The notes under the pieces were generated by a model, which searched no databases, was not told the origin of the DNA, and worked only from the letters and a program-made list of their open reading frames with translations. DNA of 45,860 bases from NCBI GenBank assembly GCA_029233965.1, contig JARGOP010000038.1, forward strand, positions 1-45,860, in the 5' to 3' direction. This document shows positions 1-45,860 of the stretch, one piece after another (position 1 is the first letter of the stretch; every line of letters begins with the position of its first letter). The position numbers were made by a program, and so were the translations under genes. The stretch is from Verrucomicrobiales bacterium. GTDB taxonomy: Bacteria > Verrucomicrobiota > Verrucomicrobiia > Verrucomicrobiales > DEV007.

Positions 1-436
1 GAGCTGCGGTGAGCTGGAGGGTGGCGGGGTCGTAAGCGTAGCGAGTCGCGACGCGGGTCGACTCCGGGGCATGCGCTTTGGTGGGATCAGAAGCGGCGGG
101 CGCGGGTGCAGAATCCCGCGCCCAGCGACGCTCTGCGAGCTGACCAGCCGGGGTGTAGGCGTAGGCGTAGGCGGGGCCGTAGTAGGCGCAACCGGTTGTC
201 CGTCCTTCCGGATCAACCTCGTCGATGACCCGGCCGGAGGCGGGATCGTAGACGGTTCGGGTCGCACCGGTGCCGGGATCGTTCGCCGCGACGCGACGGC
301 CAAAGGCATCGTATTCAAAGCGATATTCGCAACAGAGTTCCTCCGCCCCACCGGAAACGGATCGAATCTCGGCGACCTCGATGTAAAGGGTGCCTTTTTC
401 AGCGGGATGAAACCGTTGACGAAACGCGCTGAGCAC
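1..436 (-). CDS. RHS/YD-repeat protein fragment (3' end outside window)
   Basis: Reading the minus strand from about 436 to base 1 gives one open frame with YD/RHS-type repeats: EYDAFGRRV, then TVYDPASGRVIDEVDPEGR, then YAYDPATLQL, at the usual spacing for Rhs/wall-associated shell proteins. A triple GGCGTA repeat near 155-175 encodes alternating Ala-Tyr. The coding continues off the left edge, so the C-terminus (in complete Rhs proteins often a toxin tip) is not visible. The first repeat appears only about 60 codons after the GTG at 436, and the frame stays open antisense into lipB without further RHS motifs. The gene therefore looks 5'-truncated, or has a start I cannot place. The family call is firm; the start and whether the gene works are not. 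Confidence 0.6.
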   Translation of the reverse strand, partial: MLSAFRQRFHPAEKGTLYIEVAEIRSVSGGAEELCCEYRFEYDAFGRRVAANDPGTGATRTVYDPASGRVIDEVDPEGRTTGCAYYGPAYAYAYTPAGQLAERRWARDSAPAPAASDPTKAHAPESTRVATRYAYDPATLQLTAA

Positions 437-451
437 CGGAGCGTATCGGGC

Positions 452-1078
452 ATGGATTTTCGTTGGCTCGGAAGAGTGAATTACGCCGAGGGGCTGGGTT
501 TGCAGGAGGATCTCGTCGAGCAACGGCAAAAAGGGCTCGTCGACGATACCGTCCTGCTCCTTGAGCATGAGCCGGTCTACACGATCGGGCGAACCCGCGA
601 CCGCACCAGCCTTCGCGACCCCGACAATCTTCCGTTTCCGGTTGTCGAAACGAATCGAGGGGGCCAGGCCACCTTTCACGGACCGGGGCAACTCGTCGGT
701 TATCTGATCCTTGATCTCAATGCCTACGGCCGCGATCTGCACCATTATCTCCGGGAATTGGAATCCTTACTCATTGATTTCGCGGCTGAATTTGGTATCT
801 CTGCTCAGCGCAGAGAGGGACTGACCGGCGTCTGGATTGAAGACCGGAAACTGGCCTCGATCGGGGTGGGCGTCCGGAAGTGGATCTCCATGCACGGTTT
901 CGGACTCAACATCACCAACGACCTCTCCGGCTATGAAGCAATCACCCCCTGCGGGATCTCCGATGTTGTCATGACTTCCCTTTCCATTGAATCCAATCGC
1001 GAGCTTTCCGTCGCGGAGGCAGCAACACGCATCGAACCAGTCATTCGCGACCATCTCACCCGGTTCCGCCTCGCCTGA
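452..1078 (+). CDS. lipB: Octanoyl-[acyl carrier protein]:protein N-octanoyltransferase (lipoate biosynthesis)
   Basis: LipB moves octanoyl from ACP to the lipoyl domains of 2-oxoacid dehydrogenases and GcvH in the cytoplasm; LipA then adds the sulfurs. The 208-residue product has the normal family length. It carries the RGGQATFHGPGQLVGY signature, the catalytic Lys region RKLASIGVGVR, and the catalytic Cys in ITPCGISD, so the Cys/Lys dyad is present. The frame is open back to 71, but that upstream stretch is antisense to an RHS fragment and has no LipB similarity. I therefore take the ATG at 452 (MDFRWLG), where the family homology begins. The gene ends 38 bases before the FHA-cyclase on the same strand, which need not imply a shared function. 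No lipA is in view. Confidence 0.93.
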   Translation: MDFRWLGRVNYAEGLGLQEDLVEQRQKGLVDDTVLLLEHEPVYTIGRTRDRTSLRDPDNLPFPVVETNRGGQATFHGPGQLVGYLILDLNAYGRDLHHYLRELESLLIDFAAEFGISAQRREGLTGVWIEDRKLASIGVGVRKWISMHGFGLNITNDLSGYEAITPCGISDVVMTSLSIESNRELSVAEAATRIEPVIRDHLTRFRLA

Positions 1079-1116
1079 TCCCGTCTCGAGCGAACTCTCC
1101 GCCCTGTTCAATCCTC

Positions 1117-3033
1117 ATGTATCTGGTCGTCCTCAATCTTGAAAACCCTGCCGAGCGGGTGATCATCAAGCCTGTGGAGGGACGTCCCGTCAGGATCGGG
1201 AGGAAACCGGAAAGCCTGCCCGAGGAAGCCGTCGATCTCATTCGCCTGAGATGGAATGATCGCCTCGTGAGCCGCAACCACTGTCAGGCAGATCGCATCG
1301 GGGACACCCTTCAGTTGAAGCGACTGCCGGCACTCACGGGGCGGGCCAAACCGAACGCTCTCTACACCTTTACACCACCACGGGACCGTATAACGCTGGA
1401 GGAACCGGTCAGTCTTGCTCCCGGGGAAGGGGCAATCATCGGAGCGAAAGGGCAAACCGCGATTGTCTGGCTGAACGAAGTCGAGGATCTTGAGGCCGAC
1501 CTGATTCAATATTGCGATTCTCTTGAGGCAAGTCATGATGACTACGAGAACAATCCGCTCTCGAATCAAAACTACGACGAGGTCGAGCAACTCGATGAAT
1601 ACTCCCTCCGCCTGCAGTTGAAATTGCTTCAGAAAGACCTCCCGGAGCAGGTGCTGACGAACTGGAATGATAGCAGAGATCTCTTTACCCGCGCCTCGGT
1701 CTTTCTCGGCAACGCCCTCCCGGGCCAGAAAGGAGTCAGCTCTGTTTTTCTCAGTCTCGAAAAAACTGATGATGACATCTCATACGAACTGTTGAATCCG
1801 GACCCCCTTGCTCGAGCCGACTTCCGCCCGAGCCGGACGTTATTGCAACGCATCGACCTGGAAAAGCTCGACCACACCAAGGTGTATGTCTGGTCCCTGA
1901 AAGAACATCAGCGCGTCTTCCGCGCCGAAAGTCTCGGCGGACAGGTCGACTGGGTCATTATCATTCCGGTGGCACGACTCGACGAATCCGCCGAGATCCA
2001 TCGCGACGCGACGGGGCACCCGATCTTTCTTTATCTCGAGACCCGGCAGGCTTCGGAAGCAGCCGCTGCCTCTTTCGTCCCTTTCCTGCGATTGATCACC
2101 TCGCTTGTCGCAAGCCTCCTTTCCGCCCGTGCCGAGCAAAAACTCCAGGATCAGATGGCGGCCTATTTTTCTCCCGGCCTCCGGAAATTGATGCAACGTC
2201 AGGATCAGTCGGTCCTCGAACCGGCCATGGTCGATTGCACCGTGATGTTCGCCGATCGCCGGGGTCACTCACGCATGCTGGAAGTGGCGAAAAGCGACGC
2301 TGAAATTCTCGACCGGCTCGAGGAGAACCAGAAGGTGGTGGGACTCATCACCGACTCCGTTTTCAACAGCAACGGCGTCATCACCGATTTTGCGGGTGAC
2401 GGAGCCCTCGGGCTCTGGGGATGGCCGAACCTCGGTGACCGCGCCAGCACTCACGCCCTCGAGGCAGTCGAAGCGGCCGAGGCAATCATCCATCAACTCG
2501 CCAACCGGGTCGTTTATGAGGAGGAGCACCAACGCCATATGGCTGCGGTGCGGATCGGCATCAGCACGGGCCGAATCGCGGTGGGAAAGACCGGGCCGGC
2601 CTCGCAATGGCACATCAGCGTTTTCGGCAGCGTCGCCAATCTCGGAGCGCGCCTCGAACGGATCGCGAAGGAGTTCCGGATTCCGCTGCTGATCTCGGAT
2701 GACACCTTCCAGAGAATCCAGGGCAAGGGCGATCGCCGCTTCCGGAAGCTTTGTCTGATTCGTCCGGCCGGCTTTGCAGAGAGCTACTCCATTTACGAGT
2801 TGGTTCTGCCACAGTCCGTCGGCGGCTCCGGAATCACGGACGGGAACATCAAGATTTATGAGGAGGCGCTCGAACTCTTTGTATCGAGACGCTGGAGGGC
2901 GACGCTCGACCTACTCGACACCCTTCCCGGAGAGGACCCGCCCACCTCCTGGCTCCGGGAGAAAACGCTCCAGTTCCGGGCGAAACCACCGGAGCCGGAC
3001 TGGGGCGGCGAGATTCAGAGCTTCAGTAAATAG
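1117..3033 (+). CDS. FHA-GAF-class III nucleotide cyclase
   Basis: A 638-residue soluble signalling protein. Residues about 20-110 look like an FHA phosphothreonine-binding domain (RIGRK, then VSRNHCQ). Residues about 150-350 form a GAF-like sensor region, and residues about 370-560 a class III cyclase catalytic domain. Both metal-binding Asp positions are visible (VMFADRRG near 380, FAGDGALGLWG near 427), as is the transition-state Asn/Arg pair (VANLGARLE). The residue three before the GD, normally Lys in adenylate cyclases, is Asp here, and the Asp/Thr partner is Ser (HISVFG), so substrate choice (ATP, GTP or other) is uncertain. The last 70 residues are a short tail of unknown role. It lies 15 bases upstream of a receptor kinase, so the FHA domain may read that kinase's phosphorylation; this is inference. 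Confidence 0.85.
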   Translation: MYLVVLNLENPAERVIIKPVEGRPVRIGRKPESLPEEAVDLIRLRWNDRLVSRNHCQADRIGDTLQLKRLPALTGRAKPNALYTFTPPRDRITLEEPVSLAPGEGAIIGAKGQTAIVWLNEVEDLEADLIQYCDSLEASHDDYENNPLSNQNYDEVEQLDEYSLRLQLKLLQKDLPEQVLTNWNDSRDLFTRASVFLGNALPGQKGVSSVFLSLEKTDDDISYELLNPDPLARADFRPSRTLLQRIDLEKLDHTKVYVWSLKEHQRVFRAESLGGQVDWVIIIPVARLDESAEIHRDATGHPIFLYLETRQASEAAAASFVPFLRLITSLVASLLSARAEQKLQDQMAAYFSPGLRKLMQRQDQSVLEPAMVDCTVMFADRRGHSRMLEVAKSDAEILDRLEENQKVVGLITDSVFNSNGVITDFAGDGALGLWGWPNLGDRASTHALEAVEAAEAIIHQLANRVVYEEEHQRHMAAVRIGISTGRIAVGKTGPASQWHISVFGSVANLGARLERIAKEFRIPLLISDDTFQRIQGKGDRRFRKLCLIRPAGFAESYSIYELVLPQSVGGSGITDGNIKIYEEALELFVSRRWRATLDLLDTLPGEDPPTSWLREKTLQFRAKPPEPDWGGEIQSFSK

Positions 3034-3048
3034 AAACCTTTCGCAACC

Positions 3049-5238
3049 TTGGCCGAAGAAGAACCCATCAAGATCAAAGACTATCAGATCCACTTCCCTC
3101 CTCTCGGGGAAGGGGCCTACGGTTGTGTCTATCGGGCGACCTATCGGGGAATTTCGGATCGTGCCCTGAAGATCTTCCGCCCCGGCGCGGTCGACCTGTC
3201 GACGATGGCACGAGAGTTGGAGAAAATTTCCCGGGTCGCCGAGCATCAGGGCATCGTAACCTTGCACGATTTTGATCTGCTCAACGAGCCACCCTACTAC
3301 GCGATGGGTCTGCACGCTGACCCGTCCTCCGATGGCACATGGGAAACCCGAACCCTTGAGAAACTCTGCGGGCACATTGATCAGCGCGAAGGCTGGAGAC
3401 TGATCCGCGACATTGCTGACGCCCTTGCCTACCTGCACCGCAACCAGATTATCCACTGTGACGTCAAACCGTCTAACATTCTCCTTACCGACGAAACTCC
3501 GTTTCACATTAAGATCTGCGACTTTGGTCAAAGCCGGGGGCTTGCCGCAGAGGCATTCGAGCCGGTGGGGACGCCCCTCTACGCCAGTCCGGAACAGTTG
3601 CGTGATCCCCGCAACTCCGCAGACGGCCGCGGCTTTCGCTGGGACGTCTATAGCTTTGGCGTCCTTTCCTACAAACTACTGACCGGCGAACTGCCCCGGC
3701 TCCAGGCTTTCGCGAGCGCCGAGAGCGCCAGTTTTGATCCTGACTCCACTTTATCTGAAGCCACTCTCGAAGCCACCCTCGCAGAAACAGGCAACGCCAT
3801 CGACGGCGAACAGCTCGCGACAATGACGGAAGCCGTCGAGGAAATCAGCTGGCCGGGTGACTTCTACGTTCCCAGCGCTCACAAGGAATTGATTGAGCAA
3901 TGCCTCAAACTGAATCCGGAAGAACGTCCTGCGGACATGCGCGAAGTCTGGAGCCGGATGCAACAACTCGACCAGCAAACCGTGGTCAAACGGGCGCGAA
4001 GACTGAACACCATTTTTGCCACTTTGTTAGTCATCGCGATCTGGGCTTCCGGCTTTGCCTTCATCCAGGCCCAGAAGGCAAAAAAGGCGACTGAGGAAGC
4101 CATGCTCGCTTCCGAGACTTCGCTTCAAAATGCCGGCGCCGCGATCGACCTCACGAATCTGATCGTGGATGAATTGAACAAGGGAGACATTTCCGGAAAC
4201 GGTGCGGAGCGGCTCTACAGTATCGTTGCGGAAAATGCGAAGATCTTTCTGGAGAACCGTTTTCAGAATCAGGGTGCTTCGACGCGAATTCTCAAATTCT
4301 CAGCTCAAACCGCCTCTCTCAGCGGCAGGCAGGAACTTGAGCAGGGCAATCTGGAGGAAGCATTAAAAAACTACACCAGTGCCTACGAGATCCGTTCTCA
4401 GTTGGCCGAAGATGCGGACCCGTCCGGTGATCTCGCGGTGCGGGCTTCGCGCGATCTCATGGAAATCGGAAAGATTCACGAGCTCCAGAGCAACTACGAG
4501 GAAGCCGAGACCGCTTACACGAAAGCGCTTGAGTGGAGATCCCAGACTTCGAGCGGAGGGGGCGTTTTTTCTCTGCAGCAGGTGCGGGAACTCGCCATCA
4601 CTTACAAAGCCCTCGCGCGGGTGCAGTCTCTGAAAGGAGAGGTCGGTGATGCGCTGAACACCCTGGACGAGATTTTCTCGATTGTGAATGCCAGGATCAA
4701 TGAAAGCACGGCGCTTGAAGCTTCTCAGTTCACGATGGAAGCGATCCGAATTTTGGAGCAAAAAGGCGGGATCGAATACAATTCGAAGAACCTCGACGGA
4801 GCGGCCCGCACTCAGCAGGACATTCTTGTTTTTGCCAATTCACTGGCTGAGGCACCACCGAGCGTGGCCGAAGAGGCCCGCGACAGCTACGTGGAGGCCG
4901 TCAACGCTCTCGGTCGCATCCAGCACGATCAGGCCCAACCTGAGGCTGCCCTCACTCTCTTCCGCGAGGAGATCAAGATCCGGGAACAGATCACCCGTCT
5001 GAGGCCCTATGATCCCGAGGAGAAAGTTGCTCTCGCCGATGCCTTTGCCATGGCCGCGACCTGCCTCGAGGAAGAGCTCGAAATCGCAACCTCCCGCTCT
5101 CTGGCGATCCTGTATCTGGAACAGTCGATTTCTCTGATTGGCCGCCTCCCTTCCGAAGTTCGGAACCGTAGCGATGTTCAGGCAAAGGTGATCGAATACA
5201 ACGAGAATCTTTCCAGCATTCTCGAGATGGAAGAGTGA
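3049..5238 (+). CDS. Transmembrane Ser/Thr protein kinase with TPR sensor region
   Basis: A 729-residue Hanks-type kinase. Residues 1-285 hold the kinase fold: glycine loop LGEGAYGCVYRA, ATP Lys in ALKIF, catalytic loop HCDVKPSNILL (an HRD variant keeping the Asp), CDFGQSRG, and GTPLYASPEQL. The catalytic residues are all present, so activity is expected. A membrane helix follows at about 318-343 (IFATLLVIAIWASGFAFI). The rest is helical, with TPR-like units such as LEEALKNYTSAYEIRSQLAE and YEEAETAYTKALEWRSQ, probably periplasmic. The start is TTG at 3049, 15 bases after the cyclase stop; I see no clear Shine-Dalgarno, and the next in-frame Met would remove the glycine loop. It is paralogous to the protein at 31990-34443, sharing the DMREV motif after the kinase domain. 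It is convergent with the next gene with no gap. Confidence 0.9.
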   Translation: MAEEEPIKIKDYQIHFPPLGEGAYGCVYRATYRGISDRALKIFRPGAVDLSTMARELEKISRVAEHQGIVTLHDFDLLNEPPYYAMGLHADPSSDGTWETRTLEKLCGHIDQREGWRLIRDIADALAYLHRNQIIHCDVKPSNILLTDETPFHIKICDFGQSRGLAAEAFEPVGTPLYASPEQLRDPRNSADGRGFRWDVYSFGVLSYKLLTGELPRLQAFASAESASFDPDSTLSEATLEATLAETGNAIDGEQLATMTEAVEEISWPGDFYVPSAHKELIEQCLKLNPEERPADMREVWSRMQQLDQQTVVKRARRLNTIFATLLVIAIWASGFAFIQAQKAKKATEEAMLASETSLQNAGAAIDLTNLIVDELNKGDISGNGAERLYSIVAENAKIFLENRFQNQGASTRILKFSAQTASLSGRQELEQGNLEEALKNYTSAYEIRSQLAEDADPSGDLAVRASRDLMEIGKIHELQSNYEEAETAYTKALEWRSQTSSGGGVFSLQQVRELAITYKALARVQSLKGEVGDALNTLDEIFSIVNARINESTALEASQFTMEAIRILEQKGGIEYNSKNLDGAARTQQDILVFANSLAEAPPSVAEEARDSYVEAVNALGRIQHDQAQPEAALTLFREEIKIREQITRLRPYDPEEKVALADAFAMAATCLEEELEIATSRSLAILYLEQSISLIGRLPSEVRNRSDVQAKVIEYNENLSSILEMEE

Positions 5239-5790
5239 TCAGAGAACCCCGATCGCGCTTTGCCACGCGGCGACTTCCCCTTCGATCCCCCATTTCCCCA
5301 GTCCGGATACGATGTCTTTTTCGGAAGGTTCGAGGATACCCTCCGTTTCGATCTGCAGTTCGTCAGCCGGCATCTCCGGGAATACCTGACAGGCATACCA
5401 CCAGCAGGCCCAGGCCCTCCAGGATCTCACTTCCTTCCGCGGCTCGACCATTCTTGTCGCGAGGTGTTGAAAATGACGACGGGGATTCCCGATGAAGTCC
5501 CCCTTCCGATGATGCTTCATGACCCAGACCATCGCGGCATACGGCAGCGGCCATTCCCCGAGAACAGGCTCATGCCCTTTGAGATCCGCCGAAAAGGCGC
5601 GGTTTAATAGCAGCATCGACTGCGCGGGGAGTCCCTGAAGCCAAAGCGACTGCGCACATTCGAGAGCGAGCAAATAAAATGACTCCCCCCGGTCTTTGCC
5701 GCACTGCTTCATGCTCGCGGCGCGCAGAGTTGGTTTCACCGCCGGCAGGTAGGGACAGACTCTCCGTTCATCGAGATGCGATGAGATCAT
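5239..5790 (-). CDS. Conserved-looking hypothetical protein, last gene of the solute operon
   Basis: I do not recognise this 183-residue protein. It has no signal peptide, membrane helix or metal motif that I can name. It is Trp- and Met-rich in the middle (WVMKHHRKGDF, RAWACWWYACQVF) and looks helical and soluble. I chose the ATG at 5790 because its ATGA overlaps the TGA of the upstream LOG-family gene, matching the pattern elsewhere in this operon; the frame is open a little further up. It is the last gene of the minus-strand run beginning at 11952 and meets the kinase gene end to end, with no room for a separate terminator. Its role is unknown; co-transcription with the solute genes is the only clue. 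Confidence 0.7.
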   Translation of the reverse strand: MISSHLDERRVCPYLPAVKPTLRAASMKQCGKDRGESFYLLALECAQSLWLQGLPAQSMLLLNRAFSADLKGHEPVLGEWPLPYAAMVWVMKHHRKGDFIGNPRRHFQHLATRMVEPRKEVRSWRAWACWWYACQVFPEMPADELQIETEGILEPSEKDIVSGLGKWGIEGEVAAWQSAIGVL

Positions 5791-6922
5791 GATGCAACGC
5801 CTGCCGATCCAAAGGGTTTCGGCTCTCTCTCCTCGATCCACTTCACGACCTCCGCGGGGTCATCCGTGAGCCCTAACATACATTCATACTGGCACCCTTT
5901 TGCGAGTCGTTGCAGTGTTTCAACCAACCCGGTTTGCGGCCCGTAGCGATCCTCTCCCAGGAAAATCATCGGACTGACAAAGTCGAAGGTTCCATAGTGA
6001 TTCCGGGCCGCATCCATGAAAATTTCCTGCGTCGTGCCGACGCTGCCCGGAGCATAGACGACGCCGTATTTCGCAATCGCGAAGAGCCCGTCCTCGCGAA
6101 GTCCGTTGCTGAAATACTTGGCGACGTATGTCGAGAACTGGTTGCTCGGCTCATGCCCGTAGAACCAGGTCGGGATCGCAAGACTTGAGGCTCCCTCAGG
6201 GTGCCATTCGGCACCGTTGCGGCGGTCTCATGGAAACCTTCGTCCGAATACACGGGGGCCTTTGCCAGCTCTTCGAAAGCACGCTCCAAAAAGTCATCCG
6301 GCGCGTTCGAGATCCACGCACCGAGATTGGCCGCCTCCATGATTCCCGGATCACCACCACTGGCAATGAAATAACCACGCCGGGTCAACTCTCTCGAGAT
6401 CTCAATGACCTTACGAAAATAAGGATCGGTCCGTGAGGTGCCGTGCCCGCCCATGATCGCGACAACCTTCTTGGCCCCGTCACCCTCGACCCTTCCCTCA
6501 AGTAAATCGGAAAGCCCGTCGTCGATCGCATGATCGTGGAGACGCTGACAAAGTGACTCGAGGAGATTGGGCTTGTGCCGACCGTGATTGACAAAATGCT
6601 CGTAAATCTGCCAGTCGAGAGACTGATCCCGTTCCTCACTCCACCCTTCCGTCAACTCGTCGCGGGTATACAGAGTCGGCCGATAGGGATTGTAGGGAAT
6701 TCCCGGCAAACGGGGAAAGATCAGTGCCCCTCCCTCCCGAAGTCGTTCCTGATAGGCAAGCGAGGGAAACCGACAACCGAGGAAGACAGAACCGGACAGT
6801 TTGACCTTCGACCAGTCGACTTCGATTTCCCCGAGGTCCAACCCCTGAACGACACAATCAAAGAAATGGTGCTCCCGCTCCAGAAACGAGACCAGTTGAT
6901 CAATTTCGTGAACTTCCCTCAT
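5787..6922 (-). pseudogene. LOG-family (lysine decarboxylase-like) nucleotide-binding protein, interrupted by a frameshift
   Basis: LOG-family proteins bind nucleotides in a Rossmann fold; many are cytokinin-riboside 5'-monophosphate phosphoribohydrolases, others are unassigned. The upstream frame (from ATG 6922) gives about 140 residues without a named domain, then IMGGHGTSR and SGGDPGIMEAANLGAW, the LOG signature. Near 6188 that frame loses homology, while the minus-one frame continues it with LAIPTWFYGHEPSNQF and YAPGSVGTTQEIFMDAARNH, to a TGA at 5787. Together they form a full LOG protein of about 378 residues, so the break is consistent with loss of one base (REP then SSLAIPTW). It starts with an ATGA overlap after the CBM9-like gene and ends with one before the next gene. 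A sequencing error, a recent mutation or slippage could each explain it. The family call is secure. Confidence 0.8.
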
Positions 6923-7527
6923 GAATCTTCCACCAGTTCAAACTTTCCGAACGAAGAGGGCACATGAAAATCCGGTTTCCGGGTCCCGGGGTCAATCCAG
7001 CTGATCCAGTTCTCCTCAATCCCTCCTTCATCAACATGAGAAAACTCAGCCCGATACACTCCGGTCGTCATTTGATTATCAACAAGCAGATTCAAATCCC
7101 GAAGTTCATCGAGCTGTATTTGCCCGCTCACGACATAACCGGTGTCATGAATCCGCCCCGAAAAAATAAGACTGGAGAAACTCCAATTCGGATCGATCTG
7201 CCGATAGGTAGTCGCCGCATAGTCATAGACACGTCCCGCCGGGTCCATTTCCGCTCCATAGTAGGGCTTCTCCAGATCCGGTGACGAAGCAAAGAACAGT
7301 TCCACGCGATCAGACCCCAGGGCCGCTTTTCCCGAATCCGCCGCCTCCCCCAGAACCAGATCGTGATCTTCGACCTCAAACCGGAAAGCGAGCGCCCTTT
7401 CGTTCCAGACCGCCCGGAAAGAAGTCGCCGGACACTCCCGCGACAACCAGGGAAAAGAGAAATCCGATAGTCGCTCCCCTTTTGAAAGGTCCAACCCCCC
7501 GTTATATTTAACCTGATAAACACTCAT
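6919..7527 (-). CDS. CBM9-like carbohydrate-binding domain protein
   Basis: A 202-residue protein that resembles a stand-alone family-9-type carbohydrate-binding module: the N-terminal FRAVWNERALAFRFEVED strand pattern, then GSDRVELFFASSPD, a Tyr/Asp-rich centre (YYGAEMDPAGRVYDY), and a C-terminal Trp-containing strand (ENWISWIDPGT). Modules of this type usually sit on xylanases or follow secreted enzymes and bind sugar ends. Here there is no catalytic partner and no signal peptide (it begins MSVYQVKYNG), so it is predicted to be cytoplasmic, which is odd for the family. ATG 7527 overlaps the HAD stop by four bases, and its own stop overlaps the LOG start. Within this operon it may bind a sugar osmolyte or precursor; that is inference. 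Confidence 0.7.
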   Translation of the reverse strand: MSVYQVKYNGGLDLSKGERLSDFSFPWLSRECPATSFRAVWNERALAFRFEVEDHDLVLGEAADSGKAALGSDRVELFFASSPDLEKPYYGAEMDPAGRVYDYAATTYRQIDPNWSFSSLIFSGRIHDTGYVVSGQIQLDELRDLNLLVDNQMTTGVYRAEFSHVDEGGIEENWISWIDPGTRKPDFHVPSSFGKFELVEDS

Positions 7528-8390
7528 TCGTTAAGTCTAAGGACTTCAGGCAATTGAATCAACTCCGTCAAGACGACATCGGCTTTCCCGCAAGCTTCCT
7601 CAACCGTCATGGAGCCGGTTCGGAGGCTCCGCTGATCTCCGGCAAAGAGCCCGGTTCGGAACCCGACTTCAACCGCCGGCTCGATATCTTTGACCAAATC
7701 ATTGCCGATGTAGAGAACCTCCTGAGACTGAATGCCCAGCGCCTCCGCCTCCCGCAAAGCCTTTTCGAAGAGTTGCCGGGATGGCTTTCCAAAACCCTCC
7801 CGATACGAGTAAACGGAAAGAGTAGGCTCAAAATCAGCACCCGAAAGATTGATCCCGGACACCCCTTCCACAACTGCCCCGGTGTAGAACTGGGCATTGG
7901 AAATGATCCCGAGGGGAAAGGAGTTTTTTCTCAAGGTTCGAATCACCTTGCCTGCTCCGGGCATCTCCCAACACGGATTCACCGCGCACTCATAGGCCAG
8001 AGCAGCGCTTTCGATCCGTTCCCCCGGAAGTTTCAGTTGCGAAGCAATTGACTTCCACACTTCGCGAATCTCCACTTCGGGAAACTCCACCCCCTGAGAC
8101 CGCAGGTCATTCTGCCTGCGCAGAATCTCTGCTCGATAGCATTCCAATCCCGTCTCGACTTCATCGTCTGTGCCTCCGCCCCCCAGCTTGCGAATCGCTT
8201 CCGCCATTCCCTTCGCTGATTCAGATTCACTCACGAGGCTGATATCACCGGCAGCGGAGATGATGAGCGTTCCGTAGATATCAAAAATGACCAAACGAAT
8301 CCCCTCGACCGGAGTGAGACGCGACACCACTCCGGTCGGCACCGGCTCCCGAGGAGTCATCCGCGCTTTCACGTTTTCAGCAGGAGTCAT
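7524..8390 (-). CDS. HAD-superfamily hydrolase
   Basis: A HAD protein of about 288 residues with a helical C1-type cap. Motif I is VIFDIYGTLI, motif II is GIISNAQFYTG, the Lys motif lies near FGKPSRQLFEKAL, and motif IV is VLYIGNDLVKDIEPAVEVG, followed by GFRTGLFAGDQ. The nucleophile Asp is present, but the residue two after it is Tyr, where phosphatases normally have Asp; DxY is best known from haloacid dehalogenases. The position right after GpgS and a glycosyltransferase suggests a phosphatase for a glycosyl-3-phosphoglycerate, but the Tyr and the C1-like cap (known mannosyl-3-phosphoglycerate phosphatases are C2-capped) argue for caution. I use ATG 8390; a TTG at 8399 overlaps the upstream stop and is the alternative. 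Confidence 0.82.
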   Translation of the reverse strand: MTPAENVKARMTPREPVPTGVVSRLTPVEGIRLVIFDIYGTLIISAAGDISLVSESESAKGMAEAIRKLGGGGTDDEVETGLECYRAEILRRQNDLRSQGVEFPEVEIREVWKSIASQLKLPGERIESAALAYECAVNPCWEMPGAGKVIRTLRKNSFPLGIISNAQFYTGAVVEGVSGINLSGADFEPTLSVYSYREGFGKPSRQLFEKALREAEALGIQSQEVLYIGNDLVKDIEPAVEVGFRTGLFAGDQRSLRTGSMTVEEACGKADVVLTELIQLPEVLRLNE

Positions 8391-8395
8391 CGCCG

Positions 8396-9865
8396 TCAAT
8401 TTCTCAAGAGATTCAAACGTGCCGGATTCAGGAAGCGGGCGAGAACTTTATCCGTCGGAAGATAGGATACTTTCCCGACGTGTCCGCTCAAGACACTGTG
8501 ATAAAGCCCGGCGAGCCTTGCCCCGTAGCTCTCCGGGCTGTAGGCCCGGCGAATGACCTCGCGATGATGACAGATCGTTTCCTCATCGGCCATTTCCATC
8601 GACGGGATCGAAACTGACTCCAGTAACGAGGGATCTGCTTTCAGCTTCCTCAGGACCTGCAACTGCATCGCTTCGTTGAGAACGCCGAAATCGATCCTCC
8701 CTTTCTTGATCCACGCCTTCAAGGTTTGCTTGACTGCATTCTTCGGAAGGACGGTGTCATAGGCCAGATAGCTCCGCCTCAACATCGACTCGACCGCTTC
8801 TTTCAACTCTGCTTTTTCCAGCCATTCCACCGGGAAATCGATGCGCCGGTAGAGCTGGTCGAGCTGAAGTTGGTTCTCCGAAAAATCCCGGGTGATCTCC
8901 GGCAAGTCACGCCCCACGACACTCTTTCCCGCAGTCCATGGTTCCAGGAAGGCGAGACCAAAGCCTTCGCCGATACTGGTCGTGACGACAAAGTCGGACC
9001 ATCCTAACAGGTCAAGAAACAAATACTCGCCGTTGTCGGCAATGCCGAGCCGGACGGGGAGATCCAGTTCTTTGACCGCGGAACACCAATCGTCATGAAC
9101 CGGTTTCCACTCCGGGTTCTCGGGGCTGAGCGTTGTCGCAAAATCAATCTCATCCCCATAGATCAGGGCGAGGAGGAGAAGTTCCCCGATGTTCTTCCGC
9201 CGAATCCCGCGGGTTGGATAGAGAGCGAACTTCTTTCCTTTCGAGAAAGGTCGCTCCGCCGGGCCGACCTCCGTTTTCAACTCCATGATCGCATTCGGAA
9301 TCACATGAAGGTTGGAGCGGTTGATCCCGGCTTTTTTCAAAAAATCGTGATCCCGCTGATTGATCGTCGCATAGTGAATCTGCTTTGCGGTAGGATAGAG
9401 CGTCGATTCGAAGCTGGATTCGGAATCGAAAAAGGAACGCTGCGTGGTGTAGTTTCCCGGTCGTCCGTCTTCTGCGAAATCGTGCAGCTGCAGGACGATA
9501 CGGGCACCCTCCTCCGCCAGTTCTTTCACCACCGTCGGAATGAGAACATTTTTGGCGAGCGTTGGATTGTGAAAGTGCCAGACATCGGGCAGGGAACCGA
9601 AGTGCTCCTTCGCCTCTTTCTTGAGTGCTTCCACGAGACTGCCGGCGATCACCGAATTCCCGGTCTTCCGGTAGTTCAGACCGGGGACGACCCGGACATC
9701 TTCCTGGTCCGCATCGGCACGGGGCGCCTCCCCTGACAAAATCAGAACCCGGTTGCCACCCTTCTTGATAACGGACCTGGCCGACTCGATGACACGCGTC
9801 ACACCGCCTCGTTTGAGGTGGTAGTGAACAATTGCGATTTTCAGCTCCTTACGATTTTCTGCCAT
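8396..9865 (-). CDS. GT4-type glycosyltransferase, candidate mannosyltransferase of the solute operon
   Basis: A 489-residue GT-B glycosyltransferase. The N-terminal IAIVHYHLKRGGVTRVIESA is the acceptor-side glycine-rich start. The donor domain has FALYPTRGIRRKNIGELLLL and the E-x7-E motif in SIGEGFGLAFLEPW, typical of retaining GT4 enzymes using nucleotide sugars. The start is ATG 9865 (MAENRKELKIAIVHY); upstream in-frame codons lack homology. It overlaps the 3' end of gpgS by 17 bases, so translation is probably coupled. In Petrotoga, to my recollection, gpgS works with MggA, which adds mannose to glucosyl-3-phosphoglycerate, and with the phosphatase MggB. This gene sits where an MggA would be. 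The fold is certain; sugar donor and acceptor are inferred. Confidence 0.85.
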   Translation of the reverse strand: MAENRKELKIAIVHYHLKRGGVTRVIESARSVIKKGGNRVLILSGEAPRADADQEDVRVVPGLNYRKTGNSVIAGSLVEALKKEAKEHFGSLPDVWHFHNPTLAKNVLIPTVVKELAEEGARIVLQLHDFAEDGRPGNYTTQRSFFDSESSFESTLYPTAKQIHYATINQRDHDFLKKAGINRSNLHVIPNAIMELKTEVGPAERPFSKGKKFALYPTRGIRRKNIGELLLLALIYGDEIDFATTLSPENPEWKPVHDDWCSAVKELDLPVRLGIADNGEYLFLDLLGWSDFVVTTSIGEGFGLAFLEPWTAGKSVVGRDLPEITRDFSENQLQLDQLYRRIDFPVEWLEKAELKEAVESMLRRSYLAYDTVLPKNAVKQTLKAWIKKGRIDFGVLNEAMQLQVLRKLKADPSLLESVSIPSMEMADEETICHHREVIRRAYSPESYGARLAGLYHSVLSGHVGKVSYLPTDKVLARFLNPARLNLLRN

Positions 9866-10841
9866 GGCGTTTTCGATATTCCGGAAGGGTAATGATGGGA
9901 GGGCGCTCCTCCTCAACAATTTCCCGGTTCAAGGCTTCGTAGCGCCTGCCTTCAGCCTGAAGTTGGCGGAAGATTTGCGGCAGCTCAGGCATTCCTTCGA
10001 CGATGTCGTAGTGCTTGATCCGGTTGAGGAAGCTTTGGAGAATTCCGAACGACATCTTCCCGAGATCAATCGTCGACTGGTTCCGGTGGACGCGACGATC
10101 CAGATCCGTCTGCGCAAAGGCATCAAGCCCGTGTGCCTGATAGACGTCGATCAGGTGGGACGTCTCAACTCCGTATCCAATCGGAAAAGGGAGCCGCTCC
10201 AGCGTCTCCCGCCGCACCGCATACTCACCGGAGAGTGGTTGCATCAGCGCCGACAGCTCCGGAAAAAACATGGAGAACAGCGGCCGCACCAGAATCTCGG
10301 TGACCCGTCCTCCACCGGAAGGCCGAATCCCTCCCGAGACCGCAAGCGGTCGATCATAGAATGCTTTCACATATTGAATCTCCGGGCGATAAATGAGCGG
10401 AGCAACAAGCCCACTTACGAACTTCGGGTGGATGTTTTTGATGTCCGCATCCACATAGCAAATGATATCGCCCTTGAGCTGGTGAATGGCCTTCCAGAGA
10501 TTCTCCCCTTTTCCTGACTTGAAGCCATGCTGAGGCAGGATCTCGCTGGACAGGTAGGTGTCGGCTCCGTAGCTCGCCGCAATTGCGAGGGTGTCATCGG
10601 TCGAACCGGAATCAATCACCGCCAGCTCGTCGACAAGCGGGTAGCGGTCCATCAGCTCACTCTTGAAAACGATGACTTCTTTTCCAATCGTCTTCTCCTC
10701 GTTCAGGGTTGGAATACAGAGACTGATCGTGAGACCCGATTGCTCCTTCGCCTTCACGAGCGCCTGAAGATCCCAGAACTCGCTGTGGTGGTAGGTGTTT
10801 GTGCCCAGCCACTTTTCGATTTTTTGATCGAGCTTCGACAT
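9849..10841 (-). CDS. gpgS: Glucosyl-3-phosphoglycerate synthase
   Basis: GpgS (family GT81) joins glucose from a nucleotide sugar (UDP-, GDP- or ADP-glucose depending on organism) to 3-phosphoglycerate, the first step to glucosylglycerate. The 330-residue product has the expected length and the full motif set: IPTLNEEKTIG, VIDSGSTDDT, the phosphate-binding SGKGENLWKAI, the metal-binding VDADI, SGGGRVTEILVRPL, LSGEYAVRRETLERLPF and IGYGVETSHLID, plus the acidic/His region VHRNQS. These match the mycobacterial and thermophile enzymes along the whole length. ATG 10841 lies one base after the stop of the M20-like gene. It anchors the interpretation of the operon as compatible-solute synthesis. 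Confidence 0.94.
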   Translation of the reverse strand: MSKLDQKIEKWLGTNTYHHSEFWDLQALVKAKEQSGLTISLCIPTLNEEKTIGKEVIVFKSELMDRYPLVDELAVIDSGSTDDTLAIAASYGADTYLSSEILPQHGFKSGKGENLWKAIHQLKGDIICYVDADIKNIHPKFVSGLVAPLIYRPEIQYVKAFYDRPLAVSGGIRPSGGGRVTEILVRPLFSMFFPELSALMQPLSGEYAVRRETLERLPFPIGYGVETSHLIDVYQAHGLDAFAQTDLDRRVHRNQSTIDLGKMSFGILQSFLNRIKHYDIVEGMPELPQIFRQLQAEGRRYEALNREIVEEERPPIITLPEYRKRHGRKS

Positions 10842-10842
10842 G

Positions 10843-11952
10843 TCAGAGAGGAGCGTAGTCGGTTCGGTCCATGTGGCGAAGCACCGCGAGGAGATGAGCG
10901 ATCCCGTCGAAGAGCGGTTCCAGTTGGATCGTTTCGTTCGGGGAATGCCGATTCTCCCCCCGCGTCAGCCCGAGCGTGAGGGAGGGAATACGATGGGTGA
11001 GAAGCGCCGCCAGTTCCGAAATGCTTGGCTCTTCTTTTGGTTCCACGTCCAATGCCTCCATCGCGGTCCGGGCGAATTTCACGAGGGGGTGGGACCCGCC
11101 GAGATTTCCGGGGCTCCGCCGGGCGATGATCTCGATCCCGATCGATAGATCCTCTTTCCCTTCTCCAATCCCATTGATCGAGGAACGAATCCGCCCCTCC
11201 ATTTCGGCGACCCTGAAAGCATCCTCGCTCCGAATTTCAAAACAGATCCGACCGGTCGACGGCGGCACATTGTAACCGGAGCCGGCATTGACCGCACCGA
11301 GAAGAATTCGCACCCCGGGAAAGGAATCCCGATTCAAACGGGTCAATTCGCTGACAATTTCCTGAACCATGGCGATCACTCCTGTTGTTAGGGTGTCAGG
11401 ATCATTTCCCGGCCCGCTCAGCTTCACCTCGATTTCCCCCCGGGCCATGCCGAGACTGGCGAAGCTCAAGCGACCGAGGTTCATTCCTTCGAGGCACAGC
11501 GCGGACTCAAATTCACGATCCGTGTTTTCAAGAAAGAACCTCATGCCTCCGAGGTCTCCCCGGCCGAAGCTCTTTGTCGTGCCCAGAAGAATCAGATTCG
11601 ATTCCAGCTTGATGTTGAGGCGCTCCAGAATGAGCGGAAGGGTGGCGAGGGTCGCAACCCCGAGGCCATTGTCAGCAATTCCCCGCGCCTTCATCTTTCC
11701 GACCCGGACAGAAACGGTATGGTCGTCCGCTTCAGGCCACACCTTATCGACATGAGCTGCAAGAAGGAGATTGCGCTGAGGATTTCTTCCGGGGAGCACT
11801 GCCGCGATATTCCCCGCCTGATCGAAGGCGATGTCGTTCAGGCCACTCTCCGTAAAACGGTCGCTCAGAAAGCGTGTCAGCATCCGCTCGTCCCCGGTCG
11901 GGGCCGGAATTTCACCGGCCATAACGATGTTTGCATACAGAATCTGACGCAA
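10843..11952 (-). CDS. M20-family metallopeptidase homologue lacking the catalytic Glu pair
   Basis: About 369 residues with the two-domain M20 plan. AAHVDKVW supplies the first metal His and Asp, and GIADNGLGVATL the bridging Asp region. LCLEGMNLG is the later acidic motif, a dimerisation domain follows at about 170-285, and the final metal His is in ENRHSPNETI. Where active M20 enzymes have EE before GxGDLxG, this protein reads GTTKSFGRGDLGGMR, with Ser-Phe at the positions of the catalytic base and a metal ligand; the reading frame there is clean. It is thus probably not a normal hydrolase. The start is uncertain: TTG 11952 is used, but in-frame protein-like sequence continues upstream (REELLLYQADLRGL) without an ATG or GTG. 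It is the first gene of the operon, one base before gpgS. Confidence 0.82.
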   Translation of the reverse strand: MRQILYANIVMAGEIPAPTGDERMLTRFLSDRFTESGLNDIAFDQAGNIAAVLPGRNPQRNLLLAAHVDKVWPEADDHTVSVRVGKMKARGIADNGLGVATLATLPLILERLNIKLESNLILLGTTKSFGRGDLGGMRFFLENTDREFESALCLEGMNLGRLSFASLGMARGEIEVKLSGPGNDPDTLTTGVIAMVQEIVSELTRLNRDSFPGVRILLGAVNAGSGYNVPPSTGRICFEIRSEDAFRVAEMEGRIRSSINGIGEGKEDLSIGIEIIARRSPGNLGGSHPLVKFARTAMEALDVEPKEEPSISELAALLTHRIPSLTLGLTRGENRHSPNETIQLEPLFDGIAHLLAVLRHMDRTDYAPL

Positions 11953-12056
11953 TCCCCGTAAATCTGCCTGATACAGGAGAAGCTCTTCCCTGATCGCCGA
12001 ATGTTCCTCTGTGTTCCTCGTTTTCGTGCTCCCAACCTAGAGTTCTTCCCCGTTGA

Positions 12057-12070
12057 GAAAAGCTCTTTTC
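12057..12070. promoter_or_regulatory. Inverted repeat in the divergent solute-gene region
   Basis: GAAAAG-CT-CTTTTC has perfect 6-base arms around a 2-base centre. It lies between the divergent M20/gpgS operon (start about 11952) and the GT4 gene (start 12140). Its centre is 27 bases from the centre of the dyad at 12083-12098. It is either an operator half or part of a 5' leader stem; no bound regulator is known. Confidence 0.35.
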
Positions 12071-12082
12071 ACTGGTAAAAAC

Positions 12083-12098
12083 GTGAATAATTACTCAC
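12083..12098. promoter_or_regulatory. 16-base near-palindrome, putative operator
   Basis: GTGAATAATTACTCAC matches its own reverse complement at 14 of 16 positions, with the AT-rich core TAATTA. It lies 41 bases before the GT4 start codon at 12140 and is the most symmetric AT-rich element I found in the GC-rich 11953-12139 gap. The remainder of the gap shows no further gene and no clear -35/-10 pair that I would defend. The position suggests shared control of both divergent units. Confidence 0.45.
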
Positions 12099-12139
12099 CT
12101 GACAGCGATGGCCCGAATTCTGCAATTCCCCGGTTTGAA

Positions 12140-13372
12140 ATGAGATTTGGATTCGTATCAACCCGCTTTGCCGGAACCGACGGCGTCTCGCTTGAGTCGG
12201 CAAAGTGGGCTGAGGTCCTCGAAACATCCGGGCACGAAGTTTATTGGTTCTGCGGTCTCAGCGACAGGCCCGAAGCCGTGACGAAAGTCGTGCCCGAAGC
12301 TCATTTTGAACATCCAAAAATTGCCGCTCTCCATGACGCGATCTGGGGGAAAGACATGCTTTCCGCGGCGACCGGGCTAGGGGTGGCGGCGATGCGAAAA
12401 CGTCTCAGCGGGGAAATCACGAAGTTTATCGCCGCTCGTGAAATCGAGGTGCTCGTGCCCCAGAATGCGCTCACCATTCCGATGAATATCCCTCTCGGCC
12501 TCGCTCTCGCCGATGTGATCCGCGAGAGCAGAATTCCGACCCTGGCACACCACCATGATTTCCATTGGGAACGCGACCGCTTCACCGGCGAAGCGGCAAA
12601 GCCCTGGTTGGAGGAGGCCTTCCCCCCGGTGCTTCCGTCGATCCGTCATGTCGTGATCAACAGTGCCGCACAGAGGGAACTTCAGGCTCGCCTCTCTCTT
12701 GATTCGACCCTTGTTCCGAACGTGATGAATTTCCCGGCCCCGCCTCCTCCGATCGATGAGTTCAGCTCTGATCTCAGGGAGGTGATCGGTCTGCAGGAAT
12801 CAGACCGGCTCATCCTGCAACCGACCCGTATCGTTCCGCGCAAAGGAATCGAACTCTCGATTGAATTGCTCTCGCGCTTGAGTGATTCCCGGAACAAACT
12901 CGTTCTTTCTCACCACTCGGGAGACGAAGGGCACGCCTACCGTGATGAACTGAGGAGGCTGGCCGATTCAAAAAATGTCGATCTCCGGCTCGTGGGAAAC
13001 CTCATCTCAACCGAACGCTCAATCGCGACCGGGGGAAAGAAGCGCTATACCCTGCAGGATCTCTATCCCTTCGCCGATTTCGTCACTTTCCCCAGTCTCT
13101 ATGAAGGATTCGGAAATGCATTGCTCGAAGCGATTTACTTCGGAAAGCCGCTTCTCGTGAATCGCTATTCCGTGTTTCAGGAGGATATCGAACCGGTCGG
13201 ACTCAATTTAATTTTGATCGATGGAGTCATCACCGATGAAACTGTCTCCGCGGCTCATTCGTGGCTGACTTCGCCCCCTGACCCGGACCGCAACCGTGAG
13301 ATCGCGTCAGAGCACTTCGGATACACCGTGCTGCGTGAACGCCTTTCGAGGCTCGTCGATGGACTACTCTGA
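12140..13372 (+). CDS. GT4-type glycosyltransferase, divergent partner of the gpgS operon
   Basis: A 410-residue GT-B enzyme. The N-terminus MRFGFVSTRFAGTDGVSLES is a classic acceptor-domain start, so I choose ATG 12140 over the TTG at 12053. HHHDFHWERDRF near residue 140 is a striking acceptor-domain motif. LQPTRIVPRKGIELSIELL opens the donor domain, and FPSLYEGFGNALLEAIYFGKPLL carries the E-x7-E donor motif. Its position next to gpgS makes a mannosylglucosylglycerate synthase (MggS-like, GDP-mannose plus glucosylglycerate) a reasonable guess, but sequence alone does not fix the substrate. It ends 12 bases from the convergent secreted-protein gene. Confidence 0.85.
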   Translation: MRFGFVSTRFAGTDGVSLESAKWAEVLETSGHEVYWFCGLSDRPEAVTKVVPEAHFEHPKIAALHDAIWGKDMLSAATGLGVAAMRKRLSGEITKFIAAREIEVLVPQNALTIPMNIPLGLALADVIRESRIPTLAHHHDFHWERDRFTGEAAKPWLEEAFPPVLPSIRHVVINSAAQRELQARLSLDSTLVPNVMNFPAPPPPIDEFSSDLREVIGLQESDRLILQPTRIVPRKGIELSIELLSRLSDSRNKLVLSHHSGDEGHAYRDELRRLADSKNVDLRLVGNLISTERSIATGGKKRYTLQDLYPFADFVTFPSLYEGFGNALLEAIYFGKPLLVNRYSVFQEDIEPVGLNLILIDGVITDETVSAAHSWLTSPPDPDRNREIASEHFGYTVLRERLSRLVDGLL

Positions 13373-13384
13373 CCGCCTCGCAGA

Positions 13385-14107
13385 TTATTCCTCTTTGCTC
13401 TCTGCTTCAGCCACTTCCGCTTCGACCTTCTCGAAAGGATCCCCCAGGTAAGCCCGCGCTACCGCGTACTGCACCGGCTCGCCCGAATACGGGGTCGCGA
13501 CGATGCAGGGTCTGCCGGCGAGAGGAAAGAGCAGCTCATCGGTGTAGGCGCGTTGCGTCAAAAGAGGTTCTTCCGGACGATCCGTTTCACACTCCCAGAC
13601 GCGACCTTTGACGATCCAGTTTTCGCCATCTTCAATGACATTCAGTTCCAGTTCGTAAAGCTTCGCGGGATCTGTCTCGCAGTTCACCGACTTGAGCACG
13701 ATCCCCCGCCGCACCAGCTCCACCATCTTCTTACCCTGATCAACACGAAGCTGAAACCCGTTCTTTCCATAAAGACCGACCCCGATCCGGGACCGCAACC
13801 GCCCCTCGCCCGGAGCCCTCGCGAGGGCACTGATCGTGGCCCCTTTCTCCCGGATCTCCGGTCCGAATTCGAGCCAGCCGATCACGAGGGGCTCGGGCTG
13901 AAGCTTCAACTTTTTCGCCGCCTTCTCCACATACCAGCTTCCCGCGATCGGAGTTGCGCCACCGGGATAGGCTCCTTCCGCGGTGTTTCCGATATCGAGG
14001 GAAGCCACTGGAGACGGGGGCGCCGCCGGAGCTGCCTTCTCGTCGTCGGCACTGGCATGCCCCAGAAACAGGACTGCCAGAATCCTGAGGCAGGCCAACG
14101 GTCTCAT
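13385..14107 (-). CDS. Secreted protein of unknown function
   Basis: A 240-residue product with an N-terminal signal peptide (RPLACLRILAVLFLGHASA, probable cleavage after Ala) followed by a Pro/Ala-rich linker. The body resembles a single beta-sandwich: GSWYVEKAAKKLKLQPEPL, then VIGWLEFGPEIREKG, then a central LYGKNGFQLRVDQGKKMVEL. This is reminiscent of concanavalin-like domains in Verrucomicrobiota secreted proteins, but I cannot name the family. The tail is Glu/Ala-rich. ATG 14107 overlaps the TGA of the permease gene (ATGA), so the frame upstream of it is not used. It is the last gene of the exporter cluster and could be an envelope partner or cargo of the transporter; that is inference. 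Confidence 0.75.
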   Translation of the reverse strand: MRPLACLRILAVLFLGHASADDEKAAPAAPPSPVASLDIGNTAEGAYPGGATPIAGSWYVEKAAKKLKLQPEPLVIGWLEFGPEIREKGATISALARAPGEGRLRSRIGVGLYGKNGFQLRVDQGKKMVELVRRGIVLKSVNCETDPAKLYELELNVIEDGENWIVKGRVWECETDRPEEPLLTQRAYTDELLFPLAGRPCIVATPYSGEPVQYAVARAYLGDPFEKVEAEVAEAESKEE

Positions 14108-17100
14108 TCCTGTCGAATCGCCTCCATAAGATTTCCCTTCACGACAGATCGGGCTGCGATCCAGCAAAAGATGAGCCCGCCAATGAGGACAGCCCCGTTG
14201 ATCCCGAGTAACAGGCCCCAGGGAAGCGCCGACGCCCCCTTCGAGAGTTGCGGCAGGATCGAAATGATCGCGGCAATGAGTCCGAGAACCACTCCTGACA
14301 CATGCAGAAACCAGTGTTCCGACAGGACCATCCCCGAGAGACGGTAGCGCGAAAACCCCATCGCCTGCATCACCCCCAGCTGACCGCGTCGCTCCAGCAC
14401 ATTGCGCCCGACGATCACAGCAAGGCCGAGAGTCCCCAGAAAAATCCCGAGACCACCGAGGGTTGAAAAGATACTGAGGTAGGTATTTTGAACCGCGTTG
14501 AATTCGTTCAGTCGATCCGCGGCCGGTCGCATTTCGAGACCGAGGTCACCGAACATTCTTGTCAGGTGAGAAGCAACCGAATCCAGCCTCTGACCGGAAG
14601 GACTGTCGAGCAGGAAGAACCGATACCCCCCCGCATCGGGGAAAAACCGAATAAAGTTCTCTTCCGAAATGATGAGACTGCCCTGCAGAATCGAGGTGTC
14701 GAGAAAGCCGACGATCCTCACCGCAAACGAGGCACCCGAAACAGTTTCATACACCACTGTATCTCCGACTCCTTTCTGAAGAGCATAGATCGCAGTGTTC
14801 TGATCGATGATTCCGGGTATCACCGGAACTCCTTCTTCGCTTTCCGGTTCACTCGCGAGAGCTTTCCATCCGGCCTCTTCGCTGAGTGACTTTGTGAAGG
14901 TAAACGGTTCCAAACCGGCGATCTGACCCGCATCGACACCCATGAGGCGCGGCCGCTGTGCCCGGTTCAAATTCAGACAGCTCGCATCCTCCCCGTCACT
15001 GACGCGGAACGGGAGGACCTCAAAAAGCTCCTTAAAATCGTTCAGGCCGTATTTCTCGCGGCCTGCATCGCCATTGAGATCTTCGTAAATTGGCAGCGTG
15101 GATTCTCCGACGAAAGCGAAGCCGCCGGTGCCGGATCCCCGACGTTCAGCGCCCCTCTCACCATCGAGGCGGAACGAGTTGATCGCGGTGACCATGAAAA
15201 CTCCGGCCGCCATGAGCCCAATCACAGCGAGGCTGCGCCCGCGGCGGCGAACCGTGTGCTGCCGTCCCAGTGCGCCAAGCGATTTCAACACTTGAGAAGG
15301 GCGCAGAAAACCCCGGATCAAAATCGAGCAGAGCGCCACTCCTGCCGCGGTGAGGAGAAACCCCGCTCCGAAAAACATCCCCTGCTCTGCGATCGTTCCG
15401 GGAACCTTGGGGGCAAAGAGGCAGCCGAGCGCACCTACCAAACCAACAAAAAGACTGATCCAGTCCCACTTTCCTTTCGAGTTCGACGACAGCTCCAAAT
15501 CTTCGCTCCCCGAAATCAGGTGGCTCGGTTGCACCGCCGCGGCCCGACGACTCGCAAACCAGACCACAAGCAGCGCAACAATCACCGTTCCGGAAAAGGA
15601 AGACAACAAGGTCACCGGGGTGAGGTGATAGACAAACTCGATCCCGGCAGCGGCTTCCTGCCAAACCCCTGACATGCCATAGAGCGCGAGGCGGGTGTAG
15701 AGGTATCCTCCCAGCAATCCGATCCCGGCACCCACGACCGAAAGAAGCAACGCTTCCGATGTGAAGAGGCGTCGCACTGCCTTCCGCGTGAATCCCATCG
15801 CGAGGAGCAGGCCGATCTGAGATGCCCGTTGCTCGATGCCAAAGACGAAGACGAGGCCGCTAAGGACCAACGCAGCCACGATCAGAAAGAAGCTCATGCT
15901 CGCAAAGAGCGAACCGAAGTCGAACGAACTCGACACCGCCGCATCCGCCTCTGCGGGAAGATCACGAATCACAATCCCCAGAGTCGTCAGATCCAAATGA
16001 GGGCGCAACTGGTCCGCGAGAGGCGCTGCCTTGTCTTTCAGTTCAAAGCGCACTGCAGTTGCATTTCCGAACCGGTTTGCCCACATCCCGCGGCCTGCCG
16101 TCAGATTCACAAAGGCCTTGGGAGTGGCGCGGTACTCATCCCAGAATTCGTCGTCTTTGTCCCGGATGCGGTCGCGGTCGATCGGGATGCCCGGCTCCCA
16201 TTCATCAAGATCATCGACATCGAAAATACCCGGAAAATCCGGAGTCCAGGTCTGGCTCCACCCCTTCTCCCCGATCGGAGCAATCGCTCCGACTTTGAAC
16301 GTCTTCGACTGCTCGACGAGCTTGCGACCGGGACCGACGACATTGTAAACGAGAGTCACCTCGTCTCCGGCTTTCGCCCCGAGATCCTCTGCGATCCAGT
16401 CGGAGAGGACGATCTCATCCTCTCCGATCTCCGGTCCGACGATTTCATTGAGCACCGGCCCCACCGCCGTGACCATGGAGTAAGGCGTCGCGTTATCCCC
16501 TGACTGAATATCGGTCGCGAGATAGGTCAGCACCGGCGAACTGACTTCGGTCACTTCCTCGAGAGCCGTCACAATTGCCTCGTCGAAAAAGACCCGTGAG
16601 CTGACGAGCTGCTTCACTCCACTCGTTTCGGTATCGGTCACAGAGAGTTGCAAATCATCGAGGTCCCACTGCGCCGCAAAGGCTTCGCTGAAGGAGGCGG
16701 TGTCCGTCCCCTTGCCCGCGAGGATCAAATTTATACGACCGGATTGCTCCAGCGTTTCTTCGAGACGGCTTCGTTTCACAAAGAGCGTCGAAGGCGGAAC
16801 CTGCTCCGCCCGGAGCGAAAAAAGACCAAACTCATCACTGGTCACGATCGAGGTGACCTTGGCCGTGAACGGCGTCGTCTGCTCGGACTCACCGGAGAGA
16901 GGCGCATCTTTCGAAAGGGCGCCCGGAAGCTCCACCCGGACGATGAGCGTGTCGCCCGTGTCAGCCCCGATACGCTGCGCCAGCGGTTGATTGATGCCAA
17001 TCCATCGATCATCGTCAAATCCCTCCGGAGCGACGCCGCCGGTGGAGAGTTTCCAGAATCGCTCATCAATACCAATGACCTGAACCTGATTCACCCGTTT

Positions 17101-17406
17101 GCCTCCGCTGCGGTTCGAAGCCGTCGCTTCGATCAGGAGAACCGGCGCAATGACCTCTTCTTCTCCCAGTTCAGTCGCGATCCGGTCCGCGAGAGTATCA
17201 CTGACAAACCGCTCACCACCCACGACCACGGGCCCGATCTGAGACAGCCTCGCCGCCGCATTCTGCCGGAGACTCTCCTTCACCGAGTCCCCCACGACAA
17301 GGGCTCCGCTCAGAATCGCCGAGGTCAGAGCCACCCCGGCGAGAACCGAAAGGTTGATCCACCGGTAGTGAAACAAAGATTTCAGAATGAGCTGAAAACC
17401 ACTCAT
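14104..17406 (-). CDS. Large ABC transporter permease with two FtsX domains
   Basis: A 1100-residue inner-membrane protein. An N-terminal helix (LSVLAGVALTSAILSGALVV) is followed by about 470 residues of periplasmic domain. The first FtsX block is at about 500-640 (VAALVLSGLVFVFGIEQRAS, then LLLAMGFTRKAVRRLF). More helices and a second periplasmic domain follow, and the second FtsX block closes the protein (GGLGIFLGTLGLAVIVGRNV, LGVMQAMGFSRYRLSG). This is the ten-helix plan of fused LolC/E- or AttF/G-like permeases. Such transporters extract lipids or lipoproteins or act mechanically rather than importing solutes. The 4-base overlap with the ATPase gene shows they form one transporter. The substrate is unknown. 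Confidence 0.9.
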   Translation of the reverse strand: MSGFQLILKSLFHYRWINLSVLAGVALTSAILSGALVVGDSVKESLRQNAAARLSQIGPVVVGGERFVSDTLADRIATELGEEEVIAPVLLIEATASNRSGGKRVNQVQVIGIDERFWKLSTGGVAPEGFDDDRWIGINQPLAQRIGADTGDTLIVRVELPGALSKDAPLSGESEQTTPFTAKVTSIVTSDEFGLFSLRAEQVPPSTLFVKRSRLEETLEQSGRINLILAGKGTDTASFSEAFAAQWDLDDLQLSVTDTETSGVKQLVSSRVFFDEAIVTALEEVTEVSSPVLTYLATDIQSGDNATPYSMVTAVGPVLNEIVGPEIGEDEIVLSDWIAEDLGAKAGDEVTLVYNVVGPGRKLVEQSKTFKVGAIAPIGEKGWSQTWTPDFPGIFDVDDLDEWEPGIPIDRDRIRDKDDEFWDEYRATPKAFVNLTAGRGMWANRFGNATAVRFELKDKAAPLADQLRPHLDLTTLGIVIRDLPAEADAAVSSSFDFGSLFASMSFFLIVAALVLSGLVFVFGIEQRASQIGLLLAMGFTRKAVRRLFTSEALLLSVVGAGIGLLGGYLYTRLALYGMSGVWQEAAAGIEFVYHLTPVTLLSSFSGTVIVALLVVWFASRRAAAVQPSHLISGSEDLELSSNSKGKWDWISLFVGLVGALGCLFAPKVPGTIAEQGMFFGAGFLLTAAGVALCSILIRGFLRPSQVLKSLGALGRQHTVRRRGRSLAVIGLMAAGVFMVTAINSFRLDGERGAERRGSGTGGFAFVGESTLPIYEDLNGDAGREKYGLNDFKELFEVLPFRVSDGEDASCLNLNRAQRPRLMGVDAGQIAGLEPFTFTKSLSEEAGWKALASEPESEEGVPVIPGIIDQNTAIYALQKGVGDTVVYETVSGASFAVRIVGFLDTSILQGSLIISEENFIRFFPDAGGYRFFLLDSPSGQRLDSVASHLTRMFGDLGLEMRPAADRLNEFNAVQNTYLSIFSTLGGLGIFLGTLGLAVIVGRNVLERRGQLGVMQAMGFSRYRLSGMVLSEHWFLHVSGVVLGLIAAIISILPQLSKGASALPWGLLLGINGAVLIGGLIFCWIAARSVVKGNLMEAIRQE

Positions 17407-18089
17407 GAGGTCGTTTCTATTTTCCCCCGATTTAATGTCTTGATGGTGCCCACCGACTCCGCGACAGAACGGTCGTGAGTCACGACGATCAAGGCAAGTC
17501 CCTCGGATCCGTTCAATTCTACAAGCAGCTCCATGAGGTTGGCGGCGTTGTCTTCGTCGAGGGCGCCCGTCGGTTCATCAGCGAGGAGCAACTTCGGTGA
17601 ATTGATCAAAGCGCGAACCACGGCGACACGCTGTCGCTCTCCTCCCGAAAGCTCTGATGGCTGGTTGTCGAACTTGTCGGCGAGACCGACCCGCTCCAAC
17701 AACGCTTTCGCCCGTTCCGACGCCTCCTTCGGACTTGCCTCATCATTCCGCGCCAGGGTCGGCACAAGGACATTCTCCAACGCAGTGCACTGCGGAAGAA
17801 GATGGTGAAGCTGAAAAATGAATCCTATCTTCTCCGCTCTCACCGCAGAGAGTTCTTTTTCACTGAGACCACCGGTTTCAATTCCGTCGACAATGACTTT
17901 CCCTTCGGAAGGCTCATCGAGGGTTCCCAAAATATTCAGAAGCGTGCTTTTCCCGCATCCTGACGGACCGACAATCGCAAACCGCTCTCCGGGTGAGACC
18001 TCCAGATTCAGACCGTCGAGAATGCGGCGCCCGGGGGCGGAGTCATACCATTTCGTGACGTTTTCGAGGGCTAAGATGGCTTCGCTCAT
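17403..18089 (-). CDS. LolD/MacB-type ABC transporter ATP-binding protein
   Basis: A 228-residue ABC ATPase with every motif intact: Walker [11 protein letters not shown]-loop [10 protein letters not shown], signature [15 protein letters not shown], Walker [14 protein letters not shown] and the H-loop VVTHD. The sequence [20 protein letters not shown] is typical of the LolD/FtsE/MacB (MacB_PCD) branch. The open frame runs further upstream, but ATG 18089 ([17 protein letters not shown]) is where ABC homology begins and lies 7 bases after the PaaK-like gene's stop. It powers the adjacent FtsX-type permease from the cytoplasmic face of the membrane. Confidence 0.95.
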
Positions 18090-18096
18090 GTTGTCT

Positions 18097-19368
18097 TTAT
18101 TGTTTGATCCAGCGTTTGGATTTGAATTCAAATCGGGGCAGCGATCCCGGCTCGACGAGACGGACCGGAATGCGAAGGGTAAAGGCGTCGCCCAGTTCTT
18201 TGGCGACGCGATCTGCAAGATCGGCAGGGGCACGGGGACCGGCTTCGAGGCTGACCTCCAGTTCCGCCATCGATTCGCGGGTTGTCTGAATGACCTGGAA
18301 CTCGACGACGTCGGAAAACCCTCGAATGATCTTCTCCACCGCGGTCGGGTAGATATTCACCCCGCGAATCACGATCATCTCGTCGACGCGTCCAAGAATT
18401 CCCCCTTTCAAGCAAAAGACCGGTTCCACCGCACCCTCCGGATGAACGTAACTCTTCTCGACGAGATCGCCGGTGCGATACCGCAAGAGCGGACAGGCCG
18501 TCCGCGTCAAAGTCGTGATCACCAGCTCCCCTTTCTCCCCGGGCTGAGCCTCTTCGTGAGTCTCCCGATTGATGACTTCGGCGAGGTAACTCTTTTCGAT
18601 GACACACAGATTCAGAGGATGACCTCGATGCTCAAAGGTCACCGGGCCCACCTCGGTCATGCCGTGATGATCAAATACCTCCGCCCCTTTCCAGAGATCG
18701 GAAATGCGGCGCCGCACTTCGGGGAGACTCCCGCCGGGCTCGCCCGCGACAACTATTTTCTTCAGCCGATAGGCTGCGATCTCCTCGTTCTTCGTCGCCG
18801 CAAAAACTTCACCCAGCCTGAGAGCATAGGTCGGGGTGCAGCAGAGAACGCTCGCATCATAGGTCACCATCGCCTGAAGCCTCGCCTTGCTGCTGAGACC
18901 TCCCCCGGGGATGGAAAGGTTGCCGCGCCGGGTCGCCGATTCAAACGCAGTCCAGAATCCCAGAAACGGCCCGAAGGAAAAAGCGAAGAAGACGACTTCG
19001 TCCGTGCTGATCCCGGCAGCATCGAAAACCGCATCCCAGCAATCGAGCATCGCCGACCAGCTTTCGTTGGTATCCAGCGAAGGCAGCGGGCCGCGTGTCG
19101 TTCCGCTGCTTTGGCAGAAACGTGAGTATTCCGAAATGGGATAAGTCAGATTCGAGCCGTACGGCGGGAACTCCTCCCGATCCCAGACGAGATCCATTTT
19201 CGTCGTGAACGGCATCTGCGAGGTAAAGTCGCTGATCGAGGAAACCGTTTCATCGAGACCGGCCTTTTCGAGTCGGGGACGGTAGAAGTCGTTTCCCTTG
19301 CGAAGCTCTCCCAGCAGATGCTGAAGCCTGCCCAGTTGCTCCCCTTCGATGCGTGGTCGATGAGCCAT
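18097..19368 (-). CDS. PaaK-like AMP-binding acyl/aryl-CoA ligase
   Basis: A 423-residue adenylate-forming enzyme of the phenylacetate-CoA ligase family, which activates carboxylic acids with ATP and usually passes them to CoA. Visible motifs are the phosphate loop CQSSGTTRGPL (the usual Gly after the second Thr is Arg), the A5-like DHHGMTEVGP, YRTGDLVE with its ribose-binding Asp, and GRVDEMIVIRGVNIYPTAVE before the C-terminal swinging domain. No phenylacetate degradation gene is near, so the substrate is open. The neighbours are a thioesterase, a small membrane protein and a lipid-type ABC exporter, which suggests acyl activation for an envelope product. It begins at ATG 19368; 56 bases separate it from the DMT-like gene. 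Confidence 0.85.
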   Translation of the reverse strand: MAHRPRIEGEQLGRLQHLLGELRKGNDFYRPRLEKAGLDETVSSISDFTSQMPFTTKMDLVWDREEFPPYGSNLTYPISEYSRFCQSSGTTRGPLPSLDTNESWSAMLDCWDAVFDAAGISTDEVVFFAFSFGPFLGFWTAFESATRRGNLSIPGGGLSSKARLQAMVTYDASVLCCTPTYALRLGEVFAATKNEEIAAYRLKKIVVAGEPGGSLPEVRRRISDLWKGAEVFDHHGMTEVGPVTFEHRGHPLNLCVIEKSYLAEVINRETHEEAQPGEKGELVITTLTRTACPLLRYRTGDLVEKSYVHPEGAVEPVFCLKGGILGRVDEMIVIRGVNIYPTAVEKIIRGFSDVVEFQVIQTTRESMAELEVSLEAGPRAPADLADRVAKELGDAFTLRIPVRLVEPGSLPRFEFKSKRWIKQ

Positions 19369-19424
19369 TCCCGTTTACGATACGCGGCAAAGGGAGAGTC
19401 AGGCAAGCAGGGAGAATGGAAGGA

Positions 19425-19988
19425 TCAGTCCGGACTTTTTGCCGGACTGGTCGCCGCAACCTTCTGCCCGTGATCTTTCGGAGCAGGATCCGGCTTGAAT
19501 TTGACGACGAGATAGCCACCGAGAGCAGCCATGACGATCCCGAGAACGAAAGGCCAGCGAATTCCGGCGAGGCCACCCGCCGGTGGGTGCATCCACATGG
19601 ACACGAACGCGTTCACGATCGGCGCACCGGCAAAGATGATGGACATCACAATCGCAGGGGCACTCTTGTTTCCCTGAGCGAAAAGGGCTCCGAGCGAAAG
19701 CAGCACGAAAAAGGCGCCGATTGCGCCGAGGATACCGGCGATGAGGGAAAGCCAGAGGCCTTTTCCGGGGAAATTCCAATCCGACCCGCGCACCACGAGA
19801 ATCGCGAGAGGGGCCAGCACCGCCGTGAGAAAGTAAGCCACCCCGACAAAGAGGAACGCCTTGTAGCGCCCGTTCACGGGATCGGCCATCCCGACCTGGC
19901 CCATATGCAGAAAAATTCCGTAGAGGCCCCACGTGAGGACGGTTCCGATGGCGAAAAAGAGCCAGCCAAATTGATTCATAACTTCCAT
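19425..19988 (-). CDS. Small DMT/EamA-like integral membrane protein
   Basis: A 187-residue protein with about five hydrophobic helices: FGWLFFAIGTVLTWGLYGIF, AFLFVGVAYFLTAVLAPLAI, LSLIAGILGAIGAFFVLLSL, VMSIIFAGAPIVNAFVSMWM and WPFVLGIVMAALGGYLVVKF. A charged C-terminal tail follows. This is half the size of normal ten-helix DMT exporters and matches the five-helix single-repeat members, which may dimerise. The start is ATG 19988, three bases after the thioesterase stop region, implying coupled translation. The transported substrate is unknown. Confidence 0.75.
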   Translation of the reverse strand: MEVMNQFGWLFFAIGTVLTWGLYGIFLHMGQVGMADPVNGRYKAFLFVGVAYFLTAVLAPLAILVVRGSDWNFPGKGLWLSLIAGILGAIGAFFVLLSLGALFAQGNKSAPAIVMSIIFAGAPIVNAFVSMWMHPPAGGLAGIRWPFVLGIVMAALGGYLVVKFKPDPAPKDHGQKVAATSPAKSPD

Positions 19989-19991
19989 GGA

Positions 19992-20471
19992 TTAAGGGGT
20001 TCGAGCGGGGATGAGGCCATCCGGCGCCGCAGTCAGTTTGTCGCGCCATTCGTCCGGAATCGCAACCGCTTTCATGCGGCGCAATTCTTCGTCGAAGGTT
20101 ACGCAGACCACGGTGAAGCGGCCGGTCGCAGCGATCACTTTGTCAGATTCGCTGTCAGGATTCTTCCAGAAATTGAAATAGAGGCCGACCGTCTTGTTCC
20201 GGATCTCCTCAATGAGAAGCTCAATTTCGACCTCTTCCTCAAACTCCAACGGGAGCCGGAAATCCGCCGAGGCGTGCACCCGTGGCCATCCGACCTGAGG
20301 CTCCGTGTTTTCGCGGTGCTTTTTGAAAGGGTGCACGGAAAACCCCATCGAGCGGTAAAAAGCATGCTCGGTCACCTCCATGAATTTGAAAAAATTCGAG
20401 AAGTGCATGATCCCCGCCACGTCCGTGTCCGCGAACTCAACCCGGCGGCGATAAGTGAATCGATGAGTCAT
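19992..20471 (-). CDS. Hot-dog fold acyl-CoA thioesterase (4HBT/YbgC type)
   Basis: A 159-residue single hot-dog domain. The N-terminal YRRRVEFADTDVAGIMHFSN contains the catalytic Asp and the usual motif of the 4-hydroxybenzoyl-CoA/YbgC group, followed by the long helix FFKFMEVTEHAFYRSMGF. YbgC-type enzymes hydrolyse short- or long-chain acyl-CoA or acyl-ACP in the cytoplasm. Length and motif order are normal. It sits between prfA (43 bases upstream) and the DMT-like gene, and the PaaK-like ligase downstream could make a substrate for it or compete with it. The exact acyl chain cannot be read from sequence. Confidence 0.88.
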   Translation of the reverse strand: MTHRFTYRRRVEFADTDVAGIMHFSNFFKFMEVTEHAFYRSMGFSVHPFKKHRENTEPQVGWPRVHASADFRLPLEFEEEVEIELLIEEIRNKTVGLYFNFWKNPDSESDKVIAATGRFTVVCVTFDEELRRMKAVAIPDEWRDKLTAAPDGLIPARTP

Positions 20472-20514
20472 AGGATACCTTGGCGCGAAGGGGCGGTGAG
20501 GGAAAGGCTGATTT

Positions 20515-21591
20515 TCAGGACGCCTCCAACTCGGCGAGACGGTCCTCCATCTCAGAGGCCTGCAATGTCCCGACGATCTCTTCGAGAATACCGGTCATGA
20601 TCTGATCAAGATTGTAGAGCGTGAGATTCACGCGATGATCGGTGAGTCGGTTCTGGGGGTAATTGTAGGTCCGGATCTTTTCCTCGCGACCACCGGAACC
20701 AATCAGGTTTTTCCGGTGAGCCGAGTATTTCTCATGCTCCTCGCGGATCTTTGCCTCAAGAAGTTTTGCCCGGAGAATCTGAAGAGCCTTTTCCTTGTTC
20801 TTGCCCTGGCTCCGACCGTCCTGGCATTTCACCATGATGCCTGTCGGCAGGTGCGTGATCTGGACCGCCGAGTCGGTCGTGTTGACGTGCTGACCACCGG
20901 GGCCGCCGGCACGGGTTGCCTGAATGTGGAGCTCATCCGGTTTGAGCTGGACATCGACCTCCTCCGCCTCCGGCAAAACCGCCACGGTCGCTGTCGAAGT
21001 ATGAATCCTTCCCTGCGTCTCCGTGTCGGGAACCCGCTGAACACGATGCACTCCCGACTCGTATTTCATGAAACGGAACACTTCATCCCCGGAGATTTTG
21101 AAGACGACTTCTTTGAAGCCACCGACCTCGCTGGGACTCGCCTCGACCGGCTCGACTTTCCAGCCACGCGATTCCGCGTAGCGCTGATACATGCGGTAGA
21201 GGTCCCCGGCGAAAAGCGAAGCTTCATCCCCGCCGGTGCCGGCACGTATCTCGACGATCGCATCGCGGTCTTCGGTCGGGTCATGAGGCAGAAGCGCATA
21301 TTGCACCCGTGACTCAAGGTCTTCGATTCGTCTCTCGAGACCGGGCATCTCTTCGGCAGCCATTTCAGCCATCTCGGAGTCGTCCGACTTGGCGAGCTCG
21401 CGATTGTCCGCCAGTTCCTCCTTTGATTTCGCGAGGCTGGCCCAGTCCTCCAGCAGGGCCTTGGTCCGGTTGTATTCACGGGTCAACTCGCCGGCCTGTT
21501 TAGGATCATCAAAAAATCCGTCCTGCGCCATGAACGATTCCAACTCGGGAATCCGTAAGCGTTTCTTTTCAATGAGAGGTCCGTAGTCCAA
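20515..21591 (-). CDS. prfA: Peptide chain release factor 1
   Basis: RF1 reads UAA and UAG in the ribosomal A site and triggers peptide release. The 358-residue protein has the GGQ loop (RAGGPGGQHVNTTDSAV). It also has the RF1-type codon-reading motif PxT, here PDT in HRVQRVPDTETQGRIHTST, not the SPF of RF2. AGTGGDEASLFAGDLYRMY and GREEKIRTYNYPQNRLTDHR are also standard. The start is TTG at 21591; no in-frame ATG or GTG lies nearby upstream and the length fits the family. It follows rpmE as in many bacteria, but a terminator lies between them. Confidence 0.96.
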   Translation of the reverse strand: MDYGPLIEKKRLRIPELESFMAQDGFFDDPKQAGELTREYNRTKALLEDWASLAKSKEELADNRELAKSDDSEMAEMAAEEMPGLERRIEDLESRVQYALLPHDPTEDRDAIVEIRAGTGGDEASLFAGDLYRMYQRYAESRGWKVEPVEASPSEVGGFKEVVFKISGDEVFRFMKYESGVHRVQRVPDTETQGRIHTSTATVAVLPEAEEVDVQLKPDELHIQATRAGGPGGQHVNTTDSAVQITHLPTGIMVKCQDGRSQGKNKEKALQILRAKLLEAKIREEHEKYSAHRKNLIGSGGREEKIRTYNYPQNRLTDHRVNLTLYNLDQIMTGILEEIVGTLQASEMEDRLAELEAS

Positions 21592-21631
21592 AGGATTTTA
21601 AGAAGTGAGGGTAAGCAAAGCGAAGGAATAC

Positions 21632-21673
21632 AAAAAAACGGCGATAACACCCATGGAGGGCATCATCACCGTT
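21632..21673 (-). terminator. Rho-independent terminator between rpmE and prfA
   Basis: On the minus strand AACGGTGAT and ATCGCCGTT form a 9-base stem with one wobble pair, around a 19-base loop that has its own CCC/GGG pairing. The stem runs directly into seven Ts. It lies about 30 bases after the rpmE stop and 40 bases before the prfA start. A second stem (TGACGG/CCGTCA, about 21678-21693) precedes it without a T run. Confidence 0.75.
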
Positions 21674-21703
21674 CGCAAGTGACGGTCTCCCGTCAGAAAA
21701 CCG

Positions 21704-21958
21704 CTAGAGGTCCGAAAGCTTCGGCTTCTTCCGGCGACCGGATGCACCGGCGGATGCCTTGGAATCACCAAAACGCTTCTGGAACTTGTCGACGCGACCC
21801 GCGGTATCAACGAAACGCTGCTCACCGGTAAAGAAAGGGTGGCAGGCCGAGCAAATACCAATGTGGAGGTCCGGAACCGTGGAACGGGTCTGGATGATGC
21901 TGCCACAGGTGCACTGGATCGTTGCCTCTTTGTAATCTGGATGAAGGTCCGCTTTCAT
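21704..21958 (-). CDS. rpmE: 50S ribosomal protein L31
   Basis: An 84-residue L31 of the zinc-binding (C+) type: [20 protein letters not shown] gives the first Cys pair and [20 protein letters not shown] the second, together a zinc ribbon. The basic tail ([10 protein letters not shown]) extends a little beyond the usual 70 residues. The start is ATG 21958. The 164 bases upstream (21959-22122) hold no gene and should contain its promoter, but I cannot assign -35/-10 boxes with confidence. A terminator follows closely, so the gene is probably transcribed largely on its own. Confidence 0.97.
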
Positions 21959-22122
21959 GTCCGTCGTAAATTTGGAAGGGGCGGAAAGTAGACGCGAAGA
22001 ATCAAGGGATCAAGCGGAAAGTTGGGGGGCCTGCGTCCGGACTTCCCGCATCCAATCCGGGCCTGCCATCACTCCCGGCAGCGGAAAACGCGAGTTCTTC
22101 AAAAAACCGCTCTCAGGTCGGC

Positions 22123-23358
22123 CTATTCCCGCTTTCCCGACCGTACTTTGACCACGTAGAGGCTCCCGTCGGCTCCTCTCTCAACCGCCTCAGGCCGGTC
22201 AATATTCGCCTCGGAGACCGTGATCCAGGCTTCGTCCGGTGAAACCACGGTCACGCCGGAATTTCCCAGGGTAGCGCCCCTTTCCGGCACGAGGACCTGC
22301 TCCGTCGCACGAATCACCCGAAGCGTCACCGGATTCACCTGCGCCATGAAGAGCGGAGCGCGGTGACGCACGACATGATCGTTGTCCGCCCCGCGCCGCG
22401 TGTAGACGAGAAACAACTCCCCCCCGAGGGAGACCCAATGGGCCTGGGTGTTGTAGCTCCCCAAATCACTCCCGTCTTCGAATTTCCAGGAAACCGGCTC
22501 ACTGAACTTGAGACCGTCCTCACTCGTGGTCACATAGGCCGCGAGATCATTTCGCATCGTGAGAAAATATCGTCCGCGATGTCGAATCAGGGACGGCTCG
22601 TAGAGGCCCCGCTTCACCTCCAGCGAGAGAACAGTACCATGCTCAAGATAGTGGAGACGCTCGCCGTCGAACCGGCACCGGACCACCGTCGACGAAAAAG
22701 GACGGTGAGTGCCCTCCCCGATATAAAACGGCAGGAGAACGGTTCCATCCTCCTCCTCCAGCCACTGCGCACAGGCGGAGCGGGCAAAATTGAACGGCGC
22801 CCCGTCGGGCATCTCGAGACGATGCCAGGAGGACCATTCCTCCGTGGAAGGGTCGTAGACCGCGTAGGCCGTTTGATGGGATCTCGGCTCGTCTTCCAGT
22901 TGCTTTCCCGTCTCGCTGTACCGGACCTGCGCCCCGATCGCGATGAGCTTTCCCGATTGCTGATGCCATCCCGGCGTGACGTCAGCCACCGCAATATTTA
23001 CCCCGTCTCTTTGAATCCAGTCGAGCGATGGCTCTAGCCGCGGCTCACTCCACGAAACGCCTTCATCAGCGCTCCGCATCGTGTAGAGCCCGGAGTAATG
23101 ATCCGATCGCCCCAGAAACCGGAACAGCACCATGACCGCTTCGTCCGCCGATTTTTGCTTTGTCGCCGCCGCCGGAACGATCGCCGCGCGCGGGTGCATC
23201 CAGTAGGAACCGTCCGTGACGCCTGCCTCCCGCTTGAGAACGACCTGCCGCTCCACTGAAAAAGGAAGGATCGAAACCGGGTCCTGCGCCTCCATCGGAA
23301 AAAGCGGAACGCTCAGAGCAAAGATGAGGAGACGTGGATTGAGGCGTACATCGTTCAT
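22123..23358 (-). CDS. Secreted sialidase-like BNR-repeat protein
   Basis: About 411 residues with an N-terminal signal peptide (PRLLIFALSVPLFPMEAQ). The body is a six-bladed-propeller type with Asp-box motifs: SADEGVSWSEP near residue 100 and TSEDGLKFSEPVSW near 275, as in exo-alpha-sialidase-like proteins. Whether the sialidase Arg triad and Tyr/Glu pair are complete cannot be settled by eye, so neuraminidase activity is not claimed. I use ATG 23358 instead of a TTG two codons earlier. It diverges from a sulfatase across 177 bases (23359-23535) that probably hold both promoters; together they suggest extracellular glycan degradation. Confidence 0.82.
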   Translation of the reverse strand: MNDVRLNPRLLIFALSVPLFPMEAQDPVSILPFSVERQVVLKREAGVTDGSYWMHPRAAIVPAAATKQKSADEAVMVLFRFLGRSDHYSGLYTMRSADEGVSWSEPRLEPSLDWIQRDGVNIAVADVTPGWHQQSGKLIAIGAQVRYSETGKQLEDEPRSHQTAYAVYDPSTEEWSSWHRLEMPDGAPFNFARSACAQWLEEEDGTVLLPFYIGEGTHRPFSSTVVRCRFDGERLHYLEHGTVLSLEVKRGLYEPSLIRHRGRYFLTMRNDLAAYVTTSEDGLKFSEPVSWKFEDGSDLGSYNTQAHWVSLGGELFLVYTRRGADNDHVVRHRAPLFMAQVNPVTLRVIRATEQVLVPERGATLGNSGVTVVSPDEAWITVSEANIDRPEAVERGADGSLYVVKVRSGKRE

Positions 23359-23535
23359 GGGCAAATAAGGGGAAACCCCGGTTAATATCTCGATTCAGGC
23401 CTGCGAAAAAACGGGGGACCTCAAATCGATACCGGCAGACTCGCAAAAAACATCGCTTCAGGCAGGTCGAAACGACGACGCACAAGCGCCAAAAAGATCC
23501 TTGCCGCGGCCGAACTCCCCCGTTTCACTCACGGC

Positions 23536-24948
23536 ATGTTGAAAAGAGCCCTCTCCTGCTTCCTTCTCGCCGTCTTGCCCCTCCTGTCTCTTCGTGCCGA
23601 TGAAACGAAGAAACCGAATTTCATCCTCATTTTCGCTGACGACCAGGGCTACGGCGATCTCGGCTCCTTCGGTTCCACGAAGATCAAAACACCGAACATT
23701 GACCGCATGGCCACCGAAGGACGGAAGTTCACCAACTTCATGGTCGCCTCGCCGGTCTGCACCCCTTCCCGGGCCGCGCTTCTCACGGGCTCCTATCCGA
23801 AGCGGGTCAGCATGCACGAGCACGTCCTCTTTCCCCAATCCACCAAAGGGCTCAACCCGGAGGAATACACGATCGCTGATCACCTCAAATCACAGGGCTA
23901 CGCGACCGCCTGTTTCGGCAAATGGCACCTCGGACATCACCCTGAGACCCTCCCGCAGCAGCTCGGCTTCGATACCTACTTCGGCATCCCCTACTCCAAC
24001 GACATGAATCATCCCGATAACAAAGGGAAGCCGAAGACGTCCTCAGACGATCTCTGGAGGGATCAGGAAACGACCCTGACACTCTGGAAAACCCCTCTCA
24101 TGGAAAACGAGGAGATCGTCGAACTCCCCGTCGATCAACGCACCGTGACGCGCCGCTACACCGACAAGACGATCGATTTCATCAAGGCAAACCAGGACAA
24201 GTCCTTCTTCGTCTACCTCCCCCACTCCATGCCGCACATCCCCCTCTATGTGCCGGACGACGTCTACGATCCCGACCCCATGAACGCTTACACCAACGTG
24301 ATCGAACACATCGATGCGGAAGTCGGACGGATCATGGACACCCTTCGCGAGCTCAAGCTCGATGAAAACACCATCGTGATCTACACCTCCGACAATGGCC
24401 CCTGGCTTCAATTCAAGAATCACGGAGGCTCCGCCGGCCCCCTCCGTGACGGCAAAGGCACCACCTTTGAAGGAGGCCAGCGCGTTCCCTGCGTCATGTG
24501 GGGTCCCGGACGTATCCCCGCCGGCACCGAGTGCGACGAACTCATGGGCACGATCGATCTCCTCCCGACCATCGCCGCGCTGACCCACACAGAACTTCCC
24601 GGCAAAAACAAAATCGACGGCCTCGACGCGTCCGGCCTCCTCCTCGGCACCGGATCGACCCCGCGCGACGAATTTGTCTACTACACCTCCCGCGGACAGC
24701 TCGAAGGTCTGCGCCAGGGCAAATGGAAACTGCTCGTGAAGCGGCCTCATCAGAGCCCCGGCAAACCGGCCCCCAGGAATCCAAAGCCCCCCGAAATCCT
24801 GCTCTTCGACCTCCTCGCCGATGTCGGGGAAGCCAACAACCTCGCCGGGGCTCATCCCGAAGTTGTCGCGAAGCTGGAGGCACGCATGATCGAACTTGAC
24901 GCCGAGATCACGGAGAATGCACGGGCTCCGTGGATGATGGAGGAGTAG
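23536..24948 (+). CDS. Secreted sulfatase (formylglycine type)
   Basis: A 470-residue type I sulfatase that removes sulfate esters from a glycan or other substrate. After a signal peptide (ALSCFLLAVLPLLSLRA) comes the metal-binding FADDQGYGDLG. Next is the core motif VCTPSRAALLTGSYPKR, whose Cys is the residue that formylglycine-generating enzyme would oxidise. FGKWHLGHH and TSDNGPWLQFKNHG supply further active-site Lys/His and metal Asp/Asn. All key positions are present, so it should be active once matured. It starts a same-strand run with the PQQ-propeller and SMP-30 genes, with a 146-base featureless gap (24949-25094) between. Confidence 0.93.
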   Translation: MLKRALSCFLLAVLPLLSLRADETKKPNFILIFADDQGYGDLGSFGSTKIKTPNIDRMATEGRKFTNFMVASPVCTPSRAALLTGSYPKRVSMHEHVLFPQSTKGLNPEEYTIADHLKSQGYATACFGKWHLGHHPETLPQQLGFDTYFGIPYSNDMNHPDNKGKPKTSSDDLWRDQETTLTLWKTPLMENEEIVELPVDQRTVTRRYTDKTIDFIKANQDKSFFVYLPHSMPHIPLYVPDDVYDPDPMNAYTNVIEHIDAEVGRIMDTLRELKLDENTIVIYTSDNGPWLQFKNHGGSAGPLRDGKGTTFEGGQRVPCVMWGPGRIPAGTECDELMGTIDLLPTIAALTHTELPGKNKIDGLDASGLLLGTGSTPRDEFVYYTSRGQLEGLRQGKWKLLVKRPHQSPGKPAPRNPKPPEILLFDLLADVGEANNLAGAHPEVVAKLEARMIELDAEITENARAPWMMEE

Positions 24949-25094
24949 CTTTCCCCCCAGATCGTTGGAGTGAGGCCTTCAGACCTTTCCGAAACCCCCA
25001 CCCGGAGTCGCCACCAGTCGCAGTCCATTTCTGCGGCTGATTTCCGGATTCCCTTCGCAGTTCCGATTCCCTATCTAGAAGGCAGACCATCCAG

Positions 25095-26327
25095 ATGACA
25101 CGATTCCCGCTTCTCGCATTTCTCATTCTCCTTAGTCAGACCGCTGCCCCCGCCGCCGAAAACTGGCCGGGCTGGCGCGGACCGCGCGGGGATGGAACAG
25201 CGACGCAAGCGCCCAACCTGCCGGTCGCCTTCTCGATCGAAACGGATACCGCCTGGAAAACGAAGATTCCCGGAACCGGTCACGCTTCTCCGATCATCTG
25301 GGAGGACCGGATCTTTCTCGTCACCGCCGAGGAGGAAAATACGAACCGCTCCCTGCTCAGCCTCGACCGGAAAACCGGGGAGATCCTCTGGCAGAAAACC
25401 GTCCTGAAGTCGAAGTTCGAGGACATCCATCGACTCAACTCCCGCGCCTCGAGCACGCCAGTCACCGACGGCGAACGAATCTTCGTCAGTTTCCTCGACG
25501 GGGAAAACATGTTCATCGCCGCCTTCGATTTCGAGGGGAATGAACTCTGGAAAACCAGACCCGGCTCCTTCTCCAGCAAGCACGGCTACTGCTCCTGCCC
25601 CGTTCTCTGGAACGGAAAAGTGATCATCAATGGCGACCACGACGGGGACGCCTATCTCGTTGCCCTCGATCAAAAGACCGGCGAAGAAATCTGGAAAACG
25701 GAACGTCCTAACAAAACCCGAAGCTACTGCACCCCCATCATCCGCGAAATTGACGGGAGGACCCAGATGATTCTTTCCGGGAGCCTATCCGTCGCGAGCT
25801 ACGATCCCGATACCGGTGATCAGCACTGGGTCATCGACGGGCCCACCGAGCAGTTTGTCGCCTCCATCGTTTATCACGAAGACCTCAATCTCCTCTTCAT
25901 GACCTGTGGCTTTCCCCAGAAACACATGCTCGCAATTCGTCCCGACGGGAGCGGCAACGTCACGAAAACTCACGTCGCCTGGCGCGACACCGCCGGAGCC
26001 TCCTACGTGCCCAGCCCGATTGCGATCGGTGATTACTTTCTCGTCGTCGCCGACAACGGTGTCGCGAGCTGCTTCGTTGCCGAAACCGGCGAGCGCCACT
26101 GGCGGGAGCGCCTTCCCGGCGGACACAGCGCCTCGATTCTCGCCGCGAACGGTCTCGCCTATTTCACGTCCGACGAAGGCATCGTCTCCGTCCTCAAACC
26201 CGGCCCGACGTTCGATGTCATCGCCCAAAGCGAGGTCGGGGAAAATGTCTATGCCTCTCCCGCCGTCTACGGAAACCAGCTTTTCATTCGGGGTGAGGAA
26301 CACCTCTTCTGCATCGGAAAACCATGA
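25095..26327 (+). CDS. Secreted PQQ-type beta-propeller protein
   Basis: A 410-residue protein with a signal peptide (FPLLAFLILLSQTAAPAAE) and then WPGWRGPRGDG, a sequence seen at the start of many Planctomycetota and Verrucomicrobiota propellers. Repeated blades follow the PQQ/BamB pattern: LLSLDRKTGEILWQKTV, ALDQKTGEEIWKTERP and SCFVAETGERHWRERLPGG. No dehydrogenase catalytic Asp or disulfide is evident, so it is probably a binding or scaffold protein rather than a quinoprotein enzyme. It overlaps the SMP-30 gene by four bases (ATGA), so the two are coupled. Confidence 0.87.
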   Translation: MTRFPLLAFLILLSQTAAPAAENWPGWRGPRGDGTATQAPNLPVAFSIETDTAWKTKIPGTGHASPIIWEDRIFLVTAEEENTNRSLLSLDRKTGEILWQKTVLKSKFEDIHRLNSRASSTPVTDGERIFVSFLDGENMFIAAFDFEGNELWKTRPGSFSSKHGYCSCPVLWNGKVIINGDHDGDAYLVALDQKTGEEIWKTERPNKTRSYCTPIIREIDGRTQMILSGSLSVASYDPDTGDQHWVIDGPTEQFVASIVYHEDLNLLFMTCGFPQKHMLAIRPDGSGNVTKTHVAWRDTAGASYVPSPIAIGDYFLVVADNGVASCFVAETGERHWRERLPGGHSASILAANGLAYFTSDEGIVSVLKPGPTFDVIAQSEVGENVYASPAVYGNQLFIRGEEHLFCIGKP

Positions 26328-27280
26328 AACTCACGATCACTCTCAGCCTGACCATTCTCTTTCTTCCGCTCGCCCTCCGGGCCGGTGAGCTCAAAATCGA
26401 AGGCAGAGTCGCCTTCGTCGAAGGCCCCGCCTGGAGCGCCGACGGGAATGTCTTTTTCACCGACATCGAAAACAACCGGATCATGCGACGCGATCCGTCG
26501 GGAGCGCTTCAGGTGTTTCGACACCCGTCCGGTCGTGCCAACGGTCTCGCCTTCGACGCGGAAGGCCGCCTCCATGCCTGCGAAGGTCATCGCGAGGGCG
26601 GGAACCGGCGCATCACCCGAACCGAAAGTGACGGCATCATCACGGTCCTGACCGATCGCTACGAAGGCAGGCGCTACAACTCGCCGAACGATCTCGCGAT
26701 CGACGCACAGGGCCGGATCTTTTTCACCGACCCCCGCTACGGCGGCTATGACGGCCCCGATGAAGTCGAGCAGTTCGATAGCGAAGGTAAACCCATCGAA
26801 GGCGTCTACCGGATCGATCCCGACGGCACCGTCACCCGCATCCTCACTCACGAAGTGCAGCGTCCCAACGGTATCGCCGTTTCCAGTGACGGGAAATATC
26901 TCGTGGTCGCGGACAACCACAACGGCCCCGGTCCGGACGGACAACGGATCCTCTGGCGCTTCGATCTCAATACCGAAGGAGGCGTCGATCCTGAGAGCCG
27001 CACCAAACTATTCGACTGGAAAAACGAACGCGGACCCGACGGCATTTGCATCGGTCCTGATGGTCACGTCTACGCCACTGCCGGATTCAATTTTCCAAGC
27101 GAACTCGAATCGGCCAACGAGTTCAAGGCGGGTGTTTATGTGATTTCGTTAGAGGGAGAAAAGATCGATTTCATCCCCGTTCCGGAAGACATGATCACCA
27201 ACTGCACCTTCGGCGGCGACGAGGGCAGGACGCTGTTCATCACGGCCGGAGCGAAGCTCTGGAGTATTAAGATCGACTGA
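26324..27280 (+). CDS. Secreted SMP-30/gluconolactonase-family protein
   Basis: A 318-residue six-bladed propeller lactonase homologue with a signal peptide (ITLSLTILFLPLALRA). Metal-site motifs of the family are visible: EGPAW near residue 36 (Glu), YNSPNDLAID (Asn) and QRPNGIAVSSDGKYL, plus the acidic GPDGICIGPDG. Such enzymes hydrolyse sugar lactones, although secreted members in these phyla are poorly characterised. Its four-base overlap with the propeller gene and nearness to a sulfatase suggest sugar catabolism outside the cytoplasm. It ends one base from the convergent ligase gene. Confidence 0.88.
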   Translation: MKLTITLSLTILFLPLALRAGELKIEGRVAFVEGPAWSADGNVFFTDIENNRIMRRDPSGALQVFRHPSGRANGLAFDAEGRLHACEGHREGGNRRITRTESDGIITVLTDRYEGRRYNSPNDLAIDAQGRIFFTDPRYGGYDGPDEVEQFDSEGKPIEGVYRIDPDGTVTRILTHEVQRPNGIAVSSDGKYLVVADNHNGPGPDGQRILWRFDLNTEGGVDPESRTKLFDWKNERGPDGICIGPDGHVYATAGFNFPSELESANEFKAGVYVISLEGEKIDFIPVPEDMITNCTFGGDEGRTLFITAGAKLWSIKID

Positions 27281-27281
27281 C

Positions 27282-30101
27282 TCAAAGCTCCGCCACTCCC
27301 GCCAACTTCCGGGCATAGCTCAGCGTGTCGATATCCGACGGCGTCTTGTCGCGCCGGATCGCCTTGATCCGGGGAAAGCGCAGCGCGAGGCCCGAATCAT
27401 GGCGCTTGCTCGGATTGATCGAGTCAAAGGCGATCTCGAGGACCGTGTCCGGCTCGACGGTGTGAACGTTGCGGTTTTTCTCGAGGGTCCGCTCTTTGAA
27501 ATGAGCGGTGAGTTCCTCGATCTCGACATCCGTGAGACCCGAGTAGGCCTTCCCGATAACGCGGAGTTCGCCGGTTTCTTCATCGCGGACGGAGAAAGTG
27601 TAGTCGCTCAGAACATGCGCCCGTTTCCCGTGTCCCTGCTGCGCTTTGACGACGACGACATCGAGGGTCGGCATCGCTTTCTTCAGCTTCAGCCACTGCT
27701 TTCCGCGGCGGCCCGGCGAATAGGGGCTCGCGGGATCTTTCGCAATGAGGCCTTCGTTATCGCGGCGGCGGGCCTCGTTGAAGGCCTCGTCAACCTCTTC
27801 GGCGGTGGTGGCATGGAACACCTCACAGCGGTCGATGGCACCGCCAAAAGTCACTTCCTCCAACAAGGCGCGGCGTTCACTTAGCGGCAGTTCGAGACAG
27901 CCCTTGCCGTCGATCCCGAGGAGATCGAAAGCAATGAATCGCACGGGGACGGCTTCGCCGAAAAAGAGGTCGCCCTGATCGAGTCGTCGATCGCGGCGGC
28001 CGAGACGCTTCTGGAGATCGAAGAAGGTGAGCTTTTTCCCCTCCGCAAAGGCAATGATCTCGCCGTCGAGGATGACATCACGATCAAGCTGACGGGCCGG
28101 GTCGACGAGATCGGAAAACTCTGCCGTGAGCGGACGAAGATCGCGGGAATAGATTTCGACCTCGTCCCCGCGTCGATGGAGCTGCGCCCGGATCCCGTCA
28201 AATTTGTCCTCCAGCCAAATCAACCGCCCATCCCCCCCATGACGCGAGACAATGTCTTCAGCAGTTTCCTCCGGACTCGCGAGCATGACCTTGAGCGGTG
28301 TGAACCAGGTCGCCTCGGCCTCCTCGAGTCGGTCCTTCCTTGCGAGGAGCGCTGTTTCCCCGATATCTCCCAACAACATGTGGGCGCTTCGGACTTTGCC
28401 GATGTCCCGACCAAAAGCATCGGCAAGAGCTTCTTCGAGCAGCCCCTCTTTCAATCCGATTCTGAGATCACCTAACAGAATCCCAATCAGGAGAGCGCAT
28501 TCGCTATGATGAAACGCCCCGAACATCTCACGAAGCAATTTCACTTTCTCAGTCTGGCCGCCTGCCAAGGCCAGTTTTGAAAAGACCTGAGCCACCTCGC
28601 TGATGCCGTGCGGCTCCGGCGATGTCTTCCCCTGCAAAACAAGATAGGCCGTCCTTGCCGAGTCCGCCTGCGTCGATGAAATCTGACGATATTGAGGCAG
28701 GGTCAGTCCCGTGATCTCAAGCAGAGCCTGACGAATCAAGGCCCAGCCGACACTGGCACCACGAATCCCCGAGCTTCGGGGAAACGCTTTTCCGCTAAGA
28801 TAGGAGGTCGCCAGCACAAGAGTCTCCGGATCCAGCCCGGCGAGGTATCCGGCCAGAATTTCCCGCTTCCTGAGCTTCCCGGTCGTCGCGGCGATTCTTT
28901 CACAAACTTCTGTAAAATCCGCAAAGCCGGAGGCAGGTCGGGCCGGGGCAAGAGGGTCAGGTCCGGTATTCAACCCTGTTGAATCAGCAGTCAGTTCAAG
29001 CTCCATCTGGGTTTCCCCTGCGAGCGGCCAGGCTTCAATCCCGCGCGCACGGAGATCACGGGCGAACTCGGTGCAGTAGCCGTGGATCGTATAGACCCGC
29101 TGAGGATTCACCGCATCGACGAAAGCGTGAAGGTCATCGTATCCGGCATGATCCGAAAGCGGGAAAACCTCGTCGCACTGGTAACGATACTTCGCACCGG
29201 AATCCATTCCCCAGCCACTCACCATCGCGAGACGGGCCGTCTTTTTCATCTGCCGGACCGCACGGCTGCGTCCGGCACTGGGCGGCATAATGAGAACATG
29301 CCCGAGCGGAGAACGCTCTTTGGGCGCGAAGACTTCACAGGGAGGGAGCCCATACCCCAATTCCGCAACGGCCCCGTTCATGGTTGCGACTGAAGAGTGA
29401 ACCTGAAAGTGCAGCTCCGGAGCATTCGCTGCCAGCGAGAGCAGAATCTCCTGCGCCTTCCCCAGCGAGTAGGCCATGAAGATGGGGACCTCGCCGTCCT
29501 CGATCGCTTCGCGGGCATACTTGGTCATGTCGGCGAGGACCTCCTCCGATGGCGGAAGGCGGAACTTCGGCAACCCGAAGGTGGTCTCCATGATGAGAGT
29601 GTCCGCTGCCCGGGGCTCGTTCCGCTCTGCGCCGGGGGCGGGGCGGGTTTTAAAATCCCCTGTATGCAGCAGGGTCGCCCCGTCCTCAAGGCGGGTGAGG
29701 TGAAGCATTGCGGATCCGGGAATGTGACCCGCAGGAAGCAGCTCCACTTCATAGCCATTGCCGAGAGTTTTCCGCTCACCAAAATCGAGACTGAGAAAAT
29801 CGCTGTCCGTCCGGCGAAACCTCGACTCGATCAGCTTCCTCGTCGCGGTGGAGCAAAGCGTCCTGCCGTGGGGGGCAAAATGATCCGCGTGGGCATGGGA
29901 CACGAAAGCAAAATCCCGTGGACGATGAGGATCAAGCCAGAGTCCCGGTTCCGGCAGCTCCGGGTCTCCCCTTTCGAGACGGAATCGAATCTCTCCGGCA
30001 GATGTCGCGTTTTCGGGCACGTCGCAGGTTACGTTTGGGATTGAGCCGTTGACGGAAGCGAATGCAAAACGGGACTTTTCTTTTTGAGCTTCCACGCTCA
30101 T
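27282..30101 (-). CDS. Fused MBL-fold DNA exonuclease and ATP-dependent DNA ligase
   Basis: About 939 residues with two enzymes in one chain. Residues about 30-370 form a beta-CASP metallo-beta-lactamase nuclease: VSHAHADHFAPHG, PAGHIPGSAMLHL, LLHTGDFKTR, METTFGLPKF, PLSDHAGYDDL and TIHGYC. Residues about 395-935 form an ATP-dependent ligase: an N-terminal helical domain, nucleotidyl Lys in WLEDKFDGIRAQLH (near 630), SRDLRPLT, ILDGEIIAF, NEGLIAKDP and QWLKLKK, then an OB-fold. Bacteria often carry these as separate neighbouring genes with a DEXH helicase; here they are fused and no helicase is nearby. The start is unsure: ATG 30101 is used, but a GTG at 30020 is nearer the domain start. It ends one base from SMP-30. 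Confidence 0.9.
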   Translation of the reverse strand: MSVEAQKEKSRFAFASVNGSIPNVTCDVPENATSAGEIRFRLERGDPELPEPGLWLDPHRPRDFAFVSHAHADHFAPHGRTLCSTATRKLIESRFRRTDSDFLSLDFGERKTLGNGYEVELLPAGHIPGSAMLHLTRLEDGATLLHTGDFKTRPAPGAERNEPRAADTLIMETTFGLPKFRLPPSEEVLADMTKYAREAIEDGEVPIFMAYSLGKAQEILLSLAANAPELHFQVHSSVATMNGAVAELGYGLPPCEVFAPKERSPLGHVLIMPPSAGRSRAVRQMKKTARLAMVSGWGMDSGAKYRYQCDEVFPLSDHAGYDDLHAFVDAVNPQRVYTIHGYCTEFARDLRARGIEAWPLAGETQMELELTADSTGLNTGPDPLAPARPASGFADFTEVCERIAATTGKLRKREILAGYLAGLDPETLVLATSYLSGKAFPRSSGIRGASVGWALIRQALLEITGLTLPQYRQISSTQADSARTAYLVLQGKTSPEPHGISEVAQVFSKLALAGGQTEKVKLLREMFGAFHHSECALLIGILLGDLRIGLKEGLLEEALADAFGRDIGKVRSAHMLLGDIGETALLARKDRLEEAEATWFTPLKVMLASPEETAEDIVSRHGGDGRLIWLEDKFDGIRAQLHRRGDEVEIYSRDLRPLTAEFSDLVDPARQLDRDVILDGEIIAFAEGKKLTFFDLQKRLGRRDRRLDQGDLFFGEAVPVRFIAFDLLGIDGKGCLELPLSERRALLEEVTFGGAIDRCEVFHATTAEEVDEAFNEARRRDNEGLIAKDPASPYSPGRRGKQWLKLKKAMPTLDVVVVKAQQGHGKRAHVLSDYTFSVRDEETGELRVIGKAYSGLTDVEIEELTAHFKERTLEKNRNVHTVEPDTVLEIAFDSINPSKRHDSGLALRFPRIKAIRRDKTPSDIDTLSYARKLAGVAEL

Positions 30102-30110
30102 GCTCCGGCG

Positions 30111-31988
30111 ATGCGCTTTCAAAAATTTCTCCCCGTTCTTTTGCTCTCAACCTTTGGCTTCTCAGCTATCGCGGCGGATCGTCCCAATTTCGTCTGGATC
30201 GTATCCGAAGACAACTCCAAGCACTACCTCAGTCTCTTCGACGAAGCCGGGGTGGAGACGCCGAACATCGAGGCGCTCGCGGCTCAGGGTATCACCTACA
30301 CACGCGCCTTCTCCAACTCCCCGGTTTGCTCCGTTGCCCGCACCACTCTCGCGACCGGTTGCTTTGCCCCCCGGATCGGCACCCAGTTTCACCGTCGCTC
30401 GAAGTCGGCGGAACTGCCCGAAGGACTCGACGTATTCTACGGCATCCTCACGAAGGCCGGCTACTACACGACCAACAACTCAAAACAGGACTACAACGTC
30501 ACGATCTCGAAAGAGACCTGGAGCGAGTCGTCGAAAAAGGCGGACTGGCGCAATCGTCCCGAGGCAGATCAGCCCTTCTTCCACATGCAGAGCCATGCGG
30601 AATCCCACGAAAGCAGCCTCCACTTTTCACAGGAGTCCTATGAGAACGACCCGACAAAGAACGATCCGGATAAAGTCATTCTTCCTCCCTACTTTCCTGA
30701 CACACCGCTCTTCCGCTATACCTACGCCCGCTACCTCGACAACATTCAGACCATCGACGGCATTGTTGGAAAAACAGTCGCCAGGCTGGAAGAGGACGGC
30801 CTCCTCGAAGACACGTTTGTCTTTTACTTCGGCGATCACGGCGGAGTCCTGCCCCGGGGAAAAGGCTACGTCTACGAATCCGGTCTCCATGTCCCGCTGG
30901 TGATCCGCGTTCCTGAAAAATGGAAGCATCTCGTTTCTGAAGAAACCGGAACCGAACAACCCGGTTTCGTCAGCTTCATCGACTTCGGCCCGACGGTACT
31001 GAACCTGGCCGGTATCGAGGTCCCCGATCAAATGGATGGTTCCCCTTTCCTCGGTGAGGGGATCAAAGCCGCCGACGTCGCCCTGAACGATACCGCCTTC
31101 GGTTATGCCGACCGTTTCGACGAAAAATACGAAATGATCCGGACCCTGCGCGTCGGAGACTGGAAATACATGCGCAGCTTCCAACCCTGGTATCCGGATG
31201 GATTACAAAACAACTATCGCTACAAGATGCTCGCCTACCGCGAGTGGCGTGACCTCTTCCGAAATGGAAAGCTGGGATCCGATCAGCGTCAGTTCTTCGA
31301 CTCGAAGCCGGCTGAAATGCTTTTCAACCTGGCAGAAGATCCGCACGAGGTGAACGATCTCTCCGCCGATCCGGCGCATCAGGACCGCCTCAAAGAAATG
31401 CGCGATACCCTGACAAACCAACTCAAATCCCTCCCCGATCTCAGCTTCTTCCCTGAAAACGTCCTCTTCGACGAAGCGATGGGAAATCCGGTTGCCTTCG
31501 GTCAGAAGCAGAAAGCACGCATCGGGGAACTCATTGATACCGCCAACCTCATGCTGGAGCCTTTCGGAGAAGGGAAAGACAAACTCGCCCTCGCACTGAA
31601 GTCGGACGATCCGATGCAGCGACTCTGGGCCGCGAGCAGTTGCGCCGCTTTCGGCACCGAAGCCGAAGAGCTTGCCGGAACGGCTATGCCTCTCCTGAAT
31701 GATGAAGCCCCGATTGTCCGCATCAGGGCGGCGGAATTCCTCGGGCGGATCGGAAAGACAGATCCGAGGAAAACGCTCCTTGATGTCATCAACGGAACCG
31801 ATCACTACCTCGCCGCACTGATTGCCCTGAACGCCCTCGTCTACTTCCACGATCACTCGGACCTCGCCTATCCCGTCGAAATCGAATCCCTGACAGCCAG
31901 GTTTGATGATCGTGAATTTGGAAACCGACTTTCCTATTTTCGGGGAGACTGGCTTACCGGCACGGCAAAGAAAAAGAAGAAGCCCTGA
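30111..31988 (+). CDS. Secreted sulfatase with variant active-site motif and C-terminal HEAT-like repeats
   Basis: A 625-residue sulfatase-fold protein. The signal peptide is FLPVLLLSTFGFSAIAA, then the metal site VWIVSEDNSKHY. The core motif is PVCSVARTTLATG, in which the Pro of CxPxR is replaced by Val; the Cys and Arg remain. YFGDHGGVLPRGKGYVYESG gives the second metal motif. After about residue 470 the sequence turns helical and HEAT-like (QRLWAASSCAAFGTEAEELA, VRIRAAEFLGRIG). The start ATG 30111 precedes a perfect signal peptide; upstream in-frame codons are discarded. Only 9 bases separate it from the opposite ligase ATG, so promoters must lie inside one or both coding ends. Confidence 0.88.
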   Translation: MRFQKFLPVLLLSTFGFSAIAADRPNFVWIVSEDNSKHYLSLFDEAGVETPNIEALAAQGITYTRAFSNSPVCSVARTTLATGCFAPRIGTQFHRRSKSAELPEGLDVFYGILTKAGYYTTNNSKQDYNVTISKETWSESSKKADWRNRPEADQPFFHMQSHAESHESSLHFSQESYENDPTKNDPDKVILPPYFPDTPLFRYTYARYLDNIQTIDGIVGKTVARLEEDGLLEDTFVFYFGDHGGVLPRGKGYVYESGLHVPLVIRVPEKWKHLVSEETGTEQPGFVSFIDFGPTVLNLAGIEVPDQMDGSPFLGEGIKAADVALNDTAFGYADRFDEKYEMIRTLRVGDWKYMRSFQPWYPDGLQNNYRYKMLAYREWRDLFRNGKLGSDQRQFFDSKPAEMLFNLAEDPHEVNDLSADPAHQDRLKEMRDTLTNQLKSLPDLSFFPENVLFDEAMGNPVAFGQKQKARIGELIDTANLMLEPFGEGKDKLALALKSDDPMQRLWAASSCAAFGTEAEELAGTAMPLLNDEAPIVRIRAAEFLGRIGKTDPRKTLLDVINGTDHYLAALIALNALVYFHDHSDLAYPVEIESLTARFDDREFGNRLSYFRGDWLTGTAKKKKKP

Positions 31989-31989
31989 A

Positions 31990-34443
31990 TTACTCCGTCG
32001 ATTCGGCCGTTACCGGCAGGACCGCGGCGACGAGAATGGAAGCGTGATTGAAGCAACGCTTTGCCACTTCCAATTCGCCGAGACTTTCGCAGGTTTCCCC
32101 ATAGCGTCTGAGGGCTTTCGCGAGTCTCTCGTTGATTTGAGAACGCAGTGGTTCGGAAACTTCGGAGTTTTCGAGGAGCTGTTTTGCGGTCTCGCTGGTT
32201 TCCACTCCGGACAATGCAATTTTCACTGCCGCCTCTTTCTCGGAGTCGAGAAACTCGAGATGCTTCAAGCGTGCCTCCGCGAGAAAAATGAGCCCCTCTA
32301 TGCTGGAAGGCTCTTCGCCGAGCGCCGTCTTCAAGGTTTCAATGCCCTGAACCGAGAGACGGTAGCCGGCACTCCACTGCCCCTCCTCCCGCTCAATCGT
32401 GCCGAGGTGACCAAGGCTGCGGCAGAGGAGCACAGCGACTTCCACGTCGTCAGGATTTTCCGTATTGAGCGGGGTCAGAAGCCGGAGGGACTCGTTATAA
32501 AGTTGATCCAGCTCTCCCGGGGAAGCTTCTTTTTCCGCAAACAACTCGCCCAGTTCCACAAAGCTCGAGGCCATCTGAATCGATTGCAACGGGGTGAATC
32601 CATTCACGTGCCGCAGCTTCTCGATCGTTTCCATCGAGGCGATGTGTGCATTGATCGATTCCTCAAGCCGTCCCGCGAGGCGCAGCGAACGTGCGGCCCG
32701 GAACTGCAGTTGACCAATCAGCTCGGTGAGTGATTCACCACTTCCCTCCGAAGATTCCTGAAGCTCCATCGCGAGGCTTGCCGACCTCGAATAGGCCTCA
32801 ATCGCATCGTTGTATTTCCGATGCGCTTCGTAGGCTTCACCAAGATGAAAGCTCGTCCCGGCAAGGCGGGTCACGACCTCCACATCATCAGGTCGTAACT
32901 CAAGGATGGCGTCGAAGTGTTTCACTGCCTGCTTGAGCGAATCCAGGGCCGGTCTCCCCACCGGATTGCTCGCGAGCGAGCTGATATTTTCGAAACTGTC
33001 CGCGAGGCGCACATGGAGGTCCCGCAATGACTCCTCATCCTGCGGCCCGTCTTTCAGACGCCTCTGGAAAACCGAAATAGCGTCCCGGAAGTGCTGCACC
33101 GAAACTTCGGGCAATCCGAGCCGCCGCTCGATATGAGCGAGACTGTGCAGAGCGCGTCCGCGCTCAAGGGCGGTTTCCGGACTTTCCTCCACATCTCCGA
33201 GTGTTTTCAGGTAATACTCTCTCGATTTTTCGAGATCCTCCCGCTTCAACGAGGCGACGCCACTGCCACCGGCGCTGTCGCCCTGCGCCATCTTTTGGAA
33301 GAAGGAATCGGCCGCCTCCCGGGATTTTTTCAAATCGGTCACCGTTTCCGCCCAGCGCTCGTCGAGATGATCGATCTGCGCCTTCTGTGTCAGGACGACC
33401 TGATCGAGTTCCGAAACCTTGTTCTGGAAAAAGTAGGTCTTCCGCAAGTAGTCGACGAGGTAGTAGGTGGCGAGGAAGAAGAAAACGCCGAGGCAGGCTG
33501 CCAACGCTCTCGCGCCGAAGAGTTTCGTCTTCTGTTTGAGCCGCTCCTTCACAACCCGCTCCTCCGCATTCTCCATCGCAAACTGATGGTCGAGCGCCCG
33601 GAATTGATTTCGCACCTCCCGCATGTCGACGGGGCGCTCCGCCGGATCGAGGGAAAGGCAGCGATCAATGATTTCGCGGTAAAGCTTAAACTCCCGGCTC
33701 AACCCAAGCGCCATACCCCAGGACACCTTCGGGTGCTCATGGATGTCATCAACGTAAGCCCCCACATTAATCGCAAGGGGACGGCCCCCGCTTTGTGCAA
33801 TTTCTTTGTTCCGGAGCTTAAGGAAATTCAGCCCGCGCGGGATCCGTTCGTTAATGAGCCAGAAGGCGATCATGCCGAAGCTGAAGACATCCCACTTTTC
33901 GGCGCGCCCCTCGATCCACACACTTCCCCCGGATGTCAATTGCTCAGGAGCAGCATAGAGCGCGGACTCCCCGAGATCGATATGGTGTATATCGCCGATC
34001 ATTCCCGTGCCGAAATCAGTCACGACCGGCTTGAAAGCCTTACCCTCCGCTTCGAGGAGAATATTCCCGGGATGAAGATGCCCATGAAACACCCCGTGCT
34101 TGTGAGCGTGACCGAGTGTTTCCGAAATCATCCGGATCACCTTCCACGCACCCGCTTCTTTGATACCCGCGATAGAAGGAAGCTTGTCTCCGCGAATCCG
34201 TTCCGCGAGCGCGAGATAGGGAGCCGCATCGAGCTTAAAATCATAGACCTGAGCCATCCCGTCGACAGGAGGCATCGACTTGAGCCTTTCGAAATTCCGC
34301 GAGAGAAAGCGACGATCTATCGCCATCGAATTGAACTGCTTGATGACCAGAGAATCATCCTCATTCACTTCGAAAACAGTGCCGCAACTGCCACCGCCAA
34401 GTGAGTTTCCGGGAGAAAATTGATCTAGATGCCAGTCTGACAT
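31990..34443 (-). CDS. Transmembrane protein-kinase homologue with TPRs, probable pseudokinase
   Basis: An 817-residue relative of the kinase at 3049-5238. The kinase-like domain (about 1-290) has glycine loop LGGGSCGTVFEV, ATP Lys in LVIKQF, VTDFGTG and ALYAAPEQL. The catalytic loop, however, reads HGHLHPGNILL: the HRD Asp is His and the following Lys is His (codons in 34072-34086). Without the catalytic base, phosphotransfer should be lost or very weak, while ATP binding may remain. A membrane helix at about 311-335 (ALAACLGVFFFLATYYLVDYL) and a coiled-coil start lead into a long TPR-like region. It diverges from the cbb3 operon. A scaffold or allosteric role is inferred. Confidence 0.88.
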   Translation of the reverse strand: MSDWHLDQFSPGNSLGGGSCGTVFEVNEDDSLVIKQFNSMAIDRRFLSRNFERLKSMPPVDGMAQVYDFKLDAAPYLALAERIRGDKLPSIAGIKEAGAWKVIRMISETLGHAHKHGVFHGHLHPGNILLEAEGKAFKPVVTDFGTGMIGDIHHIDLGESALYAAPEQLTSGGSVWIEGRAEKWDVFSFGMIAFWLINERIPRGLNFLKLRNKEIAQSGGRPLAINVGAYVDDIHEHPKVSWGMALGLSREFKLYREIIDRCLSLDPAERPVDMREVRNQFRALDHQFAMENAEERVVKERLKQKTKLFGARALAACLGVFFFLATYYLVDYLRKTYFFQNKVSELDQVVLTQKAQIDHLDERWAETVTDLKKSREAADSFFQKMAQGDSAGGSGVASLKREDLEKSREYYLKTLGDVEESPETALERGRALHSLAHIERRLGLPEVSVQHFRDAISVFQRRLKDGPQDEESLRDLHVRLADSFENISSLASNPVGRPALDSLKQAVKHFDAILELRPDDVEVVTRLAGTSFHLGEAYEAHRKYNDAIEAYSRSASLAMELQESSEGSGESLTELIGQLQFRAARSLRLAGRLEESINAHIASMETIEKLRHVNGFTPLQSIQMASSFVELGELFAEKEASPGELDQLYNESLRLLTPLNTENPDDVEVAVLLCRSLGHLGTIEREEGQWSAGYRLSVQGIETLKTALGEEPSSIEGLIFLAEARLKHLEFLDSEKEAAVKIALSGVETSETAKQLLENSEVSEPLRSQINERLAKALRRYGETCESLGELEVAKRCFNHASILVAAVLPVTAESTE

Positions 34444-34781
34444 GGAGGAGAGGGGATCGGCTGCAGTCGCTCTTTTTCAAAATTTATAAAAAATACAACT
34501 TTCGCCGCAATCTGTTTAAAATTCGCGATTCAAACAAGCGAATTATCGAGAGAAAATGGTGAATTTGTCTCATTTTAGAAAATTTTACTTTCCGGCGACC
34601 ACGGACCTTTGCGCATAAACACCCAGCCCGCGGGCAATTTACACGACCTCCCTGATTCTGTCATTGAGCATATCACGCAAGTTTTGCGCAGGGTATCGCC
34701 AAAGATGCGGAGCAACTCATCGACTCCTCGCTGAGGCTCCTGACGATCAACCAAAGGTGACCCGCCTGAGGTGCTCTTAAA
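34444..34781. promoter_or_regulatory. AT-rich divergent intergenic region upstream of the cbb3 operon
   Basis: This is the longest gap in the window (338 bases). I see no gene in it. The part next to the pseudokinase (about 34478-34590) is strikingly AT-rich for this genome, with runs such as AAAATTTATAAAAAATAC and TTTTAGAAAATTTTAC, fitting promoter DNA. A 13-base dyad CGCAA-GTT-TTGCG lies at 34676-34688. TTGAGCATATCAC nearby resembles an FNR half-site pair but has the wrong spacing. A Shine-Dalgarno, GAGGTG at 34768-34773, sits 8 bases before ATG 34782. Confidence 0.5.
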
Positions 34782-34991
34782 ATGGAAGTCATCTTTCTCA
34801 CCACCCTCTTCAGCGCCGTTTTCGCGATCCTGTTTCTCCTCTTTTTTCTGAGGATGAGGCAGAATGAAGACTCCTGCGCCGATCAGGACGCGCTGATTCC
34901 TTTCCGCGACGGTGAACTAGACGGCCCGACCGCGAAACCCGCCCCCCTTTCAACTGACCAGAAACCAGCCCATCCCAATGACCAGCGATAG
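34782..34991 (+). CDS. CcoS-like small membrane protein (cbb3 oxidase assembly)
   Basis: A 69-residue protein with one N-terminal membrane helix (VIFLTTLFSAVFAILFLLFFL), a short acidic stretch (NEDSCADQDALIPF), and a Pro-rich tail. CcoS proteins, needed for cofactor insertion into cbb3 oxidases, are small single-helix proteins with an acidic follow-on, and they lie beside cco genes. Similarity here is in layout more than in residues, so the name is tentative. A good Shine-Dalgarno (GAGGTG) supports the start. It overlaps the CcoNO gene by 14 bases, implying coupled translation as the first gene of the operon. Confidence 0.6.
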   Translation: MEVIFLTTLFSAVFAILFLLFFLRMRQNEDSCADQDALIPFRDGELDGPTAKPAPLSTDQKPAHPNDQR

Positions 34992-37506
34992 TCCAAACAC
35001 GAAGAAAGTCACCATCGAGTTCGACGACCAGATCACGAGATGGTTCATGGTCGCGTCGATCGGTTGGGGAGTCGTCGCGATGCTCGTCGGCGTCATCATT
35101 GCCTTCCAGCTTAATTTCTGGCAGATGAACGGCAAGTTTTTCGAAGTCATCACTTTCGGTTACTTCCAAACAGACGGGATTCAGTATCTCACTTTCGGTC
35201 GTCTCCGCCCGCTCCACACGAACGCTGCAATTTTCGCCTTCGTCGGGAACATGATGTTCGCGGGGGTTTACTATTCGACGCAGCGGCTCTGTCTCACGCG
35301 AATGTTCTCGGACAAGCTTTCGAAGATCCACTTCTGGGGCTGGCAGGCAATAATCGTCTTCGCGGCAATTACTCTCCCTGCCGGACTCACTCGCGGTAAG
35401 GAATACGCCGAACTGATCTGGCCGATCAACCTCATGGTGGTGGTCATCTGGGTCGTCTTCGCCCTGAACTTTCTCCTCACGCTCAAGATTCGTCGCGAGA
35501 AGTCACTCTACGTCGCGCTTTGGTTCTACATCGCGACGATCATCACGGTGGCAATGCTCTACATCGTCAATCACCTCCAGATTCCAACGAGCCTGACACA
35601 CGGCTATCCGATCTTTGCCGGGGTTCAGGATGCGCTTGTCCAATGGTGGTACGGCCACAACGCGGTGGCCTTCTTTCTCACCACTCCCATCCTCGGGATC
35701 ATGTATTACTTTCTTCCGAAGGCAGCGGGCCGCCCCGTTTACTCGTACCGCCTTTCGATCGTCCACTTCTGGTCGCTCGTCTTCATTTACATCTGGGCAG
35801 GACCCCACCACCTTCTCAACACCGCGCTCCCGCAGTGGTTGCAGATGCTGGGTGTCTTCTTCAGTCTCATGCTCTGGGCTCCTTCCTGGGGCGGCATGCT
35901 CAATGGTCTCCTCACTCTGCGCGGGGCCTGGGATAAATTGCGCACCGACCCGGTCATCAAGTTCTTCGTCGTCGGCATCACCTTCTACGGCATGTCGACC
36001 TTTGAAGGACCGCTTCTTTCGATCCGCTCCGTCAGTGCCCTTGCCCACTATACGGACTGGATCATTGGTCATGTTCACTCCGGAACACTCGGCTGGAACG
36101 GCTTTATGGCTGCGGGCATGTTCTACTGGCTCGCTCCCAGACTCTGGGGCAGGAAGCTCTGGTCGACCAACCTTGCAAACATGCACTTCTGGATCGGACT
36201 CGTCGGGATTCTCCTCTACGTCTCCTCTCTCTGGTTCGCAGGAATTATTCAGGGCCTCATGCTGAATGAAACCGATGCCACCGGAACCCGCGTCGTGAAT
36301 GAGTTCGTGCAAACCGTCGACAAGATCTCACTCCTCATGCTGACCCGCGCGATCGGGGGAACACTTTACCTGGTCGGATTCAGCCTCCTCGTGGTGAACA
36401 TCTGGAAAACGGCGAAGTCAGGAGCACCGGTCAACGAAACACGCGAAGTCGTCGAGGATCCGGCGATGAAGAAAGATGCCATGACCTGGAAGGCCGCATT
36501 TCGCAACGAGCCGATCGCCCTCACCTTCTGGGGTCTCTTCTTCGGGATTCTCTGGTTCTTTCTTCCTCCGGGAGCCAGCCATATGGCTCTGCTAGTCACC
36601 TTGGGCTTCGTGGCCTACGCCGTCTACCAGTTCAAGAAGAACACGCAGACGTGGTCCGACTGGTATGACAATCTTTCGGAAAACTACCTGCCCTTCTCGG
36701 TTCTCGTGCTCATTGCTGTGATTCTCGGCGGGGCGATCCAAATCATCCCGACCGTCACCGTGAACCGCGCCATGAACGTCGAGGACCGGCTTCAGTCAGT
36801 CTACACACCACTGGAGTTGGCGGGCCGCGACATCTACATCAGCGAGGGGTGTTACAACTGTCACTCGCAGATGATCCGGACGCTCGTTCCCGATGTGCTT
36901 CGCTACGGCGATTACTCACGACTCGGGGAATCGATCTACGACCACCCCTTCCAGTGGGGATCGAAGCGCACCGGTCCCGATCTTGCCCGCGAAGGCGGAA
37001 AGCGCAGCGATTCGTGGCATTACCTCCACATGCGCAATCCGAGGATGAACCCCGGATCCCGGATGCCGGCTTATCCCTGGCTCTTTCACAAGGAGACCAA
37101 GTTTAAGGATCTTCCCGCCAAGATTGCGGTTCAGCAGCGACTCGGCGTTCCGTTCCCCATCATGACGCCGGAAGAGATCGAGCAGCACGCCCGTGAGCAG
37201 GCACTGGAAATTGCGACCGGTCTCGTCGCGGAACAGGTCAGGATCGAGGTTACCGAAGGCGAGAAGGAACCGACCAACGAAACCGAAGCGCGAGATCATC
37301 TCGCCGGCAAGGAGATCATCGCGATCATCGCCTACCTGCAGAAACTCGGCTCGTTTGAGGAAGTCGTCCCTGACGATGCTCCTGAGAAAATCGAACCGCG
37401 TATCTTCAAGCCCGGTATACCGGACAACCAGCGAGTGAGGGCACCATCTGCGCCCGCCGTGACTTCACTGCCTGAGGTTCAGCCAACTCTCGCCACGCAA
37501 CCCTGA
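34978..37506 (+). CDS. ccoNO: cbb3-type cytochrome c oxidase, fused subunits I and II
   Basis: An 842-residue fusion. Residues about 15-480 are CcoN, the haem-copper catalytic subunit: low-spin haem His in LHTNAAIFAFVGN, CuB ligands in WYGHNAVAF and GPHHLLNT, and the haem His pair in IIGHVHSGTLGWNG, across about twelve helices. After a linker with two more helices, residues about 590-800 are CcoO: SEGCYNCHSQMIRTL binds haem c, and GSRMPAYPWLF carries the axial Met. The enzyme reduces oxygen with high affinity and pumps protons. The N-O fusion is seen in several phyla outside Proteobacteria. It is followed by ccoQ 15 bases later. Confidence 0.96.
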   Translation: MTSDSPNTKKVTIEFDDQITRWFMVASIGWGVVAMLVGVIIAFQLNFWQMNGKFFEVITFGYFQTDGIQYLTFGRLRPLHTNAAIFAFVGNMMFAGVYYSTQRLCLTRMFSDKLSKIHFWGWQAIIVFAAITLPAGLTRGKEYAELIWPINLMVVVIWVVFALNFLLTLKIRREKSLYVALWFYIATIITVAMLYIVNHLQIPTSLTHGYPIFAGVQDALVQWWYGHNAVAFFLTTPILGIMYYFLPKAAGRPVYSYRLSIVHFWSLVFIYIWAGPHHLLNTALPQWLQMLGVFFSLMLWAPSWGGMLNGLLTLRGAWDKLRTDPVIKFFVVGITFYGMSTFEGPLLSIRSVSALAHYTDWIIGHVHSGTLGWNGFMAAGMFYWLAPRLWGRKLWSTNLANMHFWIGLVGILLYVSSLWFAGIIQGLMLNETDATGTRVVNEFVQTVDKISLLMLTRAIGGTLYLVGFSLLVVNIWKTAKSGAPVNETREVVEDPAMKKDAMTWKAAFRNEPIALTFWGLFFGILWFFLPPGASHMALLVTLGFVAYAVYQFKKNTQTWSDWYDNLSENYLPFSVLVLIAVILGGAIQIIPTVTVNRAMNVEDRLQSVYTPLELAGRDIYISEGCYNCHSQMIRTLVPDVLRYGDYSRLGESIYDHPFQWGSKRTGPDLAREGGKRSDSWHYLHMRNPRMNPGSRMPAYPWLFHKETKFKDLPAKIAVQQRLGVPFPIMTPEEIEQHAREQALEIATGLVAEQVRIEVTEGEKEPTNETEARDHLAGKEIIAIIAYLQKLGSFEEVVPDDAPEKIEPRIFKPGIPDNQRVRAPSAPAVTSLPEVQPTLATQP

Positions 37507-37521
37507 TTTTCCAACCCCATT

Positions 37522-37734
37522 ATGTATCGAAGAGTCACTCTGGAAGGTTGGCAGGAAATCGTTCCCTACATCTGCTTCGCGCTGATCGCGGGGGCGTTCC
37601 TCGTCATCCTCATCCGTGCCCTCCGCATGAAAAAGAAAGACATCGATCATCTTTCCAACATGCCGCTCAGAGACGACAACGAACTTCAAGAATCTATCGA
37701 GAATCAATCTGATGAAGACCAAGGATCCAAATAA
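37522..37734 (+). CDS. ccoQ: CcoQ-like small oxidase subunit
   Basis: A 70-residue protein with one membrane helix (IVPYICFALIAGAFLVILI) then basic RALRMKKKDIDHL, and an acidic tail. This is the size, topology and position of CcoQ, which stabilises CcoP in the cbb3 complex. It lies between CcoNO and CcoP and overlaps the latter by 23 bases. The residue match to known CcoQ is weak, as is usual for this protein, so the call depends mainly on context. Confidence 0.75.
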   Translation: MYRRVTLEGWQEIVPYICFALIAGAFLVILIRALRMKKKDIDHLSNMPLRDDNELQESIENQSDEDQGSK

Positions 37735-38275
37735 CAACGAAGTTATCCTGAAGGAACACGTCTACGACGGTATTCAGGAATACGACCAGAAGCTGCCCAA
37801 CTGGTGGCTCTTCACTCTCTATATCACCATCGTCTGGTTTGTTTTCGCCTGGGTAGCCTACTACCAGCTCCCCTTCAAAATGCCCGATTCTCAGGAGAAA
37901 ATCGATGCGCAGATGGCCCTGATTGAGAACAAGAAGCAGGAGGAACTCGAAACGATGATGGCATCGATCAACAACGATTCCCTCAAGGAGATGAGTCTCG
38001 ACTCATCTCACACGGATGCGGGAAAAGCGATCTTCGAGGCCAAGTGCATCGCCTGTCACGGACAGGACCTGTCCGCGACGATGAATGGCATCCAACTCCC
38101 CGGTGTTGCGCTTAACGACGCCGAATGGAAATACGGAGCCGAACCTCTCAACATCATGGAAATCGTCACCAACGGCTCGCCTGATATCACCAAAGGCATG
38201 ATCGCCTGGAACACTCAGCTCAGTCCGGCCGAGATTGCCCAGGTTGTCGCCTACATTCTGAGCAAACAGTCCTAG
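37712..38275 (+). CDS. ccoP: cbb3 oxidase subunit III, monoheme form
   Basis: A 187-residue CcoP. The N-terminal EHVYDGIQEYDQKLPNWW is the family signature just before a membrane helix (LFTLYITIVWFVFAWVAYY). A charged helical linker leads to one cytochrome c domain with the haem motif KCIACHGQDL near residue 112 and a probable axial Met in ITKGMIAWN. Proteobacterial CcoP normally has two haem c groups and about 290-310 residues; here only one CxxCH exists and the protein is short, so electron entry is through a single haem. It follows ccoQ within the operon and ends 32 bases before ccoG. Confidence 0.93.
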   Translation: MKTKDPNNNEVILKEHVYDGIQEYDQKLPNWWLFTLYITIVWFVFAWVAYYQLPFKMPDSQEKIDAQMALIENKKQEELETMMASINNDSLKEMSLDSSHTDAGKAIFEAKCIACHGQDLSATMNGIQLPGVALNDAEWKYGAEPLNIMEIVTNGSPDITKGMIAWNTQLSPAEIAQVVAYILSKQS

Positions 38276-38307
38276 CACCCGATGTCAGCCGTTTCCTCCT
38301 CCTCACC

Positions 38308-39714
38308 ATGTCAGCCGTCCAAAAGCCCAACCTCACTTCCCTCACCTCCATCAACCGGGACGGATCACGGAACTTCCTCCACCCCGCAGACGTCAAAGGA
38401 AGGTTCACCCTGTGGCGGCGCGTGTTCGGGGGGCTGCTGCTCGCGATCTACGTCCTCCTCCCCTGGATCCCCATCGGAGGATACCCCGCTGTCTTCCTTG
38501 ACATAGCGGAACGTCGCTTTCATTTCTTCGGCCTGACTTTTCTCGCCGAGGATCTCTGGATCGGATTCTTTCTCTTCAGCGGGCTGGGCTTCTCGCTGTT
38601 CTATGTCACCGCTCTCTTCGGGCGGCTCTGGTGCGGCTGGGCCTGCCCCTACACCGTTTTTCTAGAGCATCTCTATCGGCGCGTTGAACGCTGGATCGAT
38701 GGCGACGCCGTGAAACGTCGCAAGCTTGACGCTGCGCCGTGGACAAAAAGCAAGGTCGTGAAGCGAGTCCTCAAACACGGGATCTACATCCTCATCTCTC
38801 TGATCCTCGCCCACATCTTCATCTCGTATTTCGTCTCCCTCCCGAGGCTCTACGAATACATGCAGCAATCCCCGGTGAACAACGCAAAGGTATTCGGGAT
38901 CATGATGTTTCTCACGGTCTGCCTGTATGGTTCCTTCAGTTGGTTCCGCGAGCAGTTTTGTATCATCATGTGTCCCTACGGCCGGATTCAGTCCGCGCTC
39001 ACCGACGATGACACGATCATCATTGGCTACGATGAAAAACGCGGAGAGCCCCGCGGCAAACGCTCCGACCCGGACACGGGCAGCTGCATTGCCTGCAATC
39101 GCTGCGTACAGGTCTGTCCGACCGGCATCGACATCCGGAACGGGCTTCAGCTCGAGTGCATCGGTTGTGCAAACTGCATCGACGCCTGCAACGAGATCAT
39201 GGATAAAACGGACCAGCCGCGCGGCCTCATTCGCTACGATTCGATGAACGGCCTTGAGGGAAAGAAGCGGCGCATCTGGCGTCCGCGCATCATGCTTTAT
39301 ACCGGCTTTCTCTGCTTCGGTCTCGCCATGGTCGGCATCGTTGTCGGAGGCCTCCGCTCCGCCAAGATCGAAATCATCCGCATGGCCGGTCAGCCCTACT
39401 ACTTCAATGAGGAGGGCGTCAGAAACCAGTATCGCGTCCAGCTCATTACGAAACAGACGGAGCCCACGACGATGACCTTCCGCTTTCAAGGACTCCCCGG
39501 GGGGGCCTATGTTTCCGGCCTGAACGAAACTATCACGATCGATCCTTCCAAAGAAACGATGCAGACGGTCCTCGTCCAGGTTCCCACCGAGCACTACAAA
39601 GGCGAATTTCAGTTTACGATCGAAGCCGACGTCAGTCCCGGTGATTTCACGATCAGCGACACGATCGACTTCCTCGGCCCGAGCCCCTACACTTTGAAGA
39701 AAGAATCTCCATGA
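38308..39714 (+). CDS. ccoG: Cytochrome c oxidase accessory protein CcoG (FixG)
   Basis: A 468-residue membrane iron-sulfur protein, shown elsewhere to act in copper reduction for cbb3 oxidase assembly. It has about five helices, the WCGWACPYTVFLEH motif near residue 110, FCIIMCPYGRIQSALTDDDT, then two ferredoxin-type clusters, CIACNRCVQVCPTGIDIRNG and CIGCANCIDACNEIMD. A C-terminal Ig-like domain (IG_FixC type) follows a last helix. The start at ATG 38308 gives the normal length. Its TGA overlaps the start of the 52-residue gene (ATGA). Confidence 0.95.
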   Translation: MSAVQKPNLTSLTSINRDGSRNFLHPADVKGRFTLWRRVFGGLLLAIYVLLPWIPIGGYPAVFLDIAERRFHFFGLTFLAEDLWIGFFLFSGLGFSLFYVTALFGRLWCGWACPYTVFLEHLYRRVERWIDGDAVKRRKLDAAPWTKSKVVKRVLKHGIYILISLILAHIFISYFVSLPRLYEYMQQSPVNNAKVFGIMMFLTVCLYGSFSWFREQFCIIMCPYGRIQSALTDDDTIIIGYDEKRGEPRGKRSDPDTGSCIACNRCVQVCPTGIDIRNGLQLECIGCANCIDACNEIMDKTDQPRGLIRYDSMNGLEGKKRRIWRPRIMLYTGFLCFGLAMVGIVVGGLRSAKIEIIRMAGQPYYFNEEGVRNQYRVQLITKQTEPTTMTFRFQGLPGGAYVSGLNETITIDPSKETMQTVLVQVPTEHYKGEFQFTIEADVSPGDFTISDTIDFLGPSPYTLKKESP

Positions 39715-39869
39715 TACGCTTCTTTCGTGACCGCCCCTGGATCTGGATCGTTCTTGCCTTTGTGATTCTCATCACCGGATGGGTTTTTCTTCTTCGCCTT
39801 GCCGGGGAAAAACGGCCCGAATCCGTCGAAATCAAAACCCTCATTCGCCATGACGAACCTGAATCCTGA
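39711..39869 (+). CDS. 52-residue CcoH/FixH-like membrane protein
   Basis: Translating from ATG 39711 gives a 52-residue protein. MIRFFRDRPW, then a membrane helix (IWIVLAFVILITGWVFLLRL), and a charged tail with VEIKTLIRHDEPES. It overlaps ccoG by four bases (ATGA) and the TauE/SafE-like gene by 20 bases, filling the one gap where ccoH is expected in a ccoG-H-S-I array. Real CcoH proteins share the basic-plus-Trp N-terminus before the helix but are about 150 residues. This is thus a minimal or diverged CcoH, or an unrelated small subunit. Confidence 0.65.
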   Translation: MIRFFRDRPWIWIVLAFVILITGWVFLLRLAGEKRPESVEIKTLIRHDEPES

Positions 39870-40566
39870 GACGCTCACCCTGGGCGGGATCTTTATCGCA
39901 GGACTCGCGACGAGCCTGCACTGCGCAGGAATGTGCGGGCTGCTCACCTGCGGTCTCGGTATCGCGGGACGGGGACCGGCGCTGGCTTCGGTGGGCATCT
40001 ATCATGCCTGCCGTCTCGTTGGGTATGCCATCGCGGGAGCAACTATCGGATTTATCGGGAGCAAGCTGGGGCTGAACGTCTCCCTGGCGGGGATACCCTG
40101 GCTGCCGGTTCTCCTCATCGCCTTTCTGATTGCGATCTTCTTCGGTCTCGACAAAAAACTCGGAGCGATTCCCGGTCTCGGCAAAGTGGTCCTGCAAATT
40201 CGCCTGAAGACGATGAATTTCCCGGTGACGACCCGCGCCGCCATCATCGGATTGGCGACTCCCCTCCTCCCCTGCGGGCCGCTTTACGCTATCCTTGCGC
40301 TCGCACTCGCAAGCGGCTCTGCGGTTCGCGGGACGGAGATTATGCTCGCCTTCGGCCTCGGTGCCCTCCCCGCGATCTGGGCCGTTCAGATCGGATCCGC
40401 CTGGGTGAATCAGAAACTCGGTGCCAGGGGATTCCTGATTGCCAAGCGAACTCTCGCCGCCACCGCCGCCCTCTCGCTTATGTGGCACTTTTCGTTCATC
40501 GGTGGAACCACTGCCGGGGAAGGCAGTGATGGAACGACCTGCCGCTGCACTATTGAAACCGAATGA
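39850..40566 (+). CDS. TauE/SafE-like (UreH_2/DsbD-like) membrane protein
   Basis: A 238-residue membrane protein of about six helices. The motif SLHCAGMCGLLTCGLG near its start and ATPLLPCGPLYAILALALASG later are typical of the sulfite exporter TauE/SafE or cytochrome-biogenesis-like family that lies between ccoH/ccoG and ccoI in many genomes. The Cys pairs fit metal or redox handling, and a link to copper delivery has been suggested for such genes; the transported ligand here is not proven. ATG 39850 is chosen since the homology starts at MTNLNPETLTLGG. Its stop overlaps the ccoI start (ATGA). Confidence 0.88.
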   Translation: MTNLNPETLTLGGIFIAGLATSLHCAGMCGLLTCGLGIAGRGPALASVGIYHACRLVGYAIAGATIGFIGSKLGLNVSLAGIPWLPVLLIAFLIAIFFGLDKKLGAIPGLGKVVLQIRLKTMNFPVTTRAAIIGLATPLLPCGPLYAILALALASGSAVRGTEIMLAFGLGALPAIWAVQIGSAWVNQKLGARGFLIAKRTLAATAALSLMWHFSFIGGTTAGEGSDGTTCRCTIETE

Positions 40567-42962
40567 GCCGAACGCTTGCCGCAGATCTTCCCGAAATCGC
40601 CGAAGCCGACGAAAAACGGAAATGCATCCACTGCGGCAATTCGTTTCAGCCGCGGTTTGAAACGGAGACTTTCTGTTGTTCCGGATGCCGCGTCGTCTCT
40701 GAGCTCATTCAATCCGGAGGTTTCGGGTCCTTCTATGAATTGCTGGGGAGAAAAGTTCTTCAACCGGCCGAGAACGCAGACCCCGCCGCCGACCAGATCG
40801 CGGAATTGGAAGAGGCCATTGCCGCAGCGGAGTCCTCACGGACCGATCCGGACTCGCCGGCAAGGCTGAAACTCCGGATCGGCAACCTATCGTGCACTGC
40901 CTGTGTCTGGCTCATTGACCATCTCTTTCGCCAGCATTCCGGGGCTTTGAAAAGTTCTGCGGATACCGCCCGTTCCACCCTGACCCTCTGGTGGAATCCG
41001 GGTGAATTCGACGCCATTGAATTCGTCAGGGACTTGCATCGCTACGGTTATCCTGCCAGCCTCGCCAACGAACTCGAAGACGACGCGCCACAGGAGAGCC
41101 GGGCCATCCTCACCCGCCTCGGGGTCACCGCCGGGCTCGCGATGAACACGATGGCTTTCACCCTTCCCTCCTACCTCGGGATGGAAACCACGGACGACCT
41201 TGCCCGCCTCTTCACAATGGTCGCCTTCGCCTCCGCCAGTCTCGCGCTCGCCGTCGGTGGCTCCTACTTTTTCCAACGTGCTCTCGGAGCCCTGAAGTTG
41301 AGATCCCTGCACATGGACGTGCCGATTTCCCTTGGCCTCATCGCCGCTTACCTGGGATCACTCGGCGGGCTGATCTTCGGAATCGAGGGGATGCTCTACT
41401 TCGACTTCGTCGCCATGTTTGCCTTCCTCATGCTTGGAGGACGGTGGCTCCATCTGCGCTTGCTGGAGCGAAATCGCCGCCAACTCTGGGCTCGTGAGCG
41501 GGATCTCTCCGCGACCTTTCGTCTCGATCATGAAGGCAGGCGCGAACGGATTCCCCTGCGGAAAATCGAAGCTGGTGATCGTCTCGAGATTGCCCCGGGC
41601 GCGATGATCCCCGTCGATGCCGAACTGCGTGAAGGCACGGCCCGCTTTCACCTCGACTGGATCAACGGGGAACCCGAACCGGTCCCGTATCGCGCCGGGC
41701 AAACCGTTCCTGCGGGGGCGAAGAACGGAAGCGTTGGACGCATCGAAGTCATTTCCCAAAACGCCTTCGCCGGTTCCTTTCTGGAACAACTTCTCGGAAA
41801 AGAGGATCGGGGCGAAACAGGGCAACAGACCGGCGCTCATCCCATCCTCAAATACTATCTCAGCGTCGTCATCCTCGTCGCGGTTGCCGGCGGGGCGGCC
41901 TGGCTCTACCGGGGAGCCGGACTCGCCGACGCTCTTCAGGTCTTCATCTCCGTGCTGATTGTCTCCTGCCCCTGCGCCCTCGGCCTCGCCCTTCCTCTTC
42001 TCGACGAAATGCTCCTTTCCCGCCTCAAGCAGGAGGGAATTTTCATTCGCCGCGCCTCTGTCTGGCGGCGGCTCAGTGCGATTCGCATCCTCGCCTTTGA
42101 CAAAACCGGCACCCTCACCGAACCGGTGAAACGTCTCCGCGATCCGGAGGTCGTGACAACGCTGGATGAGACGGCGCTGAAAGCGTTACGCCATCTCACG
42201 GCAACGAATCACCACCCTGCGGGAAAGGCCTTACACGAAGAACTCACTTCCCGCTTCGGCCTCGCCACCGGACCGCTTGATTCACCTATCGAAGAAGTTC
42301 CCGGGTCCGGAGTCTCTTCGGTCATCGACGGAGTGCTCTGGAAGCTCGGCCGCGGCGACTGGGCCTCCGGCGATCGCAAGGCCCCGGCAGACTGCTCCCT
42401 CACGAGAGACGGAGAATCGGTCGCCACCTTCCTCCTTACCGAATCGATTCGCGACGGCGCCGTGAAGCAACTCCGGCAACTCGCCCGCCAGGGATATCGC
42501 CTCTGCATTTTGAGCGGTGACCCGGATCGCGAAAGGGTCGAAGCGACAGCCTCTCAACTGGGCATCGAACCTGAAAACGTCTTCTCCGACCTCAGCCCGG
42601 AAGAAAAGGCCGATCTCATTTCCAAAGAACCCGCGCACGAGACGCTCTTCGTCGGGGACGGCGGGAATGACAGTCTCGCGTTTCGTGCCGCTTCCGCGTC
42701 CGGAACTCCGGCCACCGGGATTCGTGCCATCGAAGGACAGGCGGACTTTGTTTTCACCGGCCGCGGATTTCACGCCATCAGTCTCCTCCTCGCAAAGACC
42801 CAACGCCGCCATCATTTCGTTGCCCTCCTCTTCGGGATCGCCCTGACCTACAACATCTGCGCGATCGGCGTCTGTCTTGCCGGGCACATGAATCCGCTGC
42901 TCGCCGCGATCATCATGCCGCTCAGCTCAATCGTGACAACGGCCATTGCCGCCCGGATCTAA
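40563..42962 (+). CDS. ccoI: CcoI/FixI copper-translocating P-type ATPase
   Basis: A 799-residue P1B-ATPase. The N-terminus has an additional zinc-ribbon-like Cys region (CIHCGNSF, CCSGCRVV) and then one heavy-metal domain (IGNLSCTACVWLIDHLF), as in FixI. Transport motif SCPCALGLALPL, phosphorylation site FDKTGTLTEP, nucleotide-domain His-Pro in NHHPAGKAL, and VGDGGNDSLAF are all intact. CcoI-type pumps export Cu(I) slowly to the periplasm for insertion into cbb3 oxidase rather than for bulk detoxification. It is the last member of the overlapping cco run; a 136-base gap (42963-43098) follows without a gene. Confidence 0.94.
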   Translation: MSRTLAADLPEIAEADEKRKCIHCGNSFQPRFETETFCCSGCRVVSELIQSGGFGSFYELLGRKVLQPAENADPAADQIAELEEAIAAAESSRTDPDSPARLKLRIGNLSCTACVWLIDHLFRQHSGALKSSADTARSTLTLWWNPGEFDAIEFVRDLHRYGYPASLANELEDDAPQESRAILTRLGVTAGLAMNTMAFTLPSYLGMETTDDLARLFTMVAFASASLALAVGGSYFFQRALGALKLRSLHMDVPISLGLIAAYLGSLGGLIFGIEGMLYFDFVAMFAFLMLGGRWLHLRLLERNRRQLWARERDLSATFRLDHEGRRERIPLRKIEAGDRLEIAPGAMIPVDAELREGTARFHLDWINGEPEPVPYRAGQTVPAGAKNGSVGRIEVISQNAFAGSFLEQLLGKEDRGETGQQTGAHPILKYYLSVVILVAVAGGAAWLYRGAGLADALQVFISVLIVSCPCALGLALPLLDEMLLSRLKQEGIFIRRASVWRRLSAIRILAFDKTGTLTEPVKRLRDPEVVTTLDETALKALRHLTATNHHPAGKALHEELTSRFGLATGPLDSPIEEVPGSGVSSVIDGVLWKLGRGDWASGDRKAPADCSLTRDGESVATFLLTESIRDGAVKQLRQLARQGYRLCILSGDPDRERVEATASQLGIEPENVFSDLSPEEKADLISKEPAHETLFVGDGGNDSLAFRAASASGTPATGIRAIEGQADFVFTGRGFHAISLLLAKTQRRHHFVALLFGIALTYNICAIGVCLAGHMNPLLAAIIMPLSSIVTTAIAARI

Positions 42963-43098
42963 TCCCGACCTCCTTTTCTTTTTCTCCCCGCTCAGCCTGC
43001 GATCTCTAAAGATCCAAATTGACTACCCCGATCATATCGTCCCGGCCCCGTTTCCTTTTGCAATGACCGGACAATATGCAACACTACGGGCGATCTCG

Positions 43099-43458
43099 AT
43101 GAATCGTTTCGCGTCCATTCTAGCAATCTTCGCCGGGCTCTTCCTCACCGATGCTCACTGGCTCGTGATGCAGTCGGTGAGCTGGGTCGAAATGTCGCGC
43201 GACATGAATCAGTCGATCGCAAAAGTGATTACCGGAGAGTCAGTCTGTGATCATTGCTGTGCGATCAGTGAAGGGAAGCAAACTCAAGAGAACCGGACTT
43301 TCGATCTGCTCTCGCAGGCGAAGCTCCTCACTCGCCTCAACTTTGAGTTGGCCCGCCTTCCCGAGCGAGAGGCGGAAAAACTCCGCTGGCACCCGTTCAT
43401 TGATCAGGTCAAAGATCCGCACTACGTCGATGTTCCTGTCCCGCCCCCCTGGGCGTAA
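43099..43458 (+). CDS. Small exported protein with CDHCC motif, possibly copper-related
   Basis: A 119-residue protein. ATG 43099 gives a signal or anchor helix (FASILAIFAGLFLTDAHWLVM) followed by SVSWVEMSRDMNQSIAKV and ESVCDHCCAISEGKQTQEN, then a helical region (LLTRLNFELARLPEREAEKL) and a Pro-rich end. Small exported proteins with a similar W/M/Cys layout occur next to copper genes in Proteobacteria; I recall the pattern but cannot assign a family. The Cys cluster could bind Cu(I). Upstream in-frame sequence (42946 onward) lacks protein character and overlaps ccoI, so it is not used. Confidence 0.7.
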   Translation: MNRFASILAIFAGLFLTDAHWLVMQSVSWVEMSRDMNQSIAKVITGESVCDHCCAISEGKQTQENRTFDLLSQAKLLTRLNFELARLPEREAEKLRWHPFIDQVKDPHYVDVPVPPPWA

Positions 43459-43549
43459 GCCGTCTTTTTTTGCCGGAGACGCTTCTCCTCATCCGCCGCG
43501 TTAAGGCACTTTCGTGCGACCCATTTCCCGGGCGTGCTCCCTCATGACT

Positions 43550-43569
43550 GAACCTCGTCAGGTTCGAAC
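43550..43569. promoter_or_regulatory. Compound inverted repeat upstream of the Met-rich OMP gene
   Basis: GAACCT-CGTC-AGGTTC (43550-43565) has perfect 6-base arms and overlaps the 8-base palindrome GTTCGAAC (43562-43569). It ends 26 bases before the start codon at 43596. A TATATT box follows near 43580. The site could bind a metal regulator, but no regulator gene is in view and the motif matches no copper box that I know. Confidence 0.4.
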
Positions 43570-43595
43570 TTTTCTAATTCTATATTTTTACAACA

Positions 43596-44642
43596 ATGAA
43601 ACGAATTCATCTTTCTAAACAGATTCTTCCGGCCCTAACCGGACTCGCCATCCTCAGTGCACAGGCAGGCGAACCCATTGACTACACCAGTTCTGCAAAG
43701 AACGTCGATGTCCATAATACCCTGTGGGACCCGCATCGGGTTGACAGCCACGCACCCATCAGCGTGATGGGTGAACACACTCACGAAGCCGGGGAGTGGA
43801 TGGTTTCCTATCGCTACATGTCCATGGAGATGGGAGAGAATCGCGACGGCACCAATACATTGGCGTCACAACAGCTCTTTAACCTAGGCTTCCCGGTCGC
43901 TACCACGGAAATGACCATGGAGATGCATATGATGGGTCTGATGTATGCGCCGACCGACACTGTCACTCTCATGGCAATGACCGGTTATGAGTTCAATAAA
44001 ATGGATCATGTGACTCGTCCCGGCAGCCCCGCGCGGATGATGCGGGGTGAGACTTTTAAGATGGCAACGGAAGGCTGGGGTGACACCCAATTCGGTGCTC
44101 TCGTGAAATTTCATGACGCAAACAAACGGCGCGCTCACCTCAATCTCATGATGAGTGCCCCCACGGGAAATCTAACTGAAAAGGCCTATCCGATGCACAC
44201 AGGAACCGGGACGTGGGATCTGCTTCCCGGCGTCACCTACCTCTGGCAGGAAGGAAACATCTCAGGTGGCTCCCAACTCACGGGACGCGTTCATCTCGGT
44301 GACAACGATCTCCGCTTCGCCTACGGCGACTCTGTCGAAGGTACGAGCTGGCTCGCCTATCGTCTCACCGACTACCTGAGCGTCTCCGGCCGTCTCAGTC
44401 TCGAACACACTGCCGACATCGACGGAGTCGATGCACGTCTCACCGCTCCCTTCATGGCCCCACCGCAGGATGCCGCAAATCACGGCGGCACCTGGGCTGA
44501 GGCTGGGCTTGGTCTCAACGTCCTTGTCGGAGGTGGAAACCGGGTCGCCTTTGAGGCAGTCATGCCCTTCTATCAAGATCTCAATGGTCCACAAATGGAG
44601 CGCGACGTGATGTTCACGGCAGGATGGCAGAAAGCCTTCTGA
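43596..44642 (+). CDS. Methionine-rich outer-membrane protein, putative copper handling
   Basis: A 348-residue exported protein: signal peptide (LPALTGLAILSAQA), then SVMGEHTHEAGEWMVSYRYM, MEMGENRDGT and many alternating amphipathic strands ending in Phe (AGWQKAF), as expected for an outer-membrane barrel. Met is very dense near residues 105-160 (TEMTMEMHMMGLMYAP, LMAMTGYEFNKMDH, ARMMRGETFKMA), with His close by, a composition common in Cu(I)/Cu(II)-binding proteins. Similar barrels are annotated as transporters beside Cu-efflux genes in Bacteroidetes. With ccoI and the CDHCC protein just upstream, copper uptake or sensing at the outer membrane is the best guess. Confidence 0.78.
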   Translation: MKRIHLSKQILPALTGLAILSAQAGEPIDYTSSAKNVDVHNTLWDPHRVDSHAPISVMGEHTHEAGEWMVSYRYMSMEMGENRDGTNTLASQQLFNLGFPVATTEMTMEMHMMGLMYAPTDTVTLMAMTGYEFNKMDHVTRPGSPARMMRGETFKMATEGWGDTQFGALVKFHDANKRRAHLNLMMSAPTGNLTEKAYPMHTGTGTWDLLPGVTYLWQEGNISGGSQLTGRVHLGDNDLRFAYGDSVEGTSWLAYRLTDYLSVSGRLSLEHTADIDGVDARLTAPFMAPPQDAANHGGTWAEAGLGLNVLVGGGNRVAFEAVMPFYQDLNGPQMERDVMFTAGWQKAF

Positions 44643-44677
44643 TTGCGAGATTCTCAAATCAAAGAGCAATCAACCAG

Positions 44678-44708
44678 AGCCGTCCCTCCCCGGGGGACGG
44701 CTTTTTTT
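44678..44708 (+). terminator. Rho-independent terminator after the OMP gene
   Basis: AGCCGTCCC and GGGACGGCT form a perfect 9-base GC-rich stem with a short C/G-rich loop, followed directly by seven Ts (44702-44708). It lies 36 bases after the OMP stop codon and is the clearest terminator in the window. The truncated rtcB starts just beyond. Confidence 0.93.
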
Positions 44709-44729
44709 GTGAACAGAGATGACGGGGCG

Positions 44730-45796
44730 ATGCGTGTCCTCGACAAGTCGGTCTGGTCGAATCCTTTCCTGAGCGGACTCGAAGAGCACGCCGCGATACA
44801 CCTCGCCGATCAGGATGATGGAAATTATTTCGCCTACCTGGAAAAATCCGCGCGACCCGCGCCTTTGTTGAGGCCCTCACCGACGCGGGACACGAGAGCA
44901 TCGCCCGCGATCTTCATGACCGCGCCGGGGATCGACTCGACGACACTGACGGCGTGACATTTTTCACACTGGTAACGCACCATGGTTCACGCGGACTCGG
45001 GGCTCATCTCTACAAGCGCGGGCACAAAGCGGCGATCAAGGAAACCTCACGCATCGTCAGAGGAATTCCAAAGGCGGCAGCCTGGCTCGATACCGAAACT
45101 GAAATTGGTGCCGACTACGGGGAGGCACTCCAGAACATCGGGTGCTGGACGAAGGCCAATCATGAATCAATCCACTCGAGATTCCTCCGGTGCTTAGGCG
45201 CGTCGAAAGTGACTCATTTCGGAAACGAAGACAACTTCGTCTCGAAACGGGGTGATCAATTTCTCCACAGCAAGGGCGCCACTCCCGCCTCGAATGATGA
45301 CGAAGGACGTCCTCTCCTCGGCCTCATCCCGCTGAGCATGGCCGCCCCGATTCTGATCACGTTAGGACGAAATAATGAAGAGTTTCTCAGCTTCGCTCCG
45401 CATGGCGCGGGGCGGAATCAATCGCGCACCGCGACGATGAGGGACTTCAAGAAAGCCAACGGCGAGGTTGATGACGCTTCGGTGAAGCGGGCCATCCGCG
45501 ACGCGACGAAAGGACTCGATATCCGCTGGTACTACGGCAAGGGTGACCTCAGCGAAAGCCCGGTCGGCTACAAGCCGGCTTCTCAGGTTCGCTCCCAGAT
45601 TGAGCAGTTCGGATTGGCTGACATCGTGGCCGAAGTGACTCCCTTAGGCTGTCTCATGGCCGGTGACGGCGGGCCGCAACCATGGCGGAAAAAGGATTAT
45701 CTCGCTCCGAAACAACTGCGCCAGATCGAGCATCGGGCCGACCGGAGAAAGACACGGCAGGCAACGAGGCATTGGGAAGAGCTGGACGAGGACTGA
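44730..45796 (+). pseudogene. rtcB: RtcB-family RNA ligase, 5'-truncated and frameshifted
   Basis: RtcB joins RNA 2',3'-cyclic phosphate or 3'-phosphate to 5'-OH ends using GTP. Two frames together give the C-terminal two thirds: frame one holds LEEHAAIHLADQDDGNYFAY, then from about 44842 frame two continues KIRATRAFVEALTDAGHE, LVTHHGSRGLGAHL, KANHESIHSRF and the guanylylation motif SFAPHGAGRNQSRTA. One missing base in the A5 run at 44842-44846, or minus-one slippage there, would join them. Missing is the N-terminal part with the DxGCG metal Cys; GNHF is GNYF here, so a metal His is lost too. The coding begins right after the terminator, with ATG 44730 as the first plausible start. It is very likely a decayed gene; bases 45797-45860 show nothing further. 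Confidence 0.78.
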
Positions 45797-45860
45797 GAGC
45801 GTGGTCTTTTCAGCCTGGTTATTTCCGGGCCATCAGATTTTGTCACCGATGCGCGTGAAT

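Follow-up and report, generated by a model that had tools for sequence, protein, structure and literature searches.

Glycosylglycerates, reported from scattered organisms, serve as compatible solutes and protect against stress. Two routes to mannosylglucosylglycerate, one through GpgS, MggA and MggB and the other through MggS, were reportedly described in Petrotoga mobilis by Fernandes in 2010, and an enzyme paper on the mannosylglucosylglycerate of Rhodopirellula baltica is said to have been published by Cunha in 2013. The compound is reported from R. baltica, a member of the Planctomycetota, in the accessible part of PMC3694870, and the accessible part of PMC11009771 mentions neither Verrucomicrobiota nor GpgS.

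In this study, we analysed a locus around gpgS in a stretch of 45,860 nucleotides from a Verrucomicrobiales bacterium (hereafter the window) and compared it with a phylum survey of 387 Verrucomicrobiota genomes, the counts of which take no account of shared ancestry. A glycosylglycerate pathway in this locus is a well-supported prediction from sequence, and we consider it probable (about 0.6) that the transcript carrying the M20-like, GpgS, GT4a and HAD genes, together with the divergent GT4s gene, represents a form of the glycosylglycerate solute locus found in Verrucomicrobiota. Its product would most likely be a small sugar-glycerate compound, of the type used by bacteria against salt or nitrogen stress. 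The genes are the following:

10843..11952, minus strand: M20-like protein (369 aa from TTG, start uncertain; Pfam PF01546)
9849..10841, minus strand: GpgS, glucosyl-3-phosphoglycerate synthase (330 aa; NCBIfam NF010496)
8396..9865, minus strand: GT4a, candidate second-sugar glycosyltransferase of GT-B fold (489 aa; Pfam PF13439)
7524..8399, minus strand: HAD-family protein with a DxY motif I, phosphatase candidate (Pfam PF00702)
6919..7527, minus strand: CBM9-like stand-alone protein (202 aa; Pfam PF06452)
5787..6922, minus strand: LOG-like gene, frame-broken near 6,210 (two pieces corresponding to the two halves of the relatives' gene)
5239..5790, minus strand: x183, all-helical conserved protein of 183 residues (alignment and structure model)
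12053..13372, plus strand: GT4s, divergent MggS-family homologue (NF041101; likely start ATG 12140)

Gene arrangement and passenger genes

The genes of the locus are real, except for the frame-broken LOG-like gene. A first-pass annotation had described the minus-strand genes as linked by overlaps or gaps of 1-5 bases; at each junction the genes overlap by 4 to 17 bases or are one base apart, and a 5-base gap arises only if the HAD gene starts at a possible alternative ATG at 8390 and not at the TTG at 8399. According to the ORFs in the DNA, the ATG of GT4a at 9865 lies inside gpgS. For GT4s, ATG 12140 is likely the true start, since the conserved region begins there.

Among the same-genus loci other than that of the window (n = 28), the M20-like gene was present in 27, GT4a in 25 and the HAD gene in 24. 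M20-like, GpgS and GT4a stand in a row in nine of 20 distant GT4a loci, three of the 20 not being drawn, and two of these three have the same row by coordinates. As it recurs in relatives, the arrangement goes beyond chance. Regarding the proposed conservation of the full gene order, M20-like/GpgS/GT4a, often with HAD and the divergent GT4s, recurs across Verrucomicrobiota, and the CBM9-like and LOG-like genes are restricted to the genus level. The GpgS-GT4-HAD order recurs in part in distant families, and gpgS is not devoid of these neighbours in all relatives, several of them being kept beside it.

The genes which the first-pass annotation had grouped as additional members of the operon proved unlike one another: GpgS has a widespread partner in the M20-like protein, CBM9-like and LOG-like proteins are found at genus level, and x183 occurs phylum-wide, being located elsewhere in other genera. 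The CBM9-like protein belongs to CBM9_1 (PF06452; 57.2 bits for a cut-off of 23.4). The LOG-family gene, taken as such in the annotation, is broken: the ORF from 6922 to 5966 ends in an unrelated tail, and what corresponds to the C-terminal half of the gene is encoded in a different frame. Near 6,210, the window lacks one base that is present in all eight relatives in which a LOG-like gene was found; the gene is open there in each (373-378 aa), and the two pieces of the window match its two halves. Both decay and sequencing error are possible, because the GGGPG motif is also altered (GGDPG in the window). LOG phosphoribohydrolases carry the motif PGGxGTxxE. This position reads PGSAGTTQE in 8/8 relatives, the window gene being broken, and the score against LDcluster4 (24.9 bits) is under the Pfam cut-off of 26.3.

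The x183 protein has 53 invariant residues among 19 sequences (one truncated, then one masked sequence were left out of the alignments). Its structure model is of high confidence (pLDDT 93) and gave no Foldseek match at E <= 0.001; the pairs returned by a second structure comparison were for the most part TPR-like or otherwise helical (Z 6.6, rmsd 3.2 and 72 aligned for the best), which may reflect no more than a common arrangement. Eighteen further genomes of the survey carry both x183 and gpgS, always on separate contigs or at a distance of hundreds of kb, and none of the window's other genes was found in 20 x183 neighbourhoods surveyed with a crude ORF caller that missed x183 itself in eight of them.

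It could be argued that all seven genes form a single functional pathway, in which the CBM9-like, LOG-like and x183 proteins sense or recycle the product, as had been suggested. Their close coupling in the window, as well as the presence of CBM9 in 22/28 and of x183 in 20/28 same-genus loci, would fit. We nevertheless reject this explanation, which appears very improbable, because seven loci from the other genera of the family showed no copy of any of them next to gpgS; furthermore, x183 is encoded in 65 of the 387 genomes, 19 with and 46 without gpgS, and the LOG-like gene is present in 8/28 loci and broken in the window. As part of our preferred reading, a glycosylglycerate solute locus, the three genes are probably later or incidental additions.

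GpgS and its M20-like partner

The identification of gpgS was confirmed, the protein scoring 388.5 bits against the NF010496 equivalog, above its curated cut-off of 262, with D131 and D133 conserved. Family membership supports glucosyl-3-phosphoglycerate as its predicted product.

Upstream of gpgS, the M20-like protein is homologous to PF01546 (48.3 bits, cut-off 24.6) and aligns over residues 8-345 with the poly(aspartic acid) hydrolase 7ljh (E 5e-23). M20 peptidases and deacylases possess a catalytic Glu pair. The absence of this pair, noticed in the window during the first pass, extends to the whole family: at the position given by the 7ljh alignment, no Glu is found at 127-130 in any of 44 aligned sequences (truncated L046 left out), and Ser128, present in 42/44, replaces the pair. 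H67 (41/44), D69 (44/44), D94 (43/44), E155 (41/44) and H336 (38/44), which we take to be metal-site residues with ligand roles, are largely retained, and four putative metal ligands occur together in 35/44 sequences.

Using a profile built on 23 of the 44 sequences (A4), we detected the M20-like protein at no less than 366 bits in 55 of the 70 GpgS genomes, invariably upstream of GpgS on the same strand (55/55), the matched ranges being separated by -8 to 325 bases. At this threshold it was found neither in 55 GpgS-less genomes, a control set that is not a random draw, nor in the four genomes with GT4a only. A role as dedicated partner of GpgS is well supported by this distribution, at the level of sequence. 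Fifteen of the 70 GpgS genomes have no M20-like protein. In one family (f2), it accompanies gpgS in 1/20 loci, and a GNAT-type protein follows GpgS in 7/20 (a Pfam test was made for one of these); one more genome has a GNAT homologue 5' of a distant GT4a.

The M20-like protein most likely lacks the hydrolytic mechanism typical of M20 proteins and would act as a ligand- or metal-binding regulator or scaffold. We tentatively propose, as a possibility with the odds against it, that an M20 fold has been repurposed in a protein co-inherited with GpgS across Verrucomicrobiota as its specific partner. This protein would perform or gate a step absent from the described pathways (e.g. control of GpgS by a ligand, or an acylation or amidation step on the glycosylglycerate), and in one family a GNAT acetyltransferase would take over this role. 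An enzyme with changed chemistry, such as acyl or amide transfer with the sugar or the glycerate as substrate, giving a new glycosylglycerate derivative as end product, is a rather doubtful alternative: the metal-site residues are kept though the Glu pair is gone, Ser128 is nearly invariant and the M20-like and GNAT genes seem to alternate in f2, but this alternation may be coincidence and four M20-less GpgS genomes outside f2 lie beyond the GNAT search. Also against it, we are not aware of any M20 protein with demonstrated activity in the absence of the general base.

The M20-like partner, with the GNAT protein near GpgS in a family mostly devoid of it, is the new, unexplained part of the locus. 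The earlier view that it stands outside any described pathway holds, as no description of an M20-like partner of GpgS was found in the accessible parts of the literature searched. Two text matches were discarded: 'M20' in the accessible part of PMC2674218 is a DOI fragment and no protein, and 'peptidase' in that of PMC2874817 refers to an unrelated S49 domain.

Glycosyltransferases, HAD protein and phosphorylase

GT4a forms a group of its own whose occurrence follows that of GpgS, and the comparison did not place both GT4 proteins in unrelated polysaccharide clades. Each was found in 70 of the 387 genomes, both in 66, GpgS only in four, GT4a only in four and neither in 313; GT4a is thus absent from 4/70 GpgS genomes. 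The two genes are non-adjacent in 14 of the 66 genomes (four at 5.7-9.6 kb, four at >50 kb and six on different contigs), and no GT4a was nearby in 11/20 gpgS loci of f2. GT4 membership is indicated by the E-x7-E motif, present in all 38 rows of alignment A2 (the window and 37 of the 41 relatives found; L040, L046, L047 and L092 left out), and the PF13439 score is 35.1 bits for a cut-off of 28.5. The best solved match of the structure model (pLDDT 92) is 7mi0 (Z 24.4, rmsd 3.4, 347 aligned). We attempted to deduce the donor sugar from structure and made no choice, because the nearest solved folds, judged by their titles and sharing 10-18% identity, mix GDP-mannose, UDP-glucose and GlcNAc enzymes.

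The structural neighbours of GT4a include GlgM and a methylmannose polysaccharide mannosyltransferase. Together with the GNAT acetyltransferase near GpgS in f2, they would fit a locus making the primer of a longer intracellular polysaccharide, with GT4a as the first elongating enzyme. In mycobacteria, GpgS starts such a polysaccharide, the methylglucose lipopolysaccharide (PMC4555173, in part), and the glucosyltransferase Rv3032 and acyltransferases are involved (PMC2674218, in part). We regard this explanation as unlikely: the enzymes to which GT4s and the relatives' phosphorylase are related act on small glycosylglycerates, and the ORF clusters around gpgS, whose members were scanned in part against family libraries, contained no further gene recurring with the core across genera.

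The HAD protein scores 50.6 bits against PF00702 (cut-off 26.4). HAD phosphatases carry a DxD motif I and conserved Lys and acidic residues in later motifs. The latter are present (K205 45/45, D238 45/45, D234 42/45), and motif I reads DxY in 44 of the 45 aligned rows, the remaining one being a gap. A role as phosphatase is weakened by this DxY and by the detection of a HAD homologue beside GT4a in only 6/20 distant loci. No MPGP-type phosphatase was found elsewhere in the window genome with TIGR01486.

The divergent GT4s had been proposed to be MggS-like. It is homologous to the MggS family, with 222.9 bits (E 6e-66) against NF041101 and 39.3 bits against the next best family, but falls far below the equivalog cut-off of 640 bits, which is passed in none of the 387 genomes. 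GT4s is missing from 24/70 GpgS genomes and was found in 8/28 same-genus loci, one copy having a stop and another being a fragment; in 33 of the 46 genomes carrying both, GT4s and the M20-like gene are divergent within 3 kb. A phosphorylase gene usually lies directly after GT4s in relatives: its profile matches 46/70 GpgS genomes, 41 of which also have GT4s, and the two adjoin on the same strand in 35/41. The seven phosphorylases checked in relatives all display TETN and the loop-A Glu, (T/S)ETN and this Glu being given as marks of glucosylglycerate phosphorylase in the accessible part of PMC7178133. In the window genome (~96% complete), none was found, with no profile match at E <= 1e-100; its one GH13 match (35% identical over residues 88-347) lacks ETN and was rejected.

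Predicted pathway and described systems

In the glycosylglycerate pathway that we favour, GpgS would join glucose and 3-phosphoglycerate, and GT4a may add a second hexose onto the phosphorylated intermediate or onto glucosylglycerate, the phosphate being taken off by a phosphatase, perhaps the HAD protein. GT4s could be an MggS-like transferase that offers an alternative by using glucosylglycerate directly, as its homology suggests, and in many relatives the phosphorylase encoded after it may recycle glucosylglycerate, given its diagnostic residues. The M20-like protein would be the dedicated partner of GpgS.

A two-transcript locus that recurs in this way would make Verrucomicrobiota a large new source of glycosylglycerate pathways, and a test system for the way in which a recycling phosphorylase and two routes of sugar addition are balanced. 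Most surprising is the M20-like protein: a member of a peptidase family that lacks the catalytic base and stands beside GpgS suggests that the entry step involves chemistry or control of an unknown kind.

Planctomycetota, to which R. baltica belongs, are a related phylum with such solutes, and no M20-like partner is mentioned there in the accessible part of the source (PMC3694870). Compared with the glucosylglycerate phosphorylase neighbourhoods covered in part in PMC7178133, relatives of the window, though not its own genome, carry proteins with (T/S)ETN and the loop-A Glu beside GT4s and near gpgS. The nearest solved M20 structure by sequence, 7ljh, shares the first metal-site residues with the M20-like protein, and its Glu pair aligns to Ser and a mostly hydrophobic residue. 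Unlike the Petrotoga mobilis routes, the window has an M20-like partner, a DxY in its HAD protein and a GT4s under the MggS equivalog cut-off; it shares with them the succession of GpgS, a GT4-like and a HAD-like gene, with a second GT4 of the MggS family beside them.

Organisation and conservation of the locus

The genome carrying the window (4.83 Mb, 151 contigs) encodes seven minus-strand genes between 11952 and 5239, with a GT4 gene diverging from them; adjoining genes overlap or stand a few bases apart.

Genes of the locus, the minus-strand genes in transcription order
Minus strand: M20-like protein
Minus strand: gpgS
Minus strand: GT4a, the GT4 gene overlapping the gpgS end
Minus strand: HAD protein
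Minus strand: CBM9-like protein
Minus strand, 5787-6922: LOG-like protein
Minus strand, 5239-5790: x183, a 183-residue ORF
Plus strand: GT4s, the second GT4 gene, divergent from the minus-strand genes

GpgS scored 388.5 bits against NCBIfam NF010496 (cut-off 262). GT4s reached 222.9 bits against NF041101, the mannosylglucosylglycerate synthase model, i.e. below the cut-off of 640, the next family scoring 39.3 bits. Convergent to the operon (1117-5238), a putative cyclase-like gene and a putative Ser/Thr kinase gene with a TPR-like tail were recognised by eye, and their position is kept in many same-genus loci.

Close-range conservation was assessed with tblastn searches of 57 gpgS loci. Among the 28 same-genus loci besides the window, where contig ends explain some misses, we found M20-like in 27, GT4a in 25, HAD in 24, CBM9 in 22, x183 in 20, and LOG and GT4s in 8 each; one GT4s copy has an internal stop and another is a short fragment. 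What was seen of GT4s in locus L040 amounts to short pieces that contain a stop, which suggests loss within the genus or an assembly error. The seven loci from other genera of the family gave GT4a (6), M20-like (5), HAD (5) and GT4s (2), and none of these seven yielded CBM9, LOG or x183. A second family (f2, 20 loci) retained GT4a and HAD in 9 loci each and M20-like in one. There, a GNAT-type protein lies directly 3' of GpgS in 7 of the 20 loci (the one checked matches PF00583), and a homologue lies upstream of a GT4a gene remote from gpgS in one further f2 genome. At L068:7901-8344 the GNAT acetyltransferase stands between GpgS and GT4a; the further f2 genome, with the distant GT4a, is L168; the M20-like gene is missing from both. 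The five relatives with GT4a and a name are all Verrucomicrobiales MAGs.

Co-occurrence across Verrucomicrobiota

Phylum-level counts come from one draw of 387 genomes and, like all counts here, are uncorrected for shared ancestry: GpgS was present in 70 (69 above cut-off) and GT4a (E <= 1e-40) in 70, both together in 66, GpgS only in 4, GT4a only in 4 and neither in 313. The two genes are non-adjacent in 14 of the 66 (5.7-9.6 kb apart in 4, more than 50 kb in 4, on different contigs in 6), and the association therefore rests on more than adjacency. GT4s-type proteins (E <= 1e-45) were found in 52 genomes, 46 of which also carry GpgS. Twenty distant GT4a loci were fetched; of the 17 drawable, nine show the row M20-like/GpgS/GT4a, two GpgS and GT4a only, and six lack GpgS nearby, and coordinates place the full row in two of the three undrawable loci. 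Six of the 20 loci gave a HAD homologue; a strict threshold and crude ORF calling may conceal more.

GpgS and GT4a are both kept in two genomes (L167 and G243) that are single contigs of about 0.9 Mb; in one of them GT4a is in two pieces, as if the pathway had first been retained and were then decaying in reduced genomes. Loci L180-L185 form a second MggS-family group (330-450 bits), nearer NF041101 than GT4s; two of these genomes (G241, G517) are without GpgS.

A probable dedicated partner for GpgS

Profile A4 detected the M20-like protein, scoring at least 366 bits, in 55 of the 70 genomes with GpgS and in none of the four that have GT4a without GpgS; the remaining 15 comprise 11 in f2 and 4 elsewhere. 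All 55 have its gene immediately 5' of GpgS in the same orientation, including those where GT4a is absent or distant. Applied to 55 of the draw's 313 GpgS-less genomes, a control set skewed toward the window's own class (45 chosen as x183 carriers, 6 as GT4s-type carriers, 4 others), the same profile gave three matches at E <= 1e-30 and a top score of 174.5 bits.

The Glu pair of 7ljh, a poly(aspartic acid) hydrolase and the nearest solved M20 protein by sequence, aligns to Ser128 and Phe129, and a Glu at 127-130 is absent from all 44 aligned sequences. Conservation among the 44 is 42 for Ser128, 41 for H67, 44 for D69, 43 for D94, 41 for E155 and 38 for H336; four putative metal ligands are present together in 35, the ligand and base roles being those of M20 enzymes. 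Loss of the pair makes hydrolysis by the usual mechanism unlikely, yet the site does not drift freely. M20-like reads as a dedicated GpgS partner, whether regulator, scaffold or catalyst of something new.

Pathway assignment and accompanying genes

The first-pass annotation proposed a GpgS-MggA-MggB route with GT4a as MggA and HAD as MggB. All 38 rows of the GT4a alignment keep E-x7-E. The protein is confidently modelled as GT-B, the top hits among solved structures being many GT-B enzymes (Z about 19-24); neither its donor nor its acceptor follows from these data. HAD phosphatases follow a D-x-D motif rule. The protein here has D-x-Y in 44 of 45 rows, the other being a gap, and keeps Lys205 and Asp238 in all 45; it may still be the pathway phosphatase, but is the weakest link in the MggB reading. 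A search for an MPGP-type phosphatase elsewhere in the window's genome gave none. The route is plausible, with the MggA and MggB assignments unproven.

That annotation also listed four passengers, of which three are probably incidental; the fourth, M20-like, is read here as the GpgS partner. CBM9 is an addition at genus level. LOG is confined to a minority of loci, and its gene is broken in the window, the halves lying in different frames; it is open in 8 of 8 relatives where found, with the motif PGSAGTTQE. The usual LOG motif has a PGG form. The GGG motif of the window's gene is also altered. The all-helical x183 (53 invariant residues across 19 sequences) matched nothing in Pfam or NCBIfam, and neither a family name nor a clear solved relative was found. 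It occurs once per genome in 65 of the 387, 19 with GpgS and 46 without. In six f4 genomes, the surrounding open frame is 352-480 aa long, perhaps an extension or fusion.

On the divergent side, a sucrose-phosphorylase-like protein commonly follows GT4s on the same strand in relatives. All seven such proteins checked, one of them same-genus and the other six distant, carry TETN and a loop-A Glu, described in PMC7178133 as marks of glucosylglycerate phosphorylase. In a search covering the GpgS genomes, 46 of 70 gave a phosphorylase profile match at E <= 1e-100, motifs being read in those seven proteins; GT4s is also present in 41 of the 46, and adjacent in 35 of these. Of the 46 genomes that have GT4s as well as the M20-like gene, 33 carry the two as divergent neighbours. 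These results independently assign the locus to glucosylglycerate metabolism. No phosphorylase of the TETN/loop-A Glu type was found in the window's genome and GT4s is patchy in the genus; the GT4s side therefore seems dispensable here.

The glycosylglycerate locus is real and occurs widely; its biochemical kind is known, and its arrangement is a variant one that includes a putative M20-like partner.
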